A stretch of DNA of 59,639 nucleotides from Chthoniobacterales bacterium. Lineage in GTDB: Bacteria; Verrucomicrobiota; Verrucomicrobiia; Chthoniobacterales; JAATET01. Under the pieces are notes generated by a model. That model saw only the letters and a program-made list of their open reading frames with translations. It searched no databases and was not told where the DNA came from. Where the stretch lies: positions 1 to 59,639 of the forward strand of contig DATCRI010000064.1 in the NCBI GenBank assembly GCA_036569045.1, given 5' to 3'. Positions 1-59,639 of this stretch are shown piece after piece; the stretch's first letter is position 1, and each line of letters begins with the position of its first letter. The position numbers and the translations under genes are program-made.

Positions 1-108
1 ACCAGAAGCAGGACCAGAAACAGGACCAGAAACAGGACCAGAAACAGGACCAGAAACAGGACCAGAAACAGGACCAGAAACAGGACCAGAAACAGGACCA
101 GAAACAGG
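1..108 (+). repeat. 12-bp in-frame tandem repeat inside batC
   Basis: Nine contiguous copies of ACCAGAAACAGG (the first copy differs by one base) encode (Gln-Lys-Gln-Asp)n. The unit is a multiple of three, so copy-number change alters tail length without a frameshift. The array starts at the window edge and may continue upstream. Confidence 0.95.
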
Positions 109-428
109 ATGGGTCTCCTTCGGAGCCGAAGGGAGGCGACCAGGATCAATCGCAGTCTCAACCGCAGAATCAGAACCCAGGAAACAAGCCGCAGTCCACG
201 CCCCAGCCGACTCCCGGAGAGAAGAAGGAGGGCGACCTCAAGGCGCAGCCCGACCAGAAACCCGGCGATCAGAAAGAGCAACCGGCCGCGCCGGCCGAGC
301 CTGAGGAGAAGGACGGAGAAATGTCCGAACAGCAGGCGCGAGCTTTGTTACGATCCATGCAGGGCGAGGAGGAGCGCGTGCGCTTGCTTGAACGCCAGCA
401 GAATCAAGATGTCTTTAAGGATTGGTAA
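1..428 (+). CDS. BatC-like TPR protein, C-terminal part (5' end outside window)
   Basis: Only the last 141 or so codons are present; codons start at position 3 and the stop is at 426-428. The visible part is a low-complexity Gln/Asp/Lys tail: a QDQK tetrapeptide array encoded by 12-bp repeats, then a Q/P/K/E-rich linker, ending in a conserved-looking helix (MSEQQARALL..EEERVRLLE) and a terminal Asp-Trp. TPR proteins of the Bat operon often end with this kind of short charged helix and DW terminus. The next two genes are BatD- and BatE-like, which supports the call. No TPR repeat is visible because the N-terminal part is outside the window. Bat proteins are thought to form an envelope complex with VWA-domain partners; the exact role is unsettled. 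Confidence 0.65.
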   Translation, partial: QKQDQKQDQKQDQKQDQKQDQKQDQKQDQKQDQKQDGSPSEPKGGDQDQSQSQPQNQNPGNKPQSTPQPTPGEKKEGDLKAQPDQKPGDQKEQPAAPAEPEEKDGEMSEQQARALLRSMQGEEERVRLLERQQNQDVFKDW

Positions 429-432
429 CCTC

Positions 433-2229
433 GTGAATAAGCTTCGTCCCGCCCTCATCCTTGCCGCTGCGGCCCTGTCGCTGCGTGTGCTGACCGCTGC
501 CACCGTCACGGCCGAGCTCTCGGCCGACGAAACCTCGGTCGGCACGCCGGTGCAATTGCAGGTGAGGATCGATGGCACGACGAACGTGATCATGCCGCCA
601 TCGATCGATGTCGCCGGGCTCGACGCACGGATGGCTGGCCGCTCGAACTCGATCCAGGTGCAGGTCATCAATGGTCGCCTGACGACATCGAGTTCCTACG
701 CCTACACGATCGTTCCCATGCGGGAAGGCACGTTCGAGATCCCTTCGATCGAGATCACGGTCGATGGGAAGAAGCAGCGCACCGCCCCGCAGAAGCTTGT
801 TGTCCAGCCGGGAACGGGCAATGCCGGCTCGGCGGGCATTGCGACCGCGCCTCCCGCCGGGCAGTCGCCGCGTTCGCGGGCCCGGGCGACGGGCGACGAC
901 GGGAAGATGTATTTCGGCGAGGTGCTGGTGCCGAAGAAGAGCATCTATGTCGGCGAGGTCGTGCCCGTCGACGTGCGCTTCTATTTCAACGAGCAGGGCT
1001 CGTTCCGGCTGACCGGCCAGGAACCGCAGGTGAGCGGGGAGGGCTTCACCGTCGAGAAGTTTTCGCCGCCGCGGCAGACCGAGGAAGTCGTCGGCGACAC
1101 GACCTATCACGTGCTGTCCTTCAAGACCGCGATCACCGCGGTGAAGAGCGGGGAATTGGAGACGCCGAAGGCTTCGCTGCCGGCGATTGCGCGAGTGCCC
1201 TCGTCGGCCGCACCGCCCGCGATGAACGACATTTTCAGCCAGATGTTCGGAGGCCAGGGGCTCAGCGAGGAGCAGGAGATCAAGGTCGAGAGCACGCCGG
1301 AGGGGATCCGCGTGAAGGGGCTCCCGGCGGCGGGCCGTCCCGACAGTTTTTCCGGCGCAGTGGGGGAGTTTACGCTCGCGGCCAGCACGGACGCAACCAA
1401 GGCGGCGGCAGGCGATCCCGTGACCTTGAAAACGGCGATCACCGGACGCGGAAACTTCAGTGGCATGGGCGAGCCGAAGCTCGTCGATACGGACGGCTGG
1501 CGCGTGTATCCGCCCACGGACAAGTTCGAGAAATCCGACACGCTCGGGTTGAGCGGCACGAAGACGTTCGAGACGCCGATCGTTGCGCAGGAGCCTCGGA
1601 CGCACACGCCGGTCGCCGAGTTTTCGTATTTCGATCCGGCGAAGGAAAAATACTTCACCCTTCGCAGCGAGCCGATCGCGGTGGAGGCGGCGGCTGCGCC
1701 GGCCGTGGCCGCGGCGACGGCCGATGCGAGCGCCACGCCCGAACCGACTGCCCCGGCGGCGCCGGATGCGACGGGACTGTGGATCGCCCATGCCACGCCG
1801 CGGTCCTGGGAGTCCGTGGTCCGGCAGCCGGCATTCTGGATCGTCAATGGAGTTGCCGCGCTGGCTTATCTGGCGTTGCTGACCGGCGCTCTCGTGCAAC
1901 GCTCCCGGCGCGGACCGGCGGCAGCGCGCGCGGCGCAGGTGCGGGAACGTGATCGGATGATTGCCGACCTCGGGCGATCGGGAATCGCGGAGGAGGATTT
2001 TTACCCGAAAGCCCACGCGGTGCTCTCGACGCAGGCGGCCCTTGCGGGCGAGAGCGGGGCGTTTGAATTGATCGATGCGCTGGAATCCCGCGGCCACGAC
2101 ACGAGTGAGCTGCGGGCGGTGCTCGCCCGCGCGGACGAGATCAAGTTCAGCGGCGGCGGGGTGTCCGCCAAAGTGGACGCCGCGGAGCAGCGGCGCGTGA
2201 TGGGATTGCTGCGGAAGGTTTGCCGATGA
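433..2229 (+). CDS. BatD family protein (oxygen tolerance)
   Basis: Predicted 598-residue envelope protein. The N-terminus (MNKLRPALILAAAALS..) is a signal peptide, followed by an immunoglobulin-like beta-rich region beginning VTAELSADETSVGTPVQLQV. That opening is typical of BatD, where tandem beta-sandwich domains sit in the periplasm. A hydrophobic anchor near residues 468-488 (FWIVNGVAALAYLALLTGAL) precedes a cytoplasmic helical tail. The GTG at 433 is preferred because AAGGA lies 11 bases upstream and the signal peptide starts cleanly there. An in-frame ATG at 409 would overlap batC by 20 bases and lacks an SD. The gene is coupled to the next one by ATGA. The function is inferred from Bat operon context; biochemistry of the family is poorly known. 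Confidence 0.82.
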   Translation: MNKLRPALILAAAALSLRVLTAATVTAELSADETSVGTPVQLQVRIDGTTNVIMPPSIDVAGLDARMAGRSNSIQVQVINGRLTTSSSYAYTIVPMREGTFEIPSIEITVDGKKQRTAPQKLVVQPGTGNAGSAGIATAPPAGQSPRSRARATGDDGKMYFGEVLVPKKSIYVGEVVPVDVRFYFNEQGSFRLTGQEPQVSGEGFTVEKFSPPRQTEEVVGDTTYHVLSFKTAITAVKSGELETPKASLPAIARVPSSAAPPAMNDIFSQMFGGQGLSEEQEIKVESTPEGIRVKGLPAAGRPDSFSGAVGEFTLAASTDATKAAAGDPVTLKTAITGRGNFSGMGEPKLVDTDGWRVYPPTDKFEKSDTLGLSGTKTFETPIVAQEPRTHTPVAEFSYFDPAKEKYFTLRSEPIAVEAAAAPAVAAATADASATPEPTAPAAPDATGLWIAHATPRSWESVVRQPAFWIVNGVAALAYLALLTGALVQRSRRGPAAARAAQVRERDRMIADLGRSGIAEEDFYPKAHAVLSTQAALAGESGAFELIDALESRGHDTSELRAVLARADEIKFSGGGVSAKVDAAEQRRVMGLLRKVCR

Positions 2230-2957
2230 AAACGTGGGTTCTGATTTCTTGTTTCGCGCTGATGGCGGGCTCCGGAGCGCTGGCGGCCGATGCGAAGGCC
2301 GACTTCGATGCCGGGAAGTTTGCCGATGCGGCCCGGCAGCTCGAAACGACCGTGGCGACCGGGCAGCCAAGCGCGGAGCAGTTCTATGACCTGGGTCTCG
2401 CCTACGAGAAAGCCGGCGAGCCGGTTTCCGCGGCGCTGAATTACCAACGCGCCCTGCTGCTGGATCCGGGCCTCAAGCCGGCGCGGAATTCTCTCGCGCT
2501 GCTGGCGGCAGCCCACAATGTGAAGCTTCCCGCGCCGTCGTGGCTGAGCGTCGTGAGCGCGGTCGCGCATCCCGACGCGTGGATCGTGGCCGGCGTCGTC
2601 GCCGTGTGGCTGGGAGCCTTCGGTCTGCTGGCGGCGTTCCGTTTCCCGAAGCGGACGGGCAAGATCGCTCTCGCCGTGCTGGCGATCGTGGCGGGCGGAG
2701 CGGCGGTTTCGGTCGGCTGGCTTTCGGATGTCCGCCTTGGCGCGACGCGCCCTGCGATCGTGACGGCGAAGGATGGCGCGGAGGTTCTCAGCGCGCCGGC
2801 GAACAATTCCAGCGTGGTCGCCACGTTGCCGGCGGGTTCCCCGGTGGGGGTGCGATCACCGCGGGGGGCGTGGGCCTATGTCGATCTGGCCGACGGAGCA
2901 AAAGGCTGGGTGCAAACCGAGCGGCTTGCCCCTATCGTGCCCGGTGAAGTTTTTTAG
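2226..2957 (+). CDS. BatE-like TPR/SH3 membrane protein
   Basis: Predicted 243 residues. Order of parts: signal peptide (1-20), a short TPR unit (about 24-88, with FYDLGLAYEKAGEPVSAALNYQRALLLDP), two transmembrane helices (about 115-165), then a bacterial SH3-like domain (about 175-238, with VLSAPANNSSVVATLPAGSPVGV and GAWAYVDLADG..GWV). BatE proteins combine TPRs, two membrane spans and a C-terminal SH3 domain in this order. The start ATG overlaps the batD stop codon (ATGA), so translation is probably coupled. A TTG two codons upstream is possible but less likely. Confidence 0.8.
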   Translation: MKTWVLISCFALMAGSGALAADAKADFDAGKFADAARQLETTVATGQPSAEQFYDLGLAYEKAGEPVSAALNYQRALLLDPGLKPARNSLALLAAAHNVKLPAPSWLSVVSAVAHPDAWIVAGVVAVWLGAFGLLAAFRFPKRTGKIALAVLAIVAGGAAVSVGWLSDVRLGATRPAIVTAKDGAEVLSAPANNSSVVATLPAGSPVGVRSPRGAWAYVDLADGAKGWVQTERLAPIVPGEVF

Positions 2958-3750
2958 CGCCGCTCTCGCCGTCGTCCTGTTGATCGTCGCGCCTGCCCGG
3001 GCGGGGGAAACGGATTGGCGTTCGCAACTGGAGCCCGCCACGCCAGGAAAGTTTCCGGCGCTGCCCGGCGTGCGGATGGAGTTCAAATTCGGCTGGTCGA
3101 ATGTGTTGGAAGCCGCGAAAGCCGAGGCGACGATCGAGAATCGCGGCGACAAATACGAGGCGAGGGTGCGCGGCGGGACCGAAGGGCTCGCGCGGGCGCT
3201 CTGGCCGCTCGATGCGCAGCATTCCGCGACGCTGCAGGCGCAACCGCTGCGGCCGATTCGGATCGCGCAGCTCGAGCGGTATCGCAAACGCACCGTCGAG
3301 ACCCAGGTGCGCTACGATGCGAAGGGGCTGAGCCGCATGCGCAAGACTTCGGATTCCAAGGATCCCGGGAAATGGAAACGGCTGACCTTTGCGCCGATCT
3401 ACGACGTCATTGGCGGCGTGCTTTTCGTGCGGAGCCAGCCGCTCGAGGTCGGTGATACCATCGGACTGGTCTGCTTCCCGGGAGATTCACCGTATGTCGC
3501 CGAGGTGCATGTCGAGGGGCGGGAGACGGTGCGATGCATGGGGCGCAACTGGCCTGCGCTGCGGCTATCGCTGGAGGTGCGTCGGCTCGAGGTGGAGAGC
3601 AAGCGGCCCACGAAGGCCGTGAAATACGCGAAGTTCCGCTCCGGCACGATCTGGGTGTCCGATGACGATTTGCGCATCCCGCTGCGGGCCGAGGTGAACG
3701 TGATGGTCGGCTTCGTTTACGGAGAGCTGACCGAGTTCAAGCGGTTGTAG
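2944..3750 (+). CDS. DUF3108-type exported protein
   Basis: Predicted 268 residues beginning at a GTG inside the end of batE (14-base overlap). The N-terminus MKFFSAALAVVLLIVAPARA is a clear signal peptide, which decides the start. The rest is beta-rich, without cysteines suggesting a metal site, and contains VRYDAKGLSRMRKTSDSKDPGKW and a C-terminal strand pattern IPLRAEVNVMVGFVYGEL. This matches the layout of DUF3108 periplasmic proteins. The overlap puts it in the Bat transcription unit. The molecular role is unknown; a structural or carrier function in the envelope is possible but not shown. Confidence 0.7.
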   Translation: MKFFSAALAVVLLIVAPARAGETDWRSQLEPATPGKFPALPGVRMEFKFGWSNVLEAAKAEATIENRGDKYEARVRGGTEGLARALWPLDAQHSATLQAQPLRPIRIAQLERYRKRTVETQVRYDAKGLSRMRKTSDSKDPGKWKRLTFAPIYDVIGGVLFVRSQPLEVGDTIGLVCFPGDSPYVAEVHVEGRETVRCMGRNWPALRLSLEVRRLEVESKRPTKAVKYAKFRSGTIWVSDDDLRIPLRAEVNVMVGFVYGELTEFKRL

Positions 3751-3780
3751 CTCTCCCGATGCGACCGCGGCGGCGCGGAA

Positions 3781-4902
3781 GTGCGAATCGGGGACGTGAG
3801 CGATGTTGTCAGTGAGGCGGCGGGATCGGGGTTGTTGCATCCGGAGGCGTCGGCGCGTGAAGCTGGGTTGCGTTACGTCAGCGACGAAAATCCGGGGATT
3901 CATCGGAAACCGGCGAAGCAAGAATTTGCCTATGTCGATGCGGCAGGCCGACGGGTGAAGGATCCCGGGGAATTGCGGCGCATTCGCGCCCTCGTGATCC
4001 CTCCGGCATGGACGGATGTCTGGATCTGCCCTCGCGCAAATGGCCATATCCAGGCGACCGGTCGGGACGCCCGCGGGCGCAAGCAATACCGCTACCATCC
4101 CAGGTGGCGCGAGGTGCGCGACGGCGTGAAGTATGAGCGGATGCTGGATTTCGTGCGGGCGCTTCCGCGAATCCGGCGTCGCGTGGAGCGGGATCTCGGC
4201 CGGCGCACGCTCGATCGGGAAAAGGTGCTCGCCACGGTGGTGCGATTGCTGGAGCTGACGCTGATCCGCGTTGGCAATGAGGATTATGCGAGGACCAACC
4301 AATCGTTTGGGCTGAGCACGATGCGGAACCGGCATGTCGACGTGAGGGGAACGACGATCCACTTTCGCTTCCGCGGCAAGGCCGGGAAGAAGCACGCGAT
4401 CCGGCTCGCCGATCGCCGACTCGCGCGAGTGGTCGCGCGCTTGCAGGACCTGCCTGGGCAGCGCCTCTTCCAGTTCGAGGCGGAGGATGGTGCGCTGCAG
4501 GATGTGGAATCCGGCGACGTGAATGCGTATCTGCGGGAGATCAGCGGAGAGGATTTCACCGCGAAGGATTTTCGCACCTGGGCGGGCACCGTGCTCGCGG
4601 CGATGGCGCTGCACGAGCTGCGGGAATTCGACAGTGATGCGCAGGCGAAGCGGAACATCATCGCCGCGATCGAGCGCGCCGCTTCGCAGCTGGGGAACAC
4701 TCCCGCCATTTGTCGCAAGTGCTACGTGCATCCCGGCATCTTCGAGAGCTACCTCGACGGCTCGCTGGCGGAGGTGCTGCGCGAGCGGGTGGAGACGCGA
4801 ATGCGTGAAAAACTGGGAGTGTTGCGACCGGAGGAAGCGGCGGTGCTGGCGTTGCTGCGGCAGCGGCTGGCAAAGCCGCGTCGTCAGTCCAGGCGCACGT
4901 AG
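3781..4902 (+). CDS. DNA topoisomerase IB (bacterial/poxvirus type)
   Basis: Predicted 373 residues, the usual length of bacterial type IB topoisomerases, which relax supercoils through a 3'-phosphotyrosyl intermediate. Visible landmarks: the N-terminal GLRYVSDENPGIHR motif, the IPPAWTDVWICP segment, GRDARGRKQYRYHPRW, and RVGNEDYARTNQSFGLSTMRNRHV in the catalytic domain. The nucleophile is Tyr315 in CRKCYVHPGIFESY. GTG at 3781 is the longest start; a second in-frame GTG at 3796 (MSDVVSEAAG) has a better-placed GGGGA and could be the true one. The last 19 bases overlap the converging phosphodiesterase gene. Confidence 0.92.
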   Translation: MRIGDVSDVVSEAAGSGLLHPEASAREAGLRYVSDENPGIHRKPAKQEFAYVDAAGRRVKDPGELRRIRALVIPPAWTDVWICPRANGHIQATGRDARGRKQYRYHPRWREVRDGVKYERMLDFVRALPRIRRRVERDLGRRTLDREKVLATVVRLLELTLIRVGNEDYARTNQSFGLSTMRNRHVDVRGTTIHFRFRGKAGKKHAIRLADRRLARVVARLQDLPGQRLFQFEAEDGALQDVESGDVNAYLREISGEDFTAKDFRTWAGTVLAAMALHELREFDSDAQAKRNIIAAIERAASQLGNTPAICRKCYVHPGIFESYLDGSLAEVLRERVETRMREKLGVLRPEEAAVLALLRQRLAKPRRQSRRT

Positions 4903-5438
4903 CGGGAGGCGGAGTCTCCCGTAGCCCACGTGTAGATGCGCGGGCGCTCGAGCTGGAGCTTGATGGCGGATTGCGAGGGAAGTTGTTCCGCCCATTCCAA
5001 CGCGGCGTCGCGGTCGGCCTCTCCGATGCGTCGTTCCGGCCGGGCGATGGTGAGGTGGGGGAACACGGGACGGGTCTCGATCTTCGCCCCGGCCTCGCGG
5101 CAGATGCGGTCGCGCCATTTGGTGATCTGCGCCTCCACTTCCATCCGGCCGTCAGCGAAGTTGAACGACAGCGCCGAGAATCGCCGAGGCTGTGGCAGGG
5201 CGGTGAGACGGTCGGGCGCCAGCGACGCGACCGATTTCAGCGGCAATCCCTTGAGGAGCGAGGAGATCTTTTTGACGAGACCGGGTTCGAACCGATGGAG
5301 AAAGGCGAGCGTGACGTGGAGGTCGTCCGGGACGGAGAAACGCAGGCCGCCGGGCGCGGTCTTTTCCAGCGCGGCGATCCATTCGGCGGCGCCGCTCACG
5401 GGCCAGGCCACAAACCAGTTCGGTGTCATGAAATTCAA
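4884..5438 (-). CDS. thpR: RNA 2',3'-cyclic phosphodiesterase (2H family)
   Basis: Predicted 184 residues. The two signature H-x-T motifs of the 2H phosphoesterase fold are present: HVTL near residue 41 and HLTI near residue 128. Spacing and length fit ThpR/LigT, which hydrolyse 2',3'-cyclic phosphate RNA ends to 2'-phosphates. The start is ATG 5438; ATG 5429 three codons in (MTPNWFVAW) is an alternative. The gene converges on the topoisomerase gene with a 19-base overlap and diverges from the ATPase gene at 5474. Confidence 0.9.
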   Translation of the reverse strand: MNFMTPNWFVAWPVSGAAEWIAALEKTAPGGLRFSVPDDLHVTLAFLHRFEPGLVKKISSLLKGLPLKSVASLAPDRLTALPQPRRFSALSFNFADGRMEVEAQITKWRDRICREAGAKIETRPVFPHLTIARPERRIGEADRDAALEWAEQLPSQSAIKLQLERPRIYTWATGDSASRYVRLD

Positions 5439-5473
5439 TAGGCACGGCTGCGGAATTGAGGGAAGCTAAAGCC

Positions 5474-7822
5474 ATGTCCCTCGACGCCGCGACGTTTGAG
5501 AAACTTGGCGCGTTTTACCTCGGACGCCCCGTCGATCCGGCCACGCAGAAGCCGGTTGACGCCCCCTTCCTTTACGACTCCCGCGATCTCGTCACCCACG
5601 CGGTCTGCGTCGGCATGACCGGCAGCGGTAAGACGGGACTGGGGATCGCGTTGCTCGAAGAGGCGGCCATCGACGGCGTGCCGGCGTTGATCATCGATCC
5701 GAAGGGGGACCTGACGAATCTCGCGCTGCAATTTCCGCAGCTGCGTCCCGCGGATTTTCGGCCGTGGGTGTCCAACGACGAGGCGGCGAGGGCCGGCGTG
5801 TCTCCGGATGAATTTGCGGAAAGACAGGCGACCGCATGGCGCGAGGGACTCGCCTCGTGGGGCGAGGACGGCGCGCGCATCGAGCGTCTGCAGGCCGCGG
5901 TCGAGGTCGCGATCTACACGCCGGGCAGCTCGGCGGGGCGACCGATCTCGGTGCTGGCCTCGTTTGCCGCGCCGGACGTCGCCGTGCGGGACGACGCGGA
6001 ATTGTTCGCCGGGCAGGTGGAATCCACGGCCTCGGCGTTGCTTGGTCTGGCCGGGATTTCCGGCGATTCGATGACGAGCCGCGAGCAAACCCTGCTGGCG
6101 ACGATCCTCACGAATGCGTGGTCGGCGGGCGAATCGCTGTCGCTCGTCGAGCTGGTCCGGCGAATTCAGAAACCGCCGTTCCCTTCGGTCGGCGTGCTCG
6201 ACCTCGAGGCGTTCTATCCGGAGAAGGAGCGGTTCAAGCTCGTGCTCGCGCTCAACAATCTCGTGGCGTCTCCCGGCTTCGCCGCGTGGCAGCAGGGCGA
6301 GCCGCTCGATGTGCAATCGCTGCTGTTCACCCCGGCGGGCAAGCCGCGGCTGGCGGTGCTCTCGATTGCCCATCTCGGCGACGCCGAACGAATGTTCTTC
6401 GTCTCGTTGCTGCTGAATGCCGTCGTTTCCTGGATGCGCGCGCAGCCTGGCACGACGAGCCTTCGCGCCCTGCTCTACATGGACGAGGTCTTCGGCTACT
6501 TCCCGCCGATTGCGAATCCTCCGAGCAAGAAACCGTTGCTGACTTTGCTCAAGCAGGCTCGCGCGTTCGGGCTCGGGGTCGTGGTGGCGACGCAGAATCC
6601 CTCCGACCTCGATTACAAGGGCCTCGCGAATGCCGGCACGTGGTTCATCGGTCGCCTGCAGACGGAACGCGACCGTTCCCGTCTGCTCGATGGACTCGGC
6701 GATGCCGGTGCGGCGGATCGCGAAGCGCTTGAGGCGTTGCTCGCGAATCTCGGGAAGCGCCGGTTCGTCATGCAGAATGTCCACGAGTCCGCGCCCACGC
6801 TTTTCGAGACGCGGTGGACGCTCTCGTATCTCTGCGGTCCGCTCACGCGGGATCAGATTCGCCGGCTGCAATCGCCCGTCGCCGCTGCGGCCCCCACTCC
6901 CGCGCCGACACCGGCTTCGCTTCCAGCGGCCCCGGGGGCGGAGTCCGGTCCGCCGGTCCTCAAGGACGTCACGCAGGTCTTTGCCTCCGGAACGTCGGTT
7001 GCCGGCTGGACGCCACGCTTCTTCTTCACGGCGACCCTGCGCTACCGGGATGCGAAACGGGGCGTCGATTCGCAATCCGACGAAGCCTGGCTCGTTCCGC
7101 TCGGGAGCGCGCTCACGGGGCTGGACTGGGAGGCCGCGGAAAGCGCCCCGGCGGAGGGTTTCTCCGAGGTGGCGGGCGAGGGGGCCTATGCCGACGTGCC
7201 GGCCGAGGCTCGCGCGGCCAAACGCTACGCCGAATGGGGCAAGGACGCCGCGGCGTGGCTCTCGGGCAACCGCGCGCTCGAGCTGTTCCGCTGCGAGTCG
7301 CTCGATCTCGAGTCGAAACCGGATGAATCGGAACGCGACTTCCGCGCCCGCCTCGCGTTGAAGGCGCGGGAATCCCGGGATGCCCGCGCCGATGCCCTGC
7401 GCGCCAGCTACGCGAAGAAATTCGAGACCCTGCAGCAGCAGGTCCAGCGGGCCGCGGACGTCGTGGCTCGCGAGGAAGCGCAGGCTGGCCAGGCGAGAAT
7501 GCAGACGTTGCTCTCGATCGGCACGACCGTGCTGGGAGCTTTCCTCGGGCGGAAGGCGATCAGCGCATCCACGCTTGGTCGGGCCTCCACCGCAGCGCGC
7601 GGCGTGGGCCGCTCCATGAAGGAATACGAGGACGTCGGCCAGGCGAAGGCCAGGCTGGAAGCCGCCAGCGCGAAGCGCGCCGAGCTGGAAGCGCAGCTTC
7701 AGACCGAGCTGGCGGCGCTGGCCACGGAGCTTGCCGAGCCGGCGGTCGAGACGATCTGGATCCCTCCCAGTCGCGGCGGCGTGCGGATTCGCCTCGCGGC
7801 GCTGGCCTGGGTGCCTGCCTGA
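5474..7822 (+). CDS. HerA-like/DUF87 ATP-binding protein with C-terminal coiled coil
   Basis: Predicted 782 residues. The N-terminal half is a RecA/FtsK-HerA-type ATPase: Walker A GMTGSGKTGLG (about residues 48-58), IIDPKGDLTNLA, a Walker B-like LLYMDEVFGYFPP (about 333-345), and VVATQNPSDLDYKGLANAGTWF resembling sensor/arginine-finger regions of HerA/VirD4-like pumps. A Pro/Ala linker near 480-500 leads to a C-terminal domain with charged helices (about 610-760) that look like a coiled coil. AGGGAAG lies about 9 bases before ATG 5474. No nuclease (NurA) partner is adjacent, so the role in DNA processing is unproven. Confidence 0.8.
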   Translation: MSLDAATFEKLGAFYLGRPVDPATQKPVDAPFLYDSRDLVTHAVCVGMTGSGKTGLGIALLEEAAIDGVPALIIDPKGDLTNLALQFPQLRPADFRPWVSNDEAARAGVSPDEFAERQATAWREGLASWGEDGARIERLQAAVEVAIYTPGSSAGRPISVLASFAAPDVAVRDDAELFAGQVESTASALLGLAGISGDSMTSREQTLLATILTNAWSAGESLSLVELVRRIQKPPFPSVGVLDLEAFYPEKERFKLVLALNNLVASPGFAAWQQGEPLDVQSLLFTPAGKPRLAVLSIAHLGDAERMFFVSLLLNAVVSWMRAQPGTTSLRALLYMDEVFGYFPPIANPPSKKPLLTLLKQARAFGLGVVVATQNPSDLDYKGLANAGTWFIGRLQTERDRSRLLDGLGDAGAADREALEALLANLGKRRFVMQNVHESAPTLFETRWTLSYLCGPLTRDQIRRLQSPVAAAAPTPAPTPASLPAAPGAESGPPVLKDVTQVFASGTSVAGWTPRFFFTATLRYRDAKRGVDSQSDEAWLVPLGSALTGLDWEAAESAPAEGFSEVAGEGAYADVPAEARAAKRYAEWGKDAAAWLSGNRALELFRCESLDLESKPDESERDFRARLALKARESRDARADALRASYAKKFETLQQQVQRAADVVAREEAQAGQARMQTLLSIGTTVLGAFLGRKAISASTLGRASTAARGVGRSMKEYEDVGQAKARLEAASAKRAELEAQLQTELAALATELAEPAVETIWIPPSRGGVRIRLAALAWVPA

Positions 7823-7871
7823 GGCTGAATTGCGTTGAGCTTGGCAGGGTTCTGGTGTGCTTTGACATCCC

Positions 7872-9572
7872 GTGATCCACCAGCTTCGTTCCGCCGTTGA
7901 ATTCGCGTCGCATCTGCCGCGATACAACGAGATCCTTCGCGTGCTGTTCAAATACGGCTTTGCCGATGTGCTCAAGCTGGTCGCCCTTCAGCGCCTGATG
8001 GGAATCGAGAATGCCGAGCTGCAGGTGCACGAGACCGGTTTGCTCTCGAAGCCGCCCGCCGAGCGTCTGCGCCTCGCGCTCGAGGAGCTTGGCCCCACGT
8101 TCATCAAGTTTGGCCAGATCCTGAGCGCCCGCCGCGATCTGGTGAACGACGACTTCTATGCGGAACTCTGCAAGCTGCACGACAGCGTGCCGACGTTTCC
8201 CGGGAAAATTGCGAAGGCAATCTTTGCGGAGGAGATCGGCATCCCGGTCAGCAAGGCCTTCAAGGAATTCGACGACGAGGCGCTGGCCGGAGCGTCGATT
8301 GCGCAGGTCCATCGCGCGGTGACGCAGGAGGGCGCGATCGTCGCGGTGAAGGTGCAGCGGCCCGAGATCCAGCCGATCATCGAGCGCGACCTCGCCATCA
8401 TTCTCGATATCGCGAAGTTCGTGGACAAGCACGTCGCGGAAATCTCCGCGCTGAATCCCGTCGCGGTGATCACGGAGTTTGCGGACACGCTGCGCAAGGA
8501 ACTGGATTTCACCAACGAGGCGGCGAATGCCGAGCGCTTCGGCAAACAATTCGCCGAGTCGGACAAGATCGCCGTGCCGGCGGTCCTCCGCGAGTTTTCC
8601 CGCGAGAAGATTCTCACGGTCGAGTTCATCTCCGGCTTTCCGGTCGGGGACACGGAGGTGCTCGAGGAAAATGGCATCGATCCCGTGAAGCTGTCCGAGG
8701 ACATCTCGGTGCTCATCTATCAGCAGATTTTCGAGTTCGGCTTCTTCCACGGCGATCCGCATCCCGGCAACATGACGGTGCTCGAAGGCGGCGTGGTCGG
8801 GCTCTACGACTACGGCATGATGGGCGCGTTCTCGCCCGGCTTTCGCTCGAGCGTCGCGCATCTCATCGCCGGCCTGGCCGAAAAGAACCACCGGCAGGTC
8901 ATGCGCTCCATCATCGAGATGTCCGAGGAAGGCGTTGTCGCGGATCAGGACCGGATGCTTCGCGAGGTGGAGGAATTCAGTGACCAGCATCTCAATCAGC
9001 CGCTGTCGGACATCAATCTCGGCTACGTGCTGAACAGCCTGCTCGATCTGCTGCGCAACAACCACCTGCGGATGAAGGGCAGCTTCTACCTCGGCATCAA
9101 GGCGCTCTCGCAGGTCGAGGCCATCGGTCGCTCCCTCAACCCGCAGCTGAACTTCGTCGTTTTGGGCGAGCCCTATGCCTCGAAGCTCATCCAGAACAAA
9201 TACCATCCGTTCCACATCTTCGACCTGCTCAAGAAGCTCGCGGCGGAATCGGTCGATTTTCTCGAGGACTTCCCCTACGAATTTCGCGCGCTGTGGGACC
9301 GTCTCCGCCGCGGACAGATCAATATTCCGCTCCAGCACAAGATCGACCCCGAGGGATTCGAGCCGCTGCGCAAGACGCTCGACTCGATCGCGAACCGGCT
9401 GACGAACGCCATCCTTGCCGCCTCCGTGCTGATCTGTTCATCGATCCTCATTCTTTCCGGCCTGCCCCCGCGCATCTGGGACGTGCCCGTCATCGGCATG
9501 GTCGGACTGATCTGGGGCGCCTACATGTGCCTGCGCCTCGTGCTTTCGATCTGGAAGCACGGCGGCCTGTAA
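7872..9572 (+). CDS. UbiB/ABC1 (AarF) family atypical kinase
   Basis: Predicted 566 residues. UbiB-family motifs are in order: the KxGQ motif in FIKFGQILSARRDLV (about 78-92), SIAQVHRA in place of the P-loop (about 140), VAVKVQRP with the invariant Lys (about 156-163), and HGDPHPGNM with the metal-binding Asp and Asn (about 292-300), then YDYGMMG. Two hydrophobic segments at about 510-558 form the usual C-terminal membrane anchor. The family supports quinone/lipid biosynthesis by ATPase-coupled extraction of lipid intermediates. The start is a GTG; no ubiquinone or menaquinone genes are adjacent. Confidence 0.9.
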   Translation: MIHQLRSAVEFASHLPRYNEILRVLFKYGFADVLKLVALQRLMGIENAELQVHETGLLSKPPAERLRLALEELGPTFIKFGQILSARRDLVNDDFYAELCKLHDSVPTFPGKIAKAIFAEEIGIPVSKAFKEFDDEALAGASIAQVHRAVTQEGAIVAVKVQRPEIQPIIERDLAIILDIAKFVDKHVAEISALNPVAVITEFADTLRKELDFTNEAANAERFGKQFAESDKIAVPAVLREFSREKILTVEFISGFPVGDTEVLEENGIDPVKLSEDISVLIYQQIFEFGFFHGDPHPGNMTVLEGGVVGLYDYGMMGAFSPGFRSSVAHLIAGLAEKNHRQVMRSIIEMSEEGVVADQDRMLREVEEFSDQHLNQPLSDINLGYVLNSLLDLLRNNHLRMKGSFYLGIKALSQVEAIGRSLNPQLNFVVLGEPYASKLIQNKYHPFHIFDLLKKLAAESVDFLEDFPYEFRALWDRLRRGQINIPLQHKIDPEGFEPLRKTLDSIANRLTNAILAASVLICSSILILSGLPPRIWDVPVIGMVGLIWGAYMCLRLVLSIWKHGGL

Positions 9573-9595
9573 ATTCGGCGGGGTCAAACCGGAAC

Positions 9596-9624
9596 TTGAC
9601 GCCTCGCGGCGGGCTGCGGATCAT
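9596..9624 (+). promoter_or_regulatory. Possible sigma70-type promoter for lysC
   Basis: TTGACG at 9596-9601, a 17-base spacer and GATCAT at 9619-9624, 35 bases before the lysC ATG. The -10 is weak; this is a pattern match only. Confidence 0.3.
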
Positions 9625-9658
9625 TTCCGGCCCGCGTTGTCTCGCGCACCAGCAGTTC

Positions 9659-10885
9659 ATGGCCCTCATCGTTCAAAAATACGGCGGCACCTCGGTCGGC
9701 ACCCCCGACCGGATTCGCAATGTCGCCAGCCGCATCCTCGCCACCCAGCGCGAGGGAAATTCCGTCGTCGCCGTCGTCTCGGCGATGTCGGGGGTGACGG
9801 ACAACCTCATCAAACTTTCCCGCGCCGTGTCCGATCGTCCGACCGAGCGCGAGATGGACGTGCTGCTTGCCACGGGAGAACAGACGACGATCGCGCTCAC
9901 CGCGATGGCGATCAACGCCCTCGGCGGCCGCGCCATTTCGCTCACCGGCGCGCAGGCAGGCATCCTCACGGACGGCATTCACACCAAGGCGAAGATTGCG
10001 AACATCACACCGCGCCAGATTCGCAAATATCTCAACGACGGCACGATCGTGATCGTCGCCGGGTTCCAGGGGCAGACTCTCCAGGGCACCATCACCACGC
10101 TCGGCCGTGGCGGATCGGACCTCACCGCCATCGCCATCGCGGCGGCGCTCAAGGCGCACAATTGCGAGATCTACACCGATGTGGACGGCGTCTACACCTG
10201 CGATCCCCGCATCGTGCCGAATGCCCGCAAGATCGACGTGATCGCCTACGACGAGCTCCTCGAGATGGCCAGCAGCGGCTCGAAGGTCATGCAGTCGCGC
10301 TCCGTGGAGTTCGCCAAGAAATTCAACGTGCCGTTCGAAGTCCGCAGCAGTTTCAACCTCAACCGGGGAACCATCGTGAAAGAAGAAAATCCCAATCTCG
10401 AGCAGGTCGTCGTTCGCGGCGTGAGCATCGAGCGCAATCAGGCCAAGGTGACCATTACCAACGTCCCCGATACGCCGGGCACGGCCTCCCGCATCTTCAC
10501 CGCCCTTGCCGATGCCGGCGTCGTGATCGACGTGATCGTGCAGAACGTTTCCGTGAGCGGCACGACGGATATTTCTTTCACCCTCAGCCAGGACGAGCTC
10601 GACAAGCTCGGCAGCCTGCTGGAGCAGGTGGTCGCGGAAGTCGGCGCCGGCTCGATCACGAAAAAGGGCGGCATTGCGAAACTCAGTGTCGTCGGGATCG
10701 GCATGCGCACGCATTCGGGCGTCGCGGCCACGCTTTTCGAGGCGCTCGGCAAGGGTGGGATCAACATCCAGATGATTTCCACGTCCGAGATCAAGATCGC
10801 CGTCATCATCGACGAGGCGAAGATCGCCGAAGCCGCGAATCTTGCGCACGAGGCCTTCGGCCTGGCCGGCGAACCCGCCGCATAG
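9659..10885 (+). CDS. lysC: Aspartate kinase
   Basis: Predicted 408 residues, the size of monofunctional class II aspartokinases, which phosphorylate aspartate in the first step to lysine, threonine, methionine and diaminopimelate. Motifs: KYGGTSV at 7-13, the catalytic GRGGSDLTAIA segment, and EIYTDVDGVYTCDPR. Two C-terminal ACT domains (about 265-408) include the PDTPGTASRIFTAL and GVAATLFEALGKGGINIQMISTSEIKI patterns, which suggests amino-acid feedback control. The start ATG is fixed by homology of the MALIVQKYGG opening. The other pathway genes hom and thrC are 7 kb away on the opposite strand. Confidence 0.96.
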   Translation: MALIVQKYGGTSVGTPDRIRNVASRILATQREGNSVVAVVSAMSGVTDNLIKLSRAVSDRPTEREMDVLLATGEQTTIALTAMAINALGGRAISLTGAQAGILTDGIHTKAKIANITPRQIRKYLNDGTIVIVAGFQGQTLQGTITTLGRGGSDLTAIAIAAALKAHNCEIYTDVDGVYTCDPRIVPNARKIDVIAYDELLEMASSGSKVMQSRSVEFAKKFNVPFEVRSSFNLNRGTIVKEENPNLEQVVVRGVSIERNQAKVTITNVPDTPGTASRIFTALADAGVVIDVIVQNVSVSGTTDISFTLSQDELDKLGSLLEQVVAEVGAGSITKKGGIAKLSVVGIGMRTHSGVAATLFEALGKGGINIQMISTSEIKIAVIIDEAKIAEAANLAHEAFGLAGEPAA

Positions 10886-10944
10886 TTCGTTTTTTCGATA
10901 GCCACGCGCGGCCGCGCGTGGAATATTCACCGTCCCGCAAGCAA

Positions 10945-11032
10945 GGAGAGGTGGCAGAGTGGTCGAATGCGCACGCCTGGAAAGCGTGTATACCGCAAGG
11001 TATCGGGGGTTCGAATCCCCCCCTCTCCGCCA
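10945..11032 (+). tRNA. tRNA-Ser, anticodon GGA
   Basis: An 88-base cloverleaf with encoded CCA. Acceptor stem GGAGAGG (10945-10951) pairs with CCTCTCC (11022-11028), followed by discriminator G and CCA (11030-11032). The anticodon stem CACGC/GCGTG flanks loop CTGGAAA with anticodon GGA at 10979-10981. A long variable arm (TACC..GGTA) marks class II tRNA-Ser. The T-loop TTCGAAT is present. Confidence 0.97.
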
Positions 11033-11056
11033 GCGGGTTTCTCCGCGGCAGTCCCG

Positions 11057-11953
11057 TCATTCCCAGGCGGCTGCGGACTTTCTTTTTCCCGTTTCGACCT
11101 TCAAGAGATCGAGAAATCGGTAGAGCACGGGATTGGGATCGCCCTCGCGCCAGGCGGCGCCGACGGACCAGCCGGCCTCGGCATCCTCGAGAATGTGAAA
11201 CCGCACGCCGGCAAACCGGCTCGTGCCGAAGGATTGCGGGATCATGGCGAGCCCGAGGCCCGCGCGCACGAGCGCCAGCGCCGTGGTGACTTCCGGCACC
11301 TCCTGGACGATGCGCGGGTGGAAGTCGTGCCGGGCGCAGAGGCTGAGAACATGGCGGTGGAAGGATGGAGAACGCTGGCGCGAAATGAGGACGAAGGGTT
11401 GATCGCGGCACGCGGCGAGATCGAGGTCCGCGGGTAATCGTGATGCGGCGCTCGAGACAAGCATCACCCGATCCTGCACGACCGGGAGCGAGGCGAGGTC
11501 GCGGGCGGCAGGAAGGCGGACGAAGCCGAGATCGATTTTCTCGGAACGCAGGGCCTCGGTCTGTTCCGCCGTCGACATGTCGCGCAGGCTGATGTCCACG
11601 TCCGGCAGGCTCCGACGCAGGCGCACGAGCACCCGGGGCACGAGTTCGAACGTGTGAAATCCAAAGCCGACGCGCAACCGTCCCCCTTTGCCGCTGGCCG
11701 CGCGGCGCGTGAGATTGATGAGCTCGTCGCTGTCGCGGACAAGCGCGCGGGCGCCGATCAGAAAGTTTTCGCCGAGAGTGGTGAGCTTCGTGCCATGGCG
11801 GCCGCGAAGGAGAAGGTCGCCGCCGAGTTCACCCTCGAGGTGACGGATCTGCTTCGTGAGGGCGGGCTGGCTGAGGTTCAGCAGGCGCGCCGCCCGGCCA
11901 AAGTGCAACTGGTCGGCGAGGGTGATGAAGGAGCGAACTTCGCGCAGTTCCAT
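11057..11953 (-). CDS. LysR-type transcriptional regulator
   Basis: Predicted 298 residues. The N-terminal winged HTH (about 1-60) begins MELREVRSFITLADQLHFGRAARLLNLSQPALTKQIRHLE, a textbook LysR HTH. The remaining substrate-binding region (about 90-295) contains LRVGFGFHTFELVPRVL and KIDLGFVRLP. It is divergent from the MFS/HAD phosphatase pair, so it probably controls that pair and itself; an inverted repeat with the T-N11-A layout overlaps its start codon. The effector cannot be predicted from sequence. Confidence 0.93.
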   Translation of the reverse strand: MELREVRSFITLADQLHFGRAARLLNLSQPALTKQIRHLEGELGGDLLLRGRHGTKLTTLGENFLIGARALVRDSDELINLTRRAASGKGGRLRVGFGFHTFELVPRVLVRLRRSLPDVDISLRDMSTAEQTEALRSEKIDLGFVRLPAARDLASLPVVQDRVMLVSSAASRLPADLDLAACRDQPFVLISRQRSPSFHRHVLSLCARHDFHPRIVQEVPEVTTALALVRAGLGLAMIPQSFGTSRFAGVRFHILEDAEAGWSVGAAWREGDPNPVLYRFLDLLKVETGKRKSAAAWE

Positions 11954-11966
11954 AACCAGATGTTAT
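11952..11966. promoter_or_regulatory. Candidate LysR-type operator (T-N11-A box)
   Basis: ATAAC-CAGAT-GTTAT is a perfect 5-bp inverted repeat in the gap between the divergent LysR and MFS genes, overlapping the LysR start codon. It fits the T-N11-A architecture of LTTR binding sites. Confidence 0.5.
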
Positions 11967-12023
11967 CACGGTCATGAAAACATGCCATTGGCGGAATCGC
12001 GAAGAGATCGGGATGCTGATGCC

Positions 12024-13253
12024 ATGAATCAGGACATCGCAAATCGGCCCCCGTGGGCTCTCGACCGGTGTTTTCCCCAGACAACCAGCAACCCTGCCGG
12101 CCGCGCCCGTCTCGCGACCTCGGCGCTTTTCCTCGTCGACGGCATGACTTTCGGAACCTGGGCCGCGCTCATTCCCTCGTTCCAGCAGCGGTTCGCACTG
12201 TCGGCCGGGCAACTGAGTGCGGTGCTGTTCGGTCTGGTGCTGGGGGCGTTGGTCGCAATGCCGCTTGCCGGCCGGTTGATCGCCCGGTGGGGCAGCCGGC
12301 GCGTGGTTTTCCCGGCGGCACTCGGGTTCACCGGCACGCTGCCGTTGCTCGCGCTTGCGCCTGCTCCCGGTTGGTTGATCGCCGCCGCGGTGCTCTTTGG
12401 CGCGTGGAAGGGGGCGCTGGACGTTTCCGTGAATTCGCAGGGTATCACGGTCGAGAATGCGGTGGGCAGGCCGATCATCTCATCGTTCCAAGGGTTCTGG
12501 AGCCTCGGTGGCTTGAGCGCGGCGTTTTTGCTGAGCCTGGCAATGCATCAGGGCTTTGCGCCGTCGGGACTGATGATTGGCATGGCCGTCCTGCTCTTTG
12601 CGGTGGTGCTGTCGACGTTTGGGAGTCTGCTTCCGGATGCCGCGAGTCCGGCGATCGGCCGCAGGGGGGCGTTCGCGCTGCCTTCCGGTCGGTTGCTTCG
12701 ATTGGGGGCCCTCGCTTTCCTGGCCTTGTTCAGCGAAGGGGTGCTGCTCGACTGGAGCGCGGTCTATGCGCGCACGATTGCGGACGTGCCGGTCGCGTTT
12801 GCGCCGATGGCCTTTGCGGTCTTCGCGCTCTGCATGGCCGGCGGACGATTTCTGGGGGACGTTCTCATCGCCCGAATGGGTGCGATCGCCACGCTTCGCG
12901 CGAGCGGAGTGCTGATGGCTGCCGGCATTGCGGTCGCGGTCTTCGTGCCGGAGTGGCCGGCGGTATTTGCGGGGTTTGCGCTGGTCGGTTTTGGCGTGGC
13001 GAATCTCGTGCCGGTGATCTTTGGCGCGGCGGGACGCGTGGACGAGCGCGGGGCGGGGCCAGGCCTCGCGACCGTGAGCACACTCGGCTATTTCGGGTTT
13101 CTCTCCGGTCCGCCGGTGATCGGCCTGGTCGCGGCGGCGGCCGGCCTGCCGGTGGCCTTTGCGAGCGTCATCCTGTTTGGCGCGATCATTGCGACCCTTG
13201 GCGTCGCCGCGGTGAGCCCCGCGCGGAATTCGCTGACGAAGGAGGACCAATGA
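12024..13253 (+). CDS. MFS transporter, YbjJ-like
   Basis: Predicted 409 residues with about 12 hydrophobic helices. The N-terminal half shows FGTWAALIPSFQQRFALSAGQLSAVLFGLVLGALVAMPLAGRLIARWGSRR, with the MFS motif A-like GRLIARWGSRR between helices 2 and 3. The sequence style resembles E. coli YbjJ, which sits next to the HAD phosphatase gene ybjI, and here too a HAD phosphatase follows with ATGA overlap. ATG 12024 is used; an upstream in-frame ATG at 11982 would add 14 polar residues. The substrate is unknown. Divergent LysR control is likely. Confidence 0.85.
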   Translation: MNQDIANRPPWALDRCFPQTTSNPAGRARLATSALFLVDGMTFGTWAALIPSFQQRFALSAGQLSAVLFGLVLGALVAMPLAGRLIARWGSRRVVFPAALGFTGTLPLLALAPAPGWLIAAAVLFGAWKGALDVSVNSQGITVENAVGRPIISSFQGFWSLGGLSAAFLLSLAMHQGFAPSGLMIGMAVLLFAVVLSTFGSLLPDAASPAIGRRGAFALPSGRLLRLGALAFLALFSEGVLLDWSAVYARTIADVPVAFAPMAFAVFALCMAGGRFLGDVLIARMGAIATLRASGVLMAAGIAVAVFVPEWPAVFAGFALVGFGVANLVPVIFGAAGRVDERGAGPGLATVSTLGYFGFLSGPPVIGLVAAAAGLPVAFASVILFGAIIATLGVAAVSPARNSLTKEDQ

Positions 13254-14080
13254 ACCCGCACGGCGCCTACGACCTTGCGTTCGTCGATCTCGACGGCACG
13301 CTGCTGAGTCCCGACAAGACGGTCAGCCCCGCAAACCGGCGGGCGTTGGATCGTCTCCGCGAGGCGGGCATGCAGGTCGTCGCGGCCTCGGGCCGGCACC
13401 ATGCAAACATCGCCGCGTTTCGCGAGATCGGACAGTCCGGTTGGACTCTCTCCTCGCACGGCGCGGTGGTCCGCCACCAGCGGACTGACGAATGGCTGCT
13501 GGAAATGGCGATGGCTCCGGAGCGGGTGGCCGAGGTTGCCGCCCGCGGCCGGGAACTCGGGATGACGTTGATCGCCTACCATCGCGACGGGGCTTACATC
13601 GAGCGCGAGTCGGAGTGGACGGACCTCTACGCCAGCCAGTCCGGCTGGAAGCCGCGCATTGCGGACTTCCGATCGCTGCCCGCGGATGGATTCCAAAAGG
13701 TGATCTGGTCGGAGGGGGCGGCACGGATTGCCGCCGTCGCGCCGGATATCCAGCGCGAATTTCAAGGCCGGGCGCACGTCGTCGTGACCGATCCGGAGCT
13801 CCTTGAATTCCTGGCGCCAGCGGCGAACAAGGCCGTCGGGGCGGTGGCTCTCACCGAAAAACTGGGAGTGGCTCCCGCGCGCACGCTCGCCTTTGGGGAT
13901 GGCAACAACGACGTGGAATTGCTGCGCTGGGCCGGCTTTTCGGTCGCGATGAATCACGGCCGCGAGAGCGCTCGAAAATCCGCGCGATTCGTGTCGCCGC
14001 CCGGGCCGGAGGAGAGTGCGTTCGCTCGCGCGGTTAACCTGGCGTTGAGCACCCGGGAAGGGAGCCGAAAATATTTTTGA
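13250..14080 (+). CDS. HAD-superfamily (Cof-type) phosphatase
   Basis: Predicted 276 residues. HAD motifs: I FVDLDGTLLS (about 11-20, nucleophile Asp in DLDGT), II VVAASGRHH (about 43-51), III Lys in the KAVG region, and IV LAFGDGNNDVELLRWAGFSVAM (about 213-234). The C2-type cap between motifs II and III places it in the Cof/YbjI/YidA group, which hydrolyses sugar phosphates, FMN or PLP. Its start overlaps the MFS stop (ATGA), so transporter and phosphatase are translationally coupled, as in the E. coli ybjJ/ybjI neighbourhood. Confidence 0.92.
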   Translation: MNPHGAYDLAFVDLDGTLLSPDKTVSPANRRALDRLREAGMQVVAASGRHHANIAAFREIGQSGWTLSSHGAVVRHQRTDEWLLEMAMAPERVAEVAARGRELGMTLIAYHRDGAYIERESEWTDLYASQSGWKPRIADFRSLPADGFQKVIWSEGAARIAAVAPDIQREFQGRAHVVVTDPELLEFLAPAANKAVGAVALTEKLGVAPARTLAFGDGNNDVELLRWAGFSVAMNHGRESARKSARFVSPPGPEESAFARAVNLALSTREGSRKYF

Positions 14081-14113
14081 ATTAGGATCCTTGCACTTTT
14101 TGGAAAGATTGGC

Positions 14114-14779
14114 ATGTTTCGCGCTCCCAATCTCTGCCTGAATACTTTGCCGATGCTTCTAACTCGTTCGCTATTCGCCATTTTCGCCGTTCTGACGCTG
14201 TCGATTTCGACCGCCAAAGCCGTCGACGAGGCTCCAAAAGCGGACCGGGTCGAGATTGTTGTCAGCATTGCGGAGCAGAAATTAGTGCTGAAAAAGAACG
14301 GCGAAGTGATTCGGCGTTATCCGGTTTCCACCTCCCGATTTGGCGTCGGCGATGCCTATGGGACGTATCGCACGCCGATTGGCCACCTTCAGGTCAGTGA
14401 CAAGATTGGCGATGGCCTGCCGGCGGGCGCGGTGTTCAAACATCGCAGTCCCACGGGAGAGGTCCTGGCGCCGAATGCGCCGGGCCGCGACCCCATCGTC
14501 ACGCGCATCCTTTGGCTGAACGGCCTCGAGGCCGGCAATCGCAACGCCTACGGCCGCTGCGTCTACATTCACGGCACGCCCGATGAAAAGCGCCTCGGGC
14601 GACCGGTCAGCTACGGGTGCATCCGCATGCGTTCGACCGATGTGATGGAACTTTATGCGGCCACGCCGGTCGGGACGGATGTCTCCATCGTGGTCGGGCG
14701 GCTGCCCTCGGACCCGGGCGCGGGAATCATGGGGCTGATTGCTTCCGCGGCGACCTCGCTGCGCGGAGCGAAACTTTGA
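14114..14779 (+). CDS. L,D-transpeptidase (YkuD domain), exported
   Basis: Predicted 221 residues. A hydrophobic signal segment (LLTRSLFAIFAVLTLSISTAKA) ends near residue 36; the YkuD domain follows (about 46-195). The catalytic signature HGTPDEKRLGRPVSYGCIRM (about 156-175) holds the nucleophilic Cys and conserved His. Such enzymes make 3-3 peptidoglycan cross-links or attach proteins to the wall. GGAAAG sits 8 bases before ATG 14114, which favours that start despite a long n-region; ATG 14153 would give a shorter signal peptide but has no SD. Confidence 0.92.
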   Translation: MFRAPNLCLNTLPMLLTRSLFAIFAVLTLSISTAKAVDEAPKADRVEIVVSIAEQKLVLKKNGEVIRRYPVSTSRFGVGDAYGTYRTPIGHLQVSDKIGDGLPAGAVFKHRSPTGEVLAPNAPGRDPIVTRILWLNGLEAGNRNAYGRCVYIHGTPDEKRLGRPVSYGCIRMRSTDVMELYAATPVGTDVSIVVGRLPSDPGAGIMGLIASAATSLRGAKL

Positions 14780-14831
14780 GCTCCTCGCACTCGCTGGCGG
14801 GAGGACGCGTGATTCTCGACGCCCTGAAAAT

Positions 14832-16019
14832 TCAGGCGGCGGAGCGGGCCGATTGCGCGCGATTCTCCGCGACGAATTCCGCAATGCGCTGCATGGCGAT
14901 CTTGATCTGCTCGAGACCGGTCGCATAGCTGCAGCGCACGTGACCTTCGCCGGAAGGACCGAAGGCCGTGCCGGGCACGACGGCCACGCTTTTTTCGCGG
15001 AGCAGCCGCATGGAGAATTCCTGACTGGTGAGCCCGGTGGAAGTGATCTTCGGAAACACGTAGAAGGCGCCGCGCGGGAGGAAGCACTCCAGTCCCATGT
15101 CGTTCAGCGCGCTTACGACGTAGTTGCGGCGGAGTTCGTATTCGCGACGCATGCGTAGCATCGCACGTTCGCCGCGCTCGAGCGCCTCGATCGCGGCGTC
15201 CTGGCTCGTGATGGACGCGCAGAGGATGGAGTATTGATGGATCTTCATCATCGCCTCGATCACGGCGTTCGGACCGCAGGCGTAGCCGACGCGGAAACCG
15301 GTCATCGCGTAGGCCTTCGACAAACCGTGAAGATAGATCGTGCGTTCCTTCATGCCCGGAACGGAGACGATGCTGAAATGCTCGCGACCGTCGTAGGTGA
15401 GTTCGCTGTAGATCTCGTCGGAGAGGACGGTGAGATTGCGGCGGATGCAGACTTCGGCGATCGCCTCGATCTGCGCCCGGCTCATCACGCCGCCGGTCGG
15501 ATTCGTCGGGAAATTGAGCATCACGGCCTTCGTGCGCGGGCCGATGGCGGCCTCGAGGGCCTCGGGACGCAGGGCGAATTCATCCTCCGCGCGGGTGGGA
15601 ATGGCGCGGGCGACGCCGAACGCGAGGGCGACGCTGGGATTGTAGGAAACGTAGCAGGGCTCGTGGTAAAGCACCTCGTCGCCGGGATTCAGAATCGCGC
15701 GCAGGGCGATGTCGATCGCCTCGGAGACGCCGACGGAAACGAGAACTTCGGTGAGCGAGTCGTAGCGCACACCGGTCGCGCGTTGCACGGTATCGGCGAT
15801 CGCGCGACGCAGCCGGGGCAGGCCGAGGTTCGAGCTGTAGCCGGTGCGGCCTTTTTCGAGCGAGTAGATCGCGGCCTCGCGGATGTGCCAGGGCGTGACG
15901 AAATCCGGCTCGCCGATGCCGAGAGAAATGACATCGGTCATGGACTGCACGATCTCGAAGAAGTCGCGGATGCCGGATTTCGGGATGTCGCGGACGTGGT
16001 CGGCGATCGGGATGCTCAT
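14832..16019 (-). CDS. PLP-dependent aminotransferase, class I/II
   Basis: Predicted 395 residues. Fold-type I landmarks: SLGIGEPDFVTPWHI, YSSNLGLPRLRRAIADTV, the NFPTNPTGGVMSR motif, SDEIYSELTYDG, and the PLP lysine in LHGLSKAYAMTGFRVGY, plus a terminal GHVRCSYAT arginine for carboxylate binding. The overall pattern fits aspartate/aromatic/alanine-type aminotransferases; exact substrate is open. The start overlaps the Lrp-type regulator stop codon by 4 bases (ATGA), so the regulator and enzyme form an operon. Confidence 0.93.
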   Translation of the reverse strand: MSIPIADHVRDIPKSGIRDFFEIVQSMTDVISLGIGEPDFVTPWHIREAAIYSLEKGRTGYSSNLGLPRLRRAIADTVQRATGVRYDSLTEVLVSVGVSEAIDIALRAILNPGDEVLYHEPCYVSYNPSVALAFGVARAIPTRAEDEFALRPEALEAAIGPRTKAVMLNFPTNPTGGVMSRAQIEAIAEVCIRRNLTVLSDEIYSELTYDGREHFSIVSVPGMKERTIYLHGLSKAYAMTGFRVGYACGPNAVIEAMMKIHQYSILCASITSQDAAIEALERGERAMLRMRREYELRRNYVVSALNDMGLECFLPRGAFYVFPKITSTGLTSQEFSMRLLREKSVAVVPGTAFGPSGEGHVRCSYATGLEQIKIAMQRIAEFVAENRAQSARSAA

Positions 16020-16495
16020 GGCGAAACGGACAGCCGCTCGGGCGCGACGTCGAAGTGATGGAAGGCGCCGTTTTCCTTGTAGGTCTTCAGGCGAAAGCGC
16101 GTGGCCGTCGAGACCACGGCGTCGATCGTGCTGAGCTTCTCGGCGACGAAGCTGGCGACCTGGCGGAGGTTACCGGCCTCGACGAGCACGAGCAGATCGT
16201 AGCCGCCGCTCATGAGGTAGCAGCTCTGGACTTCCTCGAATTTCGAGATGCGCGAGGCGATGCGGTCGAAGCCGCCGTCGCGCTCGGGCGTGATCTTCAC
16301 CTCGATGACGGCAGTGACGGTGTCCGGATTCCATTTCTCGCGGTTAATGACCGTCTGGTAGCCAATGATGACGCCATCACGCTCGAGCTCGGCGATGCGG
16401 GCGTTCACGGCCTCCACGGTGAGTCCGAGCAGGCGGGCCACGTCTTCCCGCGCCATGAGCGGGTTGTGCTTGAGGAGATCGATGAGCGCGTCCAT
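16016..16495 (-). CDS. Lrp/AsnC family transcriptional regulator
   Basis: Predicted 159 residues. The N-terminal winged HTH (about 1-60) contains LIDLLKHNPLMAREDVARLLGLTVEAVNARIAELERDGVIIGYQTVIN; the C-terminal RAM/ACT-like ligand domain (about 68-140) has VTAVIEVKITPERDGGFDRIASRISKFEEVQSCYLMSGGYDLLVLVEA. This is the standard Lrp layout. Translational coupling with the aminotransferase suggests local control of amino-acid metabolism, with an amino acid as likely effector. The start is ATG 16495. Confidence 0.93.
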   Translation of the reverse strand: MDALIDLLKHNPLMAREDVARLLGLTVEAVNARIAELERDGVIIGYQTVINREKWNPDTVTAVIEVKITPERDGGFDRIASRISKFEEVQSCYLMSGGYDLLVLVEAGNLRQVASFVAEKLSTIDAVVSTATRFRLKTYKENGAFHHFDVAPERLSVSP

Positions 16496-16571
16496 TGGAG
16501 CGGAAAAGCATGGACGCCGCCTGCGCGCTTGGCAAGCGGAGCCATGTCGCGCCGAGCTCTGAATCAGGTGG

Positions 16572-16586
16572 TTTCCTGAGAGGAAA
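16572..16586 (+). promoter_or_regulatory. TTTCCT-N3-AGGAAA palindrome covering the SD of the H1-like gene
   Basis: TTTCCTGAGAGGAAA is a perfect 6-bp inverted repeat with a 3-base centre. Its right arm contains the AGAGGA Shine-Dalgarno of the gene starting at 16593, so an RNA hairpin would hide the SD. The same 15-bp palindrome type recurs at 44566-44580. Confidence 0.5.
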
Positions 16587-16592
16587 GTCGGT

Positions 16593-16967
16593 ATGTTCCC
16601 CTCCATGGCCACCGCAAAAAAGAAACCCGCCCCGAAGAAATCCACCCCCGCGAAGGCAAAGGCCGCCGTGAAGCCTGCGCCGAAGAAGGCGACGCCGAAA
16701 AAGACCGCGGCCGCCAAGGTGAATACGAAGACGACGAGCATTCCTTCCGGCCGTGAAGCCAAGCTCGCCGAACAGGCGCTCAAACTCGTTGACGAAGCCG
16801 CGTCGGTTCTCCGCACGGGCATCCGCTCCGGCGCCGAGACCACGGCAAAGAGCCGCATCGCCGCGAAGAAGAAAGCCAACGCGCTGCTCGGCAAGGCTTC
16901 CAACAATCTTTCCAAGGCGATCGGCGACAGCGCCTCGGCCCTGCAGAATCTGCTCGGAAAAATCTAA
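16593..16967 (+). CDS. Histone H1-like Lys/Ala/Pro-rich protein
   Basis: Predicted 124 residues. Residues 5-45 are an Ala-Lys-Pro tail of the AAKKKPAPKK type, as in bacterial H1-like (Hc1/AlgP-like) nucleoid proteins. Residues 50-124 form a predicted amphipathic helical region (LAEQALKLVDEAASVL..TTAKSRIAAKKKANALLGKASNNL). This order, basic tail first and helical part second, suggests DNA binding with self-association. The AGAGGA at 16580-16585 is 8 bases from ATG 16593 and favours it over ATG 16605. The SD lies inside a hairpin. DNA binding is inferred from composition only. Confidence 0.7.
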   Translation: MFPSMATAKKKPAPKKSTPAKAKAAVKPAPKKATPKKTAAAKVNTKTTSIPSGREAKLAEQALKLVDEAASVLRTGIRSGAETTAKSRIAAKKKANALLGKASNNLSKAIGDSASALQNLLGKI

Positions 16968-17002
16968 CCGATCGCCGGGTTCCGGCGGTCATCCGTTTTT
17001 CG

Positions 17003-17037
17003 GGGAGCGCATGCGCAAAGCGTGCGCTCCCTTGTTT
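17003..17037 (+). terminator. Intrinsic terminator of the H1-like gene
   Basis: GGGAGCGCA (17003-17011) pairs with TGCGCTCCC (17023-17031), followed by TTGTTTTT on the plus strand. It lies between the converging H1-like and thrC genes. No U-tract is seen on the minus strand, so it serves the plus-strand gene. Confidence 0.8.
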
Positions 17038-17038
17038 T

Positions 17039-18124
17039 TCAGGCGGAGAGGGCGCGACGCACGGAGTCGATGTCCGGCTCGGCCTCGATCGGCGCGTAGC
17101 CGTGACCACGCATGGCGGTGTCCGAATCCTTGAGGCCGTGGCCGGTGACCGTGCATACGACGGTGCCGCCCTCGGGAACGGCCGGCAGCGGGCATTTGTC
17201 GCCGGGACTCGTGAGGCATTTCATCAGGCCGGCGACCGAGGCTGCGCTGGCGGGCTCCACGAAGACGCCCTCGTTCTTGGCGAGCCAGGCCTGGGCCGCG
17301 AGAATTTCCTCGTCGGTGACGATGTCGATGCCGCCGCCCGAGTCCCTGATGGCGGCGGTGGCGCCTTCCCAGCTGGCGGGATTGCCGATGCGGATGGCGC
17401 TCGCGGCGGTCTCCGGATTCTCCACAACGCGGTTGTAAAAGATCGGGGCCGAGCCGGCGGCCTGGAAGCCGAGCATGCGCGGCAGGCGGGTGGATTTTCC
17501 AGAAGTGTGAAATTCGCCGTAGCCGCGCCAGTAGGCGGTGATGTTGCCGGCGTTGCCCACCGGCAGGATGTGAAGGTCGGGCGCGTCGCCGAGTTCGTCG
17601 ATGATCTCGAACGATGCGGTCTTCTGGCCTTCGATGCGGGCGGGATTGATCGAGTTCACGACGGCGACCGAGCCGTCGGCGCCGAGTTCGCGGACGAGGC
17701 GCAGGGCGTCGTCGAAATTGCCGCGGATGGCGACGACGGTCGCCCCGTAGACAAAGGCCTGGACGAGCTTGCCCATGGCGATCTTGCCGGCCGGCAGGAT
17801 GACTGCGCACTTCATTCCCGCGCGGGCGGCGTAGGCGGCGGCGGCGGCGGAGGTATTGCCGGTGGAGGCGCAGACGACCGTGGTGGCGCCGGCCTCGGCG
17901 GCTTTCGACATGGCCATGGTCATGCCGCGATCCTTGAACGAGCCCGTGGGATTGAGCCCCTCGTATTTGAGAAAGACGCGACGCGACGAGAGTTCGCTGA
18001 GGCGAGGGGAATAGATGAGCGGCGTGGAGCCTTCGTTGAGCGAGATGACCGGCGTGGCCTCGGAAACGGGGAGGTAGGCATGCCAGCGGGCGATGACGCC
18101 GCGATCGTTGGGCAGAAACTTCAT
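17039..18124 (-). CDS. thrC: Threonine synthase
   Basis: Predicted 361 residues. It converts O-phosphohomoserine to threonine with PLP. Landmarks: LNEGSTPLIYSPRLS, the PLP lysine Lys64 in NPTGSFKDRGM, CASTGNTSAAAAAYAARAGM, and the phosphate-binding glycine loop LPVGNAGNITAYW. Length and motifs fit class II threonine synthases of the shorter bacterial type. The gene starts 4 bases after the hom stop, so both are one operon. No thrB is seen in the window. Confidence 0.95.
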   Translation of the reverse strand: MKFLPNDRGVIARWHAYLPVSEATPVISLNEGSTPLIYSPRLSELSSRRVFLKYEGLNPTGSFKDRGMTMAMSKAAEAGATTVVCASTGNTSAAAAAYAARAGMKCAVILPAGKIAMGKLVQAFVYGATVVAIRGNFDDALRLVRELGADGSVAVVNSINPARIEGQKTASFEIIDELGDAPDLHILPVGNAGNITAYWRGYGEFHTSGKSTRLPRMLGFQAAGSAPIFYNRVVENPETAASAIRIGNPASWEGATAAIRDSGGGIDIVTDEEILAAQAWLAKNEGVFVEPASAASVAGLMKCLTSPGDKCPLPAVPEGGTVVCTVTGHGLKDSDTAMRGHGYAPIEAEPDIDSVRRALSA

Positions 18125-18128
18125 GAAA

Positions 18129-19424
18129 TCAGGAAAAATTTTCCACCGGCAGGAGCATGGGCTCGGTCTTCACGCAGGCGAGGGCGCCGATGCGAGCGGC
18201 GGCGCTGCGCATGCGGCCAAAGGTGGCGTCGTGGATCATCAGGACGAGGGGCAGCGGGCCGGGCTCGTGGGATTCCGGCTGGATGACGGAAGAGATGCCG
18301 ATGCCGGCATCGCCGAGGATTCCGGCGATCTGCGCGAGCACGCCCGGCGTGTCGTCGACGAGCAGGCGGAGGTAGAATTGGGACACGGCGTCCTCGACGG
18401 GCTTGAGGTTGCCGTAGAGGTCGTGCGAGGTGAAGCCGTAGCAGCGGCGCGGGGCCTGAATGGCGACGACGGTTTCCGCCAGATCGGCGATGACGGAGCT
18501 CGCGGTGGGATCCTGCCCGGCGCCGCGGCCGTAAAACAGGGCCTCGCCGACGACATCACCGCGCAGCCAGATCGCGTTGAAGACGCCCTGCACGGACGCA
18601 AGCACGTGGCTCTTGGGAATGAGGGTGGGGCAGACGCGCACCTCGATGGCGTTCGTGGCGTCCGTCTTGATCGTGGCGAGCAGTTTGATCGTGTAGCCGA
18701 GCAAGGCGGCGAATTCGATATCCTCGCTGGTGAGGCGGTCGATGCCGGCCACGTAGACCTGCTCGGAGCGCACCCAGAAGCCGTAGGCGAGCGATGCGAG
18801 GATGATGGCCTTGTGCGCGGCGTCCCAGCCATTGACGTCGAGCGTGGGATCGGCCTCCGCGTAGCCGAGCGACTGGGCTTCGGCCAGGGCCTCGGCGAAG
18901 TCGAGGCCAGCCGCGGTCATGCGCGTGAGGATGTAGTTGCTTGTGCCGTTGAGAATGCCGTGGATGCTCTCGAAACGGTTCGCGATGAAGGCTTCACGCA
19001 CCGTCTTGATGATGGGGATGCCTCCGGCGACAGCGGCTTCGTAGAAAATGGGAGTGCGTTTTTCGCGGGCGAGCTGGAAGAGCTCGGCGCCGTGTTCGGC
19101 GAGGAGGGCCTTGTTGCCGGTGATGACGATCTTGCCGGCCTCGAGGGCGCCGCGGACGAAGGCGAGGGCCTCGTCGATGCCGCCGATCAGCTCGACGACG
19201 ACGAGAATCTTCGGGTCGGCGAGAAGTTCATGGAGATCCGTGGTGAACAGTTCGGCGGGCGCGTCGACGCCGCGGGCCTTGCCGAGGTCGCGCACGGCAA
19301 TGCGCCGCACTTCGAATTCCGCGCCGAGCCGCTGCGTGAGCAGGGCGCGGTTTGCCTCGAGGTTCTTGTAAACCCCGCCGCCGACGGTGCCGAAGCCCGC
19401 GAGTCCGATGCCGATCTTTTCCAT
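18129..19424 (-). CDS. hom: Homoserine dehydrogenase
   Basis: Predicted 431 residues. The N-terminal Rossmann fold begins KIGIGLAGFGTVGGGVYKNL. The catalytic region contains GNKALLAEHGAELF, YEAAVAGGIPIIKTV, LNGTSNYILTRM, YAEADPTLDVNGWDAAHK and the conserved HVLASVQGVFNAI. A C-terminal ACT domain (about 350-425, with LYLRLLVDDTPGVLAQIAGILGDAGIGISSV on the coding strand) suggests threonine feedback. It reduces aspartate semialdehyde to homoserine and is coupled to thrC. Confidence 0.96.
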   Translation of the reverse strand: MEKIGIGLAGFGTVGGGVYKNLEANRALLTQRLGAEFEVRRIAVRDLGKARGVDAPAELFTTDLHELLADPKILVVVELIGGIDEALAFVRGALEAGKIVITGNKALLAEHGAELFQLAREKRTPIFYEAAVAGGIPIIKTVREAFIANRFESIHGILNGTSNYILTRMTAAGLDFAEALAEAQSLGYAEADPTLDVNGWDAAHKAIILASLAYGFWVRSEQVYVAGIDRLTSEDIEFAALLGYTIKLLATIKTDATNAIEVRVCPTLIPKSHVLASVQGVFNAIWLRGDVVGEALFYGRGAGQDPTASSVIADLAETVVAIQAPRRCYGFTSHDLYGNLKPVEDAVSQFYLRLLVDDTPGVLAQIAGILGDAGIGISSVIQPESHEPGPLPLVLMIHDATFGRMRSAAARIGALACVKTEPMLLPVENFS

Positions 19425-19548
19425 GTGAACCGAGGAGATTCACCGACCGTCGGGCGAGGGTAAAGCGGAAGTTGCTCCGGGTGGACCGATAGTTGGATTC
19501 CGAGGGCCTCCGCCCGAGCGGCGGAGAGCCCCGCATTTCGCGCCCCCC

Positions 19549-20352
19549 TCAGCGATTCCACTTCATTCCGATGGCGTGACGCCAGCAGCCGAGCAATTCG
19601 GCGCCGGGTTCCGTGCTCCAGTCGATGAGGGCGTGAGCCGCACCAGGGTTCCCGGCGGCGTCGAGCTGGAGCGCGAGGTGGGTGGCGATGCGAACGGCCG
19701 GTCCGTAGTTCTCGAAGCGCTGCCCCTGCTCGAGCACGGCAAACTCGGCGTCGGTGAGCCATGCGGCCAGTTGTCCGCCGGCGCGAGGATTGGCGCCCTC
19801 GGTGTCCATGAGATCCCGACAGGCCTGGAGGGCGGCCTCGGCGGCCGGAGTCGCCTGGCGCATCTCGAACGAGTCCCAATCCGGGCTGCACAGCGCGATG
19901 AAACCGCCGGGGCGCAGCACGCGACGCATTTCGCGGAGCGCCGCCTTCGGGTCCATCACGTGCTCGAAGAGGGCGTGCGCGAACACGAGATCGAACGACG
20001 CGTCGCCAAACGGCAGGGCATCGGCCTCGGCGGTGGTGAAGCGCACGTTGGTCAGTTCGCGACCCTCGGCGAGGCGCGAGGCACGGGCCACCTGGGCGGC
20101 ATCGCGATCGATGGCGGTCACGCGCCCGGGCAGCACGTGCTCGGCGAGGCTTTGCGTGATCGTGCCGGCGCCGCAACCGGCGTCGAGCACCTCGAGGCCA
20201 CGGTCGAGCAGTGGCAGCACGAAGGTTGCGGGCGATTCGCCGGTGGGAACCGCGAGGAACGCGGCGGTGGGACTGGGGCGTTGGCCCGGTGTATAGGTAT
20301 AGGGCTCGCGGGGTCGCCGGGGCGGTCGCGTGGGAGCTTCGAGTGTTTGCAT
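19549..20352 (-). CDS. Class I SAM-dependent methyltransferase
   Basis: Predicted 267 residues. Motif I LEVLDAGCGAGTITQSLAEH, motif II acidic VTAIDRD, and a motif IV-like DASFDLVFAHALFEHVMDPKAALREMRRVLRPGGFIALCSPDWDSFE place it in the UbiE/type-11 methyltransferase group. The substrate is not predictable. ATG 20352 (MQTLEAPTRPP) is chosen; the sequence upstream to 20415 reads as a terminator region. A small ORF and an intrinsic terminator lie directly upstream on the same strand. Confidence 0.85.
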   Translation of the reverse strand: MQTLEAPTRPPRRPREPYTYTPGQRPSPTAAFLAVPTGESPATFVLPLLDRGLEVLDAGCGAGTITQSLAEHVLPGRVTAIDRDAAQVARASRLAEGRELTNVRFTTAEADALPFGDASFDLVFAHALFEHVMDPKAALREMRRVLRPGGFIALCSPDWDSFEMRQATPAAEAALQACRDLMDTEGANPRAGGQLAAWLTDAEFAVLEQGQRFENYGPAVRIATHLALQLDAAGNPGAAHALIDWSTEPGAELLGCWRHAIGMKWNR

Positions 20353-20401
20353 GGTCGGTGGGTTTGGTTTGGGTGACCCCCGGCCTTCGACGCCCGCGGA
20401 A

Positions 20402-20434
20402 AATAAAAATCCCACGGCCGTCGAGTGCCGTGGG
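20402..20434 (-). terminator. Intrinsic terminator upstream of the methyltransferase
   Basis: On the minus strand CCCACGGC and GCCGTGGG (20434-20427 and 20418-20411) form a perfect 8-bp stem with an 8-base loop, followed by ATTTTTATTTT. It ends about 50 bases before the methyltransferase ATG and follows a small ORF, so it either ends that ORF's transcript or acts as an attenuator. Confidence 0.75.
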
Positions 20435-20466
20435 TTTGCTGGTTTTTCGTTAGGGGTGGTGAGGCA

Positions 20467-20547
20467 TCAATCCAAACGAAGCAGACCCGCGGCGTCGGTA
20501 ACGACGACGGCGGAGACTGCTACGAGAATGGCGATGTGCTTCAACAC
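20467..20547 (-). CDS. Possible 26-residue hydrophobic small protein or leader peptide
   Basis: A GTG-started ORF on the minus strand encodes 26 residues: MLKHIAILVAVSAVVV, then TDAAGLLRLD. The Lys-His start plus a run of Ile/Leu/Val/Ala is typical of a single-helix membrane peptide. A TTGACA lies at 20584-20579 upstream, and a strong intrinsic terminator follows the stop by about 33 bases. No good SD is present before the GTG. It may be a stand-alone small gene, a small RNA, or a leader peptide for the methyltransferase. It is too short for confident calling. Confidence 0.35.
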   Translation of the reverse strand: MLKHIAILVAVSAVVVTDAAGLLRLD

Positions 20548-20618
20548 TGGGTGGAGACGTAGACCGGGAAGCGGGATTTGTCAACGGGCAATCCTGCCGC
20601 TTGGCGGCGGGCAGGTGG

Positions 20619-21401
20619 ATGCGTAGGCTCTTCGCCATGCTCTCCCGGATGATCTTCGTTCTCGCCCTGACGCTCGGCGCCGCGCTCGCGCAGACGGTGT
20701 CGCTTTCCGATTCCCAGGCGCTCGCGATCGGGCGGCGCATCTGGAAAAACGAGTGCGCGGGCACGGTGAGCGGGCTGACGTCGTGGAATCGCGGCGAGGA
20801 TTTTGCGTCGCTGGGCATCGGCCATTTCATCTGGTATCCCGCCGGCGGGCGCGGCCCGTTCGAGGAAAGTTTTCCGGCGCTGGTGGGCTTCCTTGCGAGC
20901 GGCGGCGTAAAGGTTCCGGCCTGGCTGCGCGGACCCTGCCCCTGGAAGACGCGCGCCGCGTTCATGGCGGAGTTCGACGGGCCGCGGCTCGAGCAACTCC
21001 GCGCCCTGCTCGCGGATACCGTCGCGTTGCAGGCGCGATTCTGCGCGCAGCGACTGGAGCGGGCTCTGCCGAAGATGCTCGCGGCGGCGCCGAAGAGCGA
21101 GCGGGAGCGCATTCGCGCAAACTTCTACCGCGTCGCGGCCGAGCCGATGGGCATGTATGCGCTCATCGACTACGTGAACTTCAAGGGCGAGGGCGTGAGC
21201 CCGACCGAGCGTTACGCGGGCCAGGGCTGGGGCCTGATGCAGGTGCTGGCGGCGATGAAGTCCGGCCCGGCGCTCCCGGAATTTGCGCGGGCGGCGAATG
21301 TCGTGCTGACTCGCCGGGTGGAGAATTCTCCCAAGGCGCGCCACGAGTCCCAGTGGCTCCCGGGCTGGCGTAATCGCGTCGCCGGCTACGCGGGCGGCTA
21401 G
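20619..21401 (+). CDS. Exported protein, possible lysozyme-like fold
   Basis: Predicted 260 residues. A signal peptide (MRRLFAMLSRMIFVLALTLGAALA) sets the start. The mature part opens SLSDSQALAIGRRIWKNECAGTVSGLTSWNRGEDFASLGIGHFIWYPAG. A Glu in a helix, then a loop, then GIGH resembles the E-(n)-T-x-G-x-G-H pattern of phage-type muramidases, which suggests cell-wall cleavage. A second conserved stretch is YALIDYVNFKGEGVSPTERYAGQGWGLMQVL. No named family is recognised with certainty. The gene ends 4 bases into the converging neighbour. Confidence 0.6.
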   Translation: MRRLFAMLSRMIFVLALTLGAALAQTVSLSDSQALAIGRRIWKNECAGTVSGLTSWNRGEDFASLGIGHFIWYPAGGRGPFEESFPALVGFLASGGVKVPAWLRGPCPWKTRAAFMAEFDGPRLEQLRALLADTVALQARFCAQRLERALPKMLAAAPKSERERIRANFYRVAAEPMGMYALIDYVNFKGEGVSPTERYAGQGWGLMQVLAAMKSGPALPEFARAANVVLTRRVENSPKARHESQWLPGWRNRVAGYAGG

Positions 21402-21910
21402 CGCTTGCCGGTGACCTTCAACTTGCCGGCGAAGGCCGGATCGCTGGACGTCACGCTGGCCGTGAACTTCGCCCGGCTGCCGTGGAAGGAAACCTTGCCG
21501 TTGAGGTTGATCAACGTGCGACCGTTATCATTGATGCGGTATTTGAGTTTCACCCGCATCGTCCGGCCGGAGGCGATGATCTTCCCTCCGCCGTGACCGC
21601 GCCACGTGCCGAGCGTCACGCGACCGTGGGCGTTGCCCTTGCTGTTGAACTTGAGCGTGTGCGTGACCGCCCAGGGTTCCGCCGATCCCGCCTGCGCGAG
21701 AATCCCGTTGAAGAGGAAGGTGCCGCTGGGCGAGCCGGGATTTCCGGTGAACGTGAGCGTGGCCGGCGCGGTGAATGTCTGCCCGCCGCCGGTGGAGGTC
21801 GCCTTGCCGGTGTAGGAACCGGCGAGATTGACGAGGCTCGGTGCGGCCGAAACGTCCGCGCCGAGGCAGAGCATCGCGGCGAGAAGCGAAACAAGGCGGG
21901 GACTTTTCAT
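21398..21910 (-). CDS. Exported hypothetical protein
   Basis: Predicted 170 residues. A signal peptide (MKSPRLVSLLAAMLCLGADVSA) precedes a beta-rich, Gly/Thr-rich domain with repeating patterns such as GSYTGKATSTGGG, ATLTFTGNPGSPSGTF, HTLKFNSKGNAHG and LKYRINDNGRTLINLNGKV. The alternation suggests an eight-strand sandwich or barrel. There are no catalytic motifs, cysteine pairs or sorting signal. No family is recognised; a secreted or periplasmic structural protein is plausible. Confidence 0.65.
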   Translation of the reverse strand: MKSPRLVSLLAAMLCLGADVSAAPSLVNLAGSYTGKATSTGGGQTFTAPATLTFTGNPGSPSGTFLFNGILAQAGSAEPWAVTHTLKFNSKGNAHGRVTLGTWRGHGGGKIIASGRTMRVKLKYRINDNGRTLINLNGKVSFHGSRAKFTASVTSSDPAFAGKLKVTGKR

Positions 21911-22021
21911 GAAGGCGATGCCGGAAGTTATTTCCCCGGGCGGGCGGTGTCAAAATTTTGGCACGCCTAGTGCGCGGAAAGTGACTTGTCAGCACCGGCG
22001 TCGCGCGGGAGAACGGACCCG

Positions 22022-23749
22022 ATGACGAAAGAGGAAATCGCGGAGGTGCTCGAAAACTTTGGCCGGCTGCTCGAGCTCAAGGGGGAAAATCCGTTCAAGG
22101 TGCGCGCCTACGCAAATGGCGTGCGGGCACTCGAGACGCTCGGCGAGCCGCTGGAAACCCTGATTGCCGAGGATCGGCTCGACTCCGTGGATGGCATCGG
22201 CAAGGCGATCGCGGAGAAGATCACGACGCTCGTCCGGACCGGTCGCCTCCCGCAATACGAGGAACTGCGCGACTCGTTCCCGCCGGACATCCTGCTCCTT
22301 TTCGAGCTGCAAGGCCTCGGTGCGAAGAAGATCAAGGCGATCTACGACGCGCTGAAAATTTCGTCGTTGAGCGGGCTGGAGCGCGCCTGCCGGGATGGCC
22401 GGATCGCTGCCCTGCCGGGCTTTGGCGAGAAGACCGAGACGAACATTCTCGCGGCGATCGAGCATCGCAAGAAGAACTCCGGCATCTTCCTGCTCGGCGA
22501 TGTTGCGGGCGTCGCCCAGCGGCTGCTCGACGATCTGCGGTCGCATCCCGAGGTGCTCTTCGCAGAAATTGCCGGCAGCTACCGGCGCTCGAAAGAGGTC
22601 GTTCACGATCTCGATCTCATCGTCGCCACCCGCGAGGCGCAGCTTGTGAGCGAGGATTTCGCCGCGCACGAGTTCGTCGATCGCGTGCTCGCCGCCGGGG
22701 CGACCAAGACGAGCGTCGTGCTCAAGAGCGGGCTGCAATGCGATCTTCGGGTGGTCACCGCCGCCGAGTTTCCCTTCGCGATCCAGTATTTTACCGGCAG
22801 CAAGGAGCACAATGTCCGCCTGCGCAGCCGCGCGCTCGAGCGGGGATGGTCGCTCAACGAATACCGCTTCAGCGTCGCCGAGGGGCGTAAGCTCGTCGAG
22901 CCACTGCCCGAGGTGCGCGAGGAGGGCGACATCTACCGCGCCCTTGGCCTGCGGGCGATTCCGCCGGAGCTTCGCGAGGATCGCGGCGAGATCGATGCGG
23001 CCCAGCGTGGAGACCTGCCGCGCCTGATCGAACTGCACAACCTGCGGGGCACCTTTCACAATCACACGACGGCCAGCGATGGCCGCGCGACGCTCGAGCA
23101 AATGGCGGAGGCGGCGCGGGAGCTCGGGCTCGAATATCTCGGCATCGCCGATCACAGCAAAAGCTCGGTGCAGGCGAACGGATTGGACGCGAAGCGCCTC
23201 GCCGCGCAGCGCGCGGAGATCGACCGACTGAACGCGGAGTTCGACGGATTCCGCCTCTTCGCCGGCACGGAGTGCGACATTCTCAAGGACGGTTCGCTGG
23301 ATTTTCCCGACGATGTGCTGGCCACGCTCGATTACGTCGTCGCCTCGGTGCACGCCTCGTTCACGCTGAGCGAGGCCGAGATGACGAAACGCATCATTCG
23401 CGCGATTTCCAATCCGCACGTCACGATGCTCGGCCATCTCACCGGGCGTCTGCTCACGACGCGCGATGCCTACAAGGTCGACGTCCCGGCCGTGATCGAG
23501 GCCGCGGCCGAGACCGGCACGATCATCGAGCTGAATGCGAACCCGCGTCGGCTCGACATGGACTGGCGCTGGTGGCCGCTCGCACGGGAGAAAGGCGTGA
23601 AATGCGCGATCAATCCCGACGCGCATTCCACGCGCGGTCTGCAGGATCTCGTGTTCGGTGTGCGGCTCGCGCGCAAGGGCTGGCTCACGCGTGACGACGT
23701 CGTGAACTGCCTGCCGCTGTCGAAGATGACGGAACTCCTGAAGCGGTAG
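22022..23749 (+). CDS. polX: DNA polymerase X with PHP domain
   Basis: Predicted 575 residues, the canonical PolX length. The N-terminal HhH-containing 8-kDa-like domain has LDSVDGIGKAIAEKI and LFELQGLGAKKIKAIYDAL. The palm holds GSYRRSKEVVHDLDLIV (residues 185-201, metal ligands Asp196 and Asp198) and the third Asp241 in LQCDLRVV. The C-terminal PHP phosphoesterase begins FHNHTTASDG (His346, His348), followed by GIADHS, GTECDIL, ASVHAS and INPDAHS. It is a gap-filling polymerase with 3'-5' exonuclease activity in base excision repair. ATG 22022 is the natural start. Confidence 0.96.
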   Translation: MTKEEIAEVLENFGRLLELKGENPFKVRAYANGVRALETLGEPLETLIAEDRLDSVDGIGKAIAEKITTLVRTGRLPQYEELRDSFPPDILLLFELQGLGAKKIKAIYDALKISSLSGLERACRDGRIAALPGFGEKTETNILAAIEHRKKNSGIFLLGDVAGVAQRLLDDLRSHPEVLFAEIAGSYRRSKEVVHDLDLIVATREAQLVSEDFAAHEFVDRVLAAGATKTSVVLKSGLQCDLRVVTAAEFPFAIQYFTGSKEHNVRLRSRALERGWSLNEYRFSVAEGRKLVEPLPEVREEGDIYRALGLRAIPPELREDRGEIDAAQRGDLPRLIELHNLRGTFHNHTTASDGRATLEQMAEAARELGLEYLGIADHSKSSVQANGLDAKRLAAQRAEIDRLNAEFDGFRLFAGTECDILKDGSLDFPDDVLATLDYVVASVHASFTLSEAEMTKRIIRAISNPHVTMLGHLTGRLLTTRDAYKVDVPAVIEAAAETGTIIELNANPRRLDMDWRWWPLAREKGVKCAINPDAHSTRGLQDLVFGVRLARKGWLTRDDVVNCLPLSKMTELLKR

Positions 23750-23778
23750 CGCTCCCGCGCGGGGAAGTGAAAAGCTTT

Positions 23779-23804
23779 GCCCTCTCGAAGCCGAGGGTAT
23801 AAGT
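23779..23804 (+). promoter_or_regulatory. Possible promoter of the exported protein gene at 23817
   Basis: TTGCCC is followed after about 15-16 bases by TATAAG, about 15 bases before ATG 23817. The spacer is short and no SD is visible, so the leader would be very short. Confidence 0.3.
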
Positions 23805-23816
23805 GGCTGCTTTTTT

Positions 23817-24821
23817 ATGAGCCGAAATGTGGGGGCGGATTTTTTGAGCGGGCTGACTTCGGCGATTTTCGTGGCGGTCCTGGTCCTGGCGGGTGTGAAG
23901 GGGGCGTCGGCCTCGATCGTCCTGTATGAGACGTCGTTCAACAATCCGCCGTTCGTGGCGGCGAGCTATTGGTCGGGCGTGGACGGGTGGTATGCGAGCG
24001 ATCCCGGCAATGGCTCGGCGGCGGTGGCCTCGGATGGCGGCGCGGTCTATCTCGGCTACACTCCGCCGGCAGGAAGCGCTTCCTTCGTTGAACGCAGTTT
24101 CATGTTCGATCCGGTGGCGCGTGGATTGCCGATCGTGAAGATCAACACGCAGATGGCGATCGTCGATTCGACCAACTCCCGATTCGATGCCTTCGGCCTG
24201 GTGCTCTACAATGCGGCCGGCGAATTGCTGGGCGTGATCTTGTTTAATAACGCGGATTTTTCGCTGGCCTACAACGATGGCGGCAATGTCGACCATGTCC
24301 TTCCCGGCCATTTTTCCGCCGGCGTCTATTTTCGCATCACCTGGACGATCGACTTCTCGACCAACCTCGCGTCGGCGATCGCGACGAACCCCGACGGATC
24401 GACCTTTTCGCTGTTCTCGAATCGCACGTTCAACGCCACGGGGCGGTCGCTGAACCTGGGCGCGTTCGATTTTGGGTGGATCGTGAATTCCACCGGGACG
24501 GCGGGGGACAACTACCTGCTGGCCGACTCGTTTTCGGTCGAGGCCTTTCCGGCGCCGACTCTTTCCGGTGGCCGGTGGCAGCAGCATCGCACGCGGAAAT
24601 CCTCCTACACCCTCCGTGGCACGCAGGCGGCCGACGACAACGTGAGGGTCCAGGTGCGCGCCCCGGGAAAGCGACGCTGGGCGGCGGCGAGAGGGTCCTC
24701 GACCCAGTGGTCCTTCCGGGTCCGCAAGCTTGCCCCGGGCAAAAACTTCATAAAAGTGCGCCTGCTAAACGCTGTGGGAGCCGTGATCGACCAGAGGAAG
24801 GTCGTCATTTTGCGAAAATAG
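23817..24821 (+). CDS. Exported concanavalin-like hypothetical protein
   Basis: Predicted 334 residues. An N-terminal signal (about 1-33, LTSAIFVAVLVLAGVKGASA) precedes a domain (about 34-240) with the feel of a jelly-roll: IVLYETSFNNPPFVAASYWSGVDGWYAS, LYNAAGELLGVILFNNADFSLAY and ITWTIDFSTNLASAIATNPDG. The last 85 residues (about 250-334) form a small basic beta domain with YTLRGTQAADDNVRVQVRAPGKRRW and FIKVRLLNAVGAVIDQRKVVIL, like a bacterial Ig-type module. There is no PEP-CTERM tail. Related proteins are common in Verrucomicrobiota, but I assign no function. Confidence 0.6.
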   Translation: MSRNVGADFLSGLTSAIFVAVLVLAGVKGASASIVLYETSFNNPPFVAASYWSGVDGWYASDPGNGSAAVASDGGAVYLGYTPPAGSASFVERSFMFDPVARGLPIVKINTQMAIVDSTNSRFDAFGLVLYNAAGELLGVILFNNADFSLAYNDGGNVDHVLPGHFSAGVYFRITWTIDFSTNLASAIATNPDGSTFSLFSNRTFNATGRSLNLGAFDFGWIVNSTGTAGDNYLLADSFSVEAFPAPTLSGGRWQQHRTRKSSYTLRGTQAADDNVRVQVRAPGKRRWAAARGSSTQWSFRVRKLAPGKNFIKVRLLNAVGAVIDQRKVVILRK

Positions 24822-24877
24822 ACCGGGACGAATTCGCGCCGCTCGACCACGCGCCAGCGATCAGGTAAGCAGACGGG

Positions 24878-25267
24878 ATGTCGTTAGAACTCCTTTCCAT
24901 CATTCCCGGCGGTCCGCCCGCCATTGGCCCCTACTCGCCCGCCGTGATCACGGAGGGGCGCACGCTCTTCATCTCAGGGCAGATCCCCTTCGATCCCTCC
25001 GCCGGAGGAATCGTTCGCGGCACGGTCGCCGAGCAGACCGAGATCACGCTCACGAATCTCGAGCGCGTCGTGAAGACCGCCGGCGCGACGCTTGCGCAGG
25101 TCGTGCAATGCCGCGTTTTCCTCGCGGACCTCACGAAGGAAAATTTTGCCGAGATGAACGGCATCTACGCGAAGTTCTTCGGCGAGCACAAGCCGGCCCG
25201 CACCACGGTGGGGGCTCAGTTGCTCGGCTTTGACGTCGAGATCGAGGCCGTCGTCGCGCTCGGCTAG
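24878..25267 (+). CDS. RidA family (enamine/imine deaminase)
   Basis: Predicted 129 residues. RidA landmarks: PPAIGPYSPAVITEGRTLFISGQIP, LTNLERVVKTAGATLAQVVQCRVFLADL with the substrate-binding Arg, and the terminal KPARTTVGAQLLGFDVEIEAVVAL. Length and order match the trimeric RidA/YjgF enzymes that clear reactive 2-aminoacrylate. The next gene starts 3 bases after its stop, so both are co-transcribed. Confidence 0.94.
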   Translation: MSLELLSIIPGGPPAIGPYSPAVITEGRTLFISGQIPFDPSAGGIVRGTVAEQTEITLTNLERVVKTAGATLAQVVQCRVFLADLTKENFAEMNGIYAKFFGEHKPARTTVGAQLLGFDVEIEAVVALG

Positions 25268-25270
25268 TTC

Positions 25271-25936
25271 ATGGGCGCAGCGATTCCTCTCACGCCGCTG
25301 CCGCCCGCGGGCGAGCCGGGCTGGGAGGCGCTGCGCCGGCGGTTTCGCGGGCGTCCCGCGCTGGTTCTCAGCCAGGCGTGGCGGGGCGCTCCGGAGCCGC
25401 TTTTCGCGGCGGGGCAGGTGCGCGTCGCGCTCGAAGGGATGTCGCTGGCGGTGCTGGCGACCTTCCGGGATCGGGATGTTTTCAATCCCGTCACGCATTT
25501 CAACATGCCGGCCTTTCCGCACGGCGATACGTTCGAGATCTTCCTGCAGCCGTCCGGCCAGCGGGCGTATTTCGAATTTCACATCACGCCGGGCGGGGCG
25601 ATTTTGCAGCTCCGGTGGCCGGAGCCGATGCGCGACATCCCGCTCGATTGGGCGGGGCTGCCCGATCCGCTGCTCGGCTACAAGGTCAGCCGCTGGCGCA
25701 TCCGGGCGCGCACGCGCGAGGTGCGAGGCGGATGGGAGGCGTATGCGGAGATTCCGCTGCGGAGGATCTTCGAGGAAAGCCCGCCGTGGAATGGCAGTCG
25801 GCTGCGGGTGAACTTCGCTCGCTACGATTACACGAGGGGAAGACTGCGACCGGTGGTATCCGCGAGCGCCCCGCACGGCGAGCTGGACTTCCACCGGTCG
25901 CAGGAATGGACCGAGGCGGAATTGAATTTCCGCTGA
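25271..25936 (+). CDS. CBM9-like (family 9 carbohydrate-binding) domain protein
   Basis: Predicted 221 residues without a signal peptide. Features of the CBM9-like fold: LSQAWRGAPEPLFAAGQVRVALEGMSLAVLATFRDRDVFN, GDTFEIFLQPSGQRAYFEFHITPGG with the conserved Tyr/Phe-Glu-Phe strand, and IPLRRIFEESPPWNGSRLRVNFARYDY. In this family the domain often binds sugars, but many stand-alone cytoplasmic copies have no assigned job. It follows RidA by 3 bases, so the two share an mRNA. It abuts the converging lipoprotein gene at its stop. Confidence 0.7.
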   Translation: MGAAIPLTPLPPAGEPGWEALRRRFRGRPALVLSQAWRGAPEPLFAAGQVRVALEGMSLAVLATFRDRDVFNPVTHFNMPAFPHGDTFEIFLQPSGQRAYFEFHITPGGAILQLRWPEPMRDIPLDWAGLPDPLLGYKVSRWRIRARTREVRGGWEAYAEIPLRRIFEESPPWNGSRLRVNFARYDYTRGRLRPVVSASAPHGELDFHRSQEWTEAELNFR

Positions 25937-26458
25937 TTACTGCTGGTCGGGCTTCCTCCGGCCTTCGCCGCCCTGCCCCCCGCCATTCCGACGGGCCTGC
26001 ATCTGCTGCTGGAAGGCTTCCCATTTCGGCTTCTGCTCGGCGGTGAGAAGCGGCTCGATCTGGGCGTTGGCGGCCTCGCGGGCCTTTTGGAAGGCTGCGC
26101 GCCGATCTTCGCGGCTCATCGAGGAATCCATCCCCAGCCGGAGGGAGGCGAACTGCGACTCGGTGATCGCGCGGATCTTCTGCATCTGGTCATCGGTGAG
26201 TCCGACCTCGGTCTTCATCTGCTGCATGCGTTGCTCGGCGCGCTGTTGGAAATTGCCGCCGCCACCGGGACCGCTCCCAGGACGATTGCCGCCGGCGTTA
26301 TCCGGGGCGGGAGTTGCCGCGGTGACCGTGGAAGCGGTTTCCTCGGCGGGAGCTGGCGCGGTCGCGGTGGTTTCCGCCGGAGGCGCCTTGCGGGAACACG
26401 CGGCGGGAAGCAGCGCCGCGGCCAGGAGGGAGGGAAGGAGAATCCGTTTCATATTCAA
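25937..26458 (-). CDS. Lipoprotein with LTxxQ/Spy-like helical domain
   Basis: Predicted 173 residues. A lipobox LLPAAC places the lipidated Cys at about residue 21. An Ala/Thr/Pro linker and Gly-rich stretch (about 25-75) precede a helical domain containing MQQMKTEVGLTDDQMQKIRAITESQF. The LTDDQ motif and charged helices resemble Spy/CpxP periplasmic stress chaperones. The tail repeats Gly/Gln/Arg. The start is ATG 26458; ATG 26452 (MKRILLP) is equally good. It lies 11 bases downstream of the EamA gene, so the two may be co-transcribed. Confidence 0.7.
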   Translation of the reverse strand: MNMKRILLPSLLAAALLPAACSRKAPPAETTATAPAPAEETASTVTAATPAPDNAGGNRPGSGPGGGGNFQQRAEQRMQQMKTEVGLTDDQMQKIRAITESQFASLRLGMDSSMSREDRRAAFQKAREAANAQIEPLLTAEQKPKWEAFQQQMQARRNGGGQGGEGRRKPDQQ

Positions 26459-26469
26459 ACGATGAAACT

Positions 26470-27447
26470 CTAGTTCGCGCTGTCGGTTGCGCGGCTGGCG
26501 GGATCTTTCCGCGGGGCGGGTTCAGCCTTCATGAGGCTGACCGCCAGGCCGCCGCCCATCGTCAGGGCGAACCCGAGAATCTGGCCGAAGTTCGGACGTT
26601 CTCCCAGCACCGCCCAGGCCAGCAACAGGGTGGCGATCGGTCCCACCGTGCCAATAATCGCGAAGCGCTGCGCGTTCGTCCGCCGCAGCCCCACGCTCAG
26701 GAGCAGGGTGGGGGCGACGGTGCCGAGGATCGCCAGGATGGCGCCGTCGCCATAGACGGAGGTGGGCAGGTGGAATATCGGCGTAATCGGGCGCGCCAGG
26801 AAGGCATGGGCCAGCATGAACACGCAGGAGAAACTTCCCGCGATGCCGGCGAAACGCATGGCGCCGACGCGCTTGATCACGCCGCCGCTCCACAGAATGA
26901 ACAGCGCATACGTGAACGCGCTGGCGAAGATCAGGGCGGTGCCGAACGTGGTGCGGTCGTTGCCGACCGGGGCATGCGTTTCCCCGATGAAGGCCGCGAC
27001 GATCCCAAGCCACGCGATGATGCACGCCGTCCACGTGATCGCCGGCACGCGCTTGCGCAGCACGAAGGCCGAGATCACCAGCACCATCGACGGGTAGGTG
27101 TAGAGCACGATGCGCTCGAGGCCGACGCTCACGTATTGCAGGCCGGTGAAGTTCACCAGCGACGAGACGTAGTAGCCGATGAATCCCAGGCCGGCCAGCC
27201 GGGCCCAGTCCCTGCGGGTGAGCCGTTCCGCGTGGCGGGACCACCAGAGCGCCATCGCGATGAAGAAGGGCAGCGAGATGCCCATGCGCAGCGTGAGCAC
27301 GGAGAGGGCGTCGGCGCCGTGGGCGTAGGCGAGCTTTGCGACCACGCCTTTCGAGCAAAAGAGAATCGAGCTGCCCGCGACGATGGCAAAGGTTGCCAGC
27401 GGGCCGCCGGGGTGGGTGGTCGTGGGTGATGCCGTGGTGGTTTTCAT
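26470..27447 (-). CDS. EamA/DMT-family transporter
   Basis: Predicted 325 residues with ten hydrophobic helices arranged as two EamA halves: GPLATFAIVAGSSILFCSKGVVAKLAY opens the first, and GTALIFASAFTYALFILWSGGVI the second. LGLEPANFTG-like text is here FTGLQYVSVGLERIVLYTYPSMVLV, and APTLLLSVGLRRTNAQRFAIIGTVGPIATLLLAWAVLGERPNFGQILGFALTMGG is the typical second-half signature. It is probably a metabolite exporter; the substrate is unknown. The ATG at 27447 is placed just after an intrinsic terminator hairpin. Confidence 0.9.
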   Translation of the reverse strand: MKTTTASPTTTHPGGPLATFAIVAGSSILFCSKGVVAKLAYAHGADALSVLTLRMGISLPFFIAMALWWSRHAERLTRRDWARLAGLGFIGYYVSSLVNFTGLQYVSVGLERIVLYTYPSMVLVISAFVLRKRVPAITWTACIIAWLGIVAAFIGETHAPVGNDRTTFGTALIFASAFTYALFILWSGGVIKRVGAMRFAGIAGSFSCVFMLAHAFLARPITPIFHLPTSVYGDGAILAILGTVAPTLLLSVGLRRTNAQRFAIIGTVGPIATLLLAWAVLGERPNFGQILGFALTMGGGLAVSLMKAEPAPRKDPASRATDSAN

Positions 27448-27449
27448 GG

Positions 27450-27490
27450 AAAAAAGAAAAGCCCGCCGGAGAGGGAATCTCGGGCGGGCT
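27450..27490 (-). terminator. Terminator hairpin immediately before the EamA start codon
   Basis: On the minus strand AGCCCGCC (27490-27483) pairs with GGCGGGCT (27467-27460), with an inner GAGA/TCTC helix in the loop, then TTTTCTTTTTT. The U-tract ends about 2 bases before ATG 27447. This is a complete intrinsic terminator inside the 5' UTR, hence a candidate attenuator. Confidence 0.8.
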
Positions 27491-27515
27491 GCGGAAGGGA
27501 AAAATTCGCGAGGCG

Positions 27516-27593
27516 CTAGGCGAGGGCGAAATTCCTCCGGGCCGGACCGAGAGGGCCGACAAGCCAGATAAGGAGTGGAATTCGCTTCGCCAT
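27516..27593 (-). CDS. Possible leader peptide upstream of EamA (25 residues)
   Basis: An ATG-started ORF on the minus strand encodes 25 residues starting MAKRIPLLIWLVGP and ending ARRNFALA. Its stop lies 25 bases before the terminator hairpin at 27450-27490, which is the arrangement of an attenuation leader. It contains single Trp and Phe codons but no run of one amino acid. No clear SD is visible, so it may instead be spurious. Confidence 0.35.
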   Translation of the reverse strand: MAKRIPLLIWLVGPLGPARRNFALA

Positions 27594-27654
27594 GGAGTTC
27601 GCGGAATGTGGCGGCGTCTTGTGGGAAGGACAAGCCTTGGTTATCGTCGCGGGC

Positions 27655-28512
27655 ATGGAGTTACCTGATTTGCCGGCGGCCGTGGATGAGCCGGCTGCGC
27701 ATCCGTCCGCGGGGCCGATTGGCGTTTTCGATTCCGGCATCGGCGGGCTCACGGTGGTCGCCGCCCTGCAGAAGCTGCTCCCGGCGGAAAAAATTTTCTA
27801 CATTGGCGACACGGCGCGGGTGCCCTACGGCGGCAAGAGTCGCAGCACGATCGAGCGTTACAGCGTGGAGATCGCCGGGCTGCTGCTCGCCGAGCAGGCG
27901 AAGCTCATCGTCGTCGCGTGCAACACGGCCTCGGCGCTCGGCGTGCCGCGCCTCAAGAAAATCCTCAACCTGCCGGTGCAGGGCGTGATCGATCCCGGCG
28001 CCGCCGCGGCGGTGCGGTCCACGCGGAATGGTCGTATCGGCGTGATCGGCACGCGGGCGACCATCGCGAGCCGCGCCTACGAGCAGGCGATCCACGCGCT
28101 CTCGCCGGATGCCGAGGTGTTCGCGGAGCCTTGCCCCGTGCTCGTGCCGCTCATCGAGGAGGCGTGGTTCGACGACCCGATCACGGATCAGGTTCTCCAT
28201 CGCTATCTCGCGCCGCTGCTGGACGAGGGGATCGACACGCTCGTGCTCGGCTGCACGCATTATCCCTTGCTGCGCGCGGCGATCGGGCGCGTGGCGGGCG
28301 AGGGCGTGACGTTGGTGGACTCGGCGCACAATTGCGCGCTCGCGGTGAACGACATCCTGCACGAGCGGGGCCTGGCCGCCCCGGAGCTTCAGCTCGGCAG
28401 TCTGCAGGTGGCGCTCACCGACGCGACGGAGGGCTTCCTTCGCGTGGCCGAGGAGGCGCTCGAGCTCGAGATCGGCGACGTCAAATTGCGCGCGGTGCAG
28501 GCGGCGGCGTAG
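27655..28512 (+). CDS. murI: Glutamate racemase
   Basis: Predicted 285 residues. It makes D-glutamate for peptidoglycan. Motifs: PIGVFDSGIGGLTVVAAL, the two catalytic cysteines Cys89 (VVACNTASALG) and Cys200 (LGCTHYPLLR), and YIGDTARVPYGGKS. Length fits the family. ATG 27655 gives a 20-residue N-terminal extension before IGVFDSG; upstream in-frame ATG 27592 would add unrelated residues over the opposite-strand leader. It is divergent from the EamA gene. Confidence 0.95.
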   Translation: MELPDLPAAVDEPAAHPSAGPIGVFDSGIGGLTVVAALQKLLPAEKIFYIGDTARVPYGGKSRSTIERYSVEIAGLLLAEQAKLIVVACNTASALGVPRLKKILNLPVQGVIDPGAAAAVRSTRNGRIGVIGTRATIASRAYEQAIHALSPDAEVFAEPCPVLVPLIEEAWFDDPITDQVLHRYLAPLLDEGIDTLVLGCTHYPLLRAAIGRVAGEGVTLVDSAHNCALAVNDILHERGLAAPELQLGSLQVALTDATEGFLRVAEEALELEIGDVKLRAVQAAA

Positions 28513-28670
28513 GCGAAGGCCGCGGCGAGCAGGAGCCAGCCGGGTAGGAGCGCCCATCAGCTCCGCCTTCGCAATATTTCGCCTCCGCTCGGCAGCGTCT
28601 TCGCGGGAGTATTTCCTGTGGATGTTCGCAAGCGCTTCGGCTATCCGCTGGAACGCGGCGGTTTTCCTCA

Positions 28671-30698
28671 CTACGGCTGGGTGAGCAGGCGCTTTTTCAG
28701 CTCCGGCGGCAGGCTGGAGCCGGCGACCCAGGCCCGGGCTTTTGGCGGATCGTTGCGCATCCAGGTTTCGGCCAGTTTCTGCTGGCGTTGCAGTCTTTGC
28801 CTGGCGTCGCCTATCGAGGAACTCCAGTCCATGGCCAGCTGAGGATTTGACGCCGCGAGGGCTCCGGAAAAGCTGGCGATGCTGTCGTCCCGTTCTTTGC
28901 CCGGTGGCACGCGGGCAAACCATTGCAACGCTCGGTCGGGATCCTGTCGGACCCAGGTTTGCATCACATTGCCAAGAGCGCTGCTCCGGGAGTTTCCGCT
29001 CGGAAGGGCAAGGGTCCATTCCGCCGCCGCCGCGGGCTCGCTTTGGGACCAGCTTGATGCAATGGTCCGGATCGATTGGTCGCGAGCGGGACCTTCGGCG
29101 ATTTGCATGGCCCAGCGGCTGGCTGCGGCGGGATCGTTTTGGGCCCAACTGGAGACGAGTTCGCGGTAGACGCCTTTCGTGCCGCTGCCCGCGGGGAGGC
29201 TTGCGACCCATTGCGCAGCGGCGGCGGGGTCCTGTCGGGCCCAGTTCGACGCCACGGATTCAAGGGAGGCCCAGAGCCCGCGCCCGTCCTTCAAGGTGGC
29301 GGCCCAGGCGGCGGCACTCCTGGGGTCGGTTTGGGTCCAGTTGGCGGCGATTTCTCGCATGGCGTTTTTCGCGCTTTCTCCCCAGGGCAATAAGGCCGCC
29401 CATTTGGCTGCTGCCGGGGCGTCGCGTCGGGCCCAGTTCGAGGTGATGGAGGCGATGGCGTTGGCCTGGTTTTCGCCGTCGGGAAAACTCTCGAAGAGCT
29501 GGGCGGCGGCTTCCGGGTTTTCGTTCGCCAGCCCCTGGATGAGGCCGCGCAGGGCTGCCTTTTTCACGGAGGGGTCGGTTTGCGATTCCACCCAGCGCCG
29601 GGCGGCGGCGGCATCGGTTTGCGCCCATCGCTGGGCGATGCTGCGCAGCATCTCGTTTTGATCGCTGATGGAGGTCACCATTTCCGTCAGGGCGAGGGCT
29701 TTTTCCGGACTTTCGTTCGCAATGGAGTAGAGGAGATTGCGGGCCACGTTACTGCGCTGGGTGCTGGGCTGCTGGCGGTCGAGCCAGTTCAGCATGCCGT
29801 CGAAATCGGCGCGCGCCCATTGTTGGGCGACCGCGGACGCCGCTTGTTGCCGGGAGCTGAGATCCGGCAGGCCATTGGCCCAATTCATGGCCGCTTCGCG
29901 GTCGATCAGGCTCCATTGATCGGCGACGACCATGATGGCGGCGACGCGCATTGCCATGGAGGGAAGCTGGAGGGCCCGGGCCGCGGCTTCGGCGGGATTG
30001 CGTTTCACGAGTTGCGAGAAAATGGGGTAGATGGCCTCCTCGGAACGGCGTCCGCCCGCCGGCTGCAATGCGATGTTCAGCGCCGCCTCGGGATCACTTT
30101 GGGCGAGGGCCGAAAGGAGGATACCGTCCGCCTGACGCTTCATTTCTCCCTCCGGCTGCTGCCCGACCCAGCGCCGGGCGGACTCGTAGTCGCTGCCGGC
30201 CCATTTGATCAGGGCGCTCTGCACGAGAGATTGGCGCGCCTTGAGGGGAAGTTTCTGAGCGTATTCGATGGCGGCTTGGGGATCGACCGCGACCCAGGCG
30301 CGGATTACCGCGTCGAGCGCGACCGACTCGTTTCCAGCGGTGCGCCCGCGGAGACCGTCCGCGACCTGTCTGGCGTTTTCGCGGGTAATGCTCCTGGTCA
30401 ACCACCATAGCCGGCCGGCTTGCTCCGGGTAGTCGGAAGACGTTTCGCCGAGGAGATTGGAAATTTCTGCGACAAGATCCGCGCTCGACACCGCTGCGCC
30501 GCCGCCTTTGGAGGGAAGCGGTGCGCCAGGGCTCGGGTGGCTCGAGTCGGCCGGGCGTCGGTCCTGAGAGGCTCCGGCTGGTCCGGAGTCTCCCGCCGGT
30601 GTCGCGCGTCCGGAGACGTTGGAAAAAAATACGGCGCATGCGTATCCGGCCAGGAAGACGCATACGAAAGCGGCGGCGAGGGGGAACCACCTTTTCAT
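28671..30698 (-). CDS. Membrane-anchored protein with about sixteen W-x-x-D-P helical repeats
   Basis: Predicted 675 residues. A single N-terminal transmembrane/signal segment (MKRWFPLAAAFVCVFLAGYACAVF) is followed by a Pro/Ser/Gly linker and then about sixteen units of about 34 residues. The unit reads roughly W-A-x-x-D-P-x-A-A-x-x-W-A-x-x-L-P-x-G-x-x-R-x-x-A-x-x-x-I-A-x-x. The pattern predicts a right-handed alpha-alpha solenoid, different from TPR and Sel1 in its fixed Trp and Asp-Pro. I know such repeats as common in Verrucomicrobiota proteins of unknown function. The start ATG 30698 gives the best signal; 30755 would add 19 residues. A scaffold or protein-binding role in the periplasm is inferred. 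Confidence 0.75.
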   Translation of the reverse strand: MKRWFPLAAAFVCVFLAGYACAVFFSNVSGRATPAGDSGPAGASQDRRPADSSHPSPGAPLPSKGGGAAVSSADLVAEISNLLGETSSDYPEQAGRLWWLTRSITRENARQVADGLRGRTAGNESVALDAVIRAWVAVDPQAAIEYAQKLPLKARQSLVQSALIKWAGSDYESARRWVGQQPEGEMKRQADGILLSALAQSDPEAALNIALQPAGGRRSEEAIYPIFSQLVKRNPAEAAARALQLPSMAMRVAAIMVVADQWSLIDREAAMNWANGLPDLSSRQQAASAVAQQWARADFDGMLNWLDRQQPSTQRSNVARNLLYSIANESPEKALALTEMVTSISDQNEMLRSIAQRWAQTDAAAARRWVESQTDPSVKKAALRGLIQGLANENPEAAAQLFESFPDGENQANAIASITSNWARRDAPAAAKWAALLPWGESAKNAMREIAANWTQTDPRSAAAWAATLKDGRGLWASLESVASNWARQDPAAAAQWVASLPAGSGTKGVYRELVSSWAQNDPAAASRWAMQIAEGPARDQSIRTIASSWSQSEPAAAAEWTLALPSGNSRSSALGNVMQTWVRQDPDRALQWFARVPPGKERDDSIASFSGALAASNPQLAMDWSSSIGDARQRLQRQQKLAETWMRNDPPKARAWVAGSSLPPELKKRLLTQP

Positions 30699-30858
30699 CG
30701 CTGCCCGAGTGAGATGCTTTTCGCCGCGGCGAGCAAGGCCGTTTTTGGCGGACAAACGCCATCGGACGGCTCGACTCGCGAAAAGAGCTGAAGCTGCGGG
30801 CGGCGACGCCTCGGCTCATCTGTTGACGCCGGTTGATACGCACAGCCGGAACCTCGAT

Positions 30859-34209
<3,351 letters not shown>

Positions 34210-34263
34210 GCGGCGCGGGATCGAGCCGCGCCGCCCTCGAATCTCGATCAACGGAGAGGGGAA

Positions 34264-34830
34264 TTAGCGAGAGGACTCCTGGCTGTCCTGTGAAGGTCCG
34301 CAGCCGCTCTGGTCACTGGACGATCCCCCGTTACGGGGACCATGGGGCTTCCGCCGCGGCTTGGGCGCGAACTCGTCGGGCGTCAACTGGCCGTCGGCGT
34401 TCTTGTCCAACGTGGCGAGGGCGGCGGGAGAGTCCGCGATCTCCGCGGCCGAGATGATGCGGTCCTTGTCCGCGTCGAGCGCCTTCACGAGCGGATCGGG
34501 CGGGGGCGGGCGCTGGGAGGAGGGCTTTTCGTCGTCGTCCCGCGCCTGGGCCGTTTTGTCCTTGGGCGGCTTCGGGCGGGCGAATTCATCCTTCGACAGC
34601 GCGCCATCGCCATTCTTGTCCAGGGCGGCGAGGGCGGCCGGGGTGTTCGCGATTTCGGCCGCCGAGATCACCTTGTCGTGATCGGCGTCGAGCGTGAGGA
34701 CCAGTCGTGAGGGCGGCGGACCTTTGCGATCGATTTTCTGGGTTTCCCCGCTGGTCTGGGAGTCGTCCTGCGCCATAAGGGGCAGGGCGGTGAGAGCGGC
34801 GATTGTTCCGAGGAGGATTGGTGTTTTCAT
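34264..34830 (-). CDS. Exported four-EF-hand protein
   Basis: Predicted 188 residues. A signal peptide (MKTPILLGTIAALTALPLMAQ) is followed by four EF-hand loops: LDADHDKVISAAEI, LDKNGDGALSKDEF, LDADKDRIISAAEI and LDKNADGQLTPDEF, in two tandem pairs split by a Lys/Pro-rich linker. Loops 2 and 4 fit the DxNxDG calcium consensus; loops 1 and 3 have Lys/Asp changes that could weaken binding. The tail is Arg/Gly/Ser-rich. A conserved regulatory element lies 25 bases upstream. It is probably a periplasmic calcium-binding protein. Confidence 0.85.
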   Translation of the reverse strand: MKTPILLGTIAALTALPLMAQDDSQTSGETQKIDRKGPPPSRLVLTLDADHDKVISAAEIANTPAALAALDKNGDGALSKDEFARPKPPKDKTAQARDDDEKPSSQRPPPPDPLVKALDADKDRIISAAEIADSPAALATLDKNADGQLTPDEFAPKPRRKPHGPRNGGSSSDQSGCGPSQDSQESSR

Positions 34831-34854
34831 CGGCGCCAAGGAAAACATCCGGAC

Positions 34855-34903
34855 GTTAAGCTTGTGTGTGCGGCGATGCGGAGATTTGTAAAGTTTCGGT
34901 AAA
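34855..34903 (-). promoter_or_regulatory. EF-hand regulon element, copy 1
   Basis: Read on the plus strand: GTTAAG (34855-34860), 27 bases, then GTAAA (34888-34892), 6 bases, GTAAA (34899-34903). On the minus strand the TTTAC-N6-TTTAC direct repeat would sit at about -35 and CTTAAC would be the -10 of the EF-hand gene starting at 34830. The same element with identical spacing is at 35413-35461. Confidence 0.6.
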
Positions 34904-34933
34904 TTCCGCGTCTCGAGATCGGGGGAATGCAAA

Positions 34934-34963
34934 CAGGCCGGTGGAAAATTTCCCACCGGCCTG
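34934..34963 (-). terminator. Hairpin terminator after the second EF-hand gene
   Basis: CAGGCCGGTGG (34934-34944) and CCACCGGCCTG (34953-34963) form a perfect 11-bp stem, followed on the minus strand by TTTGCATTCC. It lies just downstream of the gene ending at 34984. The U-tract is short, so efficiency is uncertain. Confidence 0.6.
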
Positions 34964-34983
34964 CGTTCTTCCCGAGGATTGGA

Positions 34984-35328
34984 TTACTCGTCTGCCTTGG
35001 TCCCGTCGGATTTCTGGTCGTCGGCGGGCTTTTCACCCTGCGGCGGTTTTGGCGGCGGCGGGCAGAGTTCCTTGGGGCTGAGCTGGCCGTCCTTGTTCTT
35101 GTCGAGGGTGAGGAGCGCCTGCGGGGCGTTCCTGATCTCGGCTGCGGAAAGAATCCCGTCGTCGTCCGTGTCGAGGATGTGGATGAGCGGCGAGGGCGGC
35201 GGGGGCATCGGCGGGCGGTGTTCGCCGTTGGGGCCGCCGTGGGGACCGCCGCCGTTCGGAGGCTGCTGGGCCGGGAGCAGGGTGATCGCGCCCAGCGCAA
35301 GGATCGGAGTGAGGAGCAGGATTTTCAT
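34984..35328 (-). CDS. Small exported EF-hand protein
   Basis: Predicted 114 residues. A signal peptide (MKILLLTPILALGAITLLPAQ) precedes a Pro/Gly-rich stretch and one EF-hand pair: LDTDDDGILSAAEI and LDKNKDGQLSPKEL. Both loops have acidic residues at 1, 3 and 5 with Gly at 6 and Glu at 12, so both should bind calcium. The C-terminus is Lys/Asp-rich. It is divergent from the response regulator, with the shared regulatory element between them. Confidence 0.85.
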   Translation of the reverse strand: MKILLLTPILALGAITLLPAQQPPNGGGPHGGPNGEHRPPMPPPPSPLIHILDTDDDGILSAAEIRNAPQALLTLDKNKDGQLSPKELCPPPPKPPQGEKPADDQKSDGTKADE

Positions 35329-35412
35329 TGGATGTGGTTTTGGATTTGAGGCGAGCGGCGCGATCTCTCGGGGGCAAGGCGGGCCGTTCTGGAATCAATA
35401 GACCGCGCGAAG

Positions 35413-35461
35413 GTTAAGGCCGTGTGAGCGCGGGCCCGGAGATTTGTAAATCTTTTGTAAA
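35413..35461. promoter_or_regulatory. EF-hand regulon element, copy 2, between EF-hand gene and response regulator
   Basis: GTTAAG (35413-35418), 27 bases, GTAAA (35446-35450), 6 bases, GTAAA (35457-35461). The 49-base layout and much of the spacer (CGGAGATTT) match copy 1. It resembles the CpxR box GTAAA-N5-GTAAA, here with an 11-bp period. A third partial repeat GTAAT follows at 35469. Confidence 0.6.
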
Positions 35462-35502
35462 TCTGAGCGTAATCGCCGCCGGCCCCGCGTTATTTTTCCG
35501 GC

Positions 35503-36213
35503 ATGTCCGCCACCGCCCCCGCCGCGCACCGCGTGCTCGTGATCGATGACGATCGCAAGCTCGGCCGGCTCATCCAGGAGTATCTCGAGCCGATGGGCTA
35601 TACGATCACTCTGGCCGTGACGGGGCCGGAGGGCCTCGAACAGGCCCGCGGGGAAGCCTTCGACGCCATCCTGCTCGACGTCATGCTGCCCGGCCTCGAC
35701 GGCTTCGAGCTGCTCCGCGAGCTGCGCAAGACGCACGACACGCCGGTGCTCATGCTCACGGCCCGCGGCGAGGAGGCCGACCGCATCGTGGGCCTGGAAA
35801 TGGGGGCCGACGACTACCTGCCGAAGACCTTTTCCTCGCGCGAGCTGCTTGCCCGGCTGCGGGCCGTCATGCGCCGCGGCGCCCGCCGCGCGGCTGCGGA
35901 GCCCGCCGCCGAACTCGTCGTCGGGGCGCTGCGGCTGGACCTCGGCACCCGCGTCGTCGTGCTGGACGACCACCCGCTCACCCTCACGCCCGTCGAGTTC
36001 GACCTGCTCGCCGCGCTGGCCCGCACGCCCGGCCGCATCCGCACGCGCGAGCAGCTTCTCGAGGAAATTCGCGACCGGGATTACGACGTGTTCGACCGCT
36101 CGGTGGACGTCCACATTTCCGCGCTGCGCAAGAAGCTCGGGGACGACCCGCGCGATCCCCGCTTCATCCAGACCGTGCGCTCCGCTGGCTACCTCCTGCG
36201 CCGCCCGGCCTGA
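35503..36213 (+). CDS. OmpR/CpxR-family response regulator
   Basis: Predicted 236 residues. The receiver domain (about 10-120) has the acidic pair Asp15-Asp16, phosphoacceptor Asp59 in AILLDVMLPGLDG, and a KTF in place of the usual KPF (DDYLPKTFSSREL). The C-terminal winged HTH (about 140-235) has LTPVEFDLLAALARTPGRIRTREQLLEEI and FDRSVDVHISALRKKLGDDPRDPRFIQTVRSAGYLL. The sensor kinase starts 10 bases after its stop. Candidate self-binding sites lie directly upstream. Confidence 0.95.
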   Translation: MSATAPAAHRVLVIDDDRKLGRLIQEYLEPMGYTITLAVTGPEGLEQARGEAFDAILLDVMLPGLDGFELLRELRKTHDTPVLMLTARGEEADRIVGLEMGADDYLPKTFSSRELLARLRAVMRRGARRAAAEPAAELVVGALRLDLGTRVVVLDDHPLTLTPVEFDLLAALARTPGRIRTREQLLEEIRDRDYDVFDRSVDVHISALRKKLGDDPRDPRFIQTVRSAGYLLRRPA

Positions 36214-36223
36214 TCTCCCCGCC

Positions 36224-37645
36224 ATGCGCCTCCCGCTCTACACGAAGATCCTCGGCTGGTTCCTGCTGAACCTCCTGCTCATCGCCGTCGGCCTCGTCAT
36301 CTTCCTGCAGGCGCATTTCGGTTTCGGGCTCGATGCCCTCCTGTCCGGCCGAGCTGGCGATCAGGTTGAGACGGCCAGCCATTTGATCCTCGGCGAATTG
36401 CGCGGCCGCACGCCGGAACAATGGAGCGAAGTGCTGCATCGCTACGATGTCGCCTACGGGGTGACCTTCACCCTGCTCGGCCCGGCGGGTGAATGGCTCG
36501 CGGGAGGCTTGCACGAGTTTCCCCCTGGAGTGCGTGCCCTGGTGGGCCGCCGGCCCGGTCCCGGTCCCGGTCCCGGCCCGCGCGAAGGCGTCCCTCCAGG
36601 ACGCCCGATGCCGCCGCGCACGCTCGTGCAAACGGCGGACCCGCTGCGCTACTGGGCGCTCCTGCGCGTGGACCTTCCGGGGCGGCGCCCGCCCGAGCCG
36701 CCGGGCACCCTTGTGATCGAGTCGATGTCGTTGAGTGCGGGCGGATTGTTCTTCGACGTGCGCCCGTGGCTGGCCGTCGCCCTGGCGGCCGTCGCGGGGT
36801 CCGCGCTGTTTTGGTTCCCGTTCGTGCGGCGGATCACCGGGGCCATTGCGGAAATGGGCGCCGGCGCCACGCGTTTCGCCGAGGGGAAATTCGCGGAGGC
36901 CGTGCCGGTGCGGTCCCGCGACGAACTCGGCGCGCTCGCCGAAGAGATCAACCGCATGGCCGCCCGGCTGGATGGCTACGTCTCGGGCCAGCGGCGGTTC
37001 CTTGGCGACATCGCCCACGAGCTGTGCGCCCCGCTAGCCCGCATGCAGATGGCGCTCGGCATCCTCGAGGAACGGGCGGCCCCCGCCCAGCGCGAGCGGC
37101 TGGGGGACCTTCGCGAGGAGGCCGACCACATGTCCGCGCTCGTGAACGAGCTGATGTCCTTCTCGAAGGCCTCGCTCGGCGGCGCCGCTCCCGAGTTGCG
37201 GCCGGTCGACGTTCGGCGCATCGCCGGGCGCGTCGTCCAGCGCGAGGCCGCCGGGGGCGTGACCCTCGAGATGCCCGCCGAGCTTCCCGCCATGGCGGAG
37301 CCCGAGCTGCTGGAGCGCGCGCTGGCAAATCTCGTGCGCAATGCCCTGCGCCACGCCGGGGCCGCCGGCCCCATCGCCATTCACGGCGAGCGCCGCGGCA
37401 GCGCCGTCACCGTCGCCGTGCGGGATTCCGGCCCCGGCGTGCCGCCCGAAATGCTCGCGCAGATCTTCGACCCGTTCTTCCGCGTGGATACCTCGCGCAC
37501 CCGCGAGACCGGCGGCGTGGGCCTCGGCCTCGCCATCGTGAAAACCTGCGTCACCTCCTGCGGCGGCACCGTCGAGGGGCGCAACCTCAGCCCCCGTGGC
37601 TTCGAGGTGACCATCCGCCTCGCCGCGCCGGGCGAGCCGCGCTGA
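36224..37645 (+). CDS. CpxA-like sensor histidine kinase
   Basis: Predicted 473 residues. Order: transmembrane helix 1 (about 9-32), a periplasmic domain of about 150 residues with a Gly-Pro-rich repeat (RRPGPGPGPGPREG), transmembrane helix 2 (about 180-205), HAMP (about 205-255), and the HisKA domain with phosphoacceptor His265 in DIAHELCAPLARMQ. The HATPase has NLVRNALRH (N box), DSGPGVPPE (G1), FDPFFRVD (F box) and GVGLGLAIVK (G2). HELC-P and the domain order are like CpxA. It pairs with the regulator 10 bases upstream. Confidence 0.94.
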   Translation: MRLPLYTKILGWFLLNLLLIAVGLVIFLQAHFGFGLDALLSGRAGDQVETASHLILGELRGRTPEQWSEVLHRYDVAYGVTFTLLGPAGEWLAGGLHEFPPGVRALVGRRPGPGPGPGPREGVPPGRPMPPRTLVQTADPLRYWALLRVDLPGRRPPEPPGTLVIESMSLSAGGLFFDVRPWLAVALAAVAGSALFWFPFVRRITGAIAEMGAGATRFAEGKFAEAVPVRSRDELGALAEEINRMAARLDGYVSGQRRFLGDIAHELCAPLARMQMALGILEERAAPAQRERLGDLREEADHMSALVNELMSFSKASLGGAAPELRPVDVRRIAGRVVQREAAGGVTLEMPAELPAMAEPELLERALANLVRNALRHAGAAGPIAIHGERRGSAVTVAVRDSGPGVPPEMLAQIFDPFFRVDTSRTRETGGVGLGLAIVKTCVTSCGGTVEGRNLSPRGFEVTIRLAAPGEPR

Positions 37646-37689
37646 CTCCCCCGCCCGCGAACCGGCACGGGCTTTGCTGAGATCACGCC

Positions 37690-39045
37690 GTGACCGATAC
37701 CCCGCCGTCCCCCCTCGCCAGCTCCCCGATGCTCCATGGCCTCGAGGACCGCGTGCCGCCCGGCCCCGCGCTCGTCGTCAGCATCCAGCAGGTCGGCGCC
37801 ATGCTCGTCGGCACCATCACCCCGCCGCTCATCCTCGCCGGCATCCTCCACTTCCCGCCCGAGCAAACCGCGTATTTCGTCAGCATGGCCCTGCTCGCCT
37901 CCGCGCTCGGCACGCTCTTGCAGACCACGCGCCCCGGCTTCCTCGGCTCCGGCCTCCTCAGCGTCACCGGCACCAGCTTCGCCTTCCTGCCCATCCTCAT
38001 CCTGTGCGTCCAGCAGGGCGGGCTCGCCCTGGCCTTTGGCATGGCCCTCGCCGCCGCGCCCATCGGCCTGCTCCTCGCCCCCGCGCTGCCCCGGCTGCAG
38101 CGCGTATTCACCCCGCTCGTCTCCGGGCTCGTCGTCCTGCTCATCGGCCTCTCGCTCCTGCCCACCGGGCTGCCGGGAATCCTCGCGCCGCCCGCGCCCG
38201 GCGCGCCCGCCTGGGGCGGCATCGCCGTCGCCCTCCTCGTCCTCGCCATCATCTTCGTCACCCAGATCATCGGGCGCGCCTGGGCCCGCATCGCCGGGCT
38301 GCTGCTGGGCGTCGCGGCCGGCTACCTCGTCTATGCCGCCCTCGGCTGGCTGCACGTCCCGCCGGGCGAGGGGATGGCCGCCGTCACCATCCCGCACCCC
38401 TTCGCCCACGGCCTTGCCTTTCGCTGGGAACTCCTCCTGCCCTTCGCCTTTCTTTACGTCGTCTCCCTGCTGGAATCCCTCGGCGACATGACCGCCACCT
38501 CCCACCTCTCTGGCCTCGAGACCCACGGGCCGGGCCACTGGGCCCGCATGCGCGGCGGCATCCTCGCCGACAGCCTCACCTGCATCGCCTCCGCCGTCTT
38601 CGGCGCCTTCCCCAGCACCACCTACGCGCAGAACAACGGCGTCATCCAGATCACCGGCGTCGCCAGCCGCCGCCTCGGCCCCCTCATGGCCCTGCTGCTT
38701 GCCATCCTCGGGTTCCTCCCGCCCGTCGCCCGATGGATCACCGCCATGCCGCCCGCCGTGCTCGGCGCGCTCGCCATCCTCCTCTTCGGGATGGTCGCCG
38801 TCTCCGGCCTGCGCCTCATCCTCCTCTCGGGCCTCGACCAGCGCGACGCCCTCATCGTCGCGCTCACCCTCGCTGTCGGCATCGGCCTGCCCAGCCAGCC
38901 CGACTGGCTCGCCACGCTGCCCTCCGGCGTGAAGCTCTTCGTGGAATCCGGCGTCACCTGCGGCGGCTTCACCGCCCTGCTGCTGAACCTCATCCTCCCC
39001 CCGGTCCGCGAGCCCCGCCCCAGCTCCACCCTGCCGCCCAGCTAG
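37690..39045 (+). CDS. Nucleobase:cation symporter-2 (NCS2) family permease
   Basis: Predicted 451 residues with about 13-14 hydrophobic helices. NCS2 signature QNNGVIQITGVASR (about 315-328) and the SLGDMTATSHLSG segment with conserved acidic residue are present, as is SIQQVGAMLVGTITPPLIL near the N-terminus. The family imports uracil, xanthine or urate with protons. The start is a GTG; the N-terminal 15 residues are Pro/Ser-rich. No purine or pyrimidine genes are near, so the substrate is open. Confidence 0.88.
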   Translation: MTDTPPSPLASSPMLHGLEDRVPPGPALVVSIQQVGAMLVGTITPPLILAGILHFPPEQTAYFVSMALLASALGTLLQTTRPGFLGSGLLSVTGTSFAFLPILILCVQQGGLALAFGMALAAAPIGLLLAPALPRLQRVFTPLVSGLVVLLIGLSLLPTGLPGILAPPAPGAPAWGGIAVALLVLAIIFVTQIIGRAWARIAGLLLGVAAGYLVYAALGWLHVPPGEGMAAVTIPHPFAHGLAFRWELLLPFAFLYVVSLLESLGDMTATSHLSGLETHGPGHWARMRGGILADSLTCIASAVFGAFPSTTYAQNNGVIQITGVASRRLGPLMALLLAILGFLPPVARWITAMPPAVLGALAILLFGMVAVSGLRLILLSGLDQRDALIVALTLAVGIGLPSQPDWLATLPSGVKLFVESGVTCGGFTALLLNLILPPVREPRPSSTLPPS

Positions 39046-39200
39046 GTTGGCATGCGCCCGATATTCTGCCCGATACTGACGGAGCCCTTCTGAACCCGCT
39101 CGAATTGCCTCCGCGCTTCTTCCGATGAGACGCGCGGCTGGTTCTGGCGAATCTTCCGCTGGTTCTCGACCTGTTTTTTGATCGATGTGGGAAGAGTCCT
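39042..39200 (-). pseudogene. Possible decayed gene remnant
   Basis: On the minus strand a frame without a start codon reads TLPTSIKKQVENQRKI, then a charged helical segment containing SSEEARRQFERVQKG, and ends at a TAG shared with the permease stop region. The composition (Lys/Arg/Gln/Glu) and mostly G/C third positions look coding, but no ATG/GTG/TTG is in frame. It may be the 3' end of a broken gene, cut by the extragenic repeat at 39217. Nothing recognisable in family terms. Confidence 0.25.
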
Positions 39201-39216
39201 CGCCCCCCGCCATCTC

Positions 39217-39247
39217 CCCTCCGCGCGCTCCGTGTCCTCCGCGGTGA
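39217..39247 (-). repeat. Extragenic 9-bp periodic repeat (CRCGGAGNN)
   Basis: On the minus strand TTCACCG then CGGAGGACACGGAGCGCGCGGAGGG shows three 9-bp units of CRCGGAG. Such CACGGAG/CACAGAG motifs are scattered extragenic repeats in several phyla including Verrucomicrobiota. Confidence 0.6.
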
Positions 39248-39254
39248 AAAGAAG

Positions 39255-39650
39255 CTAACTCGCCTCCGCCATGTGGATGAGGTTCCAGCCGTGGCCGTCG
39301 GGATCGATGAAGCTGTGGGCATACATGAAGCCATGGTCCTCCGCCTCCTCGAAGGTCGTGCCCCCGGCCGCCAGGGCTTTCGCGATCAGTTCGTCCACCT
39401 CGGTCCGGCTGGCGCAGGTGAGGCAGTTCAGCACCTCGAGGTATTTCGAGGTGTCGCAGACCGCCTTCGGCGAATACGTCGCAAACGTGGCCTCCGCCGA
39501 GAACATCACCTTGATGGTGTCGCTCAGGACGATGCACACATGCGTCTCCCCGCTCATCTCCTCGTCCACGGGGAATCCGAGGGCGGTGTAAAAGGCGCGG
39601 GCCCGTGGCACGTCCTTGGTGGCGAAATGGCTGATGATGGTGCGGCTCAT
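39255..39650 (-). CDS. VOC (glyoxalase/bleomycin-resistance) family protein
   Basis: Predicted 131 residues. The VOC fold pattern is visible: ISHFATKDVPRARAFYTALGFPVDEEMSGETHVCIVLSDTIKVMFSAE in the first half, and FEEAEDHGFMYAHSFIDPDGHGWNLIHMAEAS in the second. The FIDPDGHGWNL end is a classic VOC signature. The family includes metal-dependent isomerases and antibiotic-binding proteins; no substrate is evident. Its promoter cassette is the same as that of the YCII gene, suggesting common control. Confidence 0.9.
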   Translation of the reverse strand: MSRTIISHFATKDVPRARAFYTALGFPVDEEMSGETHVCIVLSDTIKVMFSAEATFATYSPKAVCDTSKYLEVLNCLTCASRTEVDELIAKALAAGGTTFEEAEDHGFMYAHSFIDPDGHGWNLIHMAEAS

Positions 39651-39679
39651 GGGAATTGGGATTCGGGTTGGTTCATCAA

Positions 39680-39709
39680 GACGACAAACGGGGGCGTGAC
39701 GTCAGGACA
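39680..39709 (-). promoter_or_regulatory. Candidate ECF-sigma promoter of the VOC gene
   Basis: On the minus strand TGTCCT (39709-39704) precedes GTCGTC (39685-39680) with exactly the same spacing as in front of the YCII gene. Similarity also extends upstream (CGCTCCGAA versus CGCTGCGAA). TGTC-type -35 and CGTC-type -10 elements are used by ECF41/ECF42-type sigma factors. Confidence 0.5.
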
Positions 39710-39738
39710 ACTCGACTTCGGAGCGCGAACCCTCGGGT

Positions 39739-40080
39739 TCAGGATTGGGGATCAGACCCAAAGACCCGCAGTTCTTGCTGGCAACGACAGGCCTTCGCGA
39801 TGCGGGCGGCCCAGGCCACGGCTTCCTCTCGGGACTCCAACTCCAGCACGGTAAATCCCCCGTTGAGCGGCGGCGCCCACGGATAGCCTCCCTCGACGGC
39901 GATGCCATCGGCCGACACAAGGGCCGGTGGCACTGTTTCGTCGATGCCGCCGGCAAAAGCGTAGACGCCAGCCGCCTTCGCCTCCTCGATCACCGCGTGA
40001 GCATCGCGGCCCACCGCCGCCAACTCGGTGTCCGGCACGACCATCGCCGCAGCGGGAAAGGAAATCAGATATTTGGCCAT
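39739..40080 (-). CDS. YCII/DGPF-domain protein
   Basis: Predicted 113 residues. The sequence MAKYLISFPAAAMVV, then HAVIEEAKAAGVYAFAGGID, VSADGIAVEGGYPWAPPLNGGFTVLELESREEAVAWAARIAKAC follows the ferredoxin-like YCII fold; the GGF-V strand and EAVAWA helix correspond to DGPF-family proteins. In other bacteria DGPF genes are targets of ECF42 sigma factors. It and the VOC gene share a promoter cassette. It was probably duplicated into stress clusters; the enzymatic role is unknown. Confidence 0.85.
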   Translation of the reverse strand: MAKYLISFPAAAMVVPDTELAAVGRDAHAVIEEAKAAGVYAFAGGIDETVPPALVSADGIAVEGGYPWAPPLNGGFTVLELESREEAVAWAARIAKACRCQQELRVFGSDPQS

Positions 40081-40101
40081 AGTTCTTTTGGAGATTAAAA
40101 A

Positions 40102-40131
40102 GACGACGAATGGGGAAGTGATTTCAGGACA
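40102..40131 (-). promoter_or_regulatory. Candidate ECF-sigma promoter of the YCII gene
   Basis: On the minus strand TGTCCT (40131-40126), 17 bases, then CGTCGTC (ending 40102), about 21 bases before ATG 40080. It matches the cassette at 39680-39709. Confidence 0.55.
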
Positions 40132-40195
40132 CTTATTTCGCAGCGACTCAAAGGCAGGCGGAAAATTAAACGGCCGATAGTGAGTGCTGATCGGC

Positions 40196-40218
40196 GCGAA
40201 ATAAGTGGTGGTCGTCTT
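40196..40218 (+). repeat. Truncated inverted copy of the ECF-promoter cassette
   Basis: GCGAAATAAGT (40196-40206) is the exact reverse complement of ACTTATTTCGC at 40131-40141, and GTCGTCTT (40211-40218) mirrors AAGACGAC at 40100-40107. The two ends of the cassette are retained and about 19 central bases are missing. The 250-base gap 40081-40330 holds this, the YCII promoter and nothing else I can recognise. Confidence 0.6.
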
Positions 40219-40330
40219 GCTCCAATATTTCCAGAGCTTGCTTCCCGGACGCCACGAAAATCCCGGAGGAATCGCTTATGAGAATCTGTAAAATTAGCTA
40301 CAGTCCTGGCACTAACCTCTTGAACGATAT

Positions 40331-40831
40331 CTACGCTGCCTTCGCTCCGGAATCTCCGTCCTCGAGGTCGGCTTGGCGGTCTGCCATATCGTCCGTGAAA
40401 TCGAGCATAATTTGGATCGGCGCTGCTTTGTTGTAGTTTTCGTTGTAGCTGTCCACATCCTGCTTCAATTGCCAGCAATCATCGGCGATTGAGCCGCGTC
40501 GTTGCTGGAAGCTCTCAAACATAAACTGCGGAGGCGCAATTTCGATGTCATACCAAAGGACCATTTGCTTGGAGTTGCCGTTGGCGTCCTTCGATACATG
40601 GCGAACAGAATGCTTCCTTCGAACGCGACGTCCTTTTGAATCGATCGCGTATTGCGTTCGCATGGCATCGCTAATGTCTTCGGAAAGGATGGACATCGCT
40701 TCTTTCAGGGATGGTTCCCATTTACCTGCCCGGATCAAGTAAGCAGCAATCTCTCGGGGATTGAGGGCACCGTCCGCGACTTCGCGGCGGTAGGCCTCTA
40801 TCATCTCTAAAATACGTTTATTATAGCTCAT
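40331..40831 (-). CDS. Partner protein of the XRE-ImmA metallopeptidase (unknown family)
   Basis: Predicted 166 residues, soluble, no signal or metal motif. The N-terminus MSYNKRILEMIEAYRREV and LNPREIAAYLIRAGKWEP look like a helical HTH-like domain; DSKGRRVRRKHSVRHV is strongly basic; then a stretch MVLWYDIEIAPPQFMFESFQQRRGSIADDCWQLKQDVDSYNENYN. It ends acidic (DLEDGDSG). It overlaps the metallopeptidase gene by 11 bases, so the two are one operon. Base composition is near 50 percent GC by eye, lower than the flanks. I recognise no named family; a toxin, substrate or adaptor of the peptidase is possible. Confidence 0.6.
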   Translation of the reverse strand: MSYNKRILEMIEAYRREVADGALNPREIAAYLIRAGKWEPSLKEAMSILSEDISDAMRTQYAIDSKGRRVRRKHSVRHVSKDANGNSKQMVLWYDIEIAPPQFMFESFQQRRGSIADDCWQLKQDVDSYNENYNKAAPIQIMLDFTDDMADRQADLEDGDSGAKAA

Positions 40832-41945
40832 CGCTCTTTAGTTTGACGGTTTTTCCCCAGCCATCGGTTAAGGCGACGGTTGTGAGTATATCTTTAACTT
40901 TAACTAACATCTCGCGGTTTGCGTGCCACCCAACCTCACGGCGATGTTGCAGCTGTCCGTTTACAATTCCAGGGTGAACTCCAAGCCGCTTTGCGAACTG
41001 AACGATTTTAACTTTAGAATAAAAAGGCTTCGTTCGAATGATGAAGGATTCAAGCTTCTCGTTATCGATAAGCCACGCGGACCCCTGCCTATCAGCACGA
41101 TCTTCCATCTCATCCAGAAATTGATTCTTCGTTTCGCCGACGAGATTTGAATCAATGGACTCATGGTCGTTATTCACGATATGAAAGAGTTCGTGCGCAA
41201 GGGTGTGCCAGAACCAATCGATCCGGTCATATCTAAGCGTTAGGACGATCACTGGTTCCGATTTTTCCAACCAAAACATTGCCCCGTCGATTCTCGACTT
41301 TGGCAGTGCTTCAACGATTACCAGCCGCACGCCTAGCTCGGCGAGAAGTCTAGGAACTGCGCCTATCGATTCGAGGGAGCTTGCGGCCTGTCGAATTTCG
41401 GGTAAGGCCGCGACAAATCTGGAATGGTCAAAAGAGCGGACATTCAGGATTTCCGCAAACTGCAACGCTCGCCGCAGCCATGCGGTCTGCGCGCCAGTAA
41501 ATTCAAGCGCGCGCTGCGTCTGCCTCGCGAAGGCGCGAGGCGCAACGATGTCGTTCAGATCGGAAACGCCAAAAAAACGGCATACAGCCGCTTCAGTTTC
41601 AGCCAAGGTGTCGGTGAAAGGGATCCATCCCCTTTTTTCCATCTCCTTGACCGGCGCGATTTCATACAGCTTCGCTTTCCTTCCAGTATCCGAATCTTGG
41701 CTGCGAACTAGGCTAAGGCGAAAGGCCGATTCACGAGCCATCCACTCTTCGGCGGGGATACCAAACGCAGCTGCAAGCGCGATTGCCATTTCAGGAGTAA
41801 TTGCACGTTTCCCTTTGATGACCTCGTTGATTGCAGCGACTGGTCGATTGAGAATTGATGCAAGATCCAATTGAGACCATCCTCGCTTTTCGAGTTCAGT
41901 CTTCAAAAAATCCCCTGGGGGAGCGGATATTTCGGCGGGTTCCAT
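40821..41945 (-). CDS. XRE-family HTH plus ImmA/IrrE-type metallopeptidase
   Basis: Predicted 374 residues. The N-terminal HTH (about 12-70) reads FLKTELEKRGWSQLDLASILNRPVAAINEVIKGKRAITPEMAIALAAAFGI, a HigA-like XRE domain. The C-terminal half is a COG2856-type peptidase with the zinc motif HTLAHELFHIVNND (HExxH, about residues 240-253). Fused XRE-ImmA proteins act as antitoxins, phage/ICE repressor-cleaving proteases or stress sensors. The preferred start is ATG 41945; a GTG at 41969 is possible. A perfect 9-bp palindrome lies about 50 bases upstream. GC is near 50 percent, unlike the neighbours. Confidence 0.88.
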   Translation of the reverse strand: MEPAEISAPPGDFLKTELEKRGWSQLDLASILNRPVAAINEVIKGKRAITPEMAIALAAAFGIPAEEWMARESAFRLSLVRSQDSDTGRKAKLYEIAPVKEMEKRGWIPFTDTLAETEAAVCRFFGVSDLNDIVAPRAFARQTQRALEFTGAQTAWLRRALQFAEILNVRSFDHSRFVAALPEIRQAASSLESIGAVPRLLAELGVRLVIVEALPKSRIDGAMFWLEKSEPVIVLTLRYDRIDWFWHTLAHELFHIVNNDHESIDSNLVGETKNQFLDEMEDRADRQGSAWLIDNEKLESFIIRTKPFYSKVKIVQFAKRLGVHPGIVNGQLQHRREVGWHANREMLVKVKDILTTVALTDGWGKTVKLKSDEL

Positions 41946-41994
41946 GGCAGGCACTTCGCAAGGAACCACAGATCATCGGTGTTGGTCAATTCGT

Positions 41995-42017
41995 ATTTTA
42001 TCGTATGTCGATAAAAT
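41995..42017. promoter_or_regulatory. Palindromic operator upstream of the XRE-ImmA operon
   Basis: Perfect inverted repeat ATTTTATCG (41995-42003) and CGATAAAAT (42009-42017) around TATGT. It is 50 bases before ATG 41945 and AT-rich, consistent with an autoregulatory XRE binding site overlapping the promoter. Confidence 0.6.
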
Positions 42018-42057
42018 GCCATTACCAACAGAGTATGTTGTCTTTTTATCCGCTGCA

Positions 42058-42078
42058 GCGGCGGCTTTTGGCCGCCGC
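42058..42078. terminator. GC-rich hairpin between the Fn3-like gene and the XRE-ImmA operon
   Basis: GCGGCGGC (42058-42065) pairs with GCCGCCGC (42071-42078) around TTTTG. No U-tract follows on either strand, so it may be a weak terminator for the gene ending at 42096. Confidence 0.35.
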
Positions 42079-42095
42079 CGCTTGGAGGTTCGGGC

Positions 42096-42782
42096 TTAGC
42101 CGCCGACGGTGATTTCGGCGGGGTCGCTCCATTGGCCGGCCATGGATTCGCCGAGGCGGTAGACGGCGCGGTAGGTCCAGATGGTCGGCGTGGCGGGCGG
42201 GGTGAAGGTGTCCACGTAGTCGGGCTCGGTATCGATGGCGAGGAAGGCGAAGCCGGTGCCGCGGTTGACCTCGATCTCGAGCGCGGTGAAGGGGCCTTTC
42301 TTCCAGCCGATCTCGGGCTGGCCGCCGGCGACGAGGCGCAGGGTGAGCACGGGCTTGGCGGCCTCGGGGTCGAAGGTCTGCTCGGCGCCGATGATGCCGA
42401 GGTCCTGCCCGATGGCGTCGGTGTAGGCGGGGGAGTTCTTGATGCGCTGCACGAGCTGGCCGATCCATTTGAAGATGCCGTAGCCGGGCGCGGGCAGGGC
42501 GGGGGCGGCGCCGATGACGGGGTCCACGGGCAGGACGATGGGGGCGACGACGGCGCCGTCGCGCAGGCGGTTCTTGAAGGCGGTCCATTGCTTGGCGCTG
42601 GTGGCCGTCTGTTCCTGGGTGACGCGGGCCCAGTGGAAGAGGGCGGCGGCATTCTGCACGGCGGTGACGTCCCCGGCGCTGAGCTGCAGGGCGGTCTGGT
42701 AGGCGGGGAGCTTGAGGGCGAAGTTCGTGAGGAAGGCGTCTTTGCCGGCGTCGGTGTCGGGGAGGTAGGGTGAGGTGGCCAT
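42096..42782 (-). CDS. Hypothetical protein with helical N-terminus and Fn3-like C-terminus
   Basis: Predicted 228 residues without signal peptide. Residues 1-125 are helical (LPDTDAGKDAFLTNFALKLPAYQTALQLSAGDVTAVQNAAALFHWA and a WTAFKNRLRDG stretch). Residues 140-228 look like a fibronectin III or related sandwich: PVLTLRLVAGGQPEIGW, FTALEIEVNRGTGFAFLAIDTEPDYVDTF and WTYRAVYRLGESMAGQWSDPAEITV. I know this two-part layout from uncharacterised proteins of Verrucomicrobiota and Bacteroidota. The gene sits downstream of the 21-bp array in the same orientation as its ORF. No function is claimed. Confidence 0.65.
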   Translation of the reverse strand: MATSPYLPDTDAGKDAFLTNFALKLPAYQTALQLSAGDVTAVQNAAALFHWARVTQEQTATSAKQWTAFKNRLRDGAVVAPIVLPVDPVIGAAPALPAPGYGIFKWIGQLVQRIKNSPAYTDAIGQDLGIIGAEQTFDPEAAKPVLTLRLVAGGQPEIGWKKGPFTALEIEVNRGTGFAFLAIDTEPDYVDTFTPPATPTIWTYRAVYRLGESMAGQWSDPAEITVGG

Positions 42783-42839
42783 GGTGTGAGGTGGGTTTTT
42801 TGGGTTTTGGGTTGGGTTTTCTCTGTAAAGGCGGGCTGG

Positions 42840-43160
42840 TCAGCGATCGACCAGCCTTGGTGAGAGGCTGACCAAGGCTGGTCGAGGGCGCACCAGCGCT
42901 GGTGGAAGACTCACCAAGGTTGGTGAAAGGTCGACCAGGGCTGGTCGAGGATTGACCAACGCTGGTGGAAAGCTCACCAGTGCTGGTGAAGGGTTGCCGA
43001 GGGCTGGTGAAAGACTCACCAGCGCTGGTGAGGGACTGCCGAGGGCTGGTGGAGGATCGACCAGGGCTGGTGGGAGGTTGACCAGCGGTGGGCAGTGAGA
43101 AAAAAGCGCCAGTCGAAACACAGAAAAACTCCGTATCAGTGCCGGACGATCACCGGCCAT
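42840..43160 (-). CDS. Possible 106-residue heptapeptide (PALVxxx) repeat protein
   Basis: The minus-strand reading frame through the 21-bp array has no stop and encodes twelve heptads with Pro-Ala-Leu-Val as core, e.g. PALVSLS, PALVNPR, PALGSPS. The N-terminal 28 residues (MAGDRPALIRSFSVFRLALF) are hydrophobic-basic. Changes between units often fall at synonymous positions (GCN for Ala, CTG/TTG for Leu), which supports coding, but the same DNA is palindromic and may be regulatory. Spacing to the next gene (ATG 42782) is 57 bases. No SD is obvious. Confidence 0.4.
   Translation of the reverse strand: MAGDRPALIRSFSVFRLALFSHCPPLVNLPPALVDPPPALGSPSPALVSLSPALGNPSPALVSFPPALVNPRPALVDLSPTLVSLPPALVRPRPALVSLSPRLVDR
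42850..43092. repeat. Array of twelve 21-bp palindromic tandem repeats
   Basis: Units start at 42850, 42871, 42892 and every 21 bases to 43081, with no indel. The core is ACCA-N4-TGGT (often ACCAGCGCTGGT), a 12-bp dyad; the 9-bp linkers are purine-rich. Nine units have both half-sites intact, two have CCGA in place of ACCA, and the last ends TGGG. 42783-42849 and 43093-43161 hold nothing else recognisable. Confidence 0.97.
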
Positions 43161-43161
43161 A

Positions 43162-43183
43162 CGTAAAGCTACGTATTTTTACG
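43162..43183. promoter_or_regulatory. Inverted repeat upstream of the LuxR-type gene
   Basis: CGTAAA (43162-43167) and TTTACG (43178-43183) flank GCTACGTATT; a nested TACGTA-type palindrome overlaps it. It is 44 bases before ATG 43227, and on the other side it touches the start of the heptad ORF at 43160. A binding site for the LuxR-type protein is possible. Confidence 0.4.
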
Positions 43184-43226
43184 AGGCGGGCGGGTTTCGG
43201 CATCGTCTTTGCTGAGGCAAGGGACC

Positions 43227-43487
43227 ATGGGGCAGGGACTTACGAAACGGGAGGAGGAGGTCGTGAAGTGGCTGCGGGAGGGGAAGACGAGCGAGGCGAT
43301 CGGGCAGATCATGGGGATCAGCCCGCGGACGGTGGAGAAGCATTGCGAGCACATCTACGAGAAGCTCGGCGTGGCGAACCGCATCGGCGTCTTCTGGCAT
43401 TTCGTCGATCGCAAGGGCGGCGGCGACGGGGCGCTGGCGCTCCTCGGCCTGGCCCAGATGCTGGGCGGGCTGGCGCTGGGGGCGTAG
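43227..43487 (+). CDS. Small LuxR-type HTH protein (no receiver)
   Basis: Predicted 86 residues. Residues 4-60 form a GerE/LuxR HTH: LTKREEEVVKWLREGKTSEAIGQIMGISPRTVEKHCEHIYEKLGVANRIG. There is no receiver or autoinducer domain; a 25-residue hydrophobic Gly/Leu tail follows (GALALLGLAQMLGGLALGA), which could be a dimer helix or membrane-associated. AAGGGA precedes ATG 43227 by 4-5 bases. It may bind the adjacent inverted repeat or the 21-bp array. Solo LuxR genes of this size are frequent in Verrucomicrobiota. Confidence 0.8.
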   Translation: MGQGLTKREEEVVKWLREGKTSEAIGQIMGISPRTVEKHCEHIYEKLGVANRIGVFWHFVDRKGGGDGALALLGLAQMLGGLALGA

Positions 43488-43636
43488 CTGCTCCGCGGGG
43501 GCGACGCCGCGGGACTGACGGGCGCGTCAGCGGTGCGCCCGATGGGGAAGTGGGCCGGGGGCACGGCGGGGGCGCCGGCGAGGCCCGATCTCCGGTTGTC
43601 GCCGGTGTGGCGGCGTCACCTCAACCAATTCCGTTT

Positions 43637-44083
43637 ATGACCACGAATCCCACCCACTGCATCAATACCTGCAACGCCCTCCTGCGTGGCGAACGCTCTG
43701 CCGTCGAGACCTACGGCAAGGCGATCGAGAAATACCACGACCGGGCGGAGGTCTCGCTCGAGCTGGAGCGGATCCGCGAGCAGCACGCCTCGTCGGCGCG
43801 GTTGCTCGAAGAGAATGTGCGCGAGATGGGCGGGGAGCCCGACGCGGACGCCGGGGCGTGGGGCGCCTTCGCGACAGCGATCCAGTCCACCGCGAACCTC
43901 TTCGGCGAAGGCTCTGCGTTGGAATCGCTCAAGAGCGGGGAAAGCGCGGGCCGCGGCGACTACGAGAAGAGCCTCGAGGACGAGGACGTGCTGCCGGAGT
44001 GCAAGGAGTTGATCCGCTCCCGGCTGCTGCCTCCCGTCCTCGCGAATATCACCGCGCTGGAGCGGTTGCAGCAGACGGCGTGA
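43637..44083 (+). CDS. DUF2383/PA2169-like four-helix bundle protein
   Basis: Predicted 148 residues, all-helical. The pattern CINTCNALLRGERSAVETYGKAIEKY, RIREQHASSARLLEENVREMGGEPDADAGAWGAFA and EDEDVLPECKELIRSRLLPPVLANITALERL fits the ferritin-like DUF2383 fold found in stress or iron-related proteins. Conserved Glu and His positions could bind metal, but a complete ferritin metal site is not certain. It has no signal. The 149-base gap before it (43488-43636) has only GC-rich sequence and a weak CTGACG/CGTCAG hairpin. Confidence 0.8.
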   Translation: MTTNPTHCINTCNALLRGERSAVETYGKAIEKYHDRAEVSLELERIREQHASSARLLEENVREMGGEPDADAGAWGAFATAIQSTANLFGEGSALESLKSGESAGRGDYEKSLEDEDVLPECKELIRSRLLPPVLANITALERLQQTA

Positions 44084-44144
44084 CCGCCGGGGCCGGTGGG
44101 CCTTTTTGATTGCCGGGACCGGGCGGCGCTTCCCAGGCTGGGGC

Positions 44145-44621
44145 ATGCGCAAGCCCGGTTCCCGAGATCGTTCCCCGGCGCGGGTGGTGATCCCGTATCG
44201 CCATGCGTGGCTGTGGGAGCCGCTGGAGGCGCGGCCGGATTTCGCGCTGCGGGCGATGTTTGGCGCGAAGGCGGTGTATCTCGACGGGCGGCTGGTGGCG
44301 GCCTTCATGGCGAAGGAGGAGCCGTGGCGCGGGATGCTGGTGGCGACGTCGCGCGAGCACCACGCGGCGCTGCGGGCGGAGTTCCCCATGCTCGCGCCGC
44401 ATCGCGTGCTTCCGAAGTGGCTCTACCTGCCCGAGGCGGACGAGGCCTTCGAGACGGTCGCGGAGAAACTGATGCGCCTGGCCGCGGCGGGCGACCCGCG
44501 CATCGGAGTGATCCCGCCGCCGAAGAAGGGCAAGGCGGTTGCGGCCCGCCGCCGGAGGAATTCTGTTTCCTTTCAGGAAACTCGCGCTATAGGGAAGCCC
44601 ATGAACAACCGCGAGGGATAA
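44145..44621 (+). CDS. Conserved hypothetical protein, TfoX/YjbR-like
   Basis: Predicted 158 residues. The core reads FALRAMFGAKAVYLDGRLVAAFMAKEEPWRGMLVATSREHHAALRAEFPMLAPHRVLPKWLYLPEADEAFETVAEKLMRLA. RAMFG plus an alpha/beta pattern recall TfoX N-terminal domains, but the family assignment is tentative. The C-terminal 40 residues are Lys/Arg-rich. ATG 44145 is chosen over TTG/ATG positions upstream at 44106, which encode a Gly/Arg-rich stretch without support. Confidence 0.55.
   Translation: MRKPGSRDRSPARVVIPYRHAWLWEPLEARPDFALRAMFGAKAVYLDGRLVAAFMAKEEPWRGMLVATSREHHAALRAEFPMLAPHRVLPKWLYLPEADEAFETVAEKLMRLAAAGDPRIGVIPPPKKGKAVAARRRRNSVSFQETRAIGKPMNNREG
44565..44581. promoter_or_regulatory. TTTCCT-N3-AGGAAA palindrome, second copy
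   Basis: GTTTCCTTTCAGGAAAC is a perfect 7-bp inverted repeat with a TTC centre, inside the 3' end of the gene ending at 44621 and 48 bases before ATG 44629. The same palindrome type is at 16572-16586. Confidence 0.45.
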
Positions 44622-44628
44622 GGGCGCG

Positions 44629-45105
44629 ATGGACACCTTCACGCTCGTTCACGTTCTCATCAGTCTGGCGGGCATCGCCTCGGGCTTCGTCGCACTGGGC
44701 GGCTGGCTGGCGGGCCGGCACTTGCCGGGCTGGCGCTCGATCTTCCTCGTCACGACGGTGGCGACGAGCGTGACGGGATTCTTCTTTCCGTTTCATGGCG
44801 TGACGCCGGGCATCGCCGTCGGCGGGCTGTCGCTCGGCGTGCTGGCGGTGGCGATCTTCGCGCTGCGGGTGAAGCGCGCGGCCGGCGGCTGGGAGACGGT
44901 GTTCCTCGTCGCGGCGGTGACGGCGCTTTATTTCAATGCCTTTGTGCTCGTGGCGCAGCTCTTTCAGCATACGCCCGCGCTCAAGGCGCTGGCGCCCACG
45001 CAATCGGAGCCGCCGTTCGCGGTGGCGCAGCTGCTCGTGCTGGCGGTGTTCGTCACGCTCGGCGTCGCGGCCGTGAGGCGCATGCGCGCGGTGCGGCCGG
45101 CCTGA
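44629..45105 (+). CDS. Small four-helix membrane protein
   Basis: Predicted 158 residues with four hydrophobic spans (about 5-28, 38-58, 62-85 and 92-115, with a further C-terminal span near 130-150). Sequence features include the FTLVHVLISLAGIASGFVALGGWLAG opening and the TSVTGFFFPFHGVTPGIAVGG loop with a conserved-looking His. It resembles small DUF-type inner-membrane proteins of uncertain role; no family is named with confidence. It starts 7 bases after the neighbour's stop. Confidence 0.65.
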   Translation: MDTFTLVHVLISLAGIASGFVALGGWLAGRHLPGWRSIFLVTTVATSVTGFFFPFHGVTPGIAVGGLSLGVLAVAIFALRVKRAAGGWETVFLVAAVTALYFNAFVLVAQLFQHTPALKALAPTQSEPPFAVAQLLVLAVFVTLGVAAVRRMRAVRPA

Positions 45106-45183
45106 TCCGCGCCGCGCCGGGCGGGATCGACATCCCGGCCAGGGGGGAGGAAACGGGGGCCGACCCGGTGGCGGCGGCCTGGG

Positions 45184-46101
45184 TCAGACCGAGTCGATCA
45201 CCTCGGCGGCGGTCTTGAAGTGCGTCTTCGCGACGGTGCCGAGGAAGTCTGCGCCCTTCGCGGCGACGAGCTGGCGGGCGATGGTTTTCACCTGCGCGCT
45301 GGCGCCGCGAGGCAGCGTGACGCCGAGGCCTTCGCCGGTCTTTTGCAGCCAGTCGATGAACTTCTCACGGGCGAGGATGCTGGCGGCGGCGACGGCGTAG
45401 TCGGACTCGGCCTTCGTGCGCTGCTCAAGCTGGAGGGCCTTGCCCTTGTCGATGAGGGCGCGCTGGATGAGGCTCTCGTCGGCGAATTTGTCGGAGAGGG
45501 CGCGAGGGCAGTCCGGGCGCATTTCGCAGAGGTTCTCGATGGCGCGGGCGTGGCCCCAGGCGAGGAGGCGGTTGAGATTCCGGAACTTTGCGAAGAGCTG
45601 ATTGTATTTCTCCGGGCCGATCATGATGACGGTCTGCGGGGTGCGCGTGCGGCGGATGATGGCGGCGAGTTCGCGGATGCGCTTGTCGGAGCCGATGGCC
45701 TTGCTGTCCTGGATGCCGGCTTCCTTGAGCGTGCGGGCGATGTCGGCATCGACGTAGGCGCCGGCGATGACGAGCGGGCCGAAGAAGTCGCCCTTGCCGG
45801 ACTCGTCGATGCCGAAGTGCGGCTCGAATTTCTCGGGCTCGTAAACCTCGTCGTAGCCGAACTTCGCCTCGCCGAGGACCTGCGGCTCGAGGGTGAAGGT
45901 GATGAAGTCGGCGAGGTCCTTGCCCTGCACGACGACCTTCGGGCCTTTCTCATAGACGGCGACGTTCAGCTTCCCCTTGCGGGCGCTGAAGATCATGTAG
46001 GGCTTTGCCTCGAAGTCGAACTGCTGCGCGACGAGGGCCTCGCGGAGCAGTTGCACCTGCCCGGGGGTGAGGGGGGACGTGTAGGTCGTGACGTTGGACA
46101 C
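45184..46101 (-). CDS. rnhC: Ribonuclease HIII
   Basis: Predicted 305 residues. The N-terminal TBP-like domain (about 8-75) shows YMIFSARKGKLNVAVYEKGPKVVVQGKDLADFITFTLEP. The RNase H2/H3 catalytic domain opens GIDESGKGDFFGPLVIAGAYV (Asp99, Glu100), and has DSKAIGSDKRI, GHARAIENL and ESDYAVAAASILAREKF. The GKGD variant and N-terminal domain define HIII rather than HII. It removes RNA from RNA-DNA hybrids. GTG 46101 (MSNVTTYTSPL) is chosen, since the in-frame sequence upstream is an extragenic repeat. Confidence 0.93.
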   Translation of the reverse strand: MSNVTTYTSPLTPGQVQLLREALVAQQFDFEAKPYMIFSARKGKLNVAVYEKGPKVVVQGKDLADFITFTLEPQVLGEAKFGYDEVYEPEKFEPHFGIDESGKGDFFGPLVIAGAYVDADIARTLKEAGIQDSKAIGSDKRIRELAAIIRRTRTPQTVIMIGPEKYNQLFAKFRNLNRLLAWGHARAIENLCEMRPDCPRALSDKFADESLIQRALIDKGKALQLEQRTKAESDYAVAAASILAREKFIDWLQKTGEGLGVTLPRGASAQVKTIARQLVAAKGADFLGTVAKTHFKTAAEVIDSV

Positions 46102-46108
46102 AGGAAAG

Positions 46109-46136
46109 GGACCACGGATAGCACGGATGACTCGGA
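46109..46136. repeat. CACGGAT extragenic repeat, left copy
   Basis: Three 9-bp units of the type CACGGATNN. The first 20 bases are the exact reverse complement of 46194-46213, so the two copies form a long inverted repeat around the rnhC/mutY gap. Confidence 0.85.
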
Positions 46137-46185
46137 TGGGGAAATGCCGAGGTGAACGAGTGCGCGGGGAAACGGGGAGCGTCAA

Positions 46186-46213
46186 TCCGTGAAATCCGTG
46201 CTATCCGTGGTCC
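46186..46213. repeat. ATCCGTG extragenic repeat, right copy
   Basis: Repeated ATCCGTG units, reverse complement of the copy at 46109-46128. It is followed by a run of CCCAAATCC-type units up to 46256. It overlaps the most upstream possible mutY start, so that N-terminus is doubtful. Confidence 0.85.
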
Positions 46214-47205
46214 GTCGCGCAGTGCCAGATCCCCAATCCCAAATCCCAAATCCAAAATTGCTAGCCTGGTATCAGGCCAACGCTCGCGATCTGCCGTGGC
46301 GGCGGACGACTGATCCCTACGCGGTGCTTGTCTCGGAGTTCATGTGCCAGCAGACGACGGTGGCGGCGGTGATTCCGTATTTCGAGCGGTGGATGGCGGC
46401 ATTCCCGACCGTGGCGGTGCTGGCGGCGGCGGAGGAGGAGGCGGTGCTCGGGCGGTGGCAGGGGCTGGGGTATTATTCGCGGGCGCGGAACCTGCATCGC
46501 GCGGCAAGGGCCGTGGTCGAGCGCCATGGCGGCGAGATTCCCGGCGATCTCGCGGCGCTGCGGGCGCTGCCGGGGATCGGCGAATACACGGCGGGCGCGG
46601 TGCTGGCCTTTGCCTTCGAGCGGCCGGCAGCGGTGGTGGACGCAAATGTCGCGCGCGTGCTGGCGCGGCGGAACGACATCCGGCAGGCGATCGATTCGAC
46701 GGCGGGCAAGGCGGCCTTGCGCGAGGCGGCCCTGGCGTTGCAGCCGGCCGGCACGGGAGCACGGGAGCTGAACTCCGCGCTGATGGAGCTCGGCGCGCTC
46801 GTGTGCAAGCCTCGCGCGCCGCTCTGCGGGGTATGCCCGATCCGCGGGGAATGCCGGGCCGATGCGCCGGAGTCGCTGCCGGTGAAGCGGGCGCGGGCCG
46901 CGGTGACGAACGTGACGGAGCGGCGGGCGTTTTTCACCGACGGGACGCGGATTTTTCTCGCGCAATCGGCGGGCCGCTGGCGGGGCATGTGGATCCTGCC
47001 CGAGGTGGAGCCCGGAGCGCCGCCGGATCACGTCGAGGTCTATCCGATCACGCGCTATCGCGTGCAGATGGAGGTGGTGCGCGCCGCGCCGCCGGCAGGG
47101 GATCGCTCGCTGCGGGGCTTCCCGCTCGGGGAACTCGATGCCGTGCCGATCCCGTCGCCGCATCGCCGGGCCATCCGGGCCCTCGGTGCGCCGGGCGCGG
47201 GTTGA
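46189..47205 (+). CDS. mutY: A/G-specific adenine glycosylase
   Basis: Predicted up to 338 residues. HhH-GPD fold: LPWRRTTDPYAVLVSEFMCQQTTVAAVIPYF with the catalytic Glu, LPGIGEYTAGAVLAFAF hairpin, and the catalytic Asp in VVDANVARVLARR. The 4Fe-4S ligand pattern C-x6-C-x2-C-x5-C (CKPRAPLCGVCPIRGEC) is complete. A shortened NUDIX-like C-terminal domain follows (about 235-338). It removes adenine mispaired with 8-oxoguanine. The first 23 residues are encoded by an extragenic repeat, so the true start may be the TTG at 46258 just before LAWYQANARDLPWR. Confidence 0.92.
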   Translation: MKSVLSVVRRAVPDPQSQIPNPKLLAWYQANARDLPWRRTTDPYAVLVSEFMCQQTTVAAVIPYFERWMAAFPTVAVLAAAEEEAVLGRWQGLGYYSRARNLHRAARAVVERHGGEIPGDLAALRALPGIGEYTAGAVLAFAFERPAAVVDANVARVLARRNDIRQAIDSTAGKAALREAALALQPAGTGARELNSALMELGALVCKPRAPLCGVCPIRGECRADAPESLPVKRARAAVTNVTERRAFFTDGTRIFLAQSAGRWRGMWILPEVEPGAPPDHVEVYPITRYRVQMEVVRAAPPAGDRSLRGFPLGELDAVPIPSPHRRAIRALGAPGAG

Positions 47206-47278
47206 CTTGCGGGCCGCGAAGACTTTCGGTATCGCTGGCCGCGCTCCGCCTCGCACGGCGAGCGATCCCCCAAACGTC

Positions 47279-50065
47279 ATGACTGTTTTCCTCCGTCGTC
47301 TTGTTCGTGTCGCCTGTTTGCTCGGGATGCTGTCCGCGGCGCGGGCGGGCGAGGATCATCCCCGCCTCTATGTCTCCGACGCGGACAAGCCCGCCATTCA
47401 GGCGAAGATCCGCGATCATGCCTGGGCGGCGGGGGCCTACCGGAATCTGCTCGCGACGATCGATCCCTACGTGACCCGGCACCAGAGCGACCCGCAATGG
47501 ATCGTGTCGCGGCTGGCGATGTATTGGAAGCCGGGCGAGCGCTACACGCAGTGCTACATCAAGGACGAGAACTGGGATCGCGGCACGGGGGACGCGCCGG
47601 TGCCGACGGTGCGCCTGCCGGGGATGCGCACCTGGAACGATTACCAGAATGTCCCGCTGGAGGATCGCATTCCCTACAGCGAAAACGGCGACATGAAGGC
47701 GCTGAGCCGGAAGAATCCCGACCAGCCGCCGGTGATCGTGCCCTACCGGAAATCCGGGCATCTCGTGCGGTCGAACAACGTGGAGATCCTCTCTCTCGCG
47801 GAGAAGGCCGCCTTCGCCTACTGGGTGAGCGGCGAGGAGAAATACGCGAAGTTCGCCGCCGATATTTTCAACGCCTGGCTGGTTGGCACGTATTACATGA
47901 AGCCGGTGCTCGACCCGGGCAAATCGTCCAAGGGACCGGGAGGCACCAAGCCCGGCGGAATCCTTGGCTACTACGATTACGAGCAGATCCACGACGACCT
48001 CGCCCTCCACGCGGCCCCGGTCTACGACTTCCTCTTCGATTACCTGCAGGCGCATCCGGCGCCTGCGCTCCAGGCCACCGGGAGGAGCCTGCCGGAGGTG
48101 GCCGGCATCGTGTTCAAGCGGTTCGTCGACATCGGACGGGTGAGAGGCGGGCATAATGGCAACTGGAACGTGAACGGCTGGAACATGATGATGTTGCCGA
48201 TGCTCGTGCTCGAGAAAAGCGAGGCCTACGCCGATGGCCACGGCCGGGACTATTACCTGCCCTTCTTCACGACGAATTCGACGAAATACCACGACGCGCT
48301 GCCGAAGATCGTGGCCGCCTATGACAAGGATACCGGCCTCTGGCCCGAGTCGCCCGGCTACGCCTTCGGCACGATCAATACGCTCCTGCAGTTCGACCAT
48401 CCGATCTCCCGCCAGGGCGTGGACATCATCAGGGAAAATCCGGCCCTGCAGAAGGCTGCGCTCGCGGTGTTCCCGTGGATGGATGCCCGCGGGAATCTGG
48501 TCGTGTTCGGCGACATGCGCGGCGGCCCCGCGAATTTTTCGACATTCGAGAACCTGCTCGCCTATTACACCCGCACGAAGGACGAGGCGAATGCCCGCGC
48601 GGCGGCAGCCGCCATCCGCCAGGGCGTGGAGGCGGGGATCTACGATCGCAGCAAGGTCGACTGGACTGGGATCTGCGTGAACGTGGGCGATGTCTCGGGG
48701 AGCGGCGCGACGCCGGCGGCCCGCACCGCGTATTCCGCCTTCCACCGGCACGTCGTTCTGCGCAACGGCAACGATCCGAAGACGTCGCTCATGGCCACGC
48801 TCTACGGAGGCCGGAAGGGCGCGCATCTCTCCGAGAATGGCCTCGCGATGCAGCTCTACGGCATGGGCTGGGCGCTCGGTCCGGACGCTTCGGCCTACGA
48901 GAGCTATTGGAGCGACGACCGCGCCTACCACCAGTCCGCGGTCGGCAGCAACACGATCCTCCCCGGCTACACGCGGGGGCCGATCACGGTTCACACGATC
49001 GATCCGCCGCCGGCCCGTGGCGGATTCACGAATACGACGGAGACCTCTCCGTGGTGCTCGTTCGCGGACATTGGCGCCGACCAGAAGCGGCGGCTGGTGG
49101 CGATCGTGCGCACCTCGGCGACCACCGGATACTATGTCGACATCTTCCGCTCGAAGCTCCCGGATAACGATTACCTTTACCACAACGTCGGCAGCGCGCT
49201 GCGCCTCGCGGACGCCGCCAATCGTCCCCTGGCGGAGGAGCCCGCCGCCTTCGGCAAAAAGGATCCCGCGCTCTATCGGTTCTTCCGCAACGTGAGCAGG
49301 ACGCACGCCGATGGGGATTTCCTCGCGCAGTGGACGATTCCCGGGAAATCCTCGCCGACGCTTTTCATGGACATGTGGATGCGCGGGGGCGCCGGCCGGA
49401 GCGTTTTCCAATTCGACGCGCCGCCTACGACGCTCGTCGACGTGACGCCCGCGGGCGCGAGCAAGGCGCCGGCCTCCACGCCGTCGATCATCGTCCGACA
49501 GACGGGGAAGGACGGCTGGAATGCGCCATTCGTCGCGGTCTTCGAGCCCCACGAAGCCGGTCGAAAATCGATCGCGAAGATCACGGCGTTGCCAGGATCC
49601 AGGAGCTTCGTGGGCCTTGTCGTCGAGAGCCGGCCTCTCGACCGCGAGTTGCAGGGGCGAAAGGATGTGATCCTCAATGCCGTCGACGATGCCGAGCACG
49701 CGACGCCCGATGGCGGACTTTTCCAGGGAACCTTCGCCGTCGCCTCGACGAATGCAGAAGGCCTCCGCGAGCTGTATCTCGGACGCGGCAAGCGGCTGCG
49801 GGTGGGCAGGCAGGAGCTGGCGTCGGCGGGTTCCAAACCGGTCTCGGCCAGCATCTCGAACGCTGGCGGCGCCTGGAGCTACTCCGCCGACGCGCCCATT
49901 CGCTGGACGTTCCCGGACGCGAAAGCGGGGACGCCATTGCCGATCGTCTGCGAGGCGAGGGGCCGGCGAACCACGGTGACGCCCGTGGTGAATTCCCGCG
50001 AAGGCACGGCTACGGTCGAGCTGCCGGCCGGCGACCGGGTGACGTTGCACCTGCCCGCCGACTGA
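47279..50065 (+). CDS. Large exported heparinase/lyase-like protein
   Basis: Predicted 928 residues with a signal peptide ([23 protein letters not shown]). [23 protein letters not shown] is the typical opening of heparinase II/III-like and alginate lyase-type proteins. A helical alpha/alpha region (about 150-420) has [42 protein letters not shown] and [19 protein letters not shown]; a beta-rich C-terminal half follows from about 480 ([25 protein letters not shown]). Tyr and His candidates fit a lyase, but catalytic residues are not assignable. It probably degrades an extracellular polysaccharide. Confidence 0.7.
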
Positions 50066-50115
50066 GCCGGGCGGGCGCTCTTGCGACTTTGGCCGGCAGC
50101 GTTCAAGTTGAGGGT

Positions 50116-51330
50116 ATGAGTTCCTCGGTATATGACACGATGCCCGACGCGGGCGGACACTTTGGCCCTTACGGCGGGATTTTCGTGCCCGAGACGCTCT
50201 GGACCGCACTGAAGGAACTCGAGGACGAATACGCCGCCGCGCGCAAGGACCCGGAATTCCGCCGCGAACTCGCCGACCTGCTGGCGAATTACGTCGGCCG
50301 GCCGACGCCGCTCTATTTCGCCGAACGCCTCACCGAGAAGCTCGGCGGCGCGAAGATCTACCTCAAGCGCGAGGACCTGCTCCACACCGGCGCGCACAAG
50401 ATCAACAACGCAGTCGGCCAGATCCTGCTCGCCCGCCGCATGGGCAAGAAACGCATCATTGCCGAGACCGGCGCGGGCCAGCACGGCGTGGCGACCGCGA
50501 CCGTGGCCGCCCGCTTCGGCTGCGAGTGCGTGATCTACATGGGCGCCGTCGACATGGAGCGGCAGGCGCTGAACGTTGCCCGCATGCGCTTCCTCGGCGC
50601 GAAGGTCGTCGCGGTGACGGCCGGGCAGGCCACGCTCAAGGAGGCGGTGAACGAGGCGATGCGCGACTGGGTGACGAACATCCGCTCGACGCATTACATC
50701 CTCGGCACGGCCTACGGGGCGCATCCCTACCCGATGATGGTGCGCGATTTTCACCGCGTGATCGGCGACGAGGCGCGCCGGCAGATTCTCCAGCGCGAGG
50801 AGCGCCTGCCCGATCTGCTCGTGGCCTGCGTGGGCGGCGGCAGCAACGCGATCGGCCTCTTCTACGCCTTCCTCAACGACGAGAACGTGCGCATGGTCGG
50901 CGTCGAGGCTGGCGGCCACGGCATCAGGCCCGGCGAGCACGCGGCGCGCTTCCAGGGCGGCAGGCTTGGCGTATTGCAGGGCGCGAAGACGTGGCTGCTC
51001 GCGAACGAGGACGGCCAGATCGAAGGCACGCATTCGGTTTCGGCGGGTCTCGATTACGCGGCGGTCGGCCCCGAGCATTGCTGGTTGAAGGACATCGGCC
51101 GCGCCGAATACGACTACGCGACCGACGACGAGGCGCTCGCCGCCTTTCAGATGCTCGCGTCGGTGGAGGGCATCATTCCCGCGCTGGAGTCGTCCCACGC
51201 CATTGCGCACGTGATCAAGGTCGCGCCGCAGATGGGCCGCGATAAAATCATCATCGCGAACCTCTCCGGCCGCGGGGACAAGGACGTGAACCAGGCCGCG
51301 AAGATCCTTCTCGGCATGGACGCCTCGTAG
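50116..51330 (+). CDS. trpB: Tryptophan synthase beta chain
   Basis: Predicted 404 residues. It condenses indole with serine using PLP. Motifs: [33 protein letters not shown], the PLP lysine Lys95 in [45 protein letters not shown] for PLP phosphate, and [16 protein letters not shown]. Length is standard for TrpB1. GAGGG is only one base before ATG 50116; ATG 50140 ([13 protein letters not shown]) is another possible start. No trpA or other trp gene is adjacent. Confidence 0.97.
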
Positions 51331-51345
51331 CGGCGGCCGCCCGGA

Positions 51346-52371
51346 TCAAACGACGCGGCCGCGGATGCGGACGTCGTCGCCGATTCGCGTGTAGCTGACG
51401 TCCGCAAGTCGCGGGGCATCCTCGCTGCGGCCGACGCCAAGACCGCCGACCGCGGGAACCGGGCCGCCGAGAAGTTGCGGCGCCATGTAGATGACGGCTT
51501 CGTTGACGAGGCCGGCGTCGAAGGCCTCGCCGAGCGTGCGACCGCCGCCTTCGATCAGCACGCTCGTGACGTTCATTTTGCCGAGGGCGGCGAGCACGGC
51601 GCCGAGTTTTTCGCGCGAGAAAACGAGAGTGCGGTCGCGGTGGCGGTCCGTGAAAAGATGCGCCGCCGCCGGCAGGCGCGTCGTCGAGCGACTCATGATC
51701 ACGCGCCATGGCTGCTTCGCGCCGGGAATGCCGCGGATGGTCAGCTTCGGATTGTCGGCGCGCACGGTGCCGCCGCCCACGAGGATGGCGTCGACCCCGG
51801 CGCGCAGCCGCATGGCGTCGGCGCGGCTTTCCGGGCTGGTGATCCATCGCGACTCGGGATGCGAACTGATGCGGCCGTCGAGGGACATGCCGCATTTGGC
51901 GATCACCCAGGGGCGGCCGGTGACGATCCAGTGATTCCACGCGGCGTTGAGTTTCGTGCACGCGTCGGCGAGCACTCCGGACGTCACCGCGATCCCCGCG
52001 GCCTGCAAAATGGCGTCGGCGCGGCCGGCGTGGGCGGGGTTGGGGTCGGTTGCGCCGTAGACGACGCGGGCGAAGCCGTGCCGCGTGAGGGCGTCCGAGC
52101 AGGCCGGCGTGCGGCCCTGGGTCGAGCACGGCTCCAGCGTGACGTAGATCGTGGCGCCACGGGCTTCCGCGGGCGAGGCGAGCGCGCGGATGGCCTCGAT
52201 CTCCGCATGCGGCCGGCCGGCGGCGTGGTGGTGGCCGCGGGCGAGGATCCGGCGACCCTTCACGATGACCGCGCCGACGGCGGGATTCGGGCTGGTTTTG
52301 CCGAGGCCCTTCCGCGCTTCGTCGAGCGCCGCCTGCATATGCCTTTCGTCCGTCGTCGACTGTGCTACCAT
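51346..52371 (-). CDS. ribD: Bifunctional riboflavin deaminase/reductase
   Basis: Predicted 341 residues. The deaminase domain (about 1-140) has the zinc site PHAEIEAI and TLEPCSTQGRTPACSDAL, with NPAVGAVIVKGRRILARGHHHAAGRPHAE. The reductase domain (about 145-340) opens PWVIAKCGMSLDGRISSHPESRWITS and has AILVGGGTVRADNPKLTIRG and VLIEGGGRTLGEAFDAGLVNE. It catalyses two steps of riboflavin synthesis. ATG 52371 is used; ATG 52338 (MQAALDEARKG) is more homology-like. It converges on trpB and diverges from the GspF gene. Confidence 0.95.
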   Translation of the reverse strand: MVAQSTTDERHMQAALDEARKGLGKTSPNPAVGAVIVKGRRILARGHHHAAGRPHAEIEAIRALASPAEARGATIYVTLEPCSTQGRTPACSDALTRHGFARVVYGATDPNPAHAGRADAILQAAGIAVTSGVLADACTKLNAAWNHWIVTGRPWVIAKCGMSLDGRISSHPESRWITSPESRADAMRLRAGVDAILVGGGTVRADNPKLTIRGIPGAKQPWRVIMSRSTTRLPAAAHLFTDRHRDRTLVFSREKLGAVLAALGKMNVTSVLIEGGGRTLGEAFDAGLVNEAVIYMAPQLLGGPVPAVGGLGVGRSEDAPRLADVSYTRIGDDVRIRGRVV

Positions 52372-52391
52372 TTGGTGAGCCTAGCTCGTCT

Positions 52392-53369
52392 ATGCACCTT
52401 TCCCTCCAGCAGAAAGAGCAGTTCTTCCACGAAATGAGCGAGTTGCTCCGCAGCGGGCGATCGGTGCCCGACGCGCTCGAAGTGGTTGCCCGGTCGCGAT
52501 CCTCGGCGATGCGCGAGACGGCGATCGCGATGAAAGCGTCGACCGGCGATGGCTCGGCGGTCAGTTATTTCGCGGGCACGCCGTCGGTCTTCGGCGCGCT
52601 CGATCGCGAGATTGTGGGTGGTGGCGAATCCTCGGGACGCCTCGACGACGCGATGGCCTATCTGCGGGACTACTACGCCGCGCTCGGGCGGGCCCGGAAA
52701 CGCCTGATCATCGGCGTGCTCTATCCGTTTTTTCTGCTGCATTTCGCCGCGGTCGCCCTGGCGGTGCCGGCCTTCATGTCGGACGGCCCCGAGGCGTTTT
52801 TCGGGCAGGCGCTGGGCTTCCTCGCGATCTTTTACGTGCTGTTCGGGCTGGCCGTCGCGCTCGTGCGACTCGCGGTGAAGGCCGGGGCGGCGAATGCCTC
52901 CGTCGACCAGTTTCTGCAATCGATCCCGGGCATTGGCGGAACGCGCGTCGCCCTCGTCGGTTCGCGCTTTTGCATGCTGATGGGGATGCTCGTGCGCGCG
53001 AGCGGCGGGATTCTCTCGGCCATGCGCCGCTCCGCCGACGCGAGCGGGAGTGCCCTCTTTCGACACGGCGCCGAGGCGGCCGTGGTCGCGGTGCAGGGTG
53101 GCGGCGCCCTGGGCGCTTCCGTGGCCGGCACGCGGGCTTTTCCGGAGGCCATCGACCGGGCCTTCCAGATCGGCGAAACGTCGGGCCGGCTCGACGAGGA
53201 AATGACTCGCCAGGCCACGCGCTTCACCGAGCAACTCGATCGCCGGCTCGACCTGATCGCCGGCGCGCTCGGGAAGGGAATTCTCCTGCTTGTGATGCTC
53301 GTCGTCGCCTGGAGAATCGTCTCGTATTACCTCGGCTACTTTCAAACCGTAAACTCGCTCCTCCAATAG
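52392..53369 (+). CDS. GspF/PilC-family inner-membrane protein
   Basis: Predicted 325 residues. Two T2SSF domains: one at about 10-140 (MSELLRSGRSVPDALEVVARSRS.., VGGGESSGRLDDAMAYLRDYY), the other at about 185-320 (FCMLMGMLVRASGGILSAMRRSAD.., FQIGETSGRLDEEMTRQATRF). Three transmembrane regions occur near 112-135, 150-172 and 298-320. The GExSGRLD motif in each domain is typical. Family members are platform proteins of type II secretion or type IV pili. It is an orphan here; other pilus genes must be elsewhere. Confidence 0.88.
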   Translation: MHLSLQQKEQFFHEMSELLRSGRSVPDALEVVARSRSSAMRETAIAMKASTGDGSAVSYFAGTPSVFGALDREIVGGGESSGRLDDAMAYLRDYYAALGRARKRLIIGVLYPFFLLHFAAVALAVPAFMSDGPEAFFGQALGFLAIFYVLFGLAVALVRLAVKAGAANASVDQFLQSIPGIGGTRVALVGSRFCMLMGMLVRASGGILSAMRRSADASGSALFRHGAEAAVVAVQGGGALGASVAGTRAFPEAIDRAFQIGETSGRLDEEMTRQATRFTEQLDRRLDLIAGALGKGILLLVMLVVAWRIVSYYLGYFQTVNSLLQ

Positions 53370-53395
53370 AAGTGCCAAATTGGCACTTATATTGT
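53370..53395. promoter_or_regulatory. Palindrome and possible sigma54-like element before the sHSP genes
   Basis: AAGTGCCAAATTGGCACTT is a perfect 7-bp inverted repeat directly after the GspF stop. Its right arm plus the next bases read TGGCAC-N5-TTGT, one base off the sigma54 consensus TGGCAC-N5-TTGC. It could equally be a terminator for the GspF gene, though the U-tract is weak. The rest of the 209-base gap (53389-53578) is AT-rich; a 6-bp GTTGAG/CTCAAC hairpin sits about 40 bases before the first sHSP. Confidence 0.45.
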
Positions 53396-53578
53396 GAGTA
53401 AAATAACGCGACGTATGAGTCATGATGACGCTTTTGTCGAAATTTGACTCTGAGATTTCTGCGCTGCAAGTTGCTTAAATACAGGCTCTTGTGTTGAGTT
53501 TTCTTGTCTTGTTTCGGTCCGGCATTCGCCAAGCTGTAAGAGGAGTTGAGAACATCAACCTCAACCTGATTCCACAAA

Positions 53579-54016
53579 ATGAGACTCATCAGCTATCAAC
53601 CTCAAGTGCCGGCCTTCGCCCGGCTGACCTCCCTTCGGGACCTCTTCGACTCTGCCTTTGAACTGACCGGCCCGCGTGCGGGCCGTGGCTGGTCGCCGGC
53701 GCTCGACATTCACGAAGATTCCGAACGCGTGATCGTTTCGCTCGAAGCCGCGGGACTGAAGAAGGACGACTTCGAGATCGCGCTCCACGACGACAATCTG
53801 ACGATCTCGGGAGAGCGGAAATCCGAGAGCGAGCAGCGCGAAGGTGAAACCGTCCGCCGCGAGCGTTTCGTCGGCCAGTTCAGCCGCACGGTCACGCTTC
53901 CCGCCCCGGTAAAGGGCGATGCCGTCACCGCCACCTACACCGATGGCGTGCTCACGATCACCCTGCCGAAGGCCGAAGAAGCCCGGCCTCGCAAGATCGA
54001 GGTCAACGTCCAGTAA
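53579..54016 (+). CDS. Small heat-shock protein (HSP20)
   Basis: Predicted 145 residues. The alpha-crystallin domain (about 40-140) has PALDIHEDSERVIVSLEAAGLKKDDFEIALHDDNLTISGERK, FSRTVTLPAPVKGDAVTATYTDGVLTITLPKAE and RKIEV. The GVLTITLPK motif and the I-x-V-like tail (IEVNVQ) are typical. It is an ATP-independent chaperone. It is followed at 27 bases by a second, shorter sHSP gene, which is probably co-transcribed. Confidence 0.95.
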   Translation: MRLISYQPQVPAFARLTSLRDLFDSAFELTGPRAGRGWSPALDIHEDSERVIVSLEAAGLKKDDFEIALHDDNLTISGERKSESEQREGETVRRERFVGQFSRTVTLPAPVKGDAVTATYTDGVLTITLPKAEEARPRKIEVNVQ

Positions 54017-54042
54017 CTCCACCATTCCACCGAAAAATCACC

Positions 54043-54426
54043 ATGAGCCAGATCATTGAAAAACCCGCCGAGTCCGCCGTCCAAGCGGTCCGGACGCAGA
54101 ACCAGAACTTCGTCGCTCCCGCCGTGAACATCCGGCAGGACGCTGACGGCTACACGCTCGAGGTCGAAATGCCCGGCGTCTCCAAAGGCGGCGTCGAGGT
54201 GACCTTCGAGGACGGCAAGCTCACGCTCGTCGGCCGTCGGGCCGGTGCGGATGCCCGCGAAGGGCTCGTTTATCGCGAGTCGCCCGAGGCGGACTACCGT
54301 CGCCGGTTCGAACTCGATCCCGCCATCGATGCCGCGCGCATCGAGGCCACGATCGACCAGGGCCTGCTCGTTGTGCGGCTGCCGAAGGCCGAGAGCGCGA
54401 AGCCGCGTCGCATCGCGGTGAGCTGA
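54043..54426 (+). CDS. Small heat-shock protein (HSP20), second copy
   Basis: Predicted 127 residues. The alpha-crystallin domain (about 27-127) has APAVNIRQDADGYTLEVEMPGVSKGGVEVTFEDGKLTLVGRR, YRRRFELDPAIDAARIEATIDQGLLVVRLPKAE and RRIAV. It is related to but quite diverged from the upstream copy, so it may form a hetero-oligomer with it, as in IbpA/IbpB pairs. It ends before a strong terminator. Confidence 0.94.
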   Translation: MSQIIEKPAESAVQAVRTQNQNFVAPAVNIRQDADGYTLEVEMPGVSKGGVEVTFEDGKLTLVGRRAGADAREGLVYRESPEADYRRRFELDPAIDAARIEATIDQGLLVVRLPKAESAKPRRIAVS

Positions 54427-54448
54427 CGCCCGAGCCTGCGTTTCCAGG

Positions 54449-54488
54449 AATCCCGCCGGTTTTCAAAAGCCGGCGGGATTTCTTTTTT
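54449..54488 (+). terminator. Intrinsic terminator of the sHSP operon
   Basis: AATCCCGCCGG (54449-54459) and CCGGCGGGATT (54470-54480) form a perfect 11-bp stem with loop TTTTCAAAAG, followed by TTCTTTTTT. This ends the sHSP operon 30 bases before the next gene. Confidence 0.93.
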
Positions 54489-54517
54489 CCGGGCGGCGGT
54501 CCCTCTACCTTCGGAAC

Positions 54518-55582
54518 GTGTCTGCATCCGAAATCATTGAAATTACCGACGTGGCCTTTGGCGGAAAGGCGGTGGGTCGCCTCGCCGACGGGCGAGTGTG
54601 TTTCGTTGCGGATGCGGTGCCTGGCGAGCGCGTCGAGGTGAGTGTGATCCCGGCGAAGAAGCGCTTCACCGAAGGCGAGCTCGTGCGCGTGGTGGAGGCG
54701 TCGCCCCGCCGGGTGAAGCCGCCGTGCCCGTATTATGGCACCTGCGGCGGTTGTTCGTATCAGCACATCGACTACGGTTATCAGATCGAGCTCAAGACCG
54801 GGCAGGTGCGGCAAACGTTGCGCAGGCTGGGCGGGATCGACGCTCCGGAGGTGCGTGATGCCGTGGCGTCGCCGCTGCCCTATGGGTATCGCAACCGCAT
54901 CACGGTGCATCGCGTCGGCGGGCGGGTCGGCTTTCATCGGCGTGACGGCAAGGGCCTCGTCGATATCGAGCGCTGCCTGCTGGGCTCCGAGCGGGTGAAT
55001 CAGTTGCTGACCGAGTTGCGCCAGGAGCGGTTCCGCGAGGGCGCCCGGCCGTTGCGGGAGCATCGCGAGCGCTATGGCTTTCACCAGACGAACGACGCGG
55101 TCGCGGCGCTGCTGCTGGCGGCGGTGGACGCAGCCTGCGCCGGCGGCGGGGCGACGCTGATCGATGCCTATTGCGGCGACGGATTTTTTGCGAACCGGCT
55201 GGCGTCGAAGTTCGAGCGCGTGGTGGGCATCGAGTGGAACGAGCGCAGCGTGGCGCAGGCCCGCGAGCGCGCGGCGGCGAACGAGAGTTATCTCGAGGGA
55301 GACGTGGGCGATCAGCTCGGCGATGTGCTTGCGACGGTCGACGGTGCGGGCGTGACGGTGATCCTCGATCCTCCGGCGCAGGGCGTGGATGCGCGTGTGC
55401 TCGACCTGCTGACGGCCTATCCCGTGGCGCGGATTCTTTACGTTTCGTGCAATCCCGCCACGCTCGCCCGCGACGTGAAGGGGTTGGCGAATTCCTACCG
55501 GCTGGTGTCGGCGACGCCGTTCGACATGTTTCCGCAGACGGCGGAAATCGAAGTGCTGGCGGAGCTGGCCCGCGTGGAGTAA
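54518..55582 (+). CDS. RNA m5U methyltransferase (TrmA/RumA family)
   Basis: Predicted 354 residues. An N-terminal TRAM domain (about 5-60, [37 protein letters not shown]) is followed by an Fe-S motif [15 protein letters not shown] (C-x5-C-x2-C). The C-terminal methyltransferase has [16 protein letters not shown] for [20 protein letters not shown] and the catalytic cysteine in [13 protein letters not shown]. It methylates a uridine of rRNA or tRNA at C5; which one is undetermined. The start is a GTG. Confidence 0.92.
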
Positions 55583-55590
55583 CGGAGGGC

Positions 55591-56778
55591 ATGTTCTATC
55601 GTCGGTTCGGGCGCACGGAGCTTTCGATGCCGGTGCTGAGTTGCGGCGGGATGCGCTACCAGCATTCCTGGAGCGACGTCGCGCCGGAGAAGATTCCCGC
55701 CGAAGGGCAGGCGAATCTCGAAGCGACGATTCATCGCGCGCTCGAGCTGGGCATCAATCACATCGAGACGGCGCGGGGTTACGGTTCCTCCGAAATGCAG
55801 CTCGGCCGGATTTTGCCGACGTTGCCGCGGGAGAAACTCATCGTGCAGACGAAGGTGAGCCCGCGCGAATCGCCCGCGGAATTCGTGGAGACCTTCGAAA
55901 AGTCGATGTCGCTCCTCGGGCTCGAATATGTCGACCTCCTTTCGCTCCACGGCATCAATACCGACGAGCTGCTCGACCAGAGCCTGCGCCCGGGCGGCTG
56001 TCTCGAGGCGGCGCGCCAGCTCCAGCGCGATGGGCGCGTGCGGCACATCGGCTTTTCCACGCACGCACTGCCGCGAGTGATTCGCAAGGCGATCGAGACG
56101 GGCGAGTTCGATTACGTGAACCTGCACTGGTATTGGGTGAACGGCATCAACTGGCCGTGCGTCGAGGCGGCGACGCGCCAGGACATGGGCGTCTTCATCA
56201 TCAGTCCGAACGACAAGGGCGGGAAGCTCTACGAACCGCCGCCAAAGCTCGCCGAGCTTTGTGCGCCGCTCACGCCGATGGAATTCAACGACCTCTTTTG
56301 CCTGCTGCGACCGGAGGTGCACACGCTCAGCATCGGCGCCGCGCGACCGACAGATTTCGATGCGCACGTCGTGGCGCTCGAGAAGCTGGAGGCATGCGGT
56401 CCGCTGGTTGCGGAGATCGACGCGCGGCTGCGGGCGGAAATGGTCCGGGTGCTGGGGGCCGATTGGGTTGAGCGCTGGGCCGAAGGAATTCCCGACTGGG
56501 ACCACGTGCCCGGCGACGTGAACGTCTGGGAAATCCTGCGGCTCGCGAATTATGCGAAGAGCCTCGATCTCGTGGATTTCGGCCGGATGCGCTACAACCT
56601 CCTCGGGCAGGCCGAGCATTGGTTCCCGGGCAAGAACGCCGCCGAGTTCGAGGAGGACGCTCTGCGCGCGGCGGTGAGGGAGAGTCCGTTCGCGGAGGAA
56701 ATCCCGGGACGGCTGCGCGAGGCGCACGCGATGCTCTTCGACAAGCCGGTCGAGCGATTGAGCAAATCCGGCGACTAG
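55591..56778 (+). CDS. Aldo/keto reductase family oxidoreductase
   Basis: Predicted 395 residues. The TIM barrel begins [23 protein letters not shown]. Catalytic-type positions: the Asp site reads [11 protein letters not shown] (Glu replaces the usual Asp), Tyr in ARGYG, Lys in VQTKVSP and His in [13 protein letters not shown]-terminal extension of about 100 residues follows the barrel (about 290-395), which lacks the Cys cluster of some relatives. GGAGG lies 3 bases before ATG 55591. It follows the methyltransferase by 8 bases. Confidence 0.85.
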
Positions 56779-56788
56779 CGTCGCGGGA

Positions 56789-57772
56789 TCAGCCGTTCCG
56801 GCGTCGTCGGAGCAGGAGGCCGCCGACGAGCCCGGCAGCGGCGACGAGCATGGCGGTGCCGGGCTCGGGAACGGCGGCGAGTTGCGCGGAGATCGAGCGG
56901 CTCGCGGTCTGCGCGGAGGGGTTGCTCAGCGAGTCCAGCCACTTGGAATAGCGCGGCAGATAGACGAAGCCGCTGCGATCCCCGTAGTCGTCCGAGACTC
57001 CGTTGCCATTGCCGCGCGGGAACCAGTCGAGGCCGTAGGAGTTGATGCCGACCATCTGCCAGCGCCCGCTGCGAAAGACCCAGGCCGAGCCTCCGCTGTC
57101 GCCCGGGCCGAGCAGGCCCTCCAGCCGCATGGCGACGGGACTGCCCAGCGAATTGTAGCGGGACGTGCCCGCGCGATCGAAGTCGACCTCGAAATCCCTG
57201 CCGCGGAGGAGGTATCGGCCGACCGCGTTCTCGCCACCGCGTTTTTTCGTTGAGTAGGTCGAGCTGCCGGAGAGGCCGGTCCCGGTGTCGCCGTAGCCTA
57301 CGAAGGTGATCCTGCTGTCGAGCGAGAGCTTGCGGCCCGTGTAAATGCGGGCGGGCGCGAGCTTGAAGGGGCGGGACAGGAACGCAACGGAGACGTCGTT
57401 CTTGAGCGTGCGGGAATTGTAGCGCGGGTTGATGTTCACCACGCCGGGAGAGGAGAAATCGATCGTGCGCGTGCGGCCTTTTCCGAAATTGATGCGCACG
57501 CGCCGGGCGCCGGCGAGCGAGGAGTCGTCGAAGACGTGGGCGGCGCTGACAACGCGGTCGCGGCCGTAGAGCGTGGCCGTGCCGATCGCCTCGTAGCCGC
57601 GGCCGTAGTCGATTTCCACGCGCCCGACGGATTTGAAGGCCGCGCTGCGACCGAGGGATCGATACAGGGAGTCGGGTTGATCGTCGCGACGGACCACTGC
57701 CGGTGCGTTCCCGACGGCCGCGAGGAAGGCGAGCCCGAGAACGGAGAAGACGATGGAGGAACGGGCAATCAC
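56789..57772 (-). CDS. Trypsin-like serine protease with PEP-CTERM sorting signal
   Basis: Predicted 327 residues. A signal peptide (MIARSSIVFSVLGLAFLAAVGNAPA) is followed by a chymotrypsin-fold domain with a complete triad: His79 (VVSAAHVFDD), Asp126 (LKNDVSVAFL) and Ser226 (GPGDSGGSAWV). Residues 301-327 form a PEP-CTERM signal: VPEPGTAML, a hydrophobic helix and an Arg-rich end (RRRRN). PEP-CTERM proteins are processed by an exosortase and anchored or exported with exopolysaccharide. GTG 57772 is chosen because the signal peptide begins there. Confidence 0.88.
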   Translation of the reverse strand: MIARSSIVFSVLGLAFLAAVGNAPAVVRRDDQPDSLYRSLGRSAAFKSVGRVEIDYGRGYEAIGTATLYGRDRVVSAAHVFDDSSLAGARRVRINFGKGRTRTIDFSSPGVVNINPRYNSRTLKNDVSVAFLSRPFKLAPARIYTGRKLSLDSRITFVGYGDTGTGLSGSSTYSTKKRGGENAVGRYLLRGRDFEVDFDRAGTSRYNSLGSPVAMRLEGLLGPGDSGGSAWVFRSGRWQMVGINSYGLDWFPRGNGNGVSDDYGDRSGFVYLPRYSKWLDSLSNPSAQTASRSISAQLAAVPEPGTAMLVAAAGLVGGLLLRRRRNG

Positions 57773-57853
57773 GGCCGAGCCTTGCTTAACACGCGAACCG
57801 AGCTTTGCAAGGGGGCGGACGTTTTTCGTGGGCAGCCCCCCGGCGGGGTGCGC

Positions 57854-57859
57854 TATACT
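57854..57859 (+). promoter_or_regulatory. Possible -10 box of uvrA
   Basis: TATACT lies 13 bases before ATG 57873, so the uvrA leader would be only about 6 bases. No clear -35 hexamer is visible at 17 bases. Confidence 0.35.
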
Positions 57860-57872
57860 GGGCGATTCACCC

Positions 57873-59639
<1,767 letters not shown>

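Follow-up and report, generated by a model that had tools for sequence, protein, structure and literature searches.

Tandem 21-bp arrays with dyad symmetry upstream of helical-Fn3 genes in Verrucomicrobiota: putative multi-site operators

Introduction

In type III toxin-antitoxin systems (ToxIN and its relatives) a tandem repeat array lies directly 5' of one gene and is private to that gene, and the operators of LuxR/NarL-type (GerE) regulators are dyadic sites of about 12-20 bp. Another class of repeats, the REP/BIME palindromes with RAYT transposases, is palindromic and intergenic, occurs in Verrucomicrobia and includes solo copies (PMC3733652). Tandem repeats that keep a constant size (20-21 nt) but vary in sequence have been described from Bacillus and a wide range of other bacteria and have no obvious function (Subirana and Messeguer; PMC8161180, PMC6749651); their authors noted that the size equals two helical turns and that the repeats are mostly non-coding (PMC8161180, PMC6749651). 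We found no description in the literature of a link between such arrays and Fn3 genes, and none of the strings 'fibronectin', 'palindrom' and 'upstream' occurs in PMC8161180.

Here we analyse a 21-bp tandem array of a Chthoniobacterales bacterium, located in a stretch of 59,639 nucleotides (contig DATCRI010000064.1, assembly GCA_036569045.1) that we call the window. Judging from comparative sequence data, we suggest that this array acts in cis, as DNA, on the helical-Fn3 gene that lies downstream, and that it is most likely a multi-site operator, a reading to which we give a probability of about 0.45, slightly below even odds.

Results

The array occupies positions 42837-43092 (no strand assigned) and consists of 12 units with a period of 21 bp, each combining a 12-bp core of dyad symmetry, ACCA-N4-TGGT, with 9 bp of spacer; the dyad reaches z = 5.0 against column permutation. 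The 12 full units stand in register at 42850-43092, after a half unit at 42837-42840, with a period of exactly 21 bp and no indels, and Tandem Repeats Finder run on the window calls periods of 21, 42 and 63 bp at 42847-43085. A preliminary description of this DNA had reported twelve exactly spaced units without indel, flanked by an Fn3-like gene and a gene for a GerE-only (LuxR-type) protein, and both points are confirmed by the tandem-repeat call and the in-register reading. It had let the array run from 42840 to 43183; the part at 42850-43092 (with the half unit from about 42837) stands, but the stretch 43093-43183 lies outside the array. Similarly, the core that it saw in every unit is perfect in nine of the 12, but one half has been lost in the units at 42997, 43039 and 43081. 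Outside those nine cores, the 59.6-kb window contains no ACCA-N4-TGGT site. In this genome, a pattern of two such units spaced 21 bp apart is found only in the window array and in a second array on contig C14 (see below), and the same two-unit pattern read backwards, which served as a control, does not occur. At the contig end, positions 1-109 of the window carry a nearly perfect 12-bp tandem repeat (ACCAGAAACAGG).

Between the array and the start codon of the Fn3-like gene lies an A/C-rich leader (42783-42836, minus strand) in which no promoter motif is visible. Leaders throughout the family are likewise A/C-rich, and some are only 33-39 nt long, too short for a promoter, so that the array may be transcribed. 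This counts against an operator, as does the result of scanning the leader and the distal flank of the array with a sigma-70 matrix, which gave no signal on either side.

A minus-strand frame of PALV heptads is indeed open over the array (42840-43160), as first described, and the unit of 21 bp is divisible by three; these two facts speak for a coding heptad repeat, PALVxxx. The length of the frame is explained by the repeat itself, because any frame without stops in a 21-bp unit stays open along the whole array, and frame reading and codon-position tests mark it as a by-product and not a gene. The synonymous differences between units that had hinted at coding do not bear weight, as third-codon-position variation in the window array shows no significant excess (p = 0.28). 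Among 65 arrays of the family no codon-position pattern emerged: imbalance at p<0.05 was seen in 1.5%, the number of open frames per array ranges from 0 to 6 with none constantly open, and in 22 of the 65 stops interrupt the frame in which the neighbouring gene is read. The units at other loci are unrelated and do not code for PALV heptads. We consider a coding repeat almost certainly the wrong explanation.

The gene whose start is preceded by the array (42096-42782, minus strand) is the constant partner of such arrays at homologous loci. It encodes a protein of 228 aa that has no match in Pfam, NCBIfam, PHROG or PADLOC and nothing significant among PDB sequences. The AlphaFold model of this protein (pLDDT 94) consists of an N-terminal helical region and a C-terminal Fn3 domain; the Fn3 fold finds a structural match with Z of about 11, and the N-terminal domain alone finds no fold match in the PDB with Foldseek. 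Homologues are present in 16 of 97 related genomes, with up to 9 copies in each; the number of gene copies per genome ranges from 0 to 10. Plasmids, phages and viral contigs yielded no homologue. We collected 80 named loci, mostly from Verrucomicrobiota MAGs with a few labelled Bacteroidota or Crenothrix, by scanning with a profile of the closer subset of proteins, the full set of 19 being too diverse.

In most of these loci the array stands just 5' of the Fn3-like gene, and its 21 bp make two helical turns whatever the sequence. Within 800 bp 5' of the gene, a period-21 array was found in 51 of 66 homologous loci, mostly of Verrucomicrobiota, compared with 1 of 75 segments immediately downstream, none of 54 taken farther upstream and 1 of 62 taken farther downstream, and any other period was seen in at most 4 loci in the same upstream test. 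The linkage was replicated in loci sampled subsequently across the phylum (8 of 10 non-duplicate loci with a full upstream segment). Such a bias is what we would expect of an operator. Both same-genus copies tested have arrays, with sequences different from that of the window, and a relaxed search of related genomes returned arrays with other cores, one of which adjoins an Fn3-like homologue. Among the loci failing the upstream test, L065, L116 and L117 match the gene only in part, with its true start not located. An exception to the period is found in the culturable Haloferula luteola YC6886 (L066), where it is 22 bp, still two helical turns; the units (GCAACCGCACGGGTTTGCCCCC) lie at L066:3600-3900, from about 400 to about 100 bp upstream of the gene (at 4001).

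Could the array be a neutral minisatellite whose one size is kept by descent and unequal exchange? The arrays of two close relatives, L128 and L130, do differ by exactly one unit. However, the linkage of array and gene persists at only 25-45% protein identity and into Bacteroidota MAGs even as the unit sequence is lost, and dyads recur in unrelated units, so that we regard this explanation as highly improbable.

In the surroundings of 81 loci, out to about 4 kb, no gene family besides the Fn3-like one recurs widely, and the upstream neighbours lie in both orientations. The window array therefore belongs to the Fn3-like gene and has only a loose tie to the LuxR gene; that the loci share no other gene family is a further point in favour of an operator. 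No replication gene is common to the loci and no initiator is found among the window neighbours, which speaks against the replication (iteron) role that had been considered.

The divergent gene that lies beyond the window array (43227-43487, plus strand) encodes a GerE-only, solo LuxR-type regulator (Pfam GerE, E = 5.7e-17) and is a candidate source of the binder. The idea of a LuxR partner finds support in part of the family: small HTH genes of GerE type lie beyond the array at ten Fn3-like genes, the window included, and of XRE type at nine. The count of 19 such genes upstream vs 3 downstream (binomial p = 0.0004), which agrees with an operator, may be biased by HTH profiles that were seeded from upstream genes, and includes loci that did not pass the strict array test. 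About 80% of the loci, however, have no linked HTH gene of either type, an argument against an operator. By Pfam, the window neighbours comprise GerE, DUF2383 and HTH-peptidase proteins, and the DUF2383 gene is absent from same-genus genomes. The neighbour at 40331-41969 (minus strand) encodes a protein with HTH and M78-peptidase-like parts that matches PD-Lambda-2_B of PADLOC (E = 5e-44) and is followed by a 166-aa unknown protein; the two possibly form a PD-Lambda-2-like defence pair.

Several other sequence features were seen at these loci. In about 23 loci (L063, L068, L075, L081, L101, L125 and others) array and Fn3 gene are separated by a short conserved frame, WDxPNLxW...LEPGDPGYVP, located 50-290 bp upstream of the gene. 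Repeats of 8 bp (L056, L064, L079, L082, L085, L097) or 7 bp (L062, L103, L111) are found farther upstream of the 21-bp arrays, and 12-bp tandem repeats just 3' of the Fn3-like gene (L114, L118, L119, L123).

Arrays of different loci resemble each other mainly where the proteins exceed about 80% identity, and array similarity is 0.40 within a genome (paralogues) vs 0.37 between genomes. Each Fn3-like gene copy has its own, unrelated array sequence, paralogues in one genome included. One regulator for all arrays of a genome was rejected on the grounds that paralogue arrays are unrelated, and this same lack of relation suits operators that are specific to each gene.

Most arrays share dyad symmetry. 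A significant dyad, above 95% of column-permuted controls (5% expected), is present in 62% of the 65 arrays, which favours an operator; against it stand arrays without a dyad, for example L068, L114 and L125. The symmetry is strand-neutral: in the dyads, G.T and A.C mismatches are equally depleted (0.79 vs 0.80 of expectation), and folding energy exceeds the controls to a similar degree on the sense (z -3.0) and antisense strand (z -3.2; p = 0.34). A dyad without strand preference suggests action on the DNA and not as sense RNA, and sense-RNA hairpins were rejected as the main form. Changes in the dyads are predominantly single-sided (853, vs 99 compensatory where 64 were expected), which fits independent half-sites bound by a dimer and so supports an operator. 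A few arrays do have clear compensatory changes, such as L013 (GCAATATTGC / ACCAATACTGGT / CCCAATATTGGG). The earlier proposal of operators in helical phase agrees with these results, since 21 bp and dyad symmetry are kept at homologous loci while the sequence has changed wholly.

It is conceivable that the array acts as RNA, either as a repeat-hairpin leader or as a small RNA, binding or controlling its own protein in the manner of type III toxin-antitoxin systems. Its position directly 5' of one gene, its private sequence, the transcription suggested by short leaders and the compensatory changes of arrays such as L013 are compatible with such a role. Yet the sense strand has neither a G.U preference nor extra stability, the stems are only about 4 bp, Rfam families gave chance matches only, and the Fn3-like protein matches no nuclease family, with no Pfam or PADLOC match to an endoribonuclease of ToxN/CptN/TenpN type. 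We therefore think it unlikely that the array functions as RNA.

A structural role has been suggested for 20-21-nt repeats (PMC8161180), and an oligomerising nucleoid-type protein on the repeats, or bent or cruciform DNA, could act without gene-specific regulation. The two-turn period that is kept regardless of sequence and the self-complementarity of the repeats agree with this, but it leaves unexplained why the arrays are so strictly linked to Fn3 genes on their 5' side and why their sequences are private; we take a purely structural role to be distinctly unlikely.

Five period-21 arrays are found in 734 kb of the genome, the window and the C14 stretch included and one contig end of short repeats left out of the count; two of the five form one related pair. 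The C14 array (L011:4692-4956) is paralogous to the window array, at 72% identity and with the boundary CCCGCYTTYACAGAGWAAA in common; no Fn3 gene accompanies it, and its neighbours on the two sides are a convergent RND efflux gene and a DUF885-like gene. The C21 array (L188:9343-9640) is also gene-less and has an alternating 42-bp pattern; it is flanked by a hydrolase-like gene and a DUF2071-like frame (named by eye). A further array, in contrast to the non-coding ones, is a coding 21-bp repeat in a 495-aa minus-strand frame (contig C29, L196:5475-5959).

The gene-less C14 and C21 arrays count against an operator and are an argument for a mobile or selfish palindromic repeat of REP type that spreads with or without the gene, an idea with which the lack of neighbours common to the loci and the varying gene number (0 to 10 per genome) also agree. 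On the other hand, the window array contains no GTAG, CTAC, CGTC or GACG, and no transposase family is linked to the loci, nor is one listed among the Pfam families of the neighbours; there is no plasmid, phage or viral-contig match, and arrays within a genome do not look like recent copies. A mobile repeat is, in our estimate, very unlikely.

The last of the five arrays lies directly upstream of another gene for a helical-plus-Fn3 protein (L185:8044-8673; Pfam fn3). In this second family, with homologues at loci L209-L223, an upstream array is present in 11 of 13 testable homologues and 8 of the 11 arrays are dyadic, a recurrence that strengthens the case for an operator. The family is absent from plasmids. 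The two families have their architecture in common; their profiles match weakly (probability 5-12%), too weakly to show homology.

Discussion

We propose that a two-fold symmetric (dimeric) DNA-binding protein would fill the units of the array next to one another along a single helical face, and that the bound dimer would switch or silence the Fn3-like gene. The first candidate for this binder in the window is the divergent GerE-only protein, and XRE-type proteins may take its place at other loci. Because array sequences are private, binder and array would coevolve in individual pairs. By extension, helical-Fn3 proteins and 21-bp dyad arrays might make up a widespread private-address regulatory module in which the code of each copy is read by its own partner, be it an HTH protein encoded next to it or the product of the gene; this broader proposal we hold to be rather doubtful.

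Bacterial tandem repeats of a kind that had lacked an explanation are now tied to particular genes, on the 5' side of two families of small Fn3 proteins. If the broader proposal is true, constant-size repeats, at any rate those of Verrucomicrobiota and some Bacteroidota, would be control regions of a helical-Fn3 superfamily. The question becomes a testable one: what reads a code with fixed spacing and free letters, and what do these unstudied Fn3 proteins do?

How do these arrays compare with described systems? They share with type III toxin-antitoxin loci a tandem array placed immediately 5' of one gene, but their protein matches no nuclease family and their dyad is strand-neutral; by the protein test they are not members of that class. 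Like GerE operators they are dyadic, and GerE genes adjoin some of them; unlike such operators, the window array is a series of a dozen putative sites in exact two-turn register, with a different sequence at each locus. As with REP/BIME elements, the arrays are palindromic and intergenic and have solo copies, but they possess neither a GTAG/CGTC tag nor a RAYT, recur in tandem at 21 bp and have private sequences, and they are not REP/RAYT elements. The closest likeness in repeat size is to the constant-size repeats of 20-21 nt, which are also mostly non-coding, conserved in size and unrelated in sequence within a genome; the difference is that the arrays described here lie 5' of helical-Fn3 genes and are dyad-symmetric, neither of which is reported for those repeats. 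The present arrays thus fit the description of constant-size repeats and add to it a gene partner, symmetry and gene-by-gene privacy.
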